Origin: Letharia columbiana
Taxonomy: Eukaryota > Ascomycota > Lecanoromycetes > Lecanorales > Parmeliaceae
Reading direction: 5' to 3'
Assembly (NCBI RefSeq): GCF_014066305.1
Contig: NW_023501077.1
Coordinates: forward strand, 186,001-250,000
DNA: 64,000 nt
Each line of letters begins with the position of its first letter. Within the stretch, counting starts at the first letter, position 1. The position numbers were made by a program, and so were the translations under genes. Positions 1 through 64,000 of this stretch are shown here, in pieces. The notes under the pieces are model-generated. The model had not been told where the DNA came from. It made no database searches and worked only from the letters and a program-made list of their open reading frames with translations.

Positions 1-1
1 C

Positions 2-475
2 CAGCGCCCCCAGGTTCCAATTATGGGCATCGATGGGACCGTCATAGAAAGTGTCGCCACAGTTGTTGCCGACCACATCATGCTCCTAGGTCTTTTAAGC
101 TCTGGCGCTCCATTGTCTGTCACCTTCCGTCGTGGACCTCCATTTAAGGGTACGCCCGGCTTCATATGGTCGATCCATGGCGAAAAGGGGGAGATCCGGA
201 TCACGGCGACTGGGCCCGCACTGCAGGCCAATGATGATGAAACAAAGTTGACGCTCCACACTTTCGATCAAGAAGAAGTCGAAGTTATCGAATGGGATCG
301 GCATTTCAAAGACCCGCCACGACCGGCTCGGAATGTGGCCGCAATGTATGAAGCATTCGCAAATCGAGAGACGGAGAAGTATCCGGATTGTACCCACGCG
401 GTGCTAAGACATAGGCAGATTGAGGAGGTATTCAAAAGTGCTGAGGAGGGTCGAAGGGGTGTGTATCTAGGATGA
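2..475 (+). CDS. Gal80-like NAD(P)-binding oxidoreductase, C-terminal part
   Basis: The reading frame is open to the left edge, so the gene starts outside the window and only the last ~157 residues are seen, ending at a TGA at 473-475. The segment looks like the C-terminal alpha/beta domain of the Gfo/Idh/MocA oxidoreductase family, in particular the fungal Gal80-like branch. Features typical of that branch are a stretch on hydrophobic strands around FRRGPPFKGTPGF and the terminal helix with RHRQIEEVFKSAEEG. Gal80 itself is a non-catalytic repressor of Gal4 in yeast; most filamentous-fungal homologues are uncharacterised oxidoreductases. The Rossmann N-terminus, which would decide between enzyme and regulator, lies outside the window. 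The family call is fairly sure, the function is open. Confidence 0.7.
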   Translation, partial: QRPQVPIMGIDGTVIESVATVVADHIMLLGLLSSGAPLSVTFRRGPPFKGTPGFIWSIHGEKGEIRITATGPALQANDDETKLTLHTFDQEEVEVIEWDRHFKDPPRPARNVAAMYEAFANRETEKYPDCTHAVLRHRQIEEVFKSAEEGRRGVYLG

Positions 476-1001
476 ATCTTCTGCAGTGGCACCTGTCGTA
501 CGGAGGCAGTAGACAAGCCGTCAAAAGATGTGGGGATTCTGTGTGCTAGTTTGCGTTTGGTCTTGCATAACAAGCTAATTGACAATCACATCGAACGTAC
601 TACTTGGTGAATGATTCGTAAACCCATCTCACTTGCCCGATCCTTTCCCTATTTGAAAACCTTGATGGAACAAGCCAAAGTACCATTACTTTCCGGCATC
701 TGTTCATTTGCTACTCCGAGGTTCACCAACCGACACAAATGCCTGCCACAAGAAGACGCCCCACGCTCCGTCCACTACTTGTACGACGTCCTCGCCATAT
801 TGTACAATAGCTTCCATCAACAAGCCATCTTATGCCTTGCCAAGCATCAATAGCAGAGTCCAGAAGTGCTTAGAAACCGAGTGCTGCCTGTCGCCACCGC
901 AGGAGGCACGACCGGCTCCTGTGTCAACACCAGTGGTGACGACACTCAAAAATCGCAACACACGGCAGAACATCGATCCAAGCAGGCCCCTGTAGTCTCG
1001 C
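476..1001. other. Intergenic gap, convergent 3' ends
   Basis: This gap lies between the 3' ends of the Gal80-like gene (+) and rad21 (-). It holds only short open frames (for example 611-853 +) with no recognisable protein and no splice structure. I see no promoter-like element, RNA gene or repeat in it. Confidence 0.5.
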
Positions 1002-2922
1002 CTAGGAGATGGCAACGACGGCAGGTGCGACCATTTCTTGCTCTGCAATCTCCCCACCAGCTTCTGTCTCGGCCCACGAACCCCACAACCCTCTTTTCGC
1101 ACGGATGCGTAAAGGTCCGGAGAGAGTGTCTTCAGCTTGCTCAACCTTGACAGCATCTTTAGTTGCCAATACTAGCACTTCGAAAAACATCTTCGTTGCA
1201 TCAACTTTGCTGGTGGTATCTTCAGGGAGCAGCTGCTGGAACAGGATGTTGGCCTTCTTCTGCTGAGATGGGCTGCCGTCGGCGGAGGATCCAAAACGGT
1301 CACGGAGAAGGTGTACTGCATGCTTTGTGCCCTGAGACACAGCTCCTTGCTCCATTGGGTGCAACAAAGGAGCAGTGGTGTCGTCGAATTGATCTCTTGC
1401 AGCCTCATCGTCTTCTTCATCGTCTTCGCGTCCGGCCAAGCCAGGACCTTCATCATCATGCGCAGGAAGGAAGCCGTCATCGGCTGGAAGGTCAATCGCT
1501 GCAGATTGCTCTCGTGCTGCAGCACCGCCGCCAAGGCCAAGACCTTCATCGGAAGCGCCGAACATGTCGTCCTCGGGGATCTCGAGTTGCGGCATATCGT
1601 CCATGCCTGCTTGGGCTTCGTCCTCGCCGACATCCGCGACACCACTGTCACGCTTTCTCTTCAACTCGCCTGATTTTCTGACTACCTCGATAGATAAGAT
1701 GCCTCTGAGCTCGGGTGCCCATCCCTTGGCCCGACCTTCGCCCATAATATTTGAAACAAAGTCGCCGTTCTTCTGCATGTTCATCAAGTTCAACAACATC
1801 GGGTCTCGGGACAAGTAGGAAGCTGGCTTAAGAATCGCTGATCTATCTACCTGTTGCTGCTTGATCTGAGTCGAAGAGAGCATGGTTTCTGAGTCTGTTT
1901 GAATGATTTTCCTTTTCTTAGCTTTATGGGTCGCTTGGTGCATTGAGGTTTCCTCTCCCTCTTCGTTGATGTTGGTAGCATCAAAATCGCGCACAACACT
2001 CGAACGAACCGAAGACAATGGCGATTGAGATGCTCTCTGAAGACGAGGATCAGCAGGGACAGAGGGTCCTGTAAGTGCATCATCCATTGGCAGTATAAAG
2101 TCATCTGCATCATCGAGTAGCATGCGACCACTGTCAGGCATTTCATCATCGCGATCTTCAATTAGAGATGGTACTCGGCTGCTCAGCCGGGTTCGTGTGT
2201 TCTCGTCGTAGCCAAAGTCATGCTGAAACTTGTCCTCGTCCCCTATGAGATCATCTTCCAAGCTTCTGGGGGGAGGTGCCTTGCGTCCGACCTCGATACT
2301 TGGCCCGTCGTCGAGTCCGAGATCGAGGTCTAGATCAATGTTCATGTCTTCTTCATCGAATTCGGCCCTTTCATCCCTGGGAGGTTCATGGCGCCCGATT
2401 TCAATGCTCAAGGGATCTGAAAGCACTTGACTGTTCCAATTCAGAGGGTCGTCCTTCTTGGTGCCGAAATCGATGTTCATAGGGCGGAAGTCGAGTAGGG
2501 AAGGGTCGAGATCGGGCATCATTGGATCACTAATTCTATCCGCTACTGTAAGGGCAGCTGCGCTGGGCATGTTTAGATTGGCCGGAAGATCGACGTTTCC
2601 GGGACGGAAAGCCTGAAGTTGTGAACGATAGTACGAGTGATGGAGCACCTTAACTTACCATCTTGATTTTGAGCAACGCCTCATTGCAATCATCTAGGAG
2701 GTATCTTGCCTTCCGACTATAGATTCTGACCACACCCAGGAGTAGCTGGCCACTTAGACGAAGGGCCATCGGCGCCGTGCCTTGATCAACAATGGCGTTG
2801 ACGCTGCTCTCAATGTTGGATTGTAGAATATGTGTTTTTGATAGCTTGCGCTCCAAGTTGGCGGAAAGCCAGACGCGAGCCAGAGGCCCGGTCTTGGAGA
2901 GAAGAGTCTCCGAGTAAAACAT
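1002..2922 (-). CDS. rad21: Cohesin subunit Rad21/Scc1 (kleisin)
   Basis: Two exons: 2922..2659 and 2612..1002, joined across a 46-bp intron (gtaagt...cag) in phase 0, giving 624 residues. The protein starts with [20 protein letters not shown], the N-terminal Rad21/Rec8 domain that binds the Smc3 coiled coil. A long acidic, low-complexity middle follows (runs such as [13 protein letters not shown]). The C-terminus carries the winged-helix domain ([21 protein letters not shown]) that binds the Smc1 head. This is the kleisin that closes the cohesin ring and is cut by separase at anaphase. Mitotic Rad21 is preferred over meiotic Rec8 because of the conserved N-terminus and overall length. The ATG at 2922 was chosen over an in-frame non-ATG extension. 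The upstream gap to 3749 is a shared divergent promoter with pmr1. Confidence 0.93.
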
Positions 2923-3749
2923 TTTGGGCAACGACTGGATCAAAGAGCATAGAACCTTGTAGTAACTGCTGAAGCTGGACGTATCGTGCGCTCAATGTGG
3001 GAAAGACTCGCTCCAAGCTGCACTGTTGATAGGCGCGTCGATTGTGTACGTGTAGCAGGAACAACTTAATCAGCACTTGCAGCAACACTGGTCCTTGATT
3101 CCAGCGACAGACTGAGACGCGATTCAGTAAGAGTAGCAGTGGGTTTGCCGGAGCTGAGTCGTGCAATGCGCTGGAAGGAAAGGCAGGATGGGAATGTTGT
3201 GGCTGGAGCCGGGCGCTACTAAGTACTTACCCTAGGATGCAGTGTACCGGAGGATGCAATGAATATTTGCTATCTCTAAGATTATAACGAGCCCGTTTGC
3301 AGTATGGTCGTCCCAGAGGAACTTATTTTAACTGTTATTCGCTCACCAAATGGCTTCATCAAAGTGAATTTCCAAACTAGTACAGCTGCTGCTGGGTCTA
3401 TGTTTGGTGATGTTATAGATTACCGGTAATTTTGCATCCTCGGGTAAATTGCATCTCAACCCTCACGCTAAAGTCTTGCAATGTATTGTACATTGGAGTC
3501 CCGAGAACTATGTTTTGCGAACAATTCAAATAGAAGTATTGTCATTCACCGCAGCTTAAACATACATTCAGGCGATAGATATCTGCACTCTTTCTTTCGT
3601 CCCGCCCTCGGTACATTGCATGCGGAGACCCGAAGGTGGAACTCTCTGAACACCACGGACGAAGAGCATAGCATTCGCCAATCTGTCGGCAGCGGCACTT
3701 CGGGCTGAAGTGCGGCCGTCAGCTTGACTACCTTTCCGGTCATGAAATT
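2923..3749. promoter_or_regulatory. Divergent promoter region of rad21 and pmr1
   Basis: About 830 bases separate the two start codons, which face away from each other. The region must hold both promoters and both 5' leaders. I see no convincing TATA box and no long coding frame. It is AT-rich around 3240-3480. Confidence 0.5.
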
Positions 3750-6700
3750 ATGTCAAGACCTCATACTCCCTTACCTCTCCCCAATGGCCCCAACTCGAGG
3801 AACATGCACCAAGGCTCCAGGCCGGGGACACCCCGCCCCATGTTCTCTGGCTCGGTGAGAAATGGCTAACTACGACCAAATTTGTATCTGGCAGCATTGG
3901 CTGACTGCTTCTTCAGGCGGGCACCTCAGCATACTCCCTCCTCACCCCTGAAGAGACCCAGCAACGACTGAATACATCACTCACCCGAGGTCTATCCCCT
4001 TCTGATGCCGAAGCCAGGCTTCTCCAGCATGGGGCAAACGAGCTTCCACATGAAGAACCTGAGCCCTTGTGGCTTCGCTTCCTGAAACAGTTCAAGGAAA
4101 CTCTCATATTGCTCCTACTGGCTTCTGCTGTCGTGTCTTTCATCATGGGCAATCTGGACGACGCAGTCAGTATCACTATCGCTGTGACAATCGTAGTCAC
4201 GGTTGGTTTCGTACAAGAGTATAGATCAGAAAAGTCCTTGGAATCTCTCAACAAGCTCGTCCCGCACTATGCTCATCTCATCAGAGGTACTCCAGAAGGC
4301 AAGAGAAGACTTGGTCAAGATTTACAAGAAGGAATTGAAATGGAGCCAATACCCAACGGCTCCGTTTCCTCCCTCGGGACGGCGTCAACCACCGTCCCCG
4401 CCCGTCAATTGGTCCAAGGTGATTTAGTCATTTTTTCCACAGGAGATAGAGTACCTGCAGACATACGGATCACTAGTGCGGCAGATCTATCCATCGACGA
4501 GTCAAATCTGACTGGGGAGAACGAGCCAGCCTTAAAGCAAGCTGGTGCACTGGATCGCGCACAAGCAAGGCCAGCCCCATATGGCCGGTCTCCATCACCT
4601 TCATACGCCTCGCCAGCAGCAGGAACTGTAGGGGCGGACATAAGGCTCAATGAACAAGTCAATATTGCTTTCATGGGTACGCTGGTTCGGTCGGGACACG
4701 GTCAGGGTATAGTCATAGGTACTGGAGCCGGCACAGAGTTTGGTGGAATCTCAGCATCGCTGCAAGAAATCGAGAGCCCTCGAACGCCTCTACAACTCTC
4801 AATGGATCGCCTCGGGCAAGAGTTGAGTTGGATGTCATTTGGAGTCATTGCACTAATAGTTATAGTTGGACTATGGCAAGGGAGAAAACTACTGGAGATG
4901 TTTCAAATTGGGGTTTCGCTCGCCGTGGCTGCTATACCTGAGGGTCTTCCGATCATCGTGACAGTAACGCTTGCTTTAGGCGTTCTGAGGATGTCTAAAC
5001 ATGGCGCAATTGTTAGGAGACTACCGAGCGTGGAGACCCTTGGCTCAGTGAATGTCGTTTGCAGCGACAAAACTGGTATTTTCCCTACTTGACCAACTAC
5101 CGACGGATATTGATGCAGGCTCCAGGCACATTAACCCTGAACCACATGACAGTAACAAAGCTGTGGCACTTCGACGCACCGTACCCCATTGAGGTAAACA
5201 TAGACTTGGTGTCCGCGTCACCCGACCCTGCTACGCGAACAATACTGCGGGTCGGCAATATTGCTAACAACGCTCGACTGTCTCGCGCTAATGCGAGCTC
5301 ACCGGCGACTGCATCCTCTGCCGCGATCATGTCGTCAACACTTGGCCAGGACCCAAACGCGGTCAGCGCCAAAAGCCGTTGGGTTGGTCAGCCGACAGAT
5401 GTTGCTATCTTGGACCTTCTGGATGCTTTCGGCGAGGACGACGTTCGCGATCGGATCGGAGCACGAAGTGCAGAGACGCCGTTTAGTTCTGAACGGAAAT
5501 GGATGGGAGTAGTCATCGCGGCTAACCATGGTAAAGATTTAGGAAACGGAGTCGAAGTTGCCTACATCAAAGGCGCTCTGGAACAGGTCTTGAAGCGATG
5601 TGATACTTACATCTCCAAAGACGGAAAGGAGATCGTTTTGGACGAGCCAAGGCGACAAGCCGCCATTTCTGCTGCAGAGAAGATGGCAGAGGATGGCCTC
5701 AGAGTCTTAGGGTTTGCAAGCGGCTCGAACAGAGATGCCACAAGATCGGCCAAGTCTGGACAGGCTCCAAGTCGTAGTGGCACACCGCGACCAGGTGTCG
5801 CTCGTGATGGTAGCCGTCAATCAAACGAAGATGCGTACCAGGGCCTTGTGTTTGCTGGAATAGTTGGCATGAACGATCCACCTCGAAAAGATGTTGATAA
5901 GTCGATACGGCGGCTAATGACAGGCGGCGTCAAAGTCATTATGATCACTGGGGATGCTGAGACAACGGCCGTTGCTATTGCAAGGCGCCTAGGAATGCCT
6001 CTTAGCTCCTCGAGGGCAGGGTATCGACCGGTTCTAAGAGGTGACGAGCTAGACCAGATGTCTTCAGAAGAGCTTGCTGACGCAATGGCTGGGACCTCGA
6101 TATTTGCCCGTACAAGCCCTGAGCATAAGATGAAGATCATCCGCGCTTTGCAATCTCGAGGCGATATTGTCGCAATGACGGGAGATGGCGTCAATGATGC
6201 TCCGGCTTTGAAGAAGGCGGATATTGGCATCTCCATGGGCCTCCTCGGCACTGATGTTGCGAAAGAAGCAGCCGACATGATCCTCACCGACGACGACTTT
6301 TCCACTATCTTGAGCGCCATCGAAGAGGGCAAAGGCATCTTTTACAACATCCAGAACTTCCTCACCTTTCAACTCAGCACCAGCGTCGCGGCCCTCTCTT
6401 TGGTGCTCCTGAGCACTTTCCTCGGCTTCAGCAACCCTTTGAATGCGATGCAAATCTTGTGGATAAGTAAGCCTTTCAACTTAGTTTTTGGACTCGGGGA
6501 TTGCAGCGCTAATTGCTATGACTAGACATCCTCATGGACGGTCCCCCTGCTCAGTCTTTAGGCGTCGAGCCCGTAGATCCTGCAATCATGAATCGACCAC
6601 CTCGTTCCAGAGCCGCACGTGTTCTCACTCGCCCTGTCATCCAGCGCGTTCTCACGTCCGCGACTGTCATCATGATAGGCACCTTTGGTATTTATTATCG

Positions 6701-7073
6701 AGAAATGTCGTCCGATAATACCGTTACCGCTCGCGATACCACCATGACTTTTACCTGTTTCGTCTTTTTCGACATGTTCAATGCCCTGACCTGCCGAAGC
6801 GAGGGCAAAAGTATTCTTAGAGGAGAATTGGCCTTGACAGGGAACCGCATGTTCAATTTTGCTGTTGGGGGCAGTCTGTTAGGCCAGCTCGCTGTCATAT
6901 ATGTCCCGTTTTTCCAGCGAATCTTTCAAACCGAGGGCCTAGCGCTGCGAGATTTGGGACTGCTAGCCGCGTTGGCCAGTTCAGTATTCTGGATTGATGA
7001 AGCGAGAAAGTATGAGAGGGCCAGGAATAGAAGGATTACAGGGCTTGGAGGAGGGTACAGCGCGAGTGTATGA
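3750..7073 (+). CDS. pmr1: Golgi Ca2+/Mn2+-transporting P-type ATPase Pmr1
   Basis: Four exons: 3750..3854, 3917..5075, 5126..6466, 6526..7073 (introns 62, 50 and 59 bp), 1050 residues. This P2A-type ATPase loads Ca2+ and Mn2+ into the Golgi. The N-terminal cation-ATPase domain has [20 protein letters not shown]. Transmembrane helices follow, including [16 protein letters not shown] (M4 with the PEGL ion-binding motif). The phosphorylation motif DKTGTLT has Asp419, with the second intron splitting the Gly codon of DKTG. Hinge motif [17 protein letters not shown] and the M6 motif [15 protein letters not shown] are present. The actuator-domain loop is longer than in yeast, with an insertion rich in Gly, Ser and Thr before [17 protein letters not shown]. 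The start ATG at 3750 gives [13 protein letters not shown], as in related fungi; an earlier ATG at 3742 is out of frame. Confidence 0.96.
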
Positions 7074-7419
7074 ATACTGTTTAGTACTGCCGTTGAGATG
7101 CATAATCTTTGTACATAGCATGGGAAGGCAATCAGCGCATACCCTCGTGTTTTGGAAGAACGATCATCGTTGGTCTAGTCAGATCCCGCCTTCAGCGTTT
7201 CGACCCCATCACGGCTCTCATAACTTGCGACCGAGTTTCCCTATACGCCTTGGCGAGCAAACCGTAAGGTGGAATGATACGTCCTGGCTGTCTTTGGACC
7301 CGGAGCTACCTCCATCATTAAAGCACAACGTGTCGTGATTTTTCCAGCCCAACCCATTATCTGAGCATGAGTTGTCCCACGAAGTCTGCCACCTTCACAT
7401 TTCATCACGATCAGACACC
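7074..7419. other. Intergenic gap, convergent 3' ends
   Basis: The 3' ends of pmr1 (+) and the coatomer zeta gene (-) face each other here. Only short chance frames are present. I see nothing else. Confidence 0.5.
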
Positions 7420-8077
7420 CTACATCTGTCTCATCCGCTCCGCCAATTTGTTTTTGCCAAACTCAAGCAAATTGTAAACGCCTTGTTCGCTGAAGTCCAC
7501 ACCTTTGATGTTCGTAACGTCCTGCGCCGGTGCCCTGCTGACCCTGCTCGCCACGACCACAGGATCAACTTCGAGTATGATGCCGTCGTCGACGATCTCG
7601 TCCATGGCGAGCGAGACGAGGTCATAGTTTTCTATCAAGGTGCGTTTGTCTGTGGAATTCCTGCAACGAAACCATGATTAGCTGCTTGAATAAGGATCGG
7701 GGACAGAGGAAAGCGGGCACGAACTTCAGTAATATGGATAACGAATCCCTCAGCGCCAGGACGACGCCGAACAGCAAAATCTCGTTTTCCTCCCCGCCGC
7801 CTACCACGTAAAGCATAACATCCCCCTCCATCTTGAAGACGACTACTCGGCCATCGTACAGTATGATGTCACTCGACTGCTTATTCGTCTTTTCCAGGAG
7901 CCCCTTCTCGAAAGCTTTTTGCTCCTTGATAGTTGGGTAGGGGTTGGCGCCTGGGTGGGACGTGCTATTTGGCGGGGCGTGGGGAGCAGAGTAGTATTTT
8001 GTGAGGATGCGGGAGCGGTCGTCGGTGGAGAGGATCAGGATGGCATTGACGGAGAAGAGAGACATGTTGGGCAACAT
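7420..8077 (-). CDS. ret3: Coatomer subunit zeta (COPI)
   Basis: Two exons, 8077..7725 and 7660..7420, with a 64-bp intron, give 197 residues, normal for zeta-COP. Zeta is the small subunit of the F-subcomplex of the COPI coat, which makes retrograde Golgi-to-ER vesicles. The protein is one longin-type domain: LFSVNAILILSTDDRSRIL at the start, then YPTIKEQKAFEKGLLEKT, SDIILYDGRVVVFK, and ENYDLVSLAMDEIVDDGIIL after the splice, which restores LLKNSTDKRT. The ATG at 8077 (MLPNMSLFSV) is the first in frame; a second at codon 5 would also serve. The gene ends convergently with pmr1. Confidence 0.94.
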
Positions 8078-8571
8078 AGTGGCGGTGAAGAGAGGACTCA
8101 ATGGGGGGAGGTTTGTAGCAGCAATTGGATATGGAATTGAATCTAGGAGATCTTCTGGGAGTCGTGGCCGACGGAAAGAAGCTAAAGAGCCCTCGGAGTC
8201 GGAGCTGAGGCTCTGCGGAACAATCCAGACTAAAGTGAGTACTACCTTAGTACTTAAGGTACCTCAAAGGTAAGGTACTTTACATGTATTCTATGGTTCG
8301 CTAAGGTAATCCCGGTCGCTAGTAAGGCGAGCCTTGTTCTTGGCGTATAATCTTAGGTATTTGCTTACATTTGCTCATGCGGGAAGTCTTCCCATCCATC
8401 ATGCTCCCGTGATACTCCTTGAGGCTTTTGCATTAATGGTGAGCTCTCTATATCTAACATATGTACATCCTGCACCTTCGATACAAGCGCCACGCCAATA
8501 TCTACCGGTACTCCACGCTGTTCCAGAAAAGACTTGTCATTGCTCTAGCCAAATACACAAAACGCCCAGTG
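8078..8571. promoter_or_regulatory. Promoter region of the coatomer zeta gene
   Basis: This gap lies upstream of ret3 and downstream of the STIMATE-like gene, both on the minus strand. Around 8231-8283 there is a dense set of AGTAC/AAGGTACCT words, partly palindromic (GTACTTAAGGTACCT). The same kind of word recurs near 11485-11510 and 31990-32010. Function is unknown. Confidence 0.4.
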
Positions 8572-9801
8572 CTACGAATCTTTTGCATGACCCTGTTGCA
8601 TCTTTGCTTTTCCTTCTTTTGACGGATCAGGGGGATTCTCGAGGTCGCCGCCACTTCCACTCCCCTCTCCATCAACTGCGGGATCATATTCGTCCAGTTT
8701 TCTGGGCTCCATTTTGAGCTTTGGCTTGTCCTTGCCTTCAGCGACCGTGATTTCCGCACCATCTTTAGTAGTCTCGTTCCCAGCAACGATACTACGTGCG
8801 CCGTCATAGTCTTCACCGTGAGAACGCCGCCGTCTGGTCTGACCATGTTCCTCAATGCTGTCTTCATCTCCGTCTTCGTGAGGAATAGGGTCATGGTCCG
8901 ATGGCTTCTGGTCCTTGATGAAGCTATCAATGATATAGTATTGTAGCGCATTCATCACAACGGGGAAGAATAGCATGACGAAGAAGACTTGCACCATCTC
9001 GTTGCCTTCCGTCCACCGTAGAGCCCAGTCACCGACTCGTATTATCCACGGGCATATCTGGAAGATGAAGAAGACACAGGCTTTCATTCCTAGCAGGCCG
9101 AGGAAGTAGATGAAGGATTGTTTGAGCCACCATTGCGTTTTTGGCGGACGACCGTAATTCCCAGACTGTATTGACTCGGGCGGATTGCCCAGAGGGGTGA
9201 GAGAGAAACCGTGCGTCAACAGTCGTAGAAGTACAACGAGGATTGGTATGCCGACAGTAGTCTTCAATGCAAGCATTATTTTCAGCCAACTATACATCAT
9301 CTCGGGAAGGCGGGGTTTGAAACTTACGTCGATAGCCAAGTTCAGCAAGTAGAAAGAGCAAGGGTTGGCCTGATAGTCGCCAGCTTTTATAGTCAGCTGC
9401 CCGGAAGACAACATCGACATTAGTAGGTTGGCAATGTGCAGCAATGCTGAGCCCACGACTTGCTTCGACGCGTCAAAAGCCCAGATTTTTATCGGTCGCT
9501 GAGGCCTTTCCCGCCATCGCTTAAAGACCAGTACTAGCAGTGCCAAAACTCCAAGAGCGCCTTGTATGAAGAGAGCAAAGGGGCCTAGCAGTGCACACTC
9601 CCCATTCTCCGCGCCTGGTCTCGACTCGCCGCTAGACGTCAAATTCATCGGAGAAGTCGGGGTTATGGTGGAAAGGGATGATGAATGCCTGAAGGTTGAT
9701 GCAGCAATGTATGAAAGAGTCGGCGAAAAGACCATTTCTACCATCTCTGCGGGTAACGAATGGGCAGCTGGTGTTGGCAGGACCACATCATCGGGCGACA
9801 T
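8572..9801 (-). CDS. STIMATE/YPL162C-family vacuolar membrane protein
   Basis: Two exons, 9801..9328 and 9261..8572, give 387 residues. The intron (66 bp, gtaagt...gaag) is a multiple of three without a stop, so an unspliced reading looks like one long frame. Splicing restores NLAIDTTVGIPILVVLLRLL, which is the family consensus. The protein belongs to the fungal vacuolar membrane family related to animal STIMATE/TMEM110, a regulator of ER-plasma membrane calcium contacts. The landmarks are GPFALFIQGALGVLALLVLV (TM1), then KRWRERPQRPIKIWAFDASKQ, and several further helices. The C-terminal ~120 residues are polar, with a basic RRRRSHGED patch and acidic runs. The role in fungi is not settled. 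The ATG at 9801 is the first in frame. Confidence 0.85.
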   Translation of the reverse strand: MSPDDVVLPTPAAHSLPAEMVEMVFSPTLSYIAASTFRHSSSLSTITPTSPMNLTSSGESRPGAENGECALLGPFALFIQGALGVLALLVLVFKRWRERPQRPIKIWAFDASKQVVGSALLHIANLLMSMLSSGQLTIKAGDYQANPCSFYLLNLAIDVSFKPRLPEMMYSWLKIMLALKTTVGIPILVVLLRLLTHGFSLTPLGNPPESIQSGNYGRPPKTQWWLKQSFIYFLGLLGMKACVFFIFQICPWIIRVGDWALRWTEGNEMVQVFFVMLFFPVVMNALQYYIIDSFIKDQKPSDHDPIPHEDGDEDSIEEHGQTRRRRSHGEDYDGARSIVAGNETTKDGAEITVAEGKDKPKLKMEPRKLDEYDPAVDGEGSGSGGDLENPPDPSKEGKAKMQQGHAKDS

Positions 9802-10611
9802 GATTCTTGGGGGACAGGTAGGCCGGGCTAGAGAAGCCAAAAGTTGGGTATACAGAGATAGGTAGCTAGCACCACGAAGGACAGTGGGTGAGTGGGTGAG
9901 TCAGTCGTGAGTTGGTGAACTTCTCCCGCGCCAAATTGTTGTATTCTGATTTCCAGTCCTGGGTGAGGGGCAAAGAGGCTCTTGGTCTGACGTACTTCAG
10001 GGTCTCCGGCGGCGAGGAGAACGTAAGGAAGGGTGGTTATAGAATAAGGACTCGGTCATGTAATTTCCAACATCTGATCAAATGCACGACCAAATAACAC
10101 GGATATCAGGGGGCGATGCAAAACAAGTAGCTGTTAATAACGCGGGGCGTTGAAAGCCTGGGATTGAGGCTGCAGGATGCAGACGCCCTGGACCAAGGGT
10201 GAAACGCCTCTGGTGGCGCCAATACTTGCCGTTTGCAGATCACATCAAGACCCATTCATCATATTCTCTAGGAGCTACACACAATAGAAGTACTCTGAAG
10301 AGCTTACTACTTCAAACATATGATATGCTTCACTTAGGGGGGACATGAATGAGAATGGGTGAAGCTCGTTCATCATTTGGAGCTAAGTTTGCAAGGTCTT
10401 GGTTTTCCTCAGCTTGAGTGCCCTCATGCCTCCAGCCAGGCATACTTTTGGCGATACCATTCTCCGTCGCACTACCTTAATTGACTTGGAACGCCTTACT
10501 CCGTGCTGTAACGTACAAAAGTCTCAGCAGAGAATAATAGATCGCTCGGCGAACCCTCGTGCGCGAAGTTCCTATCCAAAGGGATTCCACATATACCCCA
10601 GCACCCCAAGC
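9802..10611. promoter_or_regulatory. Intergenic region upstream of the STIMATE-like gene
   Basis: It contains the promoter of the STIMATE-like gene and the 3' end of the SF3b p14 gene. A short direct repeat of GTGGGTGA sits at about 9884-9901. No coding frame stands out. Confidence 0.4.
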
Positions 10612-11235
10612 TCAGTCAATGCCGTGCTGCTTTTTCAGCTTCTCCAAGTTCTCTTGTCTTTCAGCTAGATCTTCTTTTGATTTCGCCATCTTTTCTGGTT
10701 GGTGGTAGAGAACTGCACTCATTAGCACGAAAATAAATAAAGACATCTGTCTGTAGCATATTGTCTGACATACCGACCAGATAGCGATTCTGGAAATTGA
10801 ACCCATTCAACTTATCACATGCCTGCTTTGCGTCCATGACATCCTCATATACCACGAATGCGGTGCCTTTGGTATTGTTGGCGATGCCTTGCCGTATTTG
10901 CCTGTCCTATCGATCAGCCGCCGAACGACACATCAAAGACCCATTTTGGTCTACACGTCGACCGTAGGATATGGTCAAGAATACACGCACCGTACGGGCC
11001 CGAACTTTCCAAACAGATCAAACAAATCCTCAGGCGTGACATTATAGCTAGTCCGAGTCAGCAGGAAGACCGAAAACTGCGTAAAGAAGGCATTAGCTGA
11101 ACGCAAGGAAATCTGACCTCAAATTCTTTACGAATAGAGCCCTAAACGCTATGGTCAGCTGCTTGTAGCTTCTTTACCGACGCCAGCAGTAACTTACCGG
11201 TTTACTTCAGGGGCCAGCTTTCCACCGCGACTCAT
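10612..11235 (-). CDS. SF3B6: Splicing factor 3B subunit 6 (SF3b p14)
   Basis: Five small exons: 11235..11198 (38 bp), 11141..11118 (24 bp), 11047..10991 (57 bp), 10901..10774 (128 bp), 10712..10612 (101 bp). The introns are 56, 70, 89 and 61 bp. All phases agree and yield 115 residues, the usual family length. The protein is a single RRM with RNP2 LFVKNL and RNP1 KGTAFVVY, and ends in the conserved tail KLKKQHGID. p14 sits in the U2 snRNP, binds SF3b1 and lies close to the branch-point adenosine. The start is [13 protein letters not shown]. No single open frame in the genomic sequence covers more than the last two exons, so the gene is easily missed. Confidence 0.95.
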
Positions 11236-11988
11236 CTCTTGCTAGGTTGGTGGGATCTTTAGCTGGCTCTTCTGTGGTATCCAGCATATGACGGATTAGA
11301 TAGATGCTGTCCAATTTTTCCTGTAGACTTTTTTAAGTTGGAGCAAGTCCCCTGGCTCCGCATGGGAAATAGACTACTTTAATTTAGGTTCGACATGATG
11401 CCTGGTGATGCATGCATGCCGGGTAGATTAGATAACACCACACCAAGCTCAAAATTCTTACGTACCCTGATACTGTACATTACCTAGGTGCCTAGGTAGG
11501 TAGCCCCTAGTTCTTCAGTCTTTTTACACTTTACGCACGCTATACGCCTTGATGCATATATGCTAGGTGAAAGTCACGAGTGTAGAGACATTTTGAAAAC
11601 AGCCTGGTCGAAACATAGAGGCGTAAATACCAGTCATTAACGGCAAACGTGAACAGTTTGTTCCACAGCTTTGTGATGTGAATAGCAAGAAGTGGTTAGT
11701 AAAGTCCCCATAAGCAAAACATTCATCCTTGACAGCTATTCTACCTAGGCTAGCCGGTTCGCTGAATCACAAATGCTGCGTGCCTAGATGACGGCCCGAT
11801 AACGCCCTTCGTAGGGTATATATGAGCAACCAAGAAACCGTATTCTCCCAACGCGTACCCGTGGGCAGCTCAAGGCAAACGCTCCGTGCAAACACATAAA
11901 AGGAGATGTTGATACAAATGCTTCCTCTTCCACAACGTTCCTCAGCACGTTGCTTTCGTCTATGTCTTCAGACCATTATCAGGACCAC
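11236..11988. other. Intergenic gap between SF3B6 and med14
   Basis: This stretch holds the SF3B6 promoter and the med14 3' end, both genes being on the minus strand. It has a cluster of CCTAGGT words at about 11485-11510 (ACCTAGGTGCCTAGGTAGGT). No coding frame is recognisable. Confidence 0.4.
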
Positions 11989-14900
11989 TCAGTCGATTTC
12001 CACAACGTCCCCTTCGGCCTTCCTCTTTCTCAGGTTTGACTCACCGGGCGTGTGCCCACCAGTGCTGAAAATCTCATCCATCCTCGCAATTAAATTCTCA
12101 ACCCCCTTGAGATCAGCAACTATTCCTCCTTTTGTCATACCTCTCCATCCATCCCCCTTGCCCCTCAAGGCACCTTTCAGACCTTCCTCGAAAGCTTCAT
12201 TGCCTGTTTCCGCTTTCTTGATGCTTTCTTCCGGCACAATCCACATGAGTTCGTCTCTTCTCTGCCGCAGACGCACGTCGAAGCCACCTTTGGGGTAGGG
12301 CGCAGAGTAGCGGAGCTGATACCATTGCTCCGAGCGGGTAAGGACTGCGACGCCGCCATTTGTATGGACAGTCTCAACTGCAGCTAGCGCGCGGACAACA
12401 GGGAGTGTCATCCGCATGACGCCAATAACGCTTGCGAGACCCTGGGGCTTTAGCCGAGCTGTGAGATAGTCTACGATGCGGAGGTGTGGATTAGGTTTAG
12501 CGAGAGAGACACGCATCGGTCCGTCAGGAGGGAAGTATATGGTTGCCTTCAAAGGACTGGGGATTTTATTGTATACAAATTCAATGTGGGTGAGAGACGC
12601 ACGTTGGAAGGTAAGTTTATGTGACTGGATGGTGGAGACAAAGTCTAGCAGAAGGCCAATTGCTGACAGGCGACGGGTAATGTTGGGAATGTTGGTCTCC
12701 CCAACTTTCGCAAGAACCTGGAAGGTGAAAGCCCCAGAGGTAGGGTGGAAAATTATCGAAGGAATGGCAAATACTAGATCCTTAACGTTGGAGACAGGTT
12801 TCTGCATGCGGGCGGAAATCATGTGGATTGCGGATTTGTGTGAGCAATCAAGACCTCGGTAATCGAGCTTAACCATCTCATTGGCCCATGGCAAGCTGGA
12901 AGCACTAGGGGTGCTTAACAGAGACGGAGCACGCTCGCCAGGAAAACGGAACAAAATGGTCGGTGTCCGAATTCCCGTGCTGCTAGGTGCTGAAAAATGA
13001 ACTTTATGTGGAATTTTGGAGGCTGAGAGATGACGGGTATCGCAGTATTGAGAGATCATCCCTACGGCGTTTCGCTCAATGTGGGCAAGCGCAGTATAAG
13101 ACTGGTCGGTCACAAGCGACTGAGGGTCCGTAGCTGCGACCTTGTACGCTGCTCGAAGTCTGGGTCCAGATACCGAGTTCGACGTCGCCGATTCAATTAA
13201 TGTTGCTTTGTCTTGGAGCTCTACAATCCACCAGGAATCGCCTTCGAGGCCAGTAGTGAACGCCAAGATCCAATTAGCACTCCAAGCTTGTCTTCTGAAG
13301 AACTTGGTTCTTTGGGTATTCTTTGGAAAGAGGCGTTGCATTGTGTCCTGGCCTGGGTTCAACGATCGCACGGGCTCCAATCCCATGCTGCGGGCACTAG
13401 CATCGACTTCCTCCTGAGATGCGATTGACCTGAGATGCGCCAATTGAGAAGCCCCTTCTGTAGCAGGGGATGCAAGACGATTTAGCTCATGTTCCGCGCG
13501 ACTGTTCAAGTGAGACGCTGGTAGTACTGCAAATCGGCCTGACACAGGCTCTTGAACAACTTTCACGGCTTTCGAGGTCGTAAGCTGTACAAGCAAAGAT
13601 GCGTTCAAAGGCTCTGTCATCGATGAGTTGCGTTTGCACCTCATAAAACCTCCCGAATACAACGACGATTCGTTCAACTTGGCCGCCATCTCCTGGAAGA
13701 TGTAGTTTGTGTGCAGTGCGATGATTTCCTGAACAATGTTTAAGAGTGACAGTTCACCCAATCTTATTTCAACTGTGACATTGTCAACCTCCTTGCCATT
13801 GCGGAACCACCGCAAAGCAATGTGAGGTATCCTTTGGCTTCTTGATGAGTAGGATAGTCGAACCTCTTTGCCACGCTTGAGCCCAATCTCGATCCAATTC
13901 TTGCCTCCTGGCCTATTCGACCAGTATTGCAAAACAACAGATCGATGCACAGCCTCTACTTGTAAATGTTCAGACCAGTGACCCCTCACCATTTCGTGCG
14001 CTTGATTCCTCAAGACAAGGAGCTTGTGGGTGAGTACGAGGTTGTGCAGGAAATCAAAAAGGCCTTGCAGACCATCGTGCTTGAGCACGTCGTTGGCCCT
14101 GCCTTCAATTTCATTTCGCAGCCTACCGGCCGGCAGCTCCATAGGTTTTGGCGAGAATGCAAAGCGAAAGTCAATGAAATAGAGCTGTGATGAGGCATCT
14201 TCCTCGGCTATAGAGAGGTCGACCTCAAATTCGTCCACAACGTGGAAGGTTGCTCGACCAGACGCAATGGAGTAATCTCGAAAGACTGGTGGTATGTTTT
14301 CTTGAAGGTTTAAACGGATCGAGAGAAGGGTGTTGATTCTCCGGAGGGCATTGACGAGTTCTTGGGGGGTTAAAGGCTCAGGAGGTAGGTAGCTGAGATC
14401 AGGTAGCCACGATGCTTTGCCAAGAGAAAGCACCTCCAAAGCGGTCTTGATATCAGGGTTGGGCTCTCTGAGTGGTATGAGTCTTCGCTTTAGCTCTCCC
14501 ATCCATGAACAACACTCATCGTATTGGCCTATCTGGTTGCTGAGCCAGAAATTTAGGTCAATAACCCTGCTCACTGCCTCTACTTGTCGGGCCCATCGAG
14601 ATAGTATTAAAATCTTGACGAATTGCGCCCTCCGATCGCTGGCGAAATATAGCATGCGCAGCTTCTTCTGCACATTAGCCTGCGAAGTGTCTCCGTTACC
14701 ATTTAATTGTTGGTGGACATGGTTATGGGGCTCGCTTTGACTAGGCTGAGGAACTGGCATGTCCGACATATCATTGATGACGTCCGTAAGGTCGTTAAAG
14801 GTTTCTTGAACAAGCCTTGATATCAGGGAGGAGAAGGGTACGTAACCAAACGTTACATGCTCAATCTCCGGAGGAAGTTGGCCCACAAGCTTCTCGATCG

Positions 14901-15132
14901 CAGCGGATGTCTTGCGCTGAATGGAGCTAGGACTTGAGGGGATACCATTTGCATAGGTCCCATTCATGAGCCCATGATCTCCATTTGTTTGCGCATAGCC
15001 ATTGCGGTAGTCTCCCATCTTGACATCGTGAGTATCTCCTTCGACCCTGGCATCAGACTGGACATCAGCCGCCATCTTCATGCCCATAGGACCCTTGCTA
15101 ATAACTTCGGCTCTTGGAAGAATGCCTGGCAT
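11989..15132 (-). CDS. med14: Mediator subunit 14 (Rgr1/Med14)
   Basis: A single long frame of 1047 residues from the ATG at 15132 (MPGILPRAEV). The frame is open 65 codons further upstream but has no ATG there and meets a stop, so 15132 is the best start. Med14 is the architectural backbone joining the head, middle and tail of Mediator, which links activators to RNA polymerase II. The N-terminal Med14 domain is clear: LPPEIEHVTFGYVPFSSLIS, then KKLRMLYFASDRRAQFVKIL and LDLSYLPPEP-like motifs. The N-terminal ~70 residues are low-complexity. The C-terminus ends in a basic patch RKRKAEGD. No intron was evident, although a stopless in-frame one cannot be excluded by eye. Confidence 0.93.
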   Translation of the reverse strand: MPGILPRAEVISKGPMGMKMAADVQSDARVEGDTHDVKMGDYRNGYAQTNGDHGLMNGTYANGIPSSPSSIQRKTSAAIEKLVGQLPPEIEHVTFGYVPFSSLISRLVQETFNDLTDVINDMSDMPVPQPSQSEPHNHVHQQLNGNGDTSQANVQKKLRMLYFASDRRAQFVKILILSRWARQVEAVSRVIDLNFWLSNQIGQYDECCSWMGELKRRLIPLREPNPDIKTALEVLSLGKASWLPDLSYLPPEPLTPQELVNALRRINTLLSIRLNLQENIPPVFRDYSIASGRATFHVVDEFEVDLSIAEEDASSQLYFIDFRFAFSPKPMELPAGRLRNEIEGRANDVLKHDGLQGLFDFLHNLVLTHKLLVLRNQAHEMVRGHWSEHLQVEAVHRSVVLQYWSNRPGGKNWIEIGLKRGKEVRLSYSSRSQRIPHIALRWFRNGKEVDNVTVEIRLGELSLLNIVQEIIALHTNYIFQEMAAKLNESSLYSGGFMRCKRNSSMTEPLNASLLVQLTTSKAVKVVQEPVSGRFAVLPASHLNSRAEHELNRLASPATEGASQLAHLRSIASQEEVDASARSMGLEPVRSLNPGQDTMQRLFPKNTQRTKFFRRQAWSANWILAFTTGLEGDSWWIVELQDKATLIESATSNSVSGPRLRAAYKVAATDPQSLVTDQSYTALAHIERNAVGMISQYCDTRHLSASKIPHKVHFSAPSSTGIRTPTILFRFPGERAPSLLSTPSASSLPWANEMVKLDYRGLDCSHKSAIHMISARMQKPVSNVKDLVFAIPSIIFHPTSGAFTFQVLAKVGETNIPNITRRLSAIGLLLDFVSTIQSHKLTFQRASLTHIEFVYNKIPSPLKATIYFPPDGPMRVSLAKPNPHLRIVDYLTARLKPQGLASVIGVMRMTLPVVRALAAVETVHTNGGVAVLTRSEQWYQLRYSAPYPKGGFDVRLRQRRDELMWIVPEESIKKAETGNEAFEEGLKGALRGKGDGWRGMTKGGIVADLKGVENLIARMDEIFSTGGHTPGESNLRKRKAEGDVVEID

Positions 15133-16577
15133 GCTGTGCGATTTATTGTCGACGACCTCGTCCCGCTGTTTCGTTTGCTCCAACGCCACCCCACCCACCG
15201 ACTCCTCCTTCCCCTCCAACGAATCCCCCCTCGCACGCTGTATCGACTCTATCTTGCCCTGCCAATCAACATACGAATTCGGTACGTGAGAAGTATGGGC
15301 TTGGGAGGGGCCAGAGGGAATGAGCAAATGCTATCGATGAAGTGTAAAGTACATGTCATGTGTCGATGTGATGGCCTCGGCAGGAACGAGGGGAAAAGAG
15401 ATGGGGTGAGCGCAGAGCAAATGGGTGTTGTCGAGGGGTGGGGTTCGGTCTCAATCAGAGCGATGAGTTGTCGGTTGCCTGGTTTCGCAGATTAAGGCGA
15501 AAGAGCAAGAGGGGCTCCGCGAGCAGGTTGGATAGTAGACAAGACATGTAAAGTAGGGTATCAAAAGAAGGTAAGGTAGAGAGAGAAAGAGAGATGAGGT
15601 TTTGTTGGTTGAGCTTGTTTCAGGCAAGTTGATTATTGTTTCTCAGGAATTTGCTAATGCTAACATCACCTAGCGCCCTTTTCATGCGCCGGCCAAAACA
15701 AACTCAGTAGGTATTATTATCATCATTATTATCATTATCATTGACAATGAAACTATGGGCATTCTTGGATTAACCAATACAACGAGTTGTTTGCATCAAA
15801 ACATAAAGCTTAATCTTTGGCCACTTCCTACGAGTCCTGCTTTTCGCTTCTACGAGTAAGATGTTACAATCGCTACCTTCTTCCAGTGCGTGGGATGTCC
15901 TCATGATATCCTGCGCGCATCTTCCAAAGTCCAGAACTAGGGATGTATCCGTATGTGCTTATGTCCTTTGTGGCCTAGTCGATAGACTGCCTAGAGACTA
16001 CCTTAGAGTCCGAGATGATACAGCGTGAAGCGGGTACCAATCTACCAGTCTAGCATTCTAAGCATCTGTTATCGAGCTCTTGGGGCTGTTGTCCTGAAGT
16101 ATAACTTTACCTCCGCACTGTAAACTGTCTTGAATTGGAAATTCCGTAACAGCGTATACAACACACCATCCTGTTCCATGTTCTTTCTTGCAGCTTCAGT
16201 TGATGCATATTGTTCCTTTGATTACTTATGGGGAGGGTTGAAATGGGAGACGCAAGAGGTTGGGGAGAAGAGGCGATCATTTTAGCGTTTGCGGGGGAGC
16301 CCGACCCGGAGCAATACAGTAAAAGCAATGAGACAGCTTTCGCGTCGCAAGTCCTCGTCCATCAATTCGACAGTTCGACCCGTCAGCATCATGGTTCGTT
16401 CCAATGAGCTCCTCTACCTTTGACCATACTTCCATACTCATCCTCAGGTTCCTCACCATGGCCTTGAACCGCCCACATTCTCTTCTTTTCACTCTAAAGC
16501 TTCCTTCCGGAGCCCCACCGCCTCCTCTTTAGCCGACGACGAGGAAGTCTATAAGCTTTCTCTCTTCTCCCTATAAT
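15133..16577. promoter_or_regulatory. Divergent promoter region of med14 and atg22
   Basis: About 1.4 kb separate the two divergent start codons, the longest simple gap in the window. It holds an AT-rich trinucleotide tract at 15712-15742 and a CT-rich stretch just before the atg22 ATG (about 16480-16575), a common fungal promoter feature. No coding frame is recognisable. Confidence 0.45.
15712..15742. repeat. ATT/ATC trinucleotide microsatellite
   Basis: An imperfect run of ATT and ATC triplets, about 31 bp, in the gap between med14 and atg22. Confidence 0.85.
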
Positions 16578-18709
16578 ATGGAGCCCGACAATTCCTCTCA
16601 TCCCCCCTCATATGCTGGAGAAGATACCCGGTTGACGAGCACCAAAGAGCTCTCAGGTTGGTATTCTTATGGCTGGGCGGCCGAGGTATTCGTTGTATGC
16701 GGTGTTGGGTCTTTCATCCCCATTACCTTGGAACAACTCGCGCGTGAGCGCGGCGTCCTCCTGTCCGACAGGACGATATCCTGCAGCGCCGGCTTCAAGA
16801 CTCCCATGCCAATAGAATTCCCAAATACAACCATGCCATACGAGGCGGCGGCTACGACTTTATCCTCTCGAGCAGATAAAGGACAGTGTATAATCAATTT
16901 CTTCGGGACTGACATCAACACGGCGAGCTTTGCCATGTACACCTTCTCAATCAGTGTGCTCGTACAAGCTCTTCTCATCATCTCAATGAGTGGAGCTGCA
17001 GACCACGGTCGTTACCGAAAGAGCCTCCTGCTCTCATTTGCATTTACAGGAGCTGTGGCGACCATGCTTTTCCTTGCTGTAATCCCGAAGGTCTACGCAC
17101 TTGGGTCATTGTTGGCCATCATCTCAAACACTTGCTTCGGCGCGTCTTTTGTCTTATTGAATTCATTCCTCCCCGTCCTTGTACGTCGGCACCCATCCAT
17201 TCAGGCGCCTGAGATCGATGGAAACAGCTATTCGGAAGGGTCAAGCTCCGAGCAGACAACCGACTACGAGGATCAAGGTCACGATAGTGCTACAGAATCA
17301 CTTATACAGTCCTCTTCCGTCGCTCGTCGAATGGTACCTATTGAAACTTCATCTACGCCCATTTCACCTGCACTTCGGCTATCAACCAAGATATCGTCAT
17401 ATGGGATAGGGATTGGATATATTGCGGCGGTGATTGTCCAGACCCTAGGTATAACAATTGTTGTAGTTGCGGACTCTATGACCACGTCCACGACTTTGAC
17501 TCTTCGAATCGTCCTCTTTCTCGTCGGTCTATGGTGGTTTATCTTCACAATTCCAGCAGCACTCTGGCTGCGGCCGCGGCCGGGTCCTCCACTACCATTT
17601 ATAAGCAATGGTAAACAAAGGAGCTGGGCGGGTTATATTGCTTATGCATGGTGCTCCCTTGGGAAGACTATCCTGCGAGCTCGCCGCTTGAAGGATGTCA
17701 CGCTTTTTCTAGGCGCTTGGCTACTTCTGAGCGATGGCATCGCAACAGTCAGCGGTACTGCCGTGTTGTTCGCGAAGACGGAACTGCAAATGACACCCGC
17801 CGCTCTAGCATTGATCAGTCTGGTCGGGACCGTCGCAGGGATTTTGGGAGCATTTTCCTGGAACAAAGTTGTACGTATTTTCGGACTGATTTCTTCTCGA
17901 TGAGTACCGCCACTGGAAACGTGATGCATGTTTCTGAGGCTTTCCGAGAGCTAAGGGCCCTTTTTACTTCCCATCCTCGTCTCAAAAGTTGAATTGTCTT
18001 GAAGAATTGAAACTGACTCTGAAATCCCAATCACAGTCCCAATTGTTGGGCATCCCTCCGTCAAAAACGATTATCGCTTGTATATGTCTTTTCGAAATAA
18101 TTCCAATATATGGGCTTCTAGGATATATACCTGCCATAAGACGCTTTGGGGTGTTCGGTCTCCAGGTATGCATAGTTTGGCAAGGGCTTATTCTTCTTGT
18201 TGTGATTGGAGATTTCGTGTCTTGAAATGGGTTTCTTACTGCGTTGTGCTCTCTTCATCTGGTTCCTCACTCGACCTTTTGTTATGAGAAGAGTATGCTG
18301 ACTTCCGAATCCTCGTTAGCAACCGTGGGAGATGTATCCTCTCGGTGCCATCTATGGCATCGTTCTTGGAGGGCTTTCTTCGTACTGTCGTAGTCTCTTT
18401 GGAGAGCTCATACCTCCAGGATCTGAAGCTGCATTCTACGCTTTATATGCAATCACGGACAAAGGCTCAAGCGTTTTCGGCCCAGCCATTGTTGGTGTGA
18501 TTACAGATCGATATGGGGAGATACGTCCTGCGTTCGTGTTTCTGGCTGTACTCGTATTCATACCGCTGCCTCTGATGTTGCTGGTCGATGTTGATCGAGG
18601 GAAAAGAGATGGTGCTGAAATGGCAAAGGAGCTGGAAGGAAAGAATGATATTACTCAATCCAGGAGCGAAGATGTTATCCGGCTGGTTGATGAAGAGGAA
18701 GACGAATGA
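16578..18709 (+). CDS. atg22: Autophagy-related protein 22 (vacuolar amino-acid effluxer)
   Basis: Three exons, 16578..17870, 18037..18165 and 18320..18709, encode 603 residues, normal for Atg22. The introns are long for this window (166 and 154 bp). Atg22 is an MFS-like vacuolar membrane protein that exports amino acids after autophagic breakdown. The N-terminus has the family signature [19 protein letters not shown] followed by [15 protein letters not shown]. Many hydrophobic segments follow. A polar cytosolic loop rich in Ser, Glu and Asp lies around residues 220-260. The C-terminal exon has [20 protein letters not shown] and [15 protein letters not shown], diagnostic of the family. Both splices are in phase 0. 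The first intron starts GTACGTATTTTC, like the unusual introns of the permease gene. Confidence 0.95.
17871..18036 (+). repeat. atg22 intron 1, candidate introner-like element
   Basis: A 166-bp intron whose first 12 bases (GTACGTATTTTC) equal the start of permease introns 2 and 6, and whose end (AAACTGACTCTGAAATC) resembles their 3' block. It is about three times the usual intron length here. The resemblance is by eye. Confidence 0.4.
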
Positions 18710-19209
18710 CCAATCCCGAATTGAGCGATGGTGTTGAATGGGTATGGGAGCTGTATTGTGGCTTTATGCCCAGCCCCGTAACACTGTTAGACTTTGATAT
18801 CCTTGTCAAATTGAAACGTGAATATATTGAATGGCTTGCGCCTCACGAAGCTTTGGCGAATACTCAAAATGCGACATAGGCGTAAAATGGCATCTCAAAG
18901 GATTGTTTCCAACAAAAAAGTCGCACTAGGGGCTCGAAGTCGAGATCGATAATCATGGCCACAGGGACCAAGTTACTACCCATGAGACATGCATAAGAGA
19001 AAGACGTGCAATTCAACTCAGGATCATTCGCACTGGGGTTTCGGCCATCTATGTTGAACCATTTCAGTGGAGGATGCGATCGTCCTACGCGATAGAACGG
19101 CTAACGAGCCCTTGCTGTGGTTTTACTGATACAACGGGCTTCCATGCTTTCCCTCAGTACTGACACGAACGCCATTCGTTCCTGCTCATCAATGTCCCCA
19201 TTCCAACGC
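18710..19209. other. Intergenic gap, convergent 3' ends
   Basis: The 3' ends of atg22 (+) and oct1 (-) face each other. No coding frame, RNA gene or repeat was recognised. Confidence 0.5.
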
Positions 19210-21546
19210 CTAATCGTGCACACCCCATTTCCCTACCTCCTCCATTGCTGCCTTTCCACCGTCTTTTAACCTTTCCTCTCCCAGCACTCCACTGACACAG
19301 GCCCAACCACTTCTTCCGCCTCCCCATTTCAGCACCTCCTCTTTATATCTCTCTCCTGCCTCTCTGTCCACCGCCCTACCATCCTTTCCTCCGCTAAAGA
19401 CTTCCTTCCATACCTTCCCTGCAATAGCTCGATCGAAAAGGTAACTATAGTAGGTACCCCCATACTCTACCAAATGTCCAAAAAAGCCCTGCGCGTTCGT
19501 GCCTCGAGGCTCCCGCACGCTACTGTATTTATCGTAAACGTCGAAGAAAGCTTTCGTGCTATCAAAGCCTCCGTTCATGTCGACCGGAAGCGAAGAGTGG
19601 TAAGCTTGATCTAGCAAACTAAACAGGATCTGGGTCTCCGTTTGGACACCCTGTCCTCGTCCATGCATCAGCAATGAATTTTTGACCATCTCATACGGCA
19701 AAGATGCGCCGGTCTCCCAGTGACGTGCGAAAAGCGCAAGTACCGAAGGATCCGAGGCGAAATACTCCATCAGGACCGAAGGGAGCTCCGCGAAGTCGGT
19801 GGGGCAGCGAGTGCCGGCGACGACCTGCAGAGATGTACGGCCAAGAATTGAATGGATGGCGTGGCCCATTTCATGGAAAAGCGTTTTGACGTCCTGAAAG
19901 CCAAGCAGCGCGGGAACTGACGAGTGTGGCGGGTGAGGAAAATCACAGATCAAAGCTAGTACCGGAAGTTGATAGTACTGGTGGTTATTGATGAAGGACG
20001 AAACTGCCATGCCATCATTGGCATCCTGTGGAGAGTCTGGCCCTTCACCAGTCTCTGAAGGGGAGATAAGACGCGAGCAACGAAGGGTGAAATGTGTGGG
20101 ATTTGGATTCTTGCCAGCACGCGCGAAAAGGTCGCAATAAAGTACTGCGACGTGGCCGTCAGTCTCGTGTAGAACGTCCAGACGACGCACATCAGAGTGC
20201 CACGTTTCTCCGGGACTGGTACTACGAGGGACAAAACGGATGCCGTAAAGCCGGTTGAAGAGGCGCGAAAGCCCTTGCATCACTGTGCCCAGAGAGAAGT
20301 AGGCCGGCATGAAATCGGGGTTTCGAGACTTTGGTTTCAGATCAACGTTGAGACGATTTCGATAGTAGATCAGGTCCCACTGCTCAATTCCCGTAGAAAT
20401 GCCATCTGCTGCTTTCATCTGCTTCATTCGCACCAGTTCTTGCATTACGCGCGGAGCGTTATCCGCGGAGAGCGCTGTGAGAAAAGAAACAACGGCCTCG
20501 GGTGACTTAGCCAGCTTATCAGACAAGTTCATGTGAGCATAGCTCTCATGACCAGAAAGATTTGCAATCTCAACGCGGGTCACCATCAGCCTTTCGAGCA
20601 GCTTAGTCTGCTTCCTCGAGGACTGTCTTCCTGCGATGTAGATCTCTCTTCGTGTCGCTTCGTCCTCCACGGTTCCCAAAGCCGTATATGGCACATCCCC
20701 AACAGTGGGCAATCGTATCCTCTTACGCCCCTCAGAGTATCGCGCGAGGATCAACGGATCCATACCTTTCAGCTGTCTAATATCAAAGTCGAGGTAAGAC
20801 GTTGTCGGAGTCATACTGTCCAGAAACTCGTTTCCCAATGCCTTCATCTGGTTCGACAACTCTACGAATCTTCGCCTCTTTTCGGCAGGCAATTCAATGG
20901 CAGAGTTCGAAAAGTCTCGAAGCAGGATCTGGGCCACCATTTTCTCTTCCTCATTCCACGATCCCGAGGCTCCATGTGTCGAGATAGCCTTCCTGAGTTG
21001 GGCGTTTAATCCGGGAGTGGTATTAAGAACGTTCATATAATCGAAGAGAAACGCATAAGCCTGGATGGCGGCTTCTTGATACTGAGCATCTGGATGTGTG
21101 CAGCGTACAAAATCTGCAATATCGAGGACTCGACACAAGGAATCGCTGAGAAGGTCAAGTTGTCTTGGTATGGCTGCGTATGCCTCAGTTGAGGCTGCTG
21201 ACAAGACATCATCCACAATTTTCTGACACTTCTTTTGCGTGACCTGGGCGTATTTGAGGAAGCCCGAGGGCTCTATAAGGTATTGGTTCTGGAACAAGCC
21301 ACGTGAAGGTCTTGCTAAGTCGGAAAAATGGTGCTGAGAAAACTGCAGCCAGTCATTGTGAGAGTCGAATATCTGGCGCAAGGTGGTATCCTCAAGGCTT
21401 CTTTCGTGACTGGTGGTAGACGAAAATCGACTTTGCTTGGGGCCAGCAGTCGCGGTTGCTGCCGCGGCAAGTAGGCCGCGAGGTGTGTAGAAGTGAAGAG
21501 CATTCCGAAGGGATGGCGTTGATAGGCGACATGGTAAATTGATCAT
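19210..21546 (-). CDS. oct1: Mitochondrial intermediate peptidase Oct1 (M3 family)
   Basis: A single exon of 778 residues from the ATG at 21546 (MINLPCRLSTPSL). Oct1 removes an octapeptide from imported proteins in the mitochondrial matrix after the first processing cut. The N-terminus is basic and rich in Ala, Ser and Thr, fitting a mitochondrial presequence. The zinc-binding HExxH motif is seen in TLFHEMGHAIHSILGRT, and downstream comes TDFAELPSVLMEYF, whose Glu completes the site, as in thimet-type oligopeptidases. C-terminal motifs NAQGFFGHLVEYGGTYYSYL also match the family. An in-frame non-ATG extension six codons upstream was not used. Confidence 0.95.
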   Translation of the reverse strand: MINLPCRLSTPSLRNALHFYTPRGLLAAAATATAGPKQSRFSSTTSHERSLEDTTLRQIFDSHNDWLQFSQHHFSDLARPSRGLFQNQYLIEPSGFLKYAQVTQKKCQKIVDDVLSAASTEAYAAIPRQLDLLSDSLCRVLDIADFVRCTHPDAQYQEAAIQAYAFLFDYMNVLNTTPGLNAQLRKAISTHGASGSWNEEEKMVAQILLRDFSNSAIELPAEKRRRFVELSNQMKALGNEFLDSMTPTTSYLDFDIRQLKGMDPLILARYSEGRKRIRLPTVGDVPYTALGTVEDEATRREIYIAGRQSSRKQTKLLERLMVTRVEIANLSGHESYAHMNLSDKLAKSPEAVVSFLTALSADNAPRVMQELVRMKQMKAADGISTGIEQWDLIYYRNRLNVDLKPKSRNPDFMPAYFSLGTVMQGLSRLFNRLYGIRFVPRSTSPGETWHSDVRRLDVLHETDGHVAVLYCDLFARAGKNPNPTHFTLRCSRLISPSETGEGPDSPQDANDGMAVSSFINNHQYYQLPVLALICDFPHPPHSSVPALLGFQDVKTLFHEMGHAIHSILGRTSLQVVAGTRCPTDFAELPSVLMEYFASDPSVLALFARHWETGASLPYEMVKNSLLMHGRGQGVQTETQILFSLLDQAYHSSLPVDMNGGFDSTKAFFDVYDKYSSVREPRGTNAQGFFGHLVEYGGTYYSYLFDRAIAGKVWKEVFSGGKDGRAVDREAGERYKEEVLKWGGGRSGWACVSGVLGEERLKDGGKAAMEEVGKWGVHD

Positions 21547-21845
21547 GTCCTTGCTTCTATACAACGTGAATGCCGGACCTCTTCATGCATCCTCATATCC
21601 TCATCTGAAGTAACAAAACCTTCGAACTTGTATTCTCGTACTTTAATGTTTATTCCGATTATTACCGCTAAAGAGAACGCTAAAGTAACTATGGCTAGTG
21701 AGCGGCGCTGTGATGAATGGTGGGGAAATTCGAGTATGTAGGTACTCAGTACAGGAAAGAAGAACTTCGTCCTACATCTTGACACCCACAAGCATAAGAC
21801 AAACACACACCGTTCCATTTCTTGCCTCGTGTCCAGTCTTACACC

Positions 21846-22216
21846 ATGGCGTCTGACTCAAAAGACTCCGCTTTTGGCATCCTCGGCTCCTCGAAGCTCA
21901 ACACCGCCGACGGCAAGAATCCCACCTCCTCCGCCACCACTTCTATGTCAACTCAGGCAGGCACAGCTAGCGGTCAAAAGAACACCGAAGAGTACAGACA
22001 GGTTCGTACATCCCGGAGTAAACGTTATTTGTTTGGGGTTAAGGGGAGCAAAAGTGTCCTCCTACTCTTGAGAATTTGTTTCATTACCCAGGTTCTTGGC
22101 TTGAAGGAGCAATGCTGACTCCGAATTCTGCGTAGGAGTGCAGCAAGGCTCATGATGCTCTAGAGGATCGTCTACGCGATGAGGAGAGGGAAAGGAAGTG
22201 GAGCGGGAGGTGGTGA
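21846..22216 (+). CDS. Small polar protein of unknown function (78 residues)
   Basis: Two exons, 21846..22001 and 22136..22216, join in phase 0 across a 134-bp intron (gttcgt...gcgtag) to give 78 residues. The ATG has a good context (ACCATGG). The first half is rich in Ser, Thr, Ala and Gly. The second exon encodes a highly charged segment (ECSKAHDALEDRLRDEERE) likely to form a helix, ending in WSGRW. I do not recognise the family. Evidence for it being real is the in-phase intron with good splice ends, and its position divergent from oct1 with a short shared promoter. The intron 3' end (ATGCTGACTCCGAAT) nearly repeats that of atg22 intron 2. Confidence 0.6.
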
Positions 22217-22557
22217 GGTACAAGTGAAAGTGATAGAGCTCCGCCAGTGTCTGAGGAAGCAGTAGGAGTGGTGACATGTGGGATGGAGAGCTGGGGCAAT
22301 TGGCTCATGTTCAATATTCCAAGGAAGCAAAGGATATCTTATGTGATGGCTGAGGACAGGTTGAGCGAGAATTCCTTCAGTATGACGAAAATGAATTACA
22401 AGTGGCATGATTCCCTATTCCTATCATATTCTTATCGACGTTTGCAAGCTTATCCAATTGTTTGGAGCGTCTGTCTAGACTCAGAAAAGTGTCCACGTAA
22501 TATCAGCTTGACGGCCTGCAGCCCGCTTGCGGACGTGTAAGCACAAGACACCCTCTA
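22217..22557. other. Intergenic gap, convergent 3' ends
   Basis: It lies between the small-protein gene (+) and the trehalase gene (-). A 97-codon frame at 22247-22540 (+) lacks family resemblance and splice support, so it is likely untranslated sequence. Confidence 0.4.
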
Positions 22558-24728
22558 TCACGCCCCGCCTTTGGTGTAGACCTCATAAGGCGCACCTACT
22601 CCCAGAGCGCGTCTCGCATCCAAGCCCAGGAGGGAGAGGCCATGCAGATAACTTGCGTTTGTCCACCCAAAACTACTCCCTCAGATCAGCGGTTGTGTAT
22701 CTAAACATCTCGGAAGCATTCACGCGACTCACCCTTCCTCTGGAGCGTACTTGAAGCTCAGTCCTTGGTTCCCATACTCTGCCCCTACGCGGTGGGGGCT
22801 CTTGAGCTGCGTGACGTCGTATTTCTCGACCACAGTACCATTGTAATCCACGAAAACCTTGGTGATCATGTGAAGCCAGCGGTACGCTAGTCTCTCGGCC
22901 TCCTCGTGATAACCATATTTCCTCAAGCCATCCCAAGCCAGAATTTGATGAGGAGCCCAGCCATTAGGATAGTCCCATTGCTTCTGAGGATTCGCTGCAT
23001 TGACCGGGCCACGAGAATTCTCTGTATTCGAAGAGAGACCACCCACACATTCGAATTTGGGAAGGCCTTTTTCAACGAGTAAAGCCGCTTGATGCGGACT
23101 AGCTACCCCGCACCAAAGAGCCCAGAGGCTTGTCACCGTCTCATACTCAGTTTGCTTCTGAGTCACCGAGTTGTAGTCAAAATAGAGACCCTTCTCTTCA
23201 TTCCACAAATACCTATCAATTAATCCTTTTCTCTTTTTGGCAGAAATGTCCCAAACGGCGGATGACTCGAAACGATCCACCACCTGACCGGGAGCACAAA
23301 AATCAGCAGGTACTTGAAGAGTGTCCTCGAAGATGGTCCGAATCGCCTCCGCGATGTCCATTTCGTATCGATAGAGCAGACAATTCAAATCTATCGTTGC
23401 TAAGTCTGCGCAGACTCCCACGAATCGATTCGACGTATCATGGCCACTTTCCCTGAGTGCTCTGTCATGGAGGAAGAAGGTGTCAAGCTCAGGCTCTTGG
23501 ATTTTACCATTGGTGTATGCCTGTCCAATCTCAGTCATCGTCATGTTGTGCTTCGCGGCGTAAGGTTCCAAAATGTGGTCAAACCCCGTTGACTCAACTT
23601 CTGGAGGGATACCAATCCCAATGGGCCTGTATCTGGTGAGTCCAGTGCCTTCGTCGTATCTGGGAGCCGTCATCCAGTAATTGTAATACTCCTTCATTGC
23701 GGCGAGGATTGCCAGCTTGAGAAGGTCCTTGGATCCAGGCTCATGTTTGGTCGCATTGTAAGTTTTCAAAGCTAGATCTGTGAGGAAAGGGGGCTGTGCT
23801 CTGCCAAGGTAGTACGACCGGTTCGCATTGAGTATTTTGCCATAGTGTTTGATCTCGAAGATAAAATGTCGTAGGATCGACTTGACAACATGTGGATGCG
23901 TATCTATCATTGACGTAGCACAGAAACAGCTATCCCAGTTGTAGAGTTCGTTGAATCGTCCTCCAGGTACAACGAATGGGAGTCCTATGAGTTCTTTGCG
24001 TCCATTCGAGTCATTTCCCTCCATCTCAAGCGCCAGAATGCCAGGCTTATCGTTCAAGCTCCTGATGAACTCAGCCGTGATGTCGCTTTCTGGAAGCCAT
24101 TGTACGTCCAAGCTTATGTCTGGCATTTCCCGCGCAAGCTTCGAATAGTATGCGTGCTGTAGTGGTACGCCATGCGGTACATAGATTCTTGGGTGAGAGT
24201 CCGCAGCCTCGCGGGTCTTGGGATCTCTCGCTGCAACGGCGATGCCAGAGCTATCGATGTTCCTCTTCAGGTTGTCCCACCAGCTGGTTTTGATCAATCG
24301 CTGGAGACGATCGACTGGATCCTCAGTGACTTTTTCCAAGTCGACTTCCAGAAAGTCCTCCCCCTTCTTCTGCGCCAGGAATAGCTCTTGCAGGAGATTT
24401 GCTAGATGATACGTACCTTTGATCTCAATCTCTTGAGTTGCATCATGCTTCAGAGGTTTCAAGAAGAAAGACTTCGTTTGATGACCAAAATTAGCATCCT
24501 TTCGATCTACACCTAGAGAACATGACACACCTTTGGTCCGCAGTCATCGACCGTTATCAGCCCATCCCCATCTGTATCCTCTCTCCATAACAATTTTTCT
24601 CTTGTAGTATTCACGGCTACTACTAGCTTTCCTTTCGTGCTAGTGACTTCATTTGTAAGTACCTCATAGTATCAGTCGACCCGCCCGGATTGGTATCAAT
24701 GAAAGTAGGGCGATACCGTTGATACCAT
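22558..24728 (-). CDS. Neutral-type trehalase (glycoside hydrolase family 37)
   Basis: Proposed exons: 24728..24726 (the ATG alone), 24662..24531, 24471..22733 and 22672..22558, giving 662 residues. Introns are 63, 59 and 60 bp. The enzyme splits trehalose into two glucoses in the cytosol. An EF-hand-like calcium loop (DTDGDGLITVDD) lies near residue 30, as in fungal Nth1. Trehalase signatures PGGRFNELYNWDS and QWDYPNGWAP are present; the catalytic Asp is in ESGHDTSNR and the catalytic Glu in the C-terminal YAPEEGFGWTNASY, which is restored only by the last splice. The 59-bp intron is supported because it recovers GPK + 16 residues + IKGTY, the family spacing. Unlike Nth1 there is almost no N-terminal regulatory region with PKA sites before the EF hand. 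The one-codon first exon is the weakest part. Confidence 0.85.
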
Positions 24729-24834
24729 GTTTACTTTGTTGCTGCGTAGATGGTAAATCCCTTTCAAGGTGCACAGCACTTTTTGACTAGAATTGACACC
24801 ACCACACGGTCAGTCAATGGGTGACTGCTCGTGT

Positions 24835-24841
24835 TTTTATA
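24835..24841 (-). promoter_or_regulatory. TATA box candidate for the trehalase gene
   Basis: A TATAAAA on the minus strand about 110 bases upstream of the proposed ATG at 24728. It supports transcription starting near 24800 and hence the short N-terminus. Confidence 0.5.
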
Positions 24842-26113
24842 AGGAAGCCGGAAGAATGTGGTATAAAGCGAGAAAGTAGCCCGAGAACAAGCAGAGAAAA
24901 CACGCCTAGAATTATTTTGACTTGAAGACTCGATGGGCCCCCAGAAGGTTGGTTTCAGGAGCAGGCCGGTACGCATAGGAACAAAAGAATGGAATGGATC
25001 AAATAGCTGCATAGAGTAGAAAAATTGACACGAAATACCGCCATACATTGCTCGAATCCTTCTGCGTTGTGCTTCCAGGGTTCCTTTCCAACTCAGCCGC
25101 TAGGTGTATATCCAGAGTCCTGCCAGCGTTCTCTGCATTCAGATCTGCCGATGACATCGTAATAGCTGCAAATTGTTGCGTCTTCCAATCTGACAAGAAC
25201 CAGCCAGCAAGTGTGTAAAGGGGCAGATACTGTGGTACAGAATGAAGAAGAGCTAATGCTATGGTTTCGAGCACAGACAACTCAAGTCAATCAAAGTCAC
25301 TTGTGATCAGGCTGGATGTCAGAAAGAAGTAGAGAAGCTATCGGCTGTATTTGGATAAATTAGGTATTCCAAGCACGACGAAAATCGAACCTATCCCAAT
25401 TGTTGATGACAGATGCTTTTTACGGTCTTATCTTCTCAAGAGGTTTGGAAATTTCAAAGGCAAGACAGCGGAAGGTTGTGTTGGAAAAAGTTGGTGCTTG
25501 ACCCTTCAAGGCGGGCAGTTTGAGAATTGGTCTCCCCGTGTCACAGATATGGGCAACGTATACCAATCGGAGGAAAGACTCGAAAATACTCGTACTCACA
25601 GTGCCCAGAGAAATATTGGAGCTGCTAGTGGTCAGCTCAGTCCGAGAATGCAGGGGATCGATTGACATTAAGGGAATAGGTATGGCCCACGGACGATTTT
25701 CTACTACTTACTAATACTATGACTCTCTCCTGTGTTAGAAGAATATCGATGTTTATGCGAGATGGCTTGTTCAAGAATACCATAAATGTGGTTGCTTGGA
25801 AGAAATGACTTTGAATTGATGAGAGGGTTGGGACCCTTTCTCTTGACCCTCCTGTTGTCATCTTCATTGCTTCCTTCGGTCTGTATAAATACGGAGGATT
25901 CGCGAAAGTGCACTTGTCGTTCATGGAAAATGCATAATACATTAACATAATTTATGTGATCAGATATGCGTCAATGGCAACACCGACCATGTCCTGCTCC
26001 AAAGGGCAAAGAAAGCGCTGCCGTATCATAGGATTTAACGACTCCCAGATTCCATCGCTCTGTACTCACGACGCCCCCTTGTGCTCTGCCAACCTTGAAT
26101 AGAACTGCTGGTA
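24842..26113. other. Unresolved region with weak coding signals on the minus strand
   Basis: Between the trehalase promoter and src1 lies about 1.3 kb. Minus-strand frames at 25948-25730 (from an ATG with TFANPPYLYRPKEAMK), 25668-25420 and 25280-24999 (PQYLPLYTLAGWFLSDW, then LNAENAGRTLDIHLAAEL) look somewhat protein-like and face the same way. I could not link them with convincing phased introns, and I recognise no family. It could be a many-exon gene, a decayed gene, or chance. Confidence 0.25.
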
Positions 26114-28323
26114 TTAGTAGACAGGCCGACCCTCGTCCCACTTCCTCTTCTCAACCATCTCCCGTCCTTCCACCTCCATGGGACTCGACCTATCATCAGG
26201 CGTCCCCTTGACTACAGGCCCCAAAATCACCCTTTTTTTTGCTCCACCACTCCATGCACCATCTTCAAGTAGGCCAACACTGCCAATCCATTCCCACACT
26301 CTTGACACGTCCCCGCCCCGGCCTTCTCGGACGCTGGCTCTTACGTTCGCATTTCTCTCGACTACTGCTCGCACTCGTTTCCACATACCTTCGCGCCTTT
26401 GATCGCTGAATTCATCTCGGAGAACATCATCACGCAGCTGTCCTACACTGATCCAGCTTTCGGCTGCATCTCCCCTGGCATGCAAAGCCGCTTGCGTGGC
26501 GAGACGGTCGAGAGTAGTGGCAACTAATGAGGGAACACGAGCTGTATCGTTACGGGACGTGAGAATAAGCGAGCGGATGTAGAGAAGAGCGATGCCGAAC
26601 AGGATTATGATGGAAAGAGAGAGTCGATATCTTGCCAGCGTGAGTCGCGCGGATCTTTTGATGGCGCAGGAGAGGGGGAGGCGGGTGAGGGAGGTGCTGC
26701 TGAGGTGGAGATGTGTTCTGCGGGTGGGATGAGGTATCTGGTTAGTTTTTTGGTCAGATGTTGGTGGATTCGTTTTCATAAGCACGAATGTGACGCAAGA
26801 AGAATCGGCAAATGCAGAGGAAAGTGAACTTACCCATCAGAGGAGAAAACGACCTCTTCTCGGCCAATGATCTCCCCTATGGCACCCTTCCACAGAGATT
26901 CGAACTCTGCTGCGTCCATATTTCGTCTTCTCTTCTTGCCCACTTCTCTTTTCAAATCTTCTTCATCGATCTCCACAGGTACATCTTTGCCTTTGCTATT
27001 CTTCAAATTCCCACATTCAGCCTGCGCTTTTCGCTCCCTCAATTCTTCCACGGCTCTGTCCGCCACAGCTTTTACTCGTCGGACTTTCTCGCCGTCTGGC
27101 TCACAAGATGGCGGCAGTGGCACTAGGCCTTTTAAAGACAGTGGGTGTGGCTGTAGAACGAAGTCGTGCTCACATCTGGTCTCCATCCCTTGAGAGCAGA
27201 TTGCGTGCTGAGGGCAAGGCTCACATGTCGGCTGCAGCACCTCTGCCCATTCAGGTAGTTGGACAGTCGATAGAGCATTGAATTGCCTGCCAATACCGCA
27301 GTAGCCAACAGCTAGCTTTTCCTGACGCCACCATGTAGCATACCCTCCGAGTAAAGCCACAAGGACTACCCATGGCGCGGACTTAGGGATTGTGCGAGGT
27401 TTCCGTGGGCGTTTCTTCTTCCGAGGTGGGAGGATGTCCAATTCTCCGTTTGCCGCACGTCCTCTGACCAACTCCAGCTGTTCTTCGGCTGTGAACTCCT
27501 CACCAGCCTCGATCCCATCCGTTGGCTCGTCTTCGCTAGCGGACTGCTTCAGCCTAGAAACGGGAACTTCGAAAGTCTTGGAAGTTGGGGCAATTATTCC
27601 ATCCTGCTGCTTTGAAGAAGATAGAACCCCTTCGATCCTCCGCCTGCTTGAGTAACTCTTTCTCTTATCACTGCTTCTACCACCGCTCTTCCGTCTGTTT
27701 TCCCCTGGAGTTAAAGGGGAGCTACCGCTCTGGAAAGGGTTCTCATCGCTGAAAACACCACCCCTCATCGGCGGTCGCACTGGTGTATCTTCTGGATCTT
27801 GGACCTTCACCACGGGTGTAGCCTCGCTCTTACGGCTTTTCCGTACAGATGTACGGATTGGTTCTAAGTCAGGTTCAGTGTCCGATTGCCGGGCGTGCTT
27901 ATTGGAGCTTCTTCGACCGTTTGATGCTTTTGTAGTGACGGATGACTCTGATACGGTGGGCTCCACCGATTGGCGTGTGCTCTTGCGTGGTTTCCTTTGT
28001 CGTGGAATATCAGGCACTGGCGGAGGCAGCATCGAGCCGGCATCGTCGTCATCGTCAGCGTCACCATTTAATGTCCCTTCTTGACTCCTCGGCATGTCTG
28101 TAATGCCCCTACTTGTGCGCCTGACTCTGTCTCGATCCGCTAATATCTTACGCGCCTTGGGCTTAAGCTCTTGATTGAAGATGTCGACGAGCTGCGGCTT
28201 CTTGGCTGAAGCTGGGTAGGGAATGTCGTGTGACATTAAGATATTTCGTAATCGTGGCATGGTAACAGACACAGGGTCGAAGGAGGGTGATAGATATGCG
28301 AGGTCATCCTCTGCTGAAGCCAT
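26114..28323 (-). CDS. src1: Inner nuclear membrane protein Src1/Heh1 (LEM-like)
   Basis: Two exons, 28323..26834 and 26717..26114 (intron 116 bp, gtaagt...cccgcag), give 697 residues. The splice site was chosen because it alone restores the frame into LSSTSLTRLPLSCAIKRS. The N-terminal helix-extension-helix domain is visible (SVTMPRLRNILMSHDIPYP). A long basic, Ser-rich nucleoplasmic segment follows, with RKSRKSEAT and KKKRPRKPRT suited to nuclear import. The first membrane helix is SAPWVVLVALLGGYATWW. A lumenal Cys-rich domain follows (QPTCEPCPQHAICSQG), then a second helix (LSLSIIILFGIALLYIRS) and the C-terminal Man1-Src1 winged-helix domain. Src1 anchors telomeres and rDNA and takes part in nuclear pore surveillance in yeasts. 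Confidence 0.93.
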
Positions 28324-29346
28324 GGTTTCGACCTAGGGCAAAGCCTTGCCTTTCACTCTCTTTATGCTTGCCGTGAGAGGTTGGTGAGGAGTGTGTGATA
28401 TGAGGGTGAGAAGTTCTATTGTGATCATAACCATGAATTGCAACACTATCTAGCTATGATAGAGCTGACACTGGTTAGCAAGCGCGACTTTCTTTGTTTG
28501 TCTGCGTTGGAGGCAGCCGCGGAGGAGATTAAGGTCTGAGACTTTCAGCCACAGTGTTGCCACAATGTTGCCACCGTGGGGTACTTTAAAAGACTAGCAC
28601 TTTTCGTATTATTCGTGTTTTGAAGCAAATGCCCCATCTTATTAGTATCGTGGAGAAGACTGATGAATGAATCTTTACAGCGCCTACAGCCTGCCTTGGT
28701 GACGTTTCGTTTGAGGTAGCTTGTCACGTTCCGTACTAGGTAATCACGCAAGCTGAAAACGAGTATTTTAAAGGTAAACATCCAGGTAAGTAATCCAATT
28801 GTACTGCCAACCCCCTCGCATTTAAGCGGGCTCGAAGGGTATCTCCTTCTTCCCGGGAAATCTTGTCCATCAAATGCTTGAAATCCTCGACATATCCACA
28901 GGGCTCAGCCGTTGATTGCCGGCATGGGCAGTATTAATTTTCTTTGCTGATCTCAGGGACAGTTGAACGTAAGCCTGGTGCAGCATTACCATAAGTGTTT
29001 CAGAAGATTGCAGTCGTTGATTTTGCTTGTTGCAGACCTCGGTCCTTTGCCGGTCAGAAGTAAGGAATCGATATTGACGGTGATGTGTCTTGGGGCTACC
29101 CTGCTGTAACGTAGGGCTATGTGATACACTGTCCTTCAGGCACAATCATCGTGTGGAGCGGCAACCGAAACAAAAATACTATGAGATTAACGCAGAGATT
29201 CCTCGAAGGTCGTTATGAAACGTGCAAAGCTTCGTACTCTCACGTCAACCTGCCCAAGACCATACCAACGCCTCATTTCATATCAATAGTCCCAAAGCCT
29301 TTGCTGCATCCGTTATGTATTGATCTGTCCTTGTATGCGCCTATGA
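28324..29346. other. Intergenic region between src1 and the RCR-like gene
   Basis: It holds the src1 promoter and the 3' side of the RCR-family gene (both on the minus strand). A short direct repeat of GTTGCCAC lies at 28556-28574. I see no coding frame with family resemblance. Confidence 0.4.
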
Positions 29347-30048
29347 TCATCTAATGATTCCATCGCCGCCCTTTTTCCCTGGCGGTGGGCCCATAGGAGG
29401 TGCGTAGTCGTAGACAGGCTCTCCACCACGCTGCGGCGCAAAGGCACTTTCTGGCTGCTGCAACTCCACACCTTGCTGTTGACCTCCAAAATAACCTTGA
29501 TTTTGTTCGTGACCTTGGTTGTAATGCCCTTGGTTCGAGACGGGAGGAGAGTATACGGGTGGTACTTGGTTATTATTGGCAAAATATGGCTGAGGGGAAG
29601 CGCCGGTGTATTGAGCTGGTGCGTGGCCTGGCGGTGTTGCGCCTGCGGCCCAGCCAGTGCCGCGGTAGGGTGAGTTACCAAGACGGCGACGTCGGCGTGC
29701 TGTAATACATCTGAGCAGCTATCAGTACGGATGTCTCTATATGACTTCATATAAAGTGTCGCGTGGCTTACGAGAATATCACGAAAATAAGAAAGGCACC
29801 AATCACAATGACGGCGAGCAGAATCCTAAAGCTGATCAGCTGCTTTCCAATGCGCGGTTTTTTCAAATGGTAGTCTACCATCTTCCGTAATTGGACCAAG
29901 GGCTGGTGCCGTAGTAGCTGCAGTTGCTGTCGTAATCATTGCAGCTGGTAAAAGCTAGGTTAGCTTATCGATTCCGCGAATGAACCCACAATCCAGGACG
30001 ATGTCTGTCAAACACGACTTACTTGTTGTATCTAGGGATGATTGCCAT
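29347..30048 (-). CDS. RCR-family single-pass membrane protein (Congo-red resistance)
   Basis: Four exons: 30048..30023, 29944..29879, 29825..29772 and 29710..29347, with introns of 78, 53 and 61 bp, all in phase, 169 residues. The short N-terminus has Cys and Tyr (CNDYDSNCSYYGTSPW), followed by NYGRW and one membrane helix (ILLAVIVIGAFLIFVIFSC). Directly after comes the hallmark ITARRRRRLGNSPYRGTGW. The tail is rich in Pro, Gln, Gly and Tyr and ends APPMGPPPGKKGGDGIIR, with PPxY-like motifs (VPPVY) typical for Rsp5-type ligase adaptors. Yeast Rcr1/Rcr2 act in endosome-vacuole trafficking and chitin deposition. Exons 2 and 3 are only 66 and 54 bp, so no long open frame marks this gene. Confidence 0.9.
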
Positions 30049-30890
30049 CGTGGTCGTGGAATGAGTACTGATCGACGCAATGAATGGTATGTTCGTCGAA
30101 AGACAGACCGCTGGTGGGTGCAGTGAGGTGGTGGAATGGTGAAGTCGGGTAGAATCAGAGGTCAGTTGAGCGACTCTATATCTATCCTGGCTTAACGATT
30201 TGGTTGAAAGGGGATAGGAATATTTGAAGTATAGCAAGAGTCTGTGGGCCTTTTGTGGCAGTCAATATTGAAGTGGCGTAGGCCACGCAAGAGCAGGGCA
30301 ATGCTCGATTGTTGTCATCATCATGCAGCTGGAAGGAGTCTAGCTCTGTGGGCTAAGCCTCTACTAGCGTATATCCCTGCCGAAAGCGCTAGCGCATCTT
30401 ACGGCAGGGATTTTGCGGCTAGCCAGCGCATTCCCCGTTCGTGTTGATGAAATCTTTTGCGACGTGTATCATTTCTCCTTTCTTCAACCTCTTTATAATT
30501 ATACAAAAATCAACATGGTAAACATCCATGTTATATCCGTGGCGGTTGAAGGCACATATCGTGCTTCTCAATTTTTCCGGTACAGAAGCACCGGATCCAC
30601 GAAGATCAACCCCAAGCTCGTTTAGCTGCTTTACATGCAAACCCCAAAACATCCTCCCACCAGGGTCAATCATACATTGATGAAGAGGATCGAAAGAATA
30701 AGACAAACAGAAATTTCCCGGCAAAGTGTGAAACAGGATCGCTCCGAGCATTGAAAGTTTATCTTGCCATTGCTAGCATGCATCTTCTCGTTGCTTCATC
30801 AACGTCGTGAACGCTCAACTCGTAACTAAATGTCGTTGTCAGTCGTGCAGGGCGTCGTCGAAGGTCATGCAATTCTCTTATATGGTCTTC
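30049..30890. other. Intergenic region between the RCR-like gene and arl8
   Basis: It contains the promoter of the RCR-like gene and the arl8 3' end. A 110-codon frame at 30751-30419 (-) has no recognisable family and may be chance or arl8 3' untranslated sequence. Confidence 0.4.
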
Positions 30891-31806
30891 TCAGTGAGCT
30901 GTCTTGTTGATCAGCCATTCCAAGACAGCATCAAGATTCGTTTCTTCCTTCGCGCTGATTCCATAGCAGCTGACTTCGCGGTGAGAAATGGCTTTCATGT
31001 TCAGTGCTTCGATCAACTCATCGACCGAAAGCTTATCGGGCAAATCAGACTTGTTTCCCAAAACGAGCAGAGGAATTCCGTCCAAGACCGGCTTTTCAAG
31101 TAAGGCGTGGAGTTCTTCCATCGCTACTGGCATGGCAGCCTTATCTGCCGCGTCCACGATATACCTGTGAATTATATCAGGATCGTTTCACCAATGCACG
31201 AGATGGCGTACCCACACGATGGCGTTGACACCCCGACAATACCGCTCCCACATGGACCGAAATCTGGGCTGACCACCGAGGTCCCAGCTAGAGGAATGTT
31301 ATGCCAACCAGCGATCGAGTAATGATAAGTGAACGACCTACCATTTGAGGGTGACGTGGCCTTTCTGGACTCGTTTCATGTTGAAGCCCACTGTGGGAAT
31401 AGAACTTTTGGGATTCCGAAGTCAGACGGGATATCTGAAGCAATTACTGTCGACCTACTCTATGGTAAATTCTCCACCCTGGCGAGTATCGCATCAGCAA
31501 TTCTCCACATACATCGTCTCTGGATCTTACCGCAAGGACTCGCAGGAGAGAGGTCTTGCCAGCATTCTGCAGACCAATCATAGTCACATCCATCTCTGTC
31601 GCCCTAATGGATTGAAAATGTCAACGGTACCCTGGACACGCAGATGGCCAGCAGAGCGGTGCATCGTGACACTGGCAGGATGGCGCATATTCTACGACGG
31701 ATTGCGGTGAGGTGGATCGTGACGGTCGACACGCAGGATGCTACGGAGGGACTTACCAGAAAGTTCGCAACAACCAGTCATAGATAACCTTGAAAAAGCC
31801 GGCCAT
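30891..31806 (-). CDS. arl8: Arf-like small GTPase Arl8
   Basis: Six exons: 31806..31757, 31603..31531, 31478..31459 (20 bp), 31404..31342, 31287..31216 and 31164..30891. The introns are 153, 52, 54, 54 and 51 bp, and the product has 183 residues. The start [17 protein letters not shown] matches the amphipathic, acetylated N-terminus of Arl8. GTPase motifs are complete: P-loop GLQNAGKTS, switch [13 protein letters not shown], switch [23 protein letters not shown], and SA in GISAKEETN. Arl8 recruits effectors that move lysosomes or vacuoles toward the cell periphery in animals and Aspergillus-type fungi; budding yeast lacks it. The 20-bp third exon encodes GGEFTI. The gene faces rpa135 across a gap that contains the inverted-repeat element. 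Confidence 0.95.
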
Positions 31807-32267
31807 GGCTTCTCGCTGGGATGGTGGCTGGCTTGTGAGGCAGCGGTGGTCAAGCACCAGTCGTTGCCTTTTCGCAGAATGCCAGAACCTTGGTTGACTT
31901 TGCGTCGCGGAGGCTGGAGCAGAAAAAGCAAGCGGGAGGCGGGGACTTTGCCCTTATCGTCGTAGCAGTAAATTTGCAGCTGGTGCAAGATAATACCTTA
32001 CCTAAGGTTAACGATAGAGCAGGCTAAGCAAGAAACTCGATTATCGAGCTAAATGGGGGTATTGGGTATTCGTAAAAGATAGAAGATAAAGAGTGATATT
32101 GCGCTCTGCTCTGCTGCACCAGTGCCTTGCCTTTTATTTTTATTTTTTGTGTGTGCAGGTGATGCAAACTGCACAGGCCTTGTTTAGGCGCCGATGCGGG
32201 CGGTGGGGGATGGTTGCAGAAGGCAGAAAGTGAAAATAATGATCCGGCTTCTTCCCTGCAGTACGAG

Positions 32268-32797
32268 TACGGCGGACGAAGGCTGACACTACGACAAAAC
32301 TAAATCTTTTCCATACTCTCCGCCATACTCTTTATCACACTCTCCGCGATATTCTCTACGACACTCTCAATTAGACTCTGAATCTAAGATACTCTATAAA
32401 ACATCCTAAAGAGCATCTCTGAACAAATATTCCTCGAAGAATATCTCTTAAAGAGTACCTCGGATAGTATCTCGAAGAGTACCCCGAAGCGAACGTGGGA
32501 GAGTACTCGGAGAGTACTCGTAAGCGTACCCCGGAGAGTACCCCGGAGTAGACCTCGGAGAATACCCGAAGAGTACCTCGAAGCGTACCTCGGAGAGTAC
32601 CCCCTAAAGAGTGCCTTCAGAAGTGCTTCGAGGAGAATATCTTAGTGAGATTATCTTAAGGAGAGTATTCTATGAATATCATGAAGAGAACTCAAGATAT
32701 TAGAAGCTGTAGATAGTAGAAATCGTAAAGGAAGAAAATAGATGAAGAAAAATTTAATGATTTGGTTTTATCGTAGTGTCAGCCTTCGTCCGCCGTA
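32268..32797. mobile_element. MITE-like inverted-repeat element, copy 1
   Basis: A 530-bp block bounded by 39-bp inverted repeats, 32268-32306 and 32759-32797, differing at 2 of 39 positions. Each end begins TACGGCGGACGAAGGC when read inward. If the outer TA is the duplicated target, insertion is of the TA type used by Tc1/mariner-like elements. The left flank carries an extra GTACGA just outside. The interior has no protein frame and consists of degenerate 12-bp repeats: the left arm is ACTCT-rich, the centre has GAGAGTACCCC-like units, and the right arm is again complementary to the left. It could thus fold back on itself. No transposase is present. Copy 2 is at 42483-43057. Confidence 0.75.
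32448..32612. repeat. 12-bp GAGTAC minisatellite inside element copy 1
   Basis: Degenerate tandem units close to GGAGAGTACCCC or GAAGAGTACCTC, about a dozen in a row, with the palindromic core GAGTACTC in two places (32501-32520). Confidence 0.8.
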
Positions 32798-33046
32798 CTG
32801 CAGCTCGCTTGTCGCAATCCCTGTACCGTGATCTCCGTGAGTACTCTAATCGTAAAATAATGTACCTAAAATACAAAGTATTCAAGGTATACTTCATTTT
32901 TTTTTGCATCTAACTCCGCATTACAGTGAAGAAGCTGGACAAACAATCAATCCCGTTTGCCCATTATCACCCTCTTCGCGCCCAAGGCGACAGTACCGAG
33001 AGATGCTCTCTTTGAAGAGTCTGTGATTTGGCCTGTCTACAGAAGA

Positions 33047-36000
33047 ATGCCATCTTCTTCTGCTGCCTTCCCCACAGACACCCAGTGGACCGCCCATTTT
33101 GACACTGTACGGAGAGAGACGCTCTTTAAACATCCCCCAAAGGACCATACACCCTATCCTGCACTTGCAGAGGCAATTCATCCTCACATCAATTCCTTCA
33201 ACGCGCTCTTCGATGAAAGCAAGCTTCTCGAGGCTGGCTTGAAGGACATCGGAGCCAAGAGCTTCCTGGATGGCGAACAGGAGACACCACAGCAGAGGGC
33301 GCAGAGGCTCGAGGATGGAAGATCACGCGAGACGAGGAATAGCTTCAGTGTCAGAATACGAGAACTCTTTCTGGACAAAGCTGTACTTCCTCCGACCAAC
33401 AAATTCAGCACCAAGAATCGAGATATATACCCTGCCGAGTGCAGGGAAAGACACGCGACTTACCGAGGCAAGCTAAGAGCACGGGTGGAGTATAGACTGA
33501 ACGGAGGCGAATGGCAGGATACGATTAGAGACATGGGTCAAATCCCTGTAATGCTCAAGACGAACCGATGCCACCTCGAAAACAATACCCCGGCGCAATT
33601 GGTCCAGCATAAAGAAGAGTCCGAAGAACTTGGAGGCTACTTTATCGTGAATGGCATCGAAAAGCTCATACGGATGCTAATCGTGTCGCGGCGCAACTAT
33701 CCAATGGCTATCGTTCGTGGTTCTTTCGTCAACAGGGGATCAACGTACACCAAGTACGGCATGCAGATTAGATCTGTACGTCCGGATCAGACATCTCAGA
33801 CCAACGTGCTCCATTATCTCAACGACGGTAATGTCACATTTCGTTTCTCATGGCGGAAGAATGAATATCTGGTTCCGGTGATGATGATCTTGAAGGCTTT
33901 GGTCGAGACGAATGATCGTGAAATTTTCGAAGGACTCATCGGTGTCGCTGGGTCACCAGGCACCGATAAAACATTTATGACTGAACGAGTGGAGCTACTG
34001 CTTCGGACTTACAAAGCCTACAACCTCAATGGAAAGGCGAAGACACGCTCATATTTGGGAGAAAAATTTAAGCCAGTACTCGGTGTGCCTGATGACATAT
34101 CAGATCAGGATGCCGGATCTGAGTTCCTGCGCAAAATTGTTCTTGTGCACCTAGGTAATGTTGATGTTACCGAATCTCAGCACAGCGACAAGTTTAAGAT
34201 GCTGCTTTTCATGATTCGAAAGTTGTATAGCCTCGTTGCTGGCGAATGTGCAGTCGATAATCCGGACGCAGTATCTAGTCAAGAAATTCTCCTGCCTGGC
34301 TTTCTCTATGGCATGGTTATCAAAGAGAAACTTGATGATTGGCTAAGATCCATACAAAGCGCTTGTCTGGAGTGGTCATTAAAGAACAACAAGGCTAAAT
34401 TCACAGATCCCAATTTTCTCAAAGACTTTCCCATCAAGATTCTGAAAAGGACCAACGAGAATCTTGGAGGTCTCCTTGAGTATTTCCTCTCAACAGGCAA
34501 TCTAATTAGTCCTACTGGTCTCGATCTACAACAGACGTCAGGTTTCACGGTCGTTGCCGAAAAGATAAATTTTTACAGGTTCATCAGTCATTTTCGGATG
34601 GTACACAGAGGAAGTTTCTTTGCTCGATTGAAAACCACGACAGTACGCAAGCTACTGCCTGAAAGCTGGGGGTTTTTATGTCCAGTGCATACACCAGATG
34701 GAAGCCCTTGTGGATTACTGAACCACTTAGCACACAAGTGCAAAATTACCACATACGATCTTGATGTCTCTGCAATACCTCGGCTTCTGGCTCAATTGGG
34801 AGTTTCTGATGATTCTTCCGCTTCCGTGGAAGACAGAGTCGTTGTTCAGCTTGATGGCCGCATCCTTGGCTTCTGCACGCCAAAGCAAGCCCATATTATC
34901 GGCGATAGTCTCCGGTACTGGAAGGTTGAGGGTAGTCATGGCGTTCCCAAAGAAATCGAAGTAGGGTATGTACCAAACGCGATCGGTGGTCAGTATCCTG
35001 GTGTATACATCTTTTCTCAAGCGGCGCGGATGATTCGGCCTGTCAAATATCTTCCACTGGACAAATATGATTATATTGGCCCTTTCGAGCAGCCCTTCAT
35101 GTCAGTAGCTTGTACGGAAAAGGAGATCGAATCTGGGGAATCCAGTCACGTCGAGTACGATCCTACCAACATCCTTTCTATCGTCGCTAATCAGACACCT
35201 TTCTCGGATTTCAACCAATCTCCCCGCAACATGTACCAGTGCCAAATGGGCAAGCAAGCCATGGGGACTCCCGGAACCTCCATTCGCTACCGCACTGACA
35301 ACAAGACTTACCGTCTCCAGACTGGCCAAACACCTGTTGTTCGTCCGCCTCTGTACAATGAATATGGTCTGGACAATTATCCGAATGGCATGAATGCTGT
35401 AGTGGCTGTCATTTCATACACAGGCTACGACATGGACGACGCTATGATTCTGTCCAAATCTGCCCACGAACGCGGCTTCGGCCATGGCACAATCTACAAA
35501 ACCAAGATCATCCGACTGGAAGAAAACGAAAGAGGAAATAGAAGCCGGGTCAAATCCGCGAGAACCACCACCAAGCTTTTCGGTTTTGCCCCGAACAGCC
35601 AAATCTCAGCCTCCACACGGAGCAAGCTTGACTCAGACGGTCTTCCCTACATAGGCGCCAAAATCAATGAAGGCGACCCCCTATGTGCTTCACATACAGT
35701 AACCTTTGACCCTACCAAAACAACGTCAACGCCTTACATTAATCGTGACGGCATCAACACCCTCCACAAATACAAAGACTCCGAAACCGCCTACATCGAA
35801 GAAGTCCGCGTACTCGGCAGCGAGACGGGGTCCGAACCCTGCCAAGCTTTGAGCATCAAACTCCGTATACCGCGCTCGCCCATTATCGGCGACAAGTTCT
35901 CCTCTCGTCATGGCCAAAAAGGTGTATGCTCACAAAAATGGCCCGCAATTGATATGCCCTTCAGCGAATCAGGCATTATACCCGACATCATCATCAATCC

Positions 36001-36751
36001 GCACGCTTTCCCCTCCCGCATGACCATAGGCATGTTCATCGAGTCTCTGGCTGGGAAAGCCGGTGCTCTCCACGGGTTTGCGCAAGATTCTTCACCATGG
36101 CGCTTCTCAGAGCAAGATACAGCTGGCGATTATTTTGGCGAGCAACTCCGTCTAGCAGGGTACAATTACCACGGCAATGAGCCCATGTACTCTGGCATTA
36201 CCGGGCGTGAATTCGCTGCGGACATTTACTTGGGAGTTGTCTTTTATCAGCGCTTACGGCACATGGTGAACGATAAGTTCCAAGTCAGGACTACCGGCCC
36301 CGTGACGTCGCTGACGGGCCAACCTATCAAGGGAAGAGCAAAGGGAGGAGGAATAAGGGTCGGAGAGATGGAAAGAGATGCATTGTTGGCGCATGGGTGT
36401 GCATTCTTATTGCAGGATCGGCTGATGGGATGTAGTGATTACAGAAGGGAGTGGGTCTGCAGAGGTTGTGGGAGCTTCTTAAGCACACAGCCGACGGTTT
36501 GGGGAAGTGGTATGGGAAAGAGGGGAAGGGGGACCGGGGTCGTGAGATGTAGGAGGTGCGCAAAGAGGGTGGAAGATGTGCTTGAAGAGGGAAATGAAGT
36601 AGGGGTAGGGGAAGAGTGGGAGGACGGCGCGGGAGGCAAATGGGTCGGCGGCGAGGATACGACGATCGTTGCAATACCTGGCGTCTTGAGGTATCTGGAT
36701 GTGGAATTGAGCGCCATGGGTGTGAAGATGAGATTCAATGTTGGACCTTGA
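33047..36751 (+). CDS. rpa2: RNA polymerase I second-largest subunit (Rpa135)
   Basis: One exon of 1234 residues from the ATG at 33047 (MPSSSAAFPTDTQWTAHF). The frame is open 30 codons upstream but without an ATG. This beta-type subunit forms half of the Pol I active-centre cleft for rRNA synthesis. Visible family motifs are FRMVHRGSFFARLKTT, PESWGFLCPVHTPDGSPCG (fork region), GYDMDDAMILSKSAHERGFG, and the hybrid-binding block GDKFSSRHGQKGVCSQKWP. The C-terminal zinc ribbon CRGCGS...CRRC is present. The part after the second Cys pair is Gly-rich and strongly acidic/basic before IPGVLRYLDVELSAMGVKM. Pol I rather than Pol II or III is indicated by the N-terminus FKHPPKDHTPYPALAEAI. Confidence 0.97.
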   Translation: MPSSSAAFPTDTQWTAHFDTVRRETLFKHPPKDHTPYPALAEAIHPHINSFNALFDESKLLEAGLKDIGAKSFLDGEQETPQQRAQRLEDGRSRETRNSFSVRIRELFLDKAVLPPTNKFSTKNRDIYPAECRERHATYRGKLRARVEYRLNGGEWQDTIRDMGQIPVMLKTNRCHLENNTPAQLVQHKEESEELGGYFIVNGIEKLIRMLIVSRRNYPMAIVRGSFVNRGSTYTKYGMQIRSVRPDQTSQTNVLHYLNDGNVTFRFSWRKNEYLVPVMMILKALVETNDREIFEGLIGVAGSPGTDKTFMTERVELLLRTYKAYNLNGKAKTRSYLGEKFKPVLGVPDDISDQDAGSEFLRKIVLVHLGNVDVTESQHSDKFKMLLFMIRKLYSLVAGECAVDNPDAVSSQEILLPGFLYGMVIKEKLDDWLRSIQSACLEWSLKNNKAKFTDPNFLKDFPIKILKRTNENLGGLLEYFLSTGNLISPTGLDLQQTSGFTVVAEKINFYRFISHFRMVHRGSFFARLKTTTVRKLLPESWGFLCPVHTPDGSPCGLLNHLAHKCKITTYDLDVSAIPRLLAQLGVSDDSSASVEDRVVVQLDGRILGFCTPKQAHIIGDSLRYWKVEGSHGVPKEIEVGYVPNAIGGQYPGVYIFSQAARMIRPVKYLPLDKYDYIGPFEQPFMSVACTEKEIESGESSHVEYDPTNILSIVANQTPFSDFNQSPRNMYQCQMGKQAMGTPGTSIRYRTDNKTYRLQTGQTPVVRPPLYNEYGLDNYPNGMNAVVAVISYTGYDMDDAMILSKSAHERGFGHGTIYKTKIIRLEENERGNRSRVKSARTTTKLFGFAPNSQISASTRSKLDSDGLPYIGAKINEGDPLCASHTVTFDPTKTTSTPYINRDGINTLHKYKDSETAYIEEVRVLGSETGSEPCQALSIKLRIPRSPIIGDKFSSRHGQKGVCSQKWPAIDMPFSESGIIPDIIINPHAFPSRMTIGMFIESLAGKAGALHGFAQDSSPWRFSEQDTAGDYFGEQLRLAGYNYHGNEPMYSGITGREFAADIYLGVVFYQRLRHMVNDKFQVRTTGPVTSLTGQPIKGRAKGGGIRVGEMERDALLAHGCAFLLQDRLMGCSDYRREWVCRGCGSFLSTQPTVWGSGMGKRGRGTGVVRCRRCAKRVEDVLEEGNEVGVGEEWEDGAGGKWVGGEDTTIVAIPGVLRYLDVELSAMGVKMRFNVGP

Positions 36752-36899
36752 CATAGAGTGAAATAGCATTGAATGATGAGATGAGCTATGAAGCCTTATT
36801 GGTAACAGGGGCATCCTCCTGCACATTTGATTCACTTTGTGTACATCGATCTCGGGTGCTCCCAGTGGGAATACTTTCGTAAGTCATTATTTCTCGATT

Positions 36900-38516
36900 T
36901 CAAATCCGCACGTCTACATCCACCTTCATGCCTGACTCCTGCTTGCCCCAATGCTTTTTCTTTCCAAGCTTCCTCAAATCCTTGGCCCACACCTCTACTT
37001 TTCCAAGGAGATCCTGTCGGAGGACAGTAATCTTCAGCCAGCAATGCTGGATATCTTTGATAGATGACACTCCCGACTCGACCACAACAGTCGGCTCATC
37101 GTCTCGTACCACACCCGCCGGGAAAAGGTTTGCAATACCCTCTGCCACTCGACCGACGTATTTGGTCCACCAGGTAAGGTGTCCAGCCAGTTTCGGGAGG
37201 CTGTCGTATAGCCCAGCATCTGCCTCGCTAAGATCTGCACCCCATCTCTCGCATAGGATGAGGGCCAACATGCTTCGATCCCGATGACTGAGGCCGTGTG
37301 CACCCGCCAGCACACCTGTAGTTGTGCTGCGGAGAGCTGCAGCTGCACGGATGTCCTTGGGCAGAGAGCCATGAAAATAGAGCAAGTTGATCGTTGAGGT
37401 GAGCAGCTCACTTTCAACTAAGTCGGGTACAGCATCCCGAAGGAGAGTAGTGAGAGAAGCCGCTGACCTCGGGGCGTAGGGAAGCGTCGATGCCACCAGG
37501 GGGCTCTGGGCACGTATGGAAGGGGCCAACCCGGAATAAAGTAGGCCTTCACGTACCCCGCCCTGAGTGAAGGTTACCTTTGAAATGGGAATACCAGCCT
37601 GAGCGAGCGCCTTGATGACGAGCTGCACCGCAGGAACTTGCGAAGCGCGACGGGACGAGACTCGGAAAGCTAAGGCGCTCGCTGGAGACTCCTCGAGGTT
37701 TGAGAAGAAGCGGGAAGCGCGGACGCTATAACAATTGATGATGGGAATAGGATACGGTTGGATGTCTTCGGTCGACATGAGGATATACCCTCTGCCACGA
37801 AAGCCTCCACCGCTTAAGTAAAGTGTGTAACCATGGTTTTGAGAGGCTTCATCCCTTAGACTTGAGGGAATCTGGATGGTCTCCAGACCTCTTTGAAACT
37901 TCGATGCAATCTCATCCTGTAAAAAAGCTTCTTTCTGTACGCTCACCTCTGACAACATAGACATCAATGCTGCTGCACCATAAGGGAAGCTCACAGATCC
38001 GACGGGACTCATATCCACATCCCCGTTCAGCTTCTTGACCACCCAAGTCATCTGTACAGAGCCCCCACCCATGTCCATGCAGATTCCTTTAACGTGACCG
38101 ATGCTACTGGCTATCCCCATAGCTCCGAGTCTTCCTTCTTCTTCTTTTGTTAGCAACTTTACTTTCCAGCCTGTTCTTTCCTCAATCTGGCCAAGCAGAT
38201 CCTCTCTGTTGATGGCATTTCTCGTAGCCTCTGTAGCAACTAGCCTGATATTACTGTCTGGCACCTCAAAATCTTGACACGTTCTCTTGAATTGTAGCAG
38301 GACTGCCAGGACCTCTTCAATAACACCCGAAGGTATGGGTGCCTTTGTACCAGTTGCATTCTGAGCGTCGTAGAGGGATATGCCGCAACGGTCTTGATAG
38401 ATGGTGGGCGTTATTCTGGCAGTTGGAGGAGACAGATCGGATATGGAGAAACGAATGCCATTGCTGCCGATATCCACTAATGCCTGATAGTGCTGGCTCG
38501 AGGCGGTGGAGACCAT
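36900..38516 (-). CDS. Rtg2-like Ppx/GppA phosphatase-family protein
   Basis: A single frame of 538 residues from the ATG at 38516 (MVSTASSQHYQALVDIGSNG). The frame extends 58 codons upstream to an ATG at 38690, but the downstream ATG fits the family start. The ASKHA nucleotide-binding fold of exopolyphosphatase/GppA proteins is seen in DIGSNGIRFSISDLS, VATEATRNAINRE and CMDMGGGSVQMTW. Yeast Rtg2 senses mitochondrial state and drives retrograde signalling; filamentous-fungal homologues are generally annotated as retrograde regulation protein 2. The C-terminal third (FHGSLPKDIRAAAALRST, GLSHRDRSMLALILCERWG) has the HD-like helical part. Enzymatic function cannot be judged from sequence alone. 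Confidence 0.87.
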   Translation of the reverse strand: MVSTASSQHYQALVDIGSNGIRFSISDLSPPTARITPTIYQDRCGISLYDAQNATGTKAPIPSGVIEEVLAVLLQFKRTCQDFEVPDSNIRLVATEATRNAINREDLLGQIEERTGWKVKLLTKEEEGRLGAMGIASSIGHVKGICMDMGGGSVQMTWVVKKLNGDVDMSPVGSVSFPYGAAALMSMLSEVSVQKEAFLQDEIASKFQRGLETIQIPSSLRDEASQNHGYTLYLSGGGFRGRGYILMSTEDIQPYPIPIINCYSVRASRFFSNLEESPASALAFRVSSRRASQVPAVQLVIKALAQAGIPISKVTFTQGGVREGLLYSGLAPSIRAQSPLVASTLPYAPRSAASLTTLLRDAVPDLVESELLTSTINLLYFHGSLPKDIRAAAALRSTTTGVLAGAHGLSHRDRSMLALILCERWGADLSEADAGLYDSLPKLAGHLTWWTKYVGRVAEGIANLFPAGVVRDDEPTVVVESGVSSIKDIQHCWLKITVLRQDLLGKVEVWAKDLRKLGKKKHWGKQESGMKVDVDVRI

Positions 38517-38838
38517 ACTTGGATATCTCAGGTAACTTATCGGATGTTCGCGCACGCACAGGGAGAAAATACAGAGAAAGTCGACAGCCCCCGACGAATC
38601 CCCATGGCTACTGCACCCGGCAACGACATCGTCAATCAGTAGGAGCCAACCCAGCTGGCGTGACCAAGAAGCAAAAACAACAGCAAACATGCAGAAGAGG
38701 CTTATCCAGGCCTCCTAGATAACATCAGTGCAAATGGGTCGCATAGTCTCATTTATTCTGGCCCTCGAGGTGAATCTACCATGCTGAGCAGCATACAGTA
38801 TACAGACTACGTTAACTTCTATGGTAGGCACCTATCAA

Positions 38839-39293
38839 CTACATCGCATGTTGTTCGACCATTCCCAATGAGTTCCCTACACCGGTTTTAGTAAACCTAT
38901 CCAACTTCTCATCACTCGTCCAGGAACCATTGAGATCCAACCAGTCCACAACCCTGAAGAGAACCAGGCCTTCCACATCATGTTGAATCGCTCCGACCTA
39001 TGCTGTGCCAATTTCATACTTTCTGACATATTGTACATGTCCTCGTCCTAGTCCTTAGCGTTGCATAAAGACGTGGTGGCCTTTCGTCAACAATGTCAGC
39101 CAAAGCACCAGTGCGAATAAGATCATCAGACCCAATTAGTTGTACAAACCCATCACTCCCGTGGAATTTCAAGCGGCCTGCATCAATATATTGCGAAATG
39201 TACGTACCATCGGTCGGCCTCAACGCCATGGAAAATTTCTGGCGCTGTCTGAATCAGATCCACAGCGATTTCTTTCCACAGATGTGACGGCAT
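38839..39293 (-). other. Coding-like remnant or unresolved small multi-exon gene
   Basis: Three minus-strand segments look protein-like but do not join cleanly. At 39293-39207 a frame from ATG reads MPSHLWKEIAVDLIQTAPEI, then FHGVEADRW before a GTACGT. Around 39229-39014 another frame has FHGSDGFVQLIGSDDLI and GALADIVDERPPRLY. At 38997-38839 a frame after an AG reads VEGLVLFRVVDWLDLNGSW and ends MVEQHAM and stop. I recognise no family. It could be a real gene with splice sites I failed to pair, or a decayed one. Confidence 0.25.
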
Positions 39294-39430
39294 CCATCCA
39301 AATACGCGCGGCAAGAAAACATGCTTGCGTCAAGAAATGACTCACGAACTGCCACCACAAAAATGGCCGGGAAAATATGCCATAGATAAGTTCAGATATT
39401 GAACGATATATGACACATTGGAAAAAGCTA

Positions 39431-42201
39431 TCACAAGATATACTACACGAGTTTCAAGGTCAGTACTGCTTTTTCTTTAAAGTAAACGATTGAGTTGCAA
39501 CAGAGGTCTCGGGAACAGAAAAGGTCAGTTTGCTCCGAAGATATGTCTTACGACTCAATTTCGTACCAAATATGAAGGATCATCTCGAAAACGTGCGTAC
39601 CCTGAATGTCGGACCATAGTTCTCTTCACCCACCTCACTCTCTTGTCCTTCTCCACCTGGTTGGTTGACCACCCTATTCTTATTTGAGCCATGCAGCTTG
39701 TCGAGCTTTCGGTTTTCCCAGACTAATAGGCATCTCAACCCGAACGCTAGAAAACCGGTGAAGAAGGTAAAGGCTGCACTGATAGCCATGCCCTTGATGT
39801 ATCTTGGACTTTCGTTCATGGGAAAAGAATTTGTTCCCAGAAGAGGCTTTTGAGGATTAGCAAAGGTTGACATGGAAGGGCCCAAATACTTACACCACAT
39901 TGGCCAATCAGGTTCAGAAGCACGATTCCCATACCTCTAGTGATCTTGGGCTCAGCATTTCTCTTCATCGCGAACATAGAAGTAAAGGGCAGATCCTGCA
40001 AGAAGAGTCCCCAAGGAGCGTGCTTTACGACTCAAGTTGCGCTACTCAATTGGAGAGAACACCTCAACAGCGGACTTACCGTCTCGTGTCACTACCTTGG
40101 TTGTCTATATTTATTAGCCAATGATCTCATGAATCCAAATGGCTCAAGACATACTTGTTACCCAGGGTAGTATATTTGCTATGCCTGAAGGCGAAAGCGT
40201 TAGCGAACTGGCGGTTGCCCAAGAGCAGATTGAATTACTCACTTGGAAATATGCCGGACGCTGCTAGGAATACCCCAAAGTATCTCACACCGACAGATTT
40301 TACAGTGGCCAACATGATGTAACCAATCCCGCCAACTGTAGTGAGGACCATAATCGTGTAGCCTCTCTGTTGGGTCTTGTCCGCAACCCAAGTTGAGAGA
40401 ATAGTCACAAGGAATGAAACGAAAAATGGAGGGGCGGTCAGACCCTGGGAGTCAATTGCATTGAACCCCACTGGATTACAATTTCGCAGTCAGTATTGCC
40501 TATTCCAGGAGGTATATCGAGTAAAGACTTCCGAGACATGTCTTATGCAAGCCTCAAGATTTGCTCCAAAAGGGGAACTATGGGCTCTGAAAATACGTAC
40601 TATCATTCAAAATCGTTGGCAAAAACACTACTCCGGTCAGTCGTCTTCAGTAAGAAGCTATAAAGATCGAGATATCTACCGGGAAGCGAGGAGAAGCCAA
40701 CGTTGCAGCTGAAGTACATGAACTGCACCAAATCAGCTTTTGGAATAGAGAGGAAACAACACCCGCCGAGCCATCGCTTTTAAGAACCCGACAAAGTCGG
40801 GGATGTTACTTACGGCTGTGAACCAGCATTTCACGTCCATGAGAGCAAGCCCGACCTCTTTCCAGACTATACCGCCCAATCTTTCCACACTGCCGACCTG
40901 CCGAACGCCTCGAGCTTTCGCAATGAGCTTTAGGGTGTCAGCGTCAGTAGTCTTACGCAAGGATCCTTCACTCACCTTTTCTTCTTCTGTCAAAAAGCGC
41001 GCCTTGTCTGGGGTGTCTGGGAGAAAGAAAAATGCAACTGGCGCCATGCAAATCGTTGGAAGACCTTCCACAAGGAAAAGTAGACGCCATTTTGCCAGAT
41101 GAGGATGCCCCGAGGTGATTCCATAGGCTAACGCTCCAGAAAAACTTGTTGCTAAAGGAGCGGCAGAGAGAAAGATGGCGATACGTAGGCCGACTTCGTG
41201 TCTCAGATAAAAGAATGACAGAAGATACGGTATCCCTGGACCAAAACCAGCTTCGCTGATTCCGAGGAAGAAACGGCATGCCATCATTCCGCTCCAGGTG
41301 TTAGTCCCGGACTGTGCCGAAGCAATCAACCCCCATCCAAAGCTAGTGGGGATACGCAGTCAGCTTCTCGCCTTCAAAAGACCATTCAGTCTCGAGGCAT
41401 GCATGATCAAAGGGATGAAAGAGCTCGTGGCTCCTAAATAATGAATTGCTATTCGAGCGGCGGTTTCAATCAGGAAGGAATGAGGGGACGTCACGTACAC
41501 GGTAAAAGCTAACCAAATGCTGTCAAAGATTTTGGAGTCAGCATTGGCATATCAAGTGGGGTTTCGAGCCACGAAAAATGTCTGCAAAAGCCACCAATCC
41601 CGAGACAGCCCTCGAGACCCAGAGTCTAGTCTCGGAAGAGGGTCCAGTCTCTGAAAATACGTACTGAGGCGGTACGATCTTCCACATGAGCGCTTGAAAC
41701 TCGAAAACGATATACGTGATGTAGAAGATCGTCAACAGCCACTGATAATCATTGCCAACAAGGTGTAGGTCCTTCGTCATGCCTGCAATTCGAGCACTAC
41801 ATTTCGATCTCGCTGTCAGTATTGCCTATTTGAGGCGGTATCAAGCCTGGAACATGTTTTGAGAGTACAGACTCCCGAGACATGCTTCAAGCCTCAAGAC
41901 TTGGTTCAAAAGAGGAACTCTAGGTTCCGAGAATAACGTACTTCCCTATGTTGGATCGATCGAGGAAGGATAGAACGTATGATGCCGTGACCAGCGGAAC
42001 TATCCTGAAGTCCATTTTACGAACCACTTTCCTTTCAGTGTCGGAAAGAAAATGGCGGTCGTGTGATTGATGGAGGGATTCTACGTCATGGCCTCGGACA
42101 TAACTTTTTTCTGGGTCAAAAGATGGATAAGTCGTTTGATCATTCACAGGATCAGTGCTCGTAGGAGGCGGAGTACGCTGAAATTTGCCCAGCAATCCCA
42201 T
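39431..42201 (-). CDS. Dal5/allantoate-type MFS anion:cation permease
   Basis: Thirteen exons: 42201..41942, 41796..41665, 41519..41499, 41342..40976, 40927..40814, 40722..40680, 40627..40601, 40470..40243, 40184..40155, 40104..40080, 39936..39894, 39846..39601 and 39442..39431, in all 515 residues. Phases agree throughout. The family (anion:cation symporters such as Dal5, Tna1, Vht1) imports allantoate, nicotinate, biotin-like or peptide substrates; the substrate here is unknown. Motifs: VLSFLDRSNIGNARIAGM, WSGMMACRFFLGISEAGFGP, EGLPTICMAPVAFFFLPD, FMYFSCNVGFSSLPVFLP, NNQGSDTRRGMGIVL and the tail ENYGPTFRYIL. One 48-bp intron (40975..40928) is stopless and a multiple of three; removing it restores EEEKLIAKARGVRQVG. 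Several exons are tiny (12-30 bp). Six introns are unusually long and alike. Confidence 0.9.
39443..39600 (-). repeat. Long permease intron (158 bp), candidate introner-like element
   Basis: Last intron of the permease gene. It starts GTACGC, shares TTGAGTCGTAA with the 143-bp intron at 39937-40079, and has GTTCCCGAGACC like the CTCGGGA/CTCGGAA block of other long introns. The 3' end is AGTACTGACCTTGAAA. Confidence 0.45.
39937..40079 (-). repeat. Long permease intron (143 bp), candidate introner-like element
   Basis: It starts GTAAGT, shares TTGAGTCGTAA with the intron at 39443-39600 and ends with AAATGCTGAGCCCAAGATC, close to the 3' block of the others. Confidence 0.4.
40471..40600 (-). repeat. 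Long permease intron (130 bp), introner-like family member
   Basis: It starts GTACGTATTTTCAGAG and contains CTTGAGGCTTG, CATGTCTCGG and AATAGGCAATACTGAC (at 40489-40504), all shared in the same order with the intron at 41797-41941. Confidence 0.65.
41343..41498 (-). repeat. Long permease intron (156 bp), candidate introner-like element
   Basis: It starts GTACGT, contains CATGCCTCGAGACTG, a variant of the CATGTCTCGGGAGTC block, and ends GCTGACTGCG...CTAG. Confidence 0.45.
41520..41664 (-). repeat. Long permease intron (145 bp), introner-like family member
   Basis: The first 16 bases (GTACGTATTTTCAGAG) are identical to the intron at 40471-40600. It has GCTGTCTCGGGA in the middle and ends ATGCTGACTCCAAAATC. 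The length equals that of the intron at 41797-41941. Confidence 0.6.
41797..41941 (-). repeat. Long permease intron (145 bp), introner-like family member
   Basis: It starts GTACGT and has CTTGAGGCTTG, CATGTCTCGGGAGTCT and AATAGGCAATACTGAC (at 41815-41830), all in the order seen in the intron at 40471-40600. Confidence 0.65.
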
Positions 42202-42482
42202 GCTTGCAATTGACAGCTATAGTATGAAAAGTGAAAAGCGGTTCAGTGGCCCAGAGCTCAGTCGAAGCAGAGTGAGGTAGGTGAGAATAAGTTCGGAGAG
42301 ATGGAAGGAATAGTGCTGCCAATTAAGTCAAAATGCTTGCGGACGGTAAGCAGTAGGTAAGCAGTATCCCGAGGACGGCGAGGTACAGCACATGACGCTA
42401 ACTGGCATGGAGAAGGAAAAAGCGGAGACTGTGGTTGGTGGATAACAGCAGTTTCTCCGCACGTTCCCCACAATGCCCTAAG
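42202..42482. promoter_or_regulatory. Promoter region of the permease gene
   Basis: Upstream sequence of the permease, ending at the inverted-repeat element. A short direct repeat GTAAGCAGTA occurs at about 42346-42366. Confidence 0.4.
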
Positions 42483-43057
42483 TACGACGGACGGGTTAGA
42501 AAGTATTTTTTTCTATCTTTTTTTTCTTCCAGAGGTACTCTTCAAAGTATTCTTTTAGAGATATTCTAGGCTCTTTCGAAAGTAGGGGTAGGCTACTCTA
42601 GGGGTACTCTCCGAGGTACTCTTCCGGGTACTCTTCCGGGTACTCTTCCGGATACTTACGACGGATAATAACTAATACTACGATCAAATATTTTATAAAG
42701 TTCTTCGCAAAAAAAAAAAATTTAAAAAATTTACGGGACTTTCCGCGGAACTTCCCGTGAATTCTTTTTTCGAGTGATTTTTCGAGTGATTTTTCGAGTA
42801 AGTCTCTAAGAAACCCCTCGAGTAACCCTCTAAGTGCTCTCTAAAATACCCTCCTCGAGTATCCCCGAAAGTATACCCTCGAATACTCTCTTAAATCCCC
42901 CTCGAGTACCCCTTAAAGAATCCCCTAAAGTATCTCTCTAAGATATTTCTTTAAAAAACCTCTTTAAATATCTCTTTAAAATCGCGGGAAGAAAAAGAAA
43001 TTTAAGAAGAAAAAATTGGTTTTAGTTTTGTCGTAGTGTTAGCCCTCGTCCGCCGTA
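42483..43057. mobile_element. MITE-like inverted-repeat element, copy 2
   Basis: About 575 bp. The right end (43019-43057), read inward, is TACGGCGGACGAGGGCTAAC followed by ACTACGACAAAACTAAA, differing only at a few positions from the ends of copy 1. The left end keeps just TACGACGGACG and then diverges, so this copy is decayed on that side. Outer flanks differ from those of copy 1, which places the element boundary at the TA. The interior has three GGTACTCTTCCG-like units (42613-42650) and further degenerate CGAGTA/TACCCTC repeats. No coding capacity is present. Confidence 0.7.
42595..42655. repeat. 12-bp GGTACTCTTCCG minisatellite in element copy 2
   Basis: About five tandem units of GGTACTCTTCCG and variants. 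The unit is the reverse complement of the GGAAGAGTACC-type unit of copy 1. Confidence 0.8.
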
Positions 43058-43486
43058 TTAAGGTACTCTAGCTCAACGCCTTTCAATTCTAGCCGTCAAA
43101 GTCGGCCTCAAGTCTGACATTACCGCCGGATAATATAATGGTCACAGCTTCAATGCGACTGACAGAAAGTATCTAATGTATCTACCTTATGAGTTGATTG
43201 AAATGCACTGTGTATTGCGATCAAGTTTCACCATACATATCCTGAAACCCTAGAAGAGCCTGAAGAGGAATAGTAATCGATTGGCTTGACTCAAAAGACG
43301 CCCGCTGCACGCTTTCAGCCATGCACTCTGGTACCTTCTAGTAAGCTAGTATCACAATGATGGTAAAATTACAGGTGTATCTCCTCCTAGCGCCTTAAAT
43401 GCATGTTGAAAAATTCGGTCCCCACCAACCCTAACGAGAAGTTGCTGATGGACATCGAATGTCTACCGCCTTCTTGACTGATGAAC
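43058..43486. other. Intergenic gap downstream of pre2
   Basis: It lies between the element and the pre2 3' end. No coding frame or RNA gene was recognised. Confidence 0.4.
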
Positions 43487-44501
43487 TCACAGATTTGCCG
43501 TGACATTGCTGAACTCGCCCTTCTCCAGCTTCGTCTTCCAGAAGATAGGATTCGTGTCCTGCGAGACCCGTCAGTAATTTGGGACTGGCTGAAAATTGTT
43601 TGGACAAAAGTACTCTGAAGCCGTGCTTGACCCAACCGTCCTCCTTGACGTGATACAGGTTGATGAAGCCACCGGAGAAAGCATCTCTATGCGTAGCCGC
43701 GAGGATGCTTCTTGAACCAAGCTCCAGTGCTTCTTCTTCGCTTAGGTTGTAGTGATACTCCGCATCCAGGACTCCGTACGCAAAAGTCTGGCCTGACCCC
43801 ACGCAAAATAAATTGCCAGCTAGCCGAGTACCTTCTGAATCGATATAGTACAGCGCAGGGCCTTCTTGTGGTGTGACACCGGCACACATTGTACCCATGC
43901 TCAAGCCCATGCCCTTGTACGAGTAGACGAGATTCGAAAGAATCTTAGATGCTGCGGCCACAGATATACGGCGCTTGTGGCGGAGCTCGTGGAGTCGACA
44001 TTGCATACCGAGGTAGCCCAACCAATACTGACAATCCTATCGGGCTTCAGTACCAGTCTGTTCCATCACTGACATTCCCCTAGAGCCTTACCGCAGCACC
44101 ACCGGCCATCGTACCCAACAGGCAGTTGTTGATCTCGATGACTTTCTTGACTGTTTGGCTGGCAATCCAATCTCCTGCCGAAGCTCTTGAATCTGTAGCC
44201 ACAATGATGCCCCCTTGAAATCGGAATGCGAGCGTTGTTGTGCCGTGTGCAAGCTTGATGGGGCAACTTGGGTTGGCATGATCGTCTGTCAACGCGCGAA
44301 GGAAGGCTGAAGGCTGAGGGTCATTTTCAGCAACTGTACCAGACGTAGTAGAGCTCAAGGACAACTCACGTTCCGCATGGGGGGTAATGCAAAGTTCAAG
44401 GACAGTGATGGCTTTGCTTGTATCAGCTCTTGGTGCTCGTCTGACGAGTAGCCTTCATCCTCAAAAGCTGGACGGCTATATGTTGCCACTAAGGCGTCCA
44501 T
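43487..44501 (-). CDS. pre2: Proteasome subunit beta type-5 (Pre2)
   Basis: Four exons: 44501..44370, 44313..44092, 44036..43614 and 43558..43487, with introns of 56, 55 and 55 bp, give 282 residues. This 20S proteasome subunit carries the chymotrypsin-like site. The N-terminal propeptide starts [20 protein letters not shown]. The processing site is [10 protein letters not shown], making Thr69 the catalytic nucleophile of the mature subunit. [11 protein letters not shown] and ASQTVKKV supply the Asp and Lys of the active site. Further family blocks are [38 protein letters not shown] and [20 protein letters not shown]. The last exon ([19 protein letters not shown]) is in a different frame from the exon before it and was placed by its match to the family tail. 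Confidence 0.96.
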
Positions 44502-44885
44502 CTCGACAGGACGACTGCGTCAAGGGCTATAATGTGTGTTCAGAGGGGGAATGGGAGGCAGAGAAGAAGTTAGATTATGTCAAAGTAGAAGGTTGATGTG
44601 AATCAGTCGTGCTTCTACAGCACTTGCTAGGTCCACGCAACACGCCAAGCAACTATTTCATCATAAGGCTGAATCAGACTAGCTCAAGCAAGATTACTTT
44701 ATACTTAGAACCTCAATACTTTCCACAACCCATCACTCATTGCTCAATCTTCACATAAGACTTATCAGCGGTGCAACTATTTACGCGATCTGTGATATCC
44801 CGTATTTACTTAGAACATCCAGAAGAGACAAGAAACTTCGCCACCATCAAACTCAGCTTCCACTTCCTCATCAATCAAGGCCGCC
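44502..44885. promoter_or_regulatory. Divergent promoter region of pre2 and nab2
   Basis: Only 384 bases separate the two divergent start codons, so the promoters are likely shared or overlapping. I saw no classical proteasome-associated element with certainty. Confidence 0.4.
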
Positions 44886-46580
44886 ATGGCCGTGGAAGTG
44901 GTCCTCAATACACCCCTCGCTGACGCGCTCAGCAATGTGGTCCAGCCAAAACTGTCGGAGGTGGGGTGGAGCACTGGGGGGCTTGACGACTCTGCGCTGG
45001 GAGAATACATCATCCTGATGCTTGTGAACGGGAAAACGCAGGAACAGATTGCGGCCGAGCTTTCCAATGACCTGCTCAATCTCGGGCCTGATGATACTGG
45101 AGCAACGGACTTTGCAAAGTGGCTTTTTGAGCAGGTCGATATCCTGAACGGGCAACTGAACGGGCCTCCTGCGTTTCAGATATCACAAGCGCAGCAAGGC
45201 CAGGCAATACCATCATATGTAGACGAAGGGAGTTCATTCAGTGGTGGAGACAGACATCCAAACGACGGAGGAGGTACTGATACTGATATGGGTGAAGCTA
45301 TGGACGGGGTCCATAATGGGGCTATGTATGCATCCGTCATTCTCGATCTCGTCATTCACAATCCACTGACAGACGTAAATAGACCGACTGGTCCCAAGTC
45401 GATGCGGAATCCTTCACGAAACGGCAACAAAAGAATAATAGGTCAAATATCAAAAGCCATGGATCGATCAGGCGACGTTGCTCTTCATCGCGTCCGACCG
45501 CAACAAGGCACTGAGCGTATCAATACGCATAGCCGGCCACCACCGAAAGGCCCCCGAACTGATCAAAATCGAACACCGAGAACGCAACCAAACGGAAGAC
45601 GAATGGGCATGCCCAATACTGGAGCGGCCGGTCCGTTGATGCAGCTGACACCACAGGAGCAAGTGCTATTGATGTCTATGTACGAGGATCAGGCACGAAT
45701 GATGCAACAAATTTTCTCCCCTCAACAACAACAGATGTTCATGCCATCAATAAACCCAGCTTTCCAGAATGGCGCTGCACCATCAAGGCAACAACCAGGC
45801 CGGTCTCTCTTCGAGAGGGTGGAGGGCAATCCGCAACGGCAGAACGGACACTTCAATAAAGGTTCGCAGTTGAACGGTGCAAGGTTCCAGTCCCAAGAGC
45901 CTTCTACAGATACGGATATCCCTAGCAGTTACACCAATGGCGACATCTCGTCGTCTATGGAGGTTGAAAGCTCACAGAACAATCCACCAGAATCGGCCTC
46001 AGAGACGATTTGCAGATTCAATTTGACTTGCACGAAGACAGACTGCCCGTACGCTCATCAATCTCCTGAGGCGCCTCCAGGAACCACCATCGATGTGAAT
46101 GACGAGTGTCCGTTTGGTGCCGCCTGCAAAAGCCGAAAGTGCGTGGGCCGTCATCCATCGCCCGCTCAGAGGGTCAGTCATCAATCCGAGCAGGATTGCA
46201 GGTTTTTCCCGCATTGCGCAAATCCTTCATGTCCATTCCGACATCCTACAGCGATGCCTCCTTGCAGGTTCGGCGCCGATTGCAAGAAGGAAGGGTGTAA
46301 ATTTATGCACGTCAAAACCACGTGTCGATTTAATCCCTGCTTAAATCCACAATGTCCCTTCAAGCATGCTGAGGGTCAGAAGAGAGGAGTCTTTGGAGAC
46401 AAGGTTTGGCGGGTGGCGGATGATAGTGAAGACAAGGGCCATGTCAGCGAGAGGAAGTTCGTCGACGAGATGGGGGAGGAGGAGCTGGTGGTGCCGGACG
46501 TCAAACTCGAGGATATCAAGGCCGAGGACCAAACGCATGGATCCCAGAGTTCAAGCCTAGGGGCCGATGTTGTCACATGA
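44886..46580 (+). CDS. nab2: Nuclear poly(A)-binding protein Nab2 (CCCH fingers)
   Basis: Two exons, 44886..45325 and 45383..46580, give 545 residues. The 57-bp intron is stopless and divisible by three, so the unspliced frame also stays open; splicing restores AIPTGPKSMRN, the family reading. The N-terminal PWI-like helical domain contains GEYIILMLVNGKTQEQIAAEL. The centre is rich in Gln, Asn, Pro, Gly and Arg. Five CCCH zinc fingers lie in the C-terminal part: CRFNLTCTKTDCPYAH, CPFGAACKSRKCVGRH, CRFFPHCANPSCPFRH, CRFGADCKKEGCKFMH and CRFNPCLNPQCPFKH. Nab2 limits poly(A) length and takes part in mRNA export. The ATG lies in a good context (GCCATGG). Confidence 0.92.
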   Translation: MAVEVVLNTPLADALSNVVQPKLSEVGWSTGGLDDSALGEYIILMLVNGKTQEQIAAELSNDLLNLGPDDTGATDFAKWLFEQVDILNGQLNGPPAFQISQAQQGQAIPSYVDEGSSFSGGDRHPNDGGGTDTDMGEAMDGVHNGAMYASVILDLVIHNPLTDVNRPTGPKSMRNPSRNGNKRIIGQISKAMDRSGDVALHRVRPQQGTERINTHSRPPPKGPRTDQNRTPRTQPNGRRMGMPNTGAAGPLMQLTPQEQVLLMSMYEDQARMMQQIFSPQQQQMFMPSINPAFQNGAAPSRQQPGRSLFERVEGNPQRQNGHFNKGSQLNGARFQSQEPSTDTDIPSSYTNGDISSSMEVESSQNNPPESASETICRFNLTCTKTDCPYAHQSPEAPPGTTIDVNDECPFGAACKSRKCVGRHPSPAQRVSHQSEQDCRFFPHCANPSCPFRHPTAMPPCRFGADCKKEGCKFMHVKTTCRFNPCLNPQCPFKHAEGQKRGVFGDKVWRVADDSEDKGHVSERKFVDEMGEEELVVPDVKLEDIKAEDQTHGSQSSSLGADVVT

Positions 46581-46986
46581 TCCGGAGCACTAAGAGTAGA
46601 GGCAGGCGATCGGCTCAACGTGTTCAGGCGCAAGGGTTGGCAAGGTTGCAAAATTACGTATGCATGGGGCGTGTCACACATATGAAGATCGTGACGGTGT
46701 CCAAATTCTTAAAGAGTCCTAAGCGGTTTTCAGGAAGGAGAGTGGCTTTCGCGTTGGCATGCCTACCTCGATAGCAGACATGTCATCTCGTAGGGATCGA
46801 GTTGTCGTTAAGCAATTAAATACCGTTAGTTCGGTTATCATACCACATCAAAATTGCTGCTCTGATGGTATTTCCCGCACCTCAAAATCTCGTGGTGGAT
46901 ACCTGTTCTCCATTACACCCAGCTGCTGTACTCCGTACTTAGAATCCCCCCACCAAACCACATACGGCGCATCCAGGGATTTTCTC
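46581..46986. promoter_or_regulatory. Gap between nab2 and hem14
   Basis: About 400 bases, with the hem14 promoter and leader. The hem14 frame is open back to 46759 but without a better start codon. Confidence 0.4.
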
Positions 46987-48874
46987 ATGAATAAATTGAC
47001 TTCGATCCCTCAATGTCCATTTAACACCTTAGAAACCTTGCTCAAGCAATGCTATGCTCGACCTGCTTGTCAGAGGTCTTTCTTATATCGGCATTATGTC
47101 ACAGCGTCATCGACATCGAACACGAAACCTGAACCTCCAAGGATAGCCGTTCTGGGAGGGGGGATCACCGGGCTAGCTTGTGCCTACTTCCTGTCTAGAG
47201 ATCTTCCAAACGCCAAGATCACGCTTTTCGAGGCCAGCTCACGGTTGGGTGGATGGCTTCATTCAAGATCAGTGGATATCGGCAGTGGAACTGTAGTTTT
47301 CGAGCAAGGGCCACGCAATCTACGCCCAACAATGCCAAATGGTCTTATAACCTTGGATTTGGTATGAGAGCAGCACATTTCATTGCCTGCCCAGGCTGAC
47401 CGACGCCATCCAGGTCCGTAACCTTGGCTTGGAGGATCGAGTCCTGATGACCTCCAAAAACTCAGTTGCTGCCCAGAATAGGTTTATTTACTACCCAGAT
47501 CATCTTGTGCGAATGCCTGGGCCCGGTTCCTCGTTGCTCCAAACCATTTTGAGTGTTTTGTCCGAGCCTATCTTCAAAGGTACTATTTCCGGGGCCTTGT
47601 CAGAGGTCACTAAGCCCCGACGTCCAGAGGATCTCCAGGACGAGTCTATCGGTTCCTTTTTCACTCGGAGATTTGGCTCTGCTTTGGCAGACAATGTAGT
47701 GTCTGGTGTTTTCCATGGTATCTACGCTGGTGATATCTACAAGCTCAGTGCTCGGGCAATACTGCCATCACTATGGGCAATTGAATGGCGAAACAACTCA
47801 ATCATGAAAGGATTACTAGAAGAAGCAATTGGAGGGATGCGGCCAATTGCTACAAGCGATTTGGACTTGATAAAGACACTCCAGAGCCAGCCTATCACGT
47901 CTGACAAGCTAGAAGTCGCTAAGAAATCTAGCGTATACACGTTCAAGGGCGGGATTGGCGAATTGGCTGACAAGCTGGAGGCAAAGCTCGATGAGAGTGA
48001 TAATGTCCTCATACTGGAAAACACCGATGTCGGACAAATCAGGATAGTGTCAACTGCGGCTGGCGAGAAGGTATGGATGCCTTTTATGAATGACATCGAC
48101 GTCCGAGCAGTATAGTCTTCTGTGCGATCTGTGAAATCCTGGACGCTGACTAGAAGGAAATAGATCCAAATAAACGCAAAGGAAGCTTCAAATCGAGAAA
48201 CGACGGACTACGATTTTGATCATGTTGTATCTACAATACCCGGAAATAAGCTTGCCAGCATCGCATCTCGATCACCTATTACTAGTCTCTCACCTTTATC
48301 TCGTACCTCTGCTGTCACAGTCATGGTCGTAAATCTCTTCTTTTCGAATCCTAAAATCCTCCCAGTCCACGGTTTCGGTTACCTGTTGCCTCGGTCTGTG
48401 CCATTCGAACAGAATCCTGAAAGGGCGCTTGGTGTCGTCTTCGACTCTGATGCCAGTATCGGTCAGGACGATGTACCGGGCACCAAAGTGACCGTGATGT
48501 TAGGTGGGCATTGGTGGGACGACTTCGACGCTTATCCCGACGAGGATGAAGGGGCTAGCATGGCGAAGGCACTGCTAAAGCGCCATCTGGGCGTTAACGA
48601 GGAGCCTCGAGCCATCAGAGTAAGTCTGCAGCGTAGTTGCATACCTCAATACGGCGTTGGCCATGAGGCGCGGATGGAGGATGCCAGTCTTCGCTTGGAC
48701 TCCTTCAAAGGTAGACTCAGAGTTGCTGGAAATAGCTATACAGGCGTGGGACTCAATGACTGCATAAGGGCTGCTAGGGATGTGGTCAAAGGTCTCGTTG
48801 ATGGTACTGGAACGACTGGACTCGAATCTTTTGTTGGCGGGAAGAAGTGGTCGTGGATAAGCGAGACGAGTTGA
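46987..48874 (+). CDS. hem14: Protoporphyrinogen oxidase Hem14
   Basis: Three exons, 46987..47361, 47414..48070 and 48164..48874 (introns 52 and 93 bp), give 580 residues. The enzyme oxidises protoporphyrinogen IX to protoporphyrin IX, the penultimate heme step, on the mitochondrial inner membrane. The N-terminal ~45 residues are basic and rich in Ser and Cys, consistent with import. The FAD-binding motif RIAVLGGGITGLACAYFLS is at about residues 52-70, followed by FEASSRLGGWLHS. The C-terminal part has HGFGYLLPRSVPFEQNPERA and SLQRSCIPQYGVGHEARM, typical of eukaryotic PPO. The last exon begins after an AG at 48163, which alone keeps the frame. Confidence 0.94.
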
Positions 48875-49313
48875 AAATAATATAGCTCAGAAGTCGACAG
48901 GCTTGTGATTCAGTCACACACGGCACTGGAATGTCGCTTGGTCAGTGGACTCGACGTGCTTTCAGTGGCAGCCTTTTTGCCTGGCGAGGGATCGAGGTGT
49001 GAAAAGTGAGTGGATGAGGAGAGCATATCGCAGCAGCTAAACGCAAAAGGTAAACAGTAGTAGCAGCGCCGGCGAGATTGATGCTGAAAACTATTTCGTC
49101 ACTGCTTTGGGTATACCACAGGTCACGGCGCAAGTGATAGCAGAGCTCCCGTATGGCGCTTGTTTCTTGATACGAGTGAAGCTGGATGTGAATATTGCTA
49201 ACCTTCGCAAGGGTATATTCGCGGGAAAGACCTGTGCAAGTAACGCCTTCTTCGGCTCTGGAACCATTTCTGCTGTTAACCACCTGAATGCCGCCCCTCG
49301 TCGAGCGCTTTTA
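48875..49313. other. Intergenic gap, convergent 3' ends
   Basis: Hem14 (+) and the PYM gene (-) end toward each other. I see nothing recognisable in the gap. Confidence 0.5.
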
Positions 49314-49520
49314 TCACACATCATGTGCCTTCTTAGCTCCATCGCTATCAAAGCCTAGACTGTCCAATTGTCGTATTAGCTCCTGGATTTTGATAACTTT
49401 CTCGAACTGCTCAGGGAGCAAACTTTCTCCTTTATCCTTCTTCTCTCGCAATTGTCGTGCTTGCCGTAGCTTCTTCTTCAAGTTCCGCGCCTGTTTCTCC
49501 TTCTCTGCTTCGGGTTCCAC

Positions 49521-49559
<39 letters not shown>

Positions 49560-50030
49560 CGGCTCCTGAGATGGTGGCGGACCTTCTGCCCTCCCATTAT
49601 CCTTCCACTCCGGGTTTGAATCTTTGTCCGGATTTGAATCTTTGCTGGATTGTCGATAGCATTCCACCTTTGCTTTTGCGTTCACAAGACTCTCATTCTC
49701 CTCCTCGCCCTCCGCAACCTTTGCCCTCTTCCTCGCTTCTCTTCTCTTAGCATTCTTTCCCGTGCTTGACTTTCCATCCTCTAAATCTTTCAGACCCTCG
49801 GCGCCAGGAACACCGCCACTTCCTCTTGTCTTCCATGCCTCGGCCGTCCTGTTCTTGTAGACTTCGACATCTTCAGGGGGCCTGTAGCCAGGTCGTATCT
49901 TGATTTCTTTGCGGAGGGAGCCATCGGCGCGAGTTGATGGAGGAATATGCCGATCACCAGTCGGAGTGGTAAGGATACCGGAGCGAGGGATCGGGAATTG
50001 AGATGGGAAAGGGCTGGTGGATGTCGGCAT
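49314..50030 (-). CDS. PYM1: Partner of Y14 and Mago (PYM/WIBG)
   Basis: A single exon of 238 residues starting MPTSTSPFPSQFPIP. The N-terminal Mago-binding segment is the diagnostic part: GILTTPTGDRHIPPSTRADG and KEIKIRPGYRPPEDVEVYKN. PYM binds Mago-Y14, joins ribosomes and helps take the exon-junction complex off mRNA, which fits an intron-rich genome. The middle is charged, with a run of Glu-Pro dipeptides encoded by a hexanucleotide repeat, then a lysine-rich helix and a conserved C-terminal helix (EQFEKVIKIQELIRQLDSLG). Confidence 0.88.
49521..49566. repeat. CAGGCT hexanucleotide repeat within PYM
   Basis: About seven units of CAGGCT (with one CCGGCT), encoding the Glu-Pro run. The reading frame is kept whatever the repeat number. 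Confidence 0.9.
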
Positions 50031-50332
50031 CGTTGCGCTGTAGAGAATGCAGGCGACGGATGGTTCAGAGCTTATGATATTGTGAGATATTCAAGACGTA
50101 GAGCAGATTCTTATATCCATGAGACCAATCGTCATGCTAGACAACCAGTTGTTCTTGAGGGGAAAGTGAACGTGATGCTCGACCACTCGTGCGTTCTGCA
50201 TAATCACTCAAGCTACGGTTGACCAAGCGACGCTGTTATTCCGCCGCCAATATAGACCAACTTCCCTCGTTGACTGACTATCTTCACACCATAATCTCTA
50301 CACAGATCTGCACATTGATCACAATCATCATA
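50031..50332. promoter_or_regulatory. Divergent promoter region of PYM1 and qcr9
   Basis: About 300 bases between the two divergent start codons, AT-rich toward the qcr9 start. Confidence 0.4.
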
Positions 50333-50748
50333 ATGGCTGGTGTAAGTAACGGGAGACCAATTGACAGACTGCAAAGCTAACTGTTAATGCCCCTAGATCG
50401 CGGGCGGCCTCTACAAGCAAGTATCTGTAGCCTCTACAGCGGAAGCCTTAGCTAATACCCACAAAGCTCCATCTTCCGAAGAAATGTGGTCTTCTTGTCC
50501 GCGGTATTCAGCGGAGCTTTCGCATTCGAGATGTAAGACCACTCGACGACTGCTTGAAAAGAGAAGCGGGAGCTGACGGGCGTGGGGTACAAGTGGATTC
50601 GATCAAGCTCTAAGCAAATACTGGGATTGGAACAATAAGGGAGTGAGTAAAAAGCCATCAATTCGTGACTGCGGCTTCGGCTGATAAGTTGGATCAGCGG
50701 CAATGGAAAGACATACGACATAAGTACGTGGAGAATGAAGAGGAGTGA
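50333..50748 (+). CDS. qcr9: Cytochrome bc1 complex subunit 9 (Qcr9)
   Basis: Five exons: 50333..50341 (9 bp), 50397..50416 (20 bp), 50467..50532, 50594..50642 and 50698..50748. The introns are 55, 50, 61 and 55 bp, and the product has 64 residues, the usual size. The second intron has a GC-AG pair (GCAAGT...AAAG). The protein is MAGIAGGLYNSIFRRNVVF, then a membrane helix (LSAVFSGAFAFEIGF), then DQALSKYWDWNNKGRQWKDI and RHKYVENEEE. Qcr9 is a small inner-membrane subunit of complex III. Each exon alone is too short to be recognised, but all phases agree and the product matches the family end to end. Confidence 0.93.
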
Positions 50749-51402
50749 GGTGGGCTGTTGCAGTCATGTATCCGGCCGAGAGCACGAAAGTATATGACGT
50801 GAACTTTCATGTCTGCTTCTTGAGGAACGTGCTGTGTCGTCTTATACGCTGCTTTTGGGCGCATGACTAGGACCAATCTTCAAGCGGCATGGCTACATGT
50901 GAAGGGACTGTAAATAAATCAAGGGCTGGCAATGCAACGAAGAATTGCGTCTCAGTCATTCCTAGTACAAGATTTTCCATGCATGTCAATTTTTACTGGC
51001 TGTCATCAACATGTTGCCGTAGAGGCATACCTTACTCTAAGTGCTAGGGAATATCCTTTATACCCCTCCGTATTCCACCACCAGCACCGTGATAAATCCC
51101 AAGCTCTTTGATTCGGGCTCGTTCGTAAAGACGTAAACAAGCGAGAGATATATCTTCTATAAGAGACAAGTTTGACCAATTCAAAGGTCTGTGTTGGTGA
51201 GTTAGATGACTTCGTGACCTCCGCACTTCCCCTCTTCCACATTTCGAACACTTCCACGACGAAATCAAAGAAGAACACCATCTCGTCTCGACCGCCAGGC
51301 TTTCGAGCCAACGCCGTACTTGTGCCATCCTCTGTCCATTCGTCTTCGCCTGCGCCAACTTCTTCGAGGCACCGTCCTTACAGCAATGGAAAAGTACCTT
51401 CG
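50749..51402. promoter_or_regulatory. Gap upstream of ubr1
   Basis: About 650 bases. The ubr1 frame is open back to 51172 without an ATG, so an upstream exon may exist here; I could not place one. Otherwise nothing is recognised. Confidence 0.35.
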
Positions 51403-54400
51403 ATGATGTTACTGACAAGCCAAGAGCGACGCTTGTGCTATGCCCTTCGAGATCTTCCCCATGGGCATAGATACCGCTACACGGAGTACGCCAGCCAGTC
51501 ACTACAGCGAGCACTCTTCAACTCGCTTGTCGCCGAAAATGACGACTATCTACGGGCTCTTTTTGGAGGAAAAGTCCCAAAGGCCGGAGAGGACTGGGAC
51601 CTTCGGAGTGCTCAGGGCATGGTAGAAGGATCGGAGTACAGTGAAGCAGCTAGGGGCAAGCCTTGCGGTCATATATTCAAGGCCGGCGATGCTACTTACC
51701 GATGCAAAACGTGTACCACGGATGAGACATGTGTTCTCTGTACCCGCTGCTTCGAAGCTTCGGAGCATACAGGCCACCTTGTCAGTCAGCACATATCCTT
51801 GGGCAATAGCGGCTGCTGTGATTGCGGGGATGACGAAGCTTGGAAAATACCAGTCAAATGTGCCATACACACTTCACACACTTCCGCAACGGCGGGAAAA
51901 CAACGGCAAGCACCAAACCTTCCGGAAGAACTGGTTGAGAGTATCAAGATGACCGTCGGCCGAGCTATGGACTACCTTTGCGATGTCATTTCATGCTCAC
52001 CGGAGAATTTGCGGCTTGAGAAGAAAGAAGACATCATTAGGCAGGACGAGCGGCAGTCCTACTTGAATTCGAAATGGTACGAGGAGTCAGAAGATCCAGA
52101 TCCAGAATTTGCTTTGCTGCTATGGAACGACGAGAAGCATACAATAGACGAGGTTCAACAACAAGTGGCGAGAGCGTGCAAGGCTACGAAAAGTTTTGGG
52201 CTAGAGAAAGCTATCGAAACTAATGACATGGGACGCAGTGTCGTTAACTACTCACGGGATCTCAATAGCTTGCTGAAGGTGGCTAAGATCATCGAACAAA
52301 TCAAGATCACAGTGACCATACGATCCTCCCGGGATACCTTTCGCGAACAAATGTGCGGCACCATCATTGAGTGGCTGGGAGACATCGCTGGTTGTAGTGT
52401 TGGCGAGGACCACGACATTCTACGATATACTGTTTGCGAGGAGCTGCTCAAGACATGGCGCACGGGAAGCGTAGCCTTCAATAAGTGGGTTGGTATGAGC
52501 GGTTTAGACGACCATGAGATTGTTGAGTCAGCCTATCTTAGTGAAGCTGTAGCGTCCTCAGCAGCCCGTCGTGGTGGTGTACTGATCCCCGGACGATTCG
52601 GAGTACCCCACCTAGACAGCGATTCCGACGCGCTTACGAATGACATGGAGAATGATGATGGAGATGAGGACGGCGATAGCCAAATTAATGACGAGGACTT
52701 GGAGGTGGAGACGGAGCAGATGGACTTGGATGTTATACAAGCTGAATTGGATACTGAACACAACGATACGGATCATGACATGCGCACTCCTGGAGAAATG
52801 GAGGATGAGACCGAAGTATCTGAGGCTACTTACGCAGGCTATCCACCACCTCCGCCTCCACCGCCCGCGCCACCGCAGCAAGTGCTGCTCCGAGATCCTG
52901 TGCGAACTTTCTCCACGGACTCAAACATAGGAAACGAGCCAATATCAACGGGTTCGCTTGTATCGATGCCGACGTTCGAGATTCCACCAACACCTTGGTC
53001 ATTGCGGAGGAAATCACCAAGTCGTCCACCGACTTACTGGCTGGAACAGCCCAAAGCATATGCATCAAAAGAACTTGTACCTTTACATGAGGACTTGCGC
53101 CAACGTGTCCGTTTAGATTGGTTATTACTCTTTGATTTGAGGCTCTGGAAGAAAGCACGAATTGGTCTTCGAGATTTGTACATCAGTACCGTGGTTTCGA
53201 TACCCCAATTCAAACGCATTTTGGGATTGCGGTTTGCCGGATTGTATACTCTACTTGCGCAACTTTATCTTATTGCGGATCGCGAACCGGACCACTCTAT
53301 TGTCAATCTCTCTCTTCAGATGCTTACCACACCATCGATCGCCGAAGAACTTGTCGAGCGAGCAAATGTTCTTACGAATCTCTTCGCTACTCTCTACACA
53401 TTTCTCACACACCGCCAGGTGGGTCACCCATGGGATGTCGCCATACACGAGACTTTGGCATTTGATGCTGGTTCAGTCGCGAACCGTAGAATGTACCACT
53501 TTTTCGGAGATTTGAAGCATTTGTTTGACGTCGAATCCGTCAAGGAGAAATTCCGTACTCAAGAAAGATACGCGTTCCAATTCCTTGATCTCATTAGACT
53601 ACCCCAGGGCATTTGCCCAAACGTCAGAGCCGTGGGGGATCATGTCGAATACGAGAATGATGTATGGATTGGTGCATCTCTGATGACAAAGGAGATTAAC
53701 AGACTTTGCCGTCAATTCGCAGAGTCATTTCGTTGGCGGGACGACGAAGACAATTCGAAATTGTCTCGAGTGATAAGGACTGTTGCGAAAGCCACGATAA
53801 TTAACTCGGTTGGAGGAGAGCGTGTTCGATTTGACCAGGCTGAGATCAAGGCGGAAACTCGCTTCAAGACACTTGAACCCTTCTACTTCGAAAACGGTCC
53901 ATTTTCCTTTGATAACAATGTCAATGATTTCGAGATACGCCACACGGTTGTCGATTTTGTAGTTGAAGCGGAGCCAATCAGCTTCCATCATGCACTACAT
54001 TACACTCTTTCTTGGCTGATTGATGTCGGTAAGAAGAAGCCCGAGAAAGATATGAGGAGCTTGCTGCATTTCACCGTCAAAGAGCTGAAGGAACCTCCTC
54101 CGTACAAAGCTCTGATACCCGATCACGATCCGGAAAGCTACCTGATGGCTCTTTTTGACTTCCCGCTCCGAGTTTGTGCGTGGCTGGCGCAAATGAAAAC
54201 TAGCATGTGGGTAAGAAATGGGTTGAGTCTCCGACACCAAATGGGCACTTACCGGGGTGTGTCACTTCGAGACTTTGGGCATCATCGAGACATTTTCTTG
54301 CTTCAAACGGCCATGGTCATCTGCGACCCTAGCAGAGTCCTAGCTTCAATTATAGATCGGTTTGGCATGGATGACTGGATGAGAGGGCACTATGTCACTC

Positions 54401-57400
54401 GTCCCGGGTATGAACCGTCTCAGCAACTCGACGTGTCAGAGGATTTCATTCATCTGCTCATTGTCTTGTTGAGTGATCGGACCTCATTGCAACCAGTGGA
54501 AGGAGACAAGAATGCGCAGGCACTTGCCATTCGTCGAGACATCGCACACATACTTTGTTTCAAGCCTCTATCCTTTTCTGATCTCAATAGTCGGTTAGGG
54601 CTCACAGACAGGTCCACAGACCTTGAGGATTTTAGGGAGATTCTTGAAGAGATGACCAATTATAGAGCACCCGAGGGTCTATCAGACTCGGGATCTTTTG
54701 AGCTTAAGCAAGAACACCTTTCAGATATTGACCCGTACACTGCGCATTACACCAAAAACCAGCGCGATGAGGCTGAACATGCGTACCGCCTCTGGATGGC
54801 GAAAAGATCTGGCAAGCCTGAGGCAGAAATTGTTTTGGAGCCCAAGCTTCGGCCGATCCACTCCGGAATCTTCTCAGATCTCTCCGCTTTCACCAGGACG
54901 CCTTTGTTTTCTCAGATAATCTACTATTCACTGGCGCACCATTCGCATCCTCATTTTTCATCGCAAACACCAAATACCAGGATTGAAGCGTATCTTCAAG
55001 TCGTCCTACATTTGGTACTTGCCGCTGTGCTCGAAGATGATACGAGCGATGATAACGAACCAGACGTAATGGGCCAAACTCCATCGTTCATCTTTAACGT
55101 TCTCCACAAAACCTCAGAGCTAGGTAGTACGATCTTCGACATTCTAGTCAAAATGTTGGAGAGCGACGACATCAAGGGTTGCCATCCAAAAATCCGCCTA
55201 GTCTTGCACAGAATTCAACAGCGTAGAACTCGTCTCTACGATACTGTCGTATCGTCGCTTTATTCAAAAGGAAGAAACCCTCCAGCACTTCCTCTTGACA
55301 GACTAGGTTTCGAGTCCCCACGGACCCCTCTAGACGGGGACCAGGAAGCAAGGGAGCGGCAGAGTCGGGAACTCAGAAAACAGCAAGCCCTTGATAGACA
55401 AGCGAGAGTCATGGCACAGTTCCAGCAACAGCAGCAAAATTTCTTGAATAACCAGGATATTACAGAATGGGGCGACGTTGACTCAGACGAACTTGACTCG
55501 ATTGTCACTAGTGGTACGGAAGAGCATAAGAAGATCTGGAAGTATCCAACGGGCAATTGTATTCTGTGTCAAGAGGAGACGAATGATACTCGGCTTTTTG
55601 GGACGTTCGCACTACTGGCAAACAGTAACATCTTTCGTCAAACAGATATCCAAGACCCTGATTTCTTTGGTGAAGCTTTGTCAACTCCCACTGGCCTAGA
55701 TCGTGCAGCGGACAGTATACGACCATTTGGCGTCGCTAGCCAGAATCGTAGGAAGGTTGCAAAGCTTACACCCAGCGGTAGTGAGGTCGTGTCGGAGCAT
55801 CAAGGCCTTGGCAAAGGTTTCCCACCATCGTTCGCGTCAAGAGGCCCAGTTTCCGTGGGCTGCGGTCATATCATGCATTACTCATGTTTTGATCTGTACT
55901 GCTCTGCAACCCTCCGTCGACAGCATCATCAGATTGCCAGGAACCATCCAGAACGGGTCGTTCGAAAAGAGTTCGTCTGCCCTCTTTGCAAAGCCCTAGG
56001 AAATACTTTTCTACCTATAATATGGAGGGGGAAAGAAGAAACTTATCCTGGCGCACTGCATACGGACACTGCTTTCGACGGTTGGCTGTCTTCAGGGGTT
56101 GGCTTGACTGTCTCACGATTTTACAAACGTGAAGAGAGTCGATCAGGCAACAATTGCCACCAGGAGCTTTTCGTCAACTATACTTCGGAGGCCGTGATAC
56201 CTCCACTGGGAAGCAAACTGACGGCCCTTTTCCGAACACCTCTGACTTCTCCTACGACCCCACAGGAATCTAGTAGAAATTCGATGCCGGGACGGTTTCC
56301 TCTTGACGAGAACTTAAACCTGTCAATGGTGTCGCCAAGTCATCCAGTCTCTACAGACATTGTACAAATTGACGAACTGATCTCCATCTACAACCGCCTA
56401 CGAGAGACTATCAAGGCTAATGAGCTACCTTCCCGATTTCCTTATAGCTCTGACCTGTCGGGTAGATCTATAGAAGATCTGGGGAATATCGATACTTTGG
56501 CCACGTCGTTTGGTAATACCATTTCAGCTACCGAAATTGCTCAGAGAGGCGTTCAGTCCCAACACGGATCTACGCTATTAGAGAGAATCCCCCCTTCTAT
56601 AATGACCCACCTTCGAATCTTGTCAGAGACTACATCGTCTTATATTGCGATCGGAGGCATGCGCAACGCCGGCACAAGCACACCAGCGCGCGAATTTTCG
56701 GAGACTACTCGACGTCAACTGTTACAGCTTTTTGTCGGCCACCCTCAAATCAGTGGCGATGAGCCACAGAACGTGGTCAAAACTCAGCTGCCAGCTGCGC
56801 TCTCGCAAGATACTTTCGTGTTTCTCGCCGAATGCTCCGTCTTTTTGGTCCCCGCATTTGGTTTGGATATCCATCACATTGTCCGCTTATGCTATTCACT
56901 TGAGATCGTCAAGGTGGTACTGCACTTGACAGCATATCCAGGTACCTTGGACGAATTGCGATTCAGGACCCACACGCCTACTGACGTCAATATCTCCCCC
57001 GAAGCCCTTCACACATTTCAGGACTTTTTGATGCGGATATGCCTCCTTTTCACCCCTCCATGGCCGGTACCGATGCACAATCATGCAGGTGAGACTTCTG
57101 TGATGAACGGCAACCGGACACAAAAAGACTGGGTGGTGTTATACAAAGCCACTGCCGCTTACGCCCTTACTTTCCTTCGCAAAGTGGCTATCCTACTAAA
57201 TGTGCGATATGGTGTAGATTATCCCGATACAGGCCTCGCAGATGTCGATGAGCCAGAGCTTGACCGGCTCACGAAAGCCTTGAATCTGCCGTCTTTGGTG
57301 AATATGCTTGCTTGCCTAAAGGATAGTGCCAGCAACGGGCTCTCAATCCAAGAGTCGATTATGGCTGGGTGGGTCCAGCATTGGCAATGGCATGAGGGAC

Positions 57401-58019
57401 ATCATGCGGCCATGCGAGGTCACCCCTCGCTTTCGAACGATCAAAAGCTATTGAACCAATCAGCGTACCAGAGTCTAAGATTAGGGCATCCAGCCATCTT
57501 CGAGCTAATTGGCTTGCCGAAGCAATTCGACACACTTATTTATGAGGTGTCTCGACGTCGTTGTCCGACCACCGGCAAAAGATTGGAAGATGCAGCTCTG
57601 TGTCTCTTTTGTGGCGATATCTTCTGCAGCCAAGCTTCATGCTGTCACAAATATGGCAAGGGTGGCTGCAATCAGCATATGCAGAAGTACGTCAGGTCTC
57701 TCCTGTTTCCCAATTCCGTAGCGTGCGAGAGAGATTTAATACGCTAGATAGGTGCGGCGTCGATACGGGGCTCTTTCTTAATATCCGCAAATGCTGTGTG
57801 CTTTACCTTCACAACAGGAACGGTAGCTTTAATCCTGCGCCTTATCTTGACAGATACGGTGAGCCAGATGCCGGGCTTAGGCGTGGCCGCCAGCTCTTCC
57901 TCAATCAGAAGAGATACGATGCGTTGTATAGAAACGTCTGGTTGCAGCAAGGTATTCCGACCATGATTGCGAGGAAACTGGAGGCGGATATCAACAATGG
58001 GGGTTGGGAGACCATGTGA
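51403..58019 (+). CDS. ubr1: N-recognin E3 ubiquitin ligase Ubr1
   Basis: Two exons, 51403..57686 and 57752..58019 (intron 65 bp), give 2183 residues. Ubr1 recognises destabilising N-terminal residues (N-end rule) and ubiquitinates the substrate. The UBR box with its zinc ligands lies near residues 86-160: CGHIFKAGDATYRCKTCTT, CTRCFEASEHTGH, GCCDCGDDEAW. A strongly acidic stretch and a proline run (PPPPPPPPAPPQQ) follow. The RING-type finger is toward the C-terminus (CILCQEETND, CGHIMHYSCFDLYCSAT, CPLCKALGN). The C-terminal autoinhibitory UBLC domain is completed by exon 2: CGVDTGLFLNIRKCCVLYLH and NNGGWETM. The first ATG in frame is at 51403; the N-terminus could be longer. The stop codon lies inside an imperfect tandem duplication. 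Confidence 0.93.
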
Positions 58020-58137
58020 TGCGACCAAGATGGTCTAAACTTCTGGGCTCTTAGTCCACCCGGATACCGACAATGGAGGTTAGGGGACCATACGACGCGG
58101 CCAAGAGGGTCTGAAATTTTGGTAAGTGGGTCTGCCC
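57986..58137. repeat. Imperfect 76-bp tandem duplication across the ubr1 stop codon
   Basis: Copy A (57986-58061) encodes the last Ubr1 residues and the stop; copy B (58062-58137) follows at once. The first 35 bases align without gaps and differ at 8 positions, all of them transitions. The second half is more diverged. Copy B is outside the coding frame. Confidence 0.7.
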
Positions 58138-58500
58138 GGGGGGGGGTTCGAGGCTTGACGATGCCACAAAAGCGTCATGTCTTTTTTTGGTTAATCATCT
58201 CACGTGTAATCCACGAGTAGTATCAGCTATGATAAATCTCCATGCAATTGTGCCTCATCAACCATTACTTCGATTTTCTATTTCTTTTTCTTTTTCTTTT
58301 TTCTCATGTAAACCTTGAATACTGCCTGACCGAGGTCCATTACTACAGCTTACCGAGGACACTCACTCTCAAGATATAACCCCCTTTGTGTGTAATGAGC
58401 CTAATATTTGATACACTAGCTAGCTATTAACAGTGCTGATATGGGCATTAGAATTCCATGAAGTCCAGGTCATGGTAATTGCAATTATAGCTTCATTACG
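58138..58500. other. Gap between ubr1 and the pirin pseudogene
   Basis: It contains a pyrimidine run at about 58270-58304 (CTTTTTCTTTTTCTTTTTTC) such as fungal promoters often have, perhaps the old promoter of the pirin gene. Nothing else is recognised. Confidence 0.4.
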
Positions 58501-58524
58501 GTGAGCCACCGCGAAGATCAAACC

Positions 58525-59352
58525 TTATCCTCCCAACGCGCTCACTCTCAAAGCAACTGACTAAACACCCACCGAGGCTTCAACTTCTCCCATTACTGTT
58601 CCTCGGATTTTGGGCACTTTGGCTCCATCCGCATCCTCAACGAAGACCGCATCACTCTCCTTTCCAGTTTACCCACCCATCAGCATCGGGATGCAGAGAT
58701 CTTCTCATGTATGCTCTCTAGAGAGCTGACGCATCGAGACTTGACTATGTAGAAAGCTGGGAGCGAGAGAGCGGGTACGGAAACGTTCTTCCGTATGAAG
58801 AGAGGAGACGTTCAGTTCACAAGCGCCGGAAGTGGCATCACGCACTTGGAGACGAATGAGTACAAACATCATTTGTGCCACTTTTTGACTCTGGGTGTTG
58901 CCATGAGAGAAAGGCTTGCACTCTGGATATCATCATAAAGATTTTCCGAGGAAGAGAAGAGGAAGGGGTTCGTGACGATCACCAGTCCCCTAAAAGACCG
59001 GAAAGAAGCGTCGAATGAACAGCAGACGAGAGCGGAGCCAGCTGTGGAAAGCACAATTCGAATCCATGCAGATTTCCTGTTCGCTACTAGTGTCATTGCA
59101 CCGGGCAAAATCTTGGTCTGGAGCGTTGGGGGCGATGACGCTGTTAAAGCAAAGACTGATAGCAAAGTTTATGTTTATCTGCCACGAATGAAAAGTGGAA
59201 GCGCGAAGATTCGACTAAACGGAGATGAGTGGCCGCTGTCCGAAAGGGATGGGACCTTCGTTCCTGACGTGGATGCGGGAGACAAACGCTTCTTCGAGTC
59301 GTTCGGCTGTGAGGAAGCGGAAGTTGCAACATTGGATGCAAGCCCAGCTTAG
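58525..59352 (+). pseudogene. Pirin/YhaK-type bicupin pseudogene
   Basis: One frame (starting at positions of the form 3n+1) reads as a pirin-family bicupin from about 58525 to the TGA at 59350-59352. The N-terminal cupin is clear: THRGFNFSHYCSSDFGHFGS, then IRILNEDRITLL, THQHRDAEIFSCMLSRELTH, then MKRGDVQFTSAGSGITH. The C-terminal cupin is also clear: FSEEEKRKGFVTITSPLKDR, then IRIHADFLFATSVIAPGK and KVYVYLPRMKSGSAKIRLNG. The frame is broken by three in-frame stops: TGA at 58558-58560 (where the family has Trp), TAG at 58750-58752 and TAA at 58936-58938. The stretch around the last one (about 58900-58945) also looks locally frame-shifted and then restored, since the +1 frame reads GYHHKDF. 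The sequence from 58972 on is still open. No intron would remove all three stops. Confidence 0.8.
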
Positions 59353-59509
59353 ATAGCTCGGGCACCTCATTCAATGCCTTCCACAGCCTGTCTCTGCTTG
59401 TATTTGATGTGATGACCAAGTGATGCTCTAGGTCAAGGTCGCCGTACAGCTAGCTCGTGAACGAAGTCCACGGATTATATAGATAAAACTTAATGTGATT
59501 CCGAGGCTG

Positions 59510-60943
59510 TCAAGTCTCCTTAACATTTTCTTGGTCCCCTCCCCTTGTCCCCTCAGCCATTTCCTTCGCATTCTGAATCTCCCACTCAAACTCTTTCAGA
59601 GCTCTGAGTTCAGAGCCGATGAACAGGCCTCCAATCAGGCCGTCTAATACACCTGCTCCGAAGCCAAGGGTGCTAAGGAGGATCAGAAGAAATGCTACAA
59701 AAGGGCGTGGCGACCACCAGACGGCAGTGAAGCAGCCAACGGCAACAACGATAGAGACCCCGAAATTCGAGAGGCGGAAGTGGCGCTGATGGCGCTCACG
59801 GCGGGCGTAAGTTTCGATCATAGAAAGGATTATGTCGTACGTTGGAATGGACAGAGAATCAATGTCTATCTGTTGAGATGTATAAAACCCAGAACCCGCG
59901 TGGCTAGTACTGAGAGAAAGGTCTGCTGGTTGTTCCCGTCGTGAAAGAGTAGCCTCAACAGAGAAGTGGTCACTCAGTGAGCAGCCGATCAGAGGATGAC
60001 GGTCGGTCATGCCAACCTTGATGTCTTGAACGTGCCATTTGTTATTACTGGGCGAACGTAGATAGTCACTATCGCCAATGAATATATAATCAAGTCGTTT
60101 CGCTCGTGGATCTTGAGTAGTATCATTGACGATAATGTTATCACCTCTGTATTGCCTTTTCTGCAGCTCTTTGCTCCACCGCCATGTATTGAGAACACTA
60201 TCGCAAGTGGCCCCATTCTCGGACAGGTTGTAATTGGCGGTTGGAATCCCGCGTCCTCTCCTCCGTTCGAGATTGTCATTTGCGGACCCGATTGAAGATT
60301 CTGGGTGCAATACTCTCCAAGCATCTCGAACGGAACCATAACCACTGATCAGCTGATGGGCAAACGAGAGAGGCACCATGTTGAAATCTCCTAGTCCCAA
60401 TACTAAATGACCTCTTTCCGCAGCACCGCGCATAAGCTTCGCGACCTCCCAGGCCTGGGCTGTGCGGTGACATAGATAAGAATCATTTGGTTCACTCTCG
60501 TAAGGTGCATGCAGATGTGTGCAAAAAACTTCTGCTACGTCTTCCAGACGAGGACCTAATCTGATTCTGGCACACGCAACTCCTTTGCCAACGAACCAAT
60601 CCCCGCGGAAAAATGCGGTAGGACGTCCATTCAGAGGATATCGAACCATACTCGATTCCTCGATTGGCCATTTCGACAGAATGGCAAGGCCGCCACCGAA
60701 TATGCCACTGTAATAATATTTGCCATACGGGAGAATATGCTTGGTCTGCGTTCGAATACTTTGATAGTCTTCTTGGGTCCAGCATTCTTGCAAACCAACA
60801 ATCTCGGGGATTGGGCTGGCAAGAGCAAGCCTTCGTCCAATTTCGGCCAGTCGTTCCCTGCGATAGTGGGAGATGTACTTGAGGCCCAAACAGTTGTAGG
60901 AGATGACATTCAATGTATTTGGAGCCTCAGAGAAAGCAGCCAT
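59510..60943 (-). CDS. isc1: Inositol phosphosphingolipid phospholipase C (Isc1)
   Basis: A single exon of 477 residues from the ATG at 60943 (MAAFSEAPNTLNVISYNCLG). Isc1 hydrolyses inositol phosphosphingolipids to ceramide and is the fungal relative of neutral sphingomyelinase. The endonuclease/exonuclease/phosphatase fold is complete: NVISYNCLGLKY, EIVGLQECW (Mg2+ ligand Glu), THLHAPYE, GLGDFNMVPLSFAHQLI, RLDYIFIGD and SDHFSVEATL (catalytic His). Two membrane helices follow in the C-terminal part (VSIVVAVGCFTAVWW and FVAFLLILLSTLGFGAGVL), as expected of a membrane-anchored enzyme. The tail is acidic. The gene is divergent from swd3. Confidence 0.94.
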   Translation of the reverse strand: MAAFSEAPNTLNVISYNCLGLKYISHYRRERLAEIGRRLALASPIPEIVGLQECWTQEDYQSIRTQTKHILPYGKYYYSGIFGGGLAILSKWPIEESSMVRYPLNGRPTAFFRGDWFVGKGVACARIRLGPRLEDVAEVFCTHLHAPYESEPNDSYLCHRTAQAWEVAKLMRGAAERGHLVLGLGDFNMVPLSFAHQLISGYGSVRDAWRVLHPESSIGSANDNLERRRGRGIPTANYNLSENGATCDSVLNTWRWSKELQKRQYRGDNIIVNDTTQDPRAKRLDYIFIGDSDYLRSPSNNKWHVQDIKVGMTDRHPLIGCSLSDHFSVEATLSRREQPADLSLSTSHAGSGFYTSQQIDIDSLSIPTYDIILSMIETYARRERHQRHFRLSNFGVSIVVAVGCFTAVWWSPRPFVAFLLILLSTLGFGAGVLDGLIGGLFIGSELRALKEFEWEIQNAKEMAEGTRGGDQENVKET

Positions 60944-61485
60944 AATTGCTGAAGGCCGCTTGGCTTTCTCTTCTGCTCTTAGGGGTTGTTCGGGATATAA
61001 TGGATGAATGTCACAGACTCACGAACCAAATCTCGATGAGTAACATGATCAAAACGAAGGGAGAAGATTGGCAATAACGTGCGATTCTCCAAATGCTCTT
61101 GATACTTCTCGTGGACCAGCCTCAGTTTGTAGTAGATCAGGTTGGAAATGGTCTTTGGTCTCTGGTCTCTGCGCGGGACAGTTAGGGCTGACAAAACAGT
61201 AGCCTGCTCAAAGGAACGAGAGAATACGGCGAACGCAGTGAATATATATCATTATTACCATGATTACTACTGTGAATACATTACACCACAGGTATGTAAG
61301 ATGAAGAGAGGGAAAAATCCGTAATTTTCATCCTGTTCCTTCTTTGATACGCGTTTACCGACGCGGGAGGCGCGCTACTTTCACGCTTTTGAGACTTGGA
61401 ACTTTGGATGTTGCCATGTTGGGGAATTGATCCAGAGGTGAAGTCACATACTCAATAGACTCATTGGCTTCCAAAAAAGCCAATC
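60944..61485. promoter_or_regulatory. Divergent promoter region of isc1 and swd3
   Basis: About 540 bases between two divergent start codons, with an AT-rich run near 61240-61290. No other feature is recognised. Confidence 0.45.
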
Positions 61486-63099
61486 ATGCCGTCCACTCGC
61501 TATTCCAAAAGACGTCGCGTTAGCAGCCCGGCCAAGGAAGAACCACCGGCGTATAACAGTTCCCCAGACGAATTGGCCGCCAGTTCGGATCATGAGAAAT
61601 ATCACTCTCATCGGGCGCCATCCAAACCTCTGCGAGAAGGCAGAGGGAGAAAACGAAGCTACGCGGACATCTATTCGGCTAATTCTACTGCGGTTGCCTC
61701 TGAAGACAGCCACAGCGAGCTGGCCGGCCCTCCTCGTGCGTCTGAGGAAATTCCAAACGTTTTAATTACTGCTGCTGCGTCTGGTGAGGACAGCCCTGAC
61801 GAGCTAGATCACACGACACCTACCTTCTTTCGCCGTCCTTTCCGTGCCAGCTTCAGCAAAGAGTCAAGACGGCCGCATGAGAAGTTTACCAGCCAAAGCC
61901 CTAGCCCTCCACCGTACTCCAGACTCAGCTCACCAATCGCCACACCTCGCACTCCTCTCATTCGCCCGCCACAATATGAACCATACAAGGAGAAGCTGGT
62001 ACTGAAGGGGCACCGAAAAGGCGTAGCTGCGGTTCGATTCTCTCCTGATGGACGTTTGATAGCAAGCTGCTGTAAGCTCAAAAGTCTACCAGTCTATTTC
62101 ATCAGCTCCAGCTGACCCTACCAGCGGCTGACGCAACCATCAGGATCTGGGAAACCGCCGCGGGCAAACATCTGCACACTTTAGAAGGCCATCTCGCCGG
62201 CATCTCGACCATAGCCTGGTCTCCAGATAGCAAGACGCTTGCATCGGGCTCCGACGACAAGTCCATACGATTATGGGATGTTTCTACTGTAAGACCGTGA
62301 ATTTAGTACCATTGCTCTCTATCAGAAATATTGACTCGCTGCACAGGGCAAAGCACACCCTCATCTCCTGCTTTCCCATTCCTCCTACATCTACGCTCTC
62401 TCTTTCTCCCCACGCGGCAACATGCTTGCCTCGGGCAGCTACGACGAAGCTTTATTCCTCTGGGACGTACGAACCACGCGTCTCATGCGCTCTTTACCTG
62501 CGCATTCTGACCCCATCGGCGGCGTTGACTTTGTCCGCGACGGTACGCTCATAGTTTCCTGCGCCGGAGATGGATTGATCAGAGTGTGGGATACAGCTAC
62601 AGGACAGTGTCTCAGGACGCTCGTGCACGAGGACAACGCCGCAGTTACGGGCGTCAGGTTCAGCCCGAATGGCAAGTTCGTTCTAGCCTGGACCTTAGAT
62701 GGTTGTGTCCGACTCTGGAACTACGTTGAAGGTCGTTGTGTTAAAACCTACCAAGGTCACACAAATTCGAAGTACAGCATTGGCGGCGCATTTGGCGTTT
62801 ATGGCGGCGAGGACGGCGTGGAGCAAAGAGCTTGTGTTGTGAGCGGAAGCGAAGACGGAAATATACTTTGTTGGGATGTACAGAGTAAAGACACTCTGCA
62901 GATAATCAAAGGGCACCAGGGGGTGGTGCTTGGGGTGGACGCCCTGAACAAAGAAGGACTGATAGTGAGTGGAGGTATTGATAAGACCGTGAGAGTTTGG
63001 GAGAGGGTTAGAGAAGGCGCTGGGGACTCTGCAGATCCAGTGGATGCTGCGATTGGCGATCTCAAGGTATGTGAACAAGAGGCAGCTGGGATGGCATGA
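61486..63099 (+). CDS. swd3: WD40 protein, Swd3/WDR5-like COMPASS subunit
   Basis: Three exons, 61486..62071, 62125..62288 and 62347..63099 (introns 53 and 58 bp), give 500 residues. A WD40 propeller occupies the C-terminal ~330 residues, starting LKGHRKGVAAVRFSPDGRLI and running through ADATIRIWETAAGKHLHTL, SGSDDKSIRLWDVSTGKAH, GDGLIRVWDTATGQCLRTL and GSEDGNILCWDVQSKDTL. WDR5/Swd3 scaffolds the COMPASS H3K4 methyltransferase; the blade order and spacing resemble that branch. The N-terminal ~165 residues are polar and disordered, with Ser-Pro and Arg-rich motifs (RYSKRRRVSSP) that suit a nuclear protein and are longer than in yeast. Another WD40 family cannot be fully excluded. The stop at 63099 follows a GTATGT that could in principle be a donor. 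Confidence 0.85.
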
Positions 63100-63666
63100 A
63101 GATGGAAAGTTTGAGTGGAATATTATTGGACGAGGTTGGATCAAGTATTGCTCTAGAGAATCTCGCATGACATTTTCGCTGTGCCTTTGGTGAAAAGGCC
63201 AGACAACTGGAGGATACTCTCCGTCATTTGAACGGTATCCTGTGTTGTAAAAGATGCAAAGTGTGCTCGTCGTACAAGAAACACGGTGGGAACAATCTGC
63301 TTATCGGGTGATGTTACATTCGGACCACCACGTTTGAAGCTTGCTTCTGCTTCTGGGGGCAAACAGGATGGCGGTTTCGGTAGCAGCAGAGGAAATACGG
63401 GGGTGTGTTGAATGGTGGGGAGGCCTGATCTCTACACAACAGGTGATGATTCTGTAGTTGTGCGGCTTGCACGGCTGAGTGTGCAATTCTCTTTTTATTG
63501 CTTCGGATTCACATTTGTTTGACAGGCATCATGCACGCGTCTCTCCTTTAGAGTATACACAACAAAAACCCATTCATACAAGAAATTGCTTCCCTTCGTC
63601 TGCGAACACTCCAAACCGCCTCTAACCAAACCGCCGACAGGCACGTCCTGGATGCTTTATAATTGA
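63100..63666. other. Intergenic gap, convergent 3' ends
   Basis: Swd3 (+) and the GH128-like gene (-) end toward each other. Only short chance frames are seen. Confidence 0.5.
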
Positions 63667-63999
63667 TCAGCTCGACATGTAAGTCGAATCCGTCCCCACC
63701 TCAACAACGCTACTGGGGCTGTTCAATCCGTTCCAGGCGTAACGATCCACGCCGTTGGATGGATCATCTAGCCACTCAAGAAAGGTAGTGAGCGTGTCGG
63801 GAGCCGCGTCTTCAGGACCTCCTTCCGTGATCCAGAGCTCAGCAATGCCGTATTGCTTCCGGAGCCTCTGGTACTCAGCCACCGTAGCTGCGAGACTTTG
63901 AGGATTGTCCGAGCCATTCAATCCTTCCTGGGTGCCCGGTCCATACCAGTGACAACAGATGGCATCGAAGCTGTTCGAAGGGAACTGTGCTAAGAAACT
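63667..63999 (-). CDS. GH128-like glycoside hydrolase (asl1-type), C-terminal part
   Basis: The gene enters from the right edge, so only the last ~110 residues are seen, ending DSTYMSS and a stop at 63667-63669. The frame is open to the edge. Motifs are FDAICCHWYGPG and LWITEGGPEDAA, the second of which should carry the catalytic Glu. They match the 'glycosyl hydrolase catalytic core' family that includes alkali-sensitive linkage protein Asl1 and GH128 beta-1,3-glucanases. These proteins are usually secreted or wall-bound; the signal peptide, if any, is outside the window. The call rests on short motifs. Confidence 0.6.
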   Translation of the reverse strand, partial: SFLAQFPSNSFDAICCHWYGPGTQEGLNGSDNPQSLAATVAEYQRLRKQYGIAELWITEGGPEDAAPDTLTTFLEWLDDPSNGVDRYAWNGLNSPSSVVEVGTDSTYMSS

Positions 64000-64000
64000 T

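What the first reader, a model, noticed from the sequence alone, without database searches (positions are those of the whole stretch)
39443..41941. Six mutually similar long introns in one permease gene: a candidate introner-like family
The gene has 12 introns in two length classes: six of 47-91 bp and six of 130-158 bp. The long ones share ordered blocks. Introns 41797-41941 and 40471-40600 both contain CTTGAGGCTTG, CATGTCTCGG and AATAGGCAATACTGAC; 41520-41664 and 40471-40600 share their first 16 bases; 39937-40079 and 39443-39600 share TTGAGTCGTAA. Five of six begin GTACG. Two have exactly the same length (145 bp). Introns normally do not resemble each other. Introner-like elements that spread as introns are known in some fungi, so this is either a new family or a new host for one.
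Basis: partly seen in the sequence, partly recalled or inferred. Interest (0 to 1): 0.8.

Follow-up and report, generated by a model that had tools for sequence, protein, structure and literature searches.

The report
Hairpin introner-like introns in wolf lichen
The similar long introns in this transporter gene belong to a family of roughly three hundred or more related introns, hairpin-shaped in their ancestral form, scattered through the genes of a wolf-lichen fungus, which points to introns that copied themselves into many genes.

Summary
The gene is a 515-aa MFS permease with exactly the 12 introns described. The genome matches Letharia columbiana, a lichen fungus. The long introns belong to a dispersed family of about 297 located elements (lower bound, a few chance matches included) with at least three subfamilies (A 147 nt, B 155 nt, C 147 nt). 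Of the six introns, four are clear members, one is a probable decayed member (39937-40079) and one is undecided (41343-41498). Excision reopens reading frames (54 of 82 copies against 19 of 82 antisense) and restores Pfam domains. There is no target-site duplication or target preference. Adjacent copies share a strand in 40 of 43 pairs. Subfamily consensuses are near-palindromes that fold into a long hairpin, while single copies decay without detectable compensation, so the hairpin seems to matter for spreading more than for splicing. These look like fungal introner-like elements in an apparently new host class. Splicing, and gain relative to sister species, were not tested directly.

The parts
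39431..42201 (-). host gene: 515-aa MFS permease (nicotinate/pantothenate-type judging by names of some hits), 12 introns
   Evidence: open 515-codon frame after removing 12 GT-AG introns; best hit Lepraria finkii 82% over 100%, Pfam PF07690 in the listed hits
41797..41941 (-). introner-like intron, subfamily A, 145 nt
   Evidence: 82% to subfamily A consensus, E 2.8e-33
41520..41664 (-). introner-like intron, diverged subfamily A, 145 nt
   Evidence: profile E 3.5e-13 with a profile that does not contain it; one other genomic match, E 1.3e-8
41343..41498 (-). long intron, 156 nt, membership undecided
   Evidence: best profile E 4e-4; no BLAST match elsewhere in the genome
40471..40600 (-). 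introner-like intron, subfamily A with an internal deletion, 130 nt
   Evidence: 26 matches in own genome incl. itself
39937..40079 (-). probable decayed subfamily B-like intron, 143 nt
   Evidence: profile E 1.5e-7 with a profile that does not contain it; no BLAST match elsewhere
39443..39600 (-). introner-like intron, subfamily B, 158 nt, between Arg and Tyr of the C-terminal FRYIL, just before the stop
   Evidence: 4 other genomic matches, best E 7.9e-25
17871..18036 (+). further member elsewhere in the window (intron-like, GTACGT...CACAG, 166 nt)
   Evidence: profile E 2.7e-10 with subfamily B over 17871-18026; ends read from the sequence
22002..22135 (+). further member, subfamily B-like, 134 nt, 3' part well kept (CTGACTCCGAATTCTGCGTAG)
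   Evidence: profile E 1.4e-13 over 22044-22135; pattern hit; 5' end read from the sequence
40928..40975 (-). short regular intron, 48 nt, probably old (same place in Alectoria)
   Evidence: a 16-residue stretch at this place in the predicted Alectoria sarmentosa protein P0010 resembles its translation

Best explanation
These introns are copies of a fungal introner-like element (ILE) superfamily that multiplied in the ancestors of Letharia columbiana. Each unit is a complete spliceosomal intron: GTACGT donor, CTGAC branch site, TAG/CAG (in subfamily C AAG) acceptor. Its two halves are near-complementary, so an intact master RNA folds into one long hairpin that brings the two splice sites together (shown on the consensus sequences). 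Spread was most likely through the excised intron RNA: a hairpin-stabilised intron is inserted seamlessly, mostly in the sense of transcription, into a gene, by reverse splicing or by use at a break, and is then copied into DNA (inferred). Once inserted, the intron is removed by the spliceosome (inferred from restored reading frames and domains). It then drifts: the hairpin decays without detectable compensation and internal deletions shorten it, so that older copies look like ordinary introns.
For: Copy number: about 297 distinct places on 65 contigs from seven searches. End words against reversed controls: 69 v 0, 71 v 1, 166 v 1, 42 v 4, 58 v 0. Boundaries: conservation falls to <= 0.11 bit at every one of eight flank positions on each side, and flanks share no more words than shuffled flanks (mean longest word 3.12 v 3.08; 80 copies). 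Excision: open across the junction +-90 nt in 54 of 82 copies, 19 of 82 antisense, 4 of 82 with the intron kept. In ten spliced ORFs, chosen by eye from 20 printed, 13 of 16 junctions lie inside Pfam matches. Strand: adjacent copies within 1.5 kb share the strand in 40 of 43 pairs, against 46 of 81 at 5-50 kb. Hairpin: subfamily A consensus -51.2 kcal/mol, z -5.8; six well-kept copies z -1.95 to -4.72; consensus against own reverse complement z 6.2 (A) and 19.0 (B); three two-sided compensatory differences between A and B in a 24-pair stem.
Against: No RNA-seq: splicing is inferred. No sister-species DNA: gain is inferred from dispersed similar copies. RNAalifold on 24 copies finds only 2 pairs, and the three A introns of this gene fold little or no better than shuffles (z -1.8, -1.0, +0.8). 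Only 12 of 82 copies exceed all their 60 shuffles in self-complementarity. Paired columns are somewhat better kept than unpaired ones (0.861 v 0.828 in A, 0.840 v 0.766 in B), so some constraint on single copies is not excluded. The RNA route is indirect: terminal inverted repeats would equally suit a DNA element. Single outliers in the flank test: one 7-base word shared by the two flanks (0.1 expected), one copy (C2_595534) whose first bases repeat downstream. Three of 43 close pairs are on opposite strands. A search for translated, unspliced copies in public proteins found none. Thirteen of 82 copies are not open at +-60 nt, though one of them (40471-40600) has a proven frame beside a 27-nt exon.
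Confidence: 0.8

Rival explanations
1. The elements are non-autonomous DNA transposons (MITE-like introners) whose inverted ends happen to supply splice sites; a transposase moves them as DNA.
For: Subfamily B has terminal inverted repeats reaching almost to the last bases, and the whole consensus is a near-palindrome. Families with TIRs and/or TSDs are the majority outside ascomycetes (PMC9860276, passages).
Against: No target-site duplication and no target motif in 80 copies, two single outliers aside; strong same-strand bias among close neighbours; ends fit GT and AG; no pair of half-matches that would mark a longer element was seen among the scored matches (only 40 of 104 and 40 of 134 candidates were scored), except a lone 24-nt 3' end beside another element at C34:217452-217475.
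Confidence: 0.17
2. Old ordinary introns that look alike by chance, by shared splice signals, or because the hosts are duplicated genes.
For: Donor, branch site and acceptor motifs are shared by fungal introns (general knowledge); one region (C68 and C101) with two insertions is duplicated.
Against: 69-94% identity over about 150 nt; reversed-pattern controls near zero; no similar flanks (over 55% in 60 nt) in any pair of the 82 copies but the two of the C68/C101 duplication; encoded domains differ.
Confidence: 0.02
3. Donor-disrupted twin introns ([D1,2] stwintrons) or their cropped derivatives, as in Hypoxylaceae and Xylariaceae.
For: Same general look: symmetrical, proliferated, no target duplication (PMC8469720, passages).
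Against: Only 14 of 82 copies follow a G and none of these 14 holds an internal YAG-TRNGT junction beyond base 30; two forms of the Hypoxylon palindrome and three NTIRE-10 words occur in 0 of 82 copies. Origin from a lost stwintron cannot be excluded.
Confidence: 0.03

Closest known systems
Introner-like elements (ILEs) of Dothideomycetes (Fulvia, Dothistroma, Zymoseptoria; van der Burgt 2012 not seen, known through citing papers; Collemare 2015, PMC4457414, part 1 of 4 read)
   Same: spliceosomal introns in many similar copies in unrelated genes; several families per genome; decay until hard to tell from regular introns (PMC4457414); predicted stable fold (PMC8469720 citing van der Burgt)
   Different: different host class (Lecanoromycetes); no AG/GY target preference here (that preference is reported for ILEs by PMC8469720 citing van der Burgt); no near-identical copies seen outside one duplicated region (lowest divergence from the A consensus 5.6%), against 98-99% identity in the active species of PMC4457414; sequences were not compared, no ILE sequences were seen in the text read
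[quoted passage not shown] 2025, PMC12403724, abstract and passages)
   Same: near-palindromic intron, seamless integration without site bias, no target-site duplication, loss of symmetry in divergent copies
   Different: canonical single introns of about 150 nt (the cropped example given is 93 nt); no shared palindrome word; about nine times as many copies as the 33 highly similar ones of Hypoxylon sp. CO27-5
Introners with DNA-transposon signatures (Gozashti 2022, PMC9860276, passages)
   Same: multi-copy introns, inverted repeats at the ends
   Different: no target-site duplication here; that paper states that ascomycete families have no TIRs or TSDs, whereas here the consensus has clear inverted ends

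Membership tests
Fungal introner-like elements | many sequence-similar introns over their full length in unrelated genes of one genome | tested here: met
   about 297 places; of 101 profile hits in DNA held, 82 full length with usable flanks; flanks unrelated in all but one duplicated region
Fungal introner-like elements | canonical U2 intron ends and branch site | tested here: met
   82 copies, ends chosen by a GT/AG rule: 69 begin GTANGT; TAG 39, CAG 33, AAG 10; CTGA invariant and the next C nearly so in 24 aligned copies
Fungal introner-like elements | spliced out of mRNA | tested here: inconclusive
   only indirect: frames and domains restored; no RNA data
Fungal introner-like elements | recent gain at positions without introns in orthologues | not testable with these tools
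   no DNA of sister species in the collections allowed
Fungal introner-like elements | stable secondary structure / inverted repeats | tested here: met
   met for consensus sequences and six well-kept copies; not for most single copies (12 of 82), not for the three A introns of this gene, nor in RNAalifold
DNA-transposon introners | target-site duplication | tested here: not met
   80 copies: 0 with 3 or more identical bases at the exon ends (0.84 expected); one outlier with a 7-base word shared within 12 bases (0.1 expected)
DNA-transposon introners | terminal inverted repeats | tested here: met
   B consensus aligns to its own reverse complement from base 2 to base 154 of 155; A from base 9 to base 136 of 147
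[D1,2] stwintrons | internal intron splitting the donor between bases 1 and 2 | tested here: not met
   14 of 82 copies have G before the donor; 0 of these 14 has an internal YAG-TRNGT junction
Rfam-known RNA (self-splicing introns, snoRNA) | covariance-model match | tested here: not met
   no match at gathering score in window 39000-42500

The most novel reading that the evidence does not exclude
The first introner-like superfamily in lichen-forming fungi (Lecanoromycetes), in which a whole-intron palindrome is kept only in the spreading master lineages and is lost after insertion. That would make the hairpin of the excised intron RNA the mobility signal, and would show that ascomycete introners can carry terminal inverted repeats yet move without target duplications. 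Much of the long-intron class of this lineage, perhaps including internally deleted short introns, would descend from it.
Probability: 0.4. Interest if true: 0.75.

Novelty: new member of a known kind. Interest (0 to 1): 0.58.

Why it matters
How new spliceosomal introns arise is still disputed. A large, datable series of similar introns in a lichen fungus, with related genomes already public, makes gain, spread and decay measurable. That the palindrome is clear in consensus sequences but relaxes in single copies helps to separate what is needed to spread from what is needed to splice. It also bears on the statement that ascomycete introners lack terminal inverted repeats (PMC9860276, passage seen).

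Tried and rejected
Looking for other host species through translated, unspliced copies in 5.8 billion proteins: 11 candidates, none at E <= 1. Rfam: none. Literature for the branch-site word AATACTGAC with 'intron': 24 papers, 10 listed, none of the 10 about introners by title. Repeat-induced point mutation as the cause of decay: no CA>TA excess in A copies (0.074, against 0.204 for CC and 0.075 for CT). Chance similarity and present-day stwintrons: rejected. The permease as a special target: rejected, copies lie in genes with many different domains. One of 30 16-mer hits inspected by eye (L075, C5:757622) is a chance match.

Full report
What is there. The minus strand of 42201-39431 encodes a 515-aa MFS permease. 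Removing twelve GT-AG introns leaves one open frame ending ...GPTFRYIL-stop. The best relative is Lepraria finkii, 82% over the full length. The window is G000:C42:186001-250000 of an assembly of 52,243,142 bases in 161 contigs. A neighbouring gene is 99% identical to Letharia lupina HO133_008043, and PMC9146135 (passages seen) lists Letharia columbiana with 161 contigs and 52.2 Mb. I take the host to be Letharia columbiana, a lichen-forming Lecanoromycete (inference).

A dispersed family. Intron 40471-40600 gave 26 matches including itself; all but three cover at least 110 of its 130 bases, at 69-81% identity apart from itself. A majority consensus (A, 147 nt) gave 40 scored matches out of 104 candidates, 78-94% identity. 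Iterating a profile over the 222,087 bases held (51 segments from 80 loci plus the window) gave 101 hits at E <= 0.01, while the same sequence read backwards gave no hit at E <= 10 in four rounds. Of the 101, 82 are full length with usable flanks. They fall into subfamily A (48), B (16) and a small group of 3, with 15 left over. A subfamily C, ending in CATCAAG or CATTAAG, shows in six copies, some of them cut short. The B consensus (155 nt) gave 40 places out of 134 candidates. Word counts with reversed-word controls: A 3' end 69 v 0; A 5' end 71 v 1; B/C 3' end 166 v 1; C end 42 v 4; B end 58 v 0. Merging the places listed (100 of its 166 were listed; 40 of 44 rows; four partial rows dropped), 67 and 68 gives 297 distinct elements on 65 contigs. 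This is a lower bound with a small risk of double counting and, by the controls, a few chance matches. The two A words co-occur in 21 copies, union 119; a capture-recapture figure for A alone is about 228.

The six introns. 41797-41941 and 40471-40600 are A; 39443-39600 is B. 41520-41664 is a diverged A. 39937-40079 is probably a decayed B-like copy. 41343-41498 is undecided. Two more members lie elsewhere in the window, at 17871-18036 and 22002-22135 on the plus strand.

They are introns. The ends were set by a GT/AG rule; 69 of 82 copies then begin GTANGT. Inside the ends conservation is high; outside, none of the eight positions on either side carries more than 0.11 bit (80 copies; the two C101 copies were dropped as a segmental duplicate of C68). 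After excision the frame is open 90 nt to each side in 54 of 82 copies, against 19 of 82 on the antisense strand and 4 of 82 with the intron kept. At 60 nt the figures are 69, 42 and 5. Thirteen of 82 are not open at 60 nt; one of them is 40471-40600, which sits beside a 27-nt exon. I printed 20 spliced ORFs of the 43 distinct ones with at least 30 residues on each side, and gave Pfam ten of the 20, chosen by eye as likely to be recognised. Nine have domains, and 13 of the 16 junctions lie inside a domain match (DNA methylase, MFS, asparaginase, pyridine nucleotide-disulphide oxidoreductase, MgsA ATPase, methyltransferase, M24 peptidase, aconitase, alpha/beta hydrolase). Phases are even: 14, 16 and 10 for 0, 1 and 2 in 40 copies.

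How they insert. No target duplication: 0 of 80 copies repeat 3 or more bases across the junction (0.84 expected), and the longest shared word between flanks averages 3.12 against 3.08 shuffled. Two single outliers: one pair of flanks shares a 7-base word (0.1 expected), and in one copy, C2_595534, the first bases of the intron recur at the start of the downstream exon. No proto-splice site. Neighbours within 1.5 kb lie on the same strand in 40 of 43 pairs (35 of 36 in the held DNA, an overlapping set), against 46 of 81 at 5-50 kb, and there are 43 such pairs where uniform scatter would give 2.5 (restriction to genes alone would raise the expectation). So several copies often sit close together, nearly always in the same sense.

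The palindrome. The A consensus folds at -51.2 kcal/mol (z -5.8), and six well-kept copies give z -1.95 to -4.72, but the three A introns of the permease give -1.8, -1.0 and +0.8. Aligned with its own reverse complement, the A consensus scores z 6.2 and B z 19.0, B from base 2 to base 154 of 155. A central 24-pair stem, laid out by hand, keeps 22, 22 and 21 pairs in A, B and C although the arms differ. Two-sided compensatory differences number three (A-B), two (A-C) and one (B-C); one-sided differences number six, seven and six, of which three, three and two keep the pair. Within a subfamily the pairs decay as if independent: two-sided kept changes 20 against 17.0 +- 3.4 shuffled in A, 14 against 13.5 +- 3.1 in B; broken pairs 385 against 394.4 +- 5.7 and 129 against 132.5 +- 4.3. 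Paired columns are nevertheless somewhat better kept than unpaired ones (0.861 v 0.828; 0.840 v 0.766). Only 12 of 82 single copies exceed all 60 of their shuffles in self-complementarity, and RNAalifold on 24 copies found 2 pairs. My reading is that the fold was kept while lineages of elements spread and was largely released after insertion; weak constraint on single copies is not excluded.

Age. Divergence from consensus: A 5.6% to 27.5%, median 13.6% (47 copies); B 10.0% to 31.1%, median 16.8% (15 copies). The closest pair of A copies outside the duplicated region differs by 5.4%. The burst is probably older than the species, so sister genera should share many of these introns (prediction).

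Short introns may be older. The Alectoria sarmentosa gene model carries 16 residues that resemble the translation of our 48-nt intron at 40975-40928, and two unnamed relatives (P0048, P0053) carry an insertion where 40679-40628 lies. For the long introns I saw no such insertion in the nine relatives fetched; the Alectoria model does leave our line within about one residue of intron 41343-41498, which may mean an intron there too. None of this proves presence or absence.

Comparison with print. Library searches: introner+fungi 31 papers, 30 listed, introners since 2022 12, introner+lichen 2, neither about lichen introners judging by titles and abstract starts, 'spliceosomal intron'+Lecanoromycetes 8, 'introner-like elements'+Parmeliaceae 0, Letharia+intron 36, 12 listed. 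In the listings I saw, no title or abstract start reports introners in lichen fungi. The main text of PMC9860276 does not name lichens, Letharia or Lecanor-; its supplement was not seen, so this genome may be among its unnamed Pezizomycotina. That paper says ascomycete families have no TIRs or TSDs; PMC8469720 (passages) describes symmetrical introns without TSDs in Hypoxylaceae.

Verdict. A real, large, partly decayed introner-like superfamily: a new member of a known kind in an apparently new host class, with good evidence that the hairpin belongs mainly to the spreading stage.

Noticed in passing
G000:C34:217452-217624 (outside the window): The last 24 bases of one B element end exactly where another B element begins: two elements head to tail with no exon between them.
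   Followed up: no
L063, G000:C132, 3' part at 23942-23994: A short copy of about 65 nt: GTACGT donor followed at once by the 3' half of the element, i.e. an internal deletion that turns an introner into an ordinary-sized short intron.
   Followed up: partly
six copies in C2, C44 and C49 loci; 42 pattern sites: Subfamily C appears to use an AAG acceptor (CATCAAG), beside TAG/CAG of most other copies (4 control sites).
   Followed up: partly
G000:C2:1061508-1061997: Two elements (A and B) interrupt a C-5 cytosine DNA methyltransferase gene with a BAH domain; both junctions lie inside the methylase domain.
   Followed up: no
window 42540-43020: Upstream of the permease lies a stretch of irregular short repeats (TACTCGAGGGG / TTTAAAGAG / AGAGTACC type) of unknown nature, seen by eye.
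   Followed up: no
   Followed up: no
G000:C68:9064-9555 and C101:43221-43712: A duplicated asparaginase gene region carries the same A and B insertions in both copies with near-identical flanks.
   Followed up: partly
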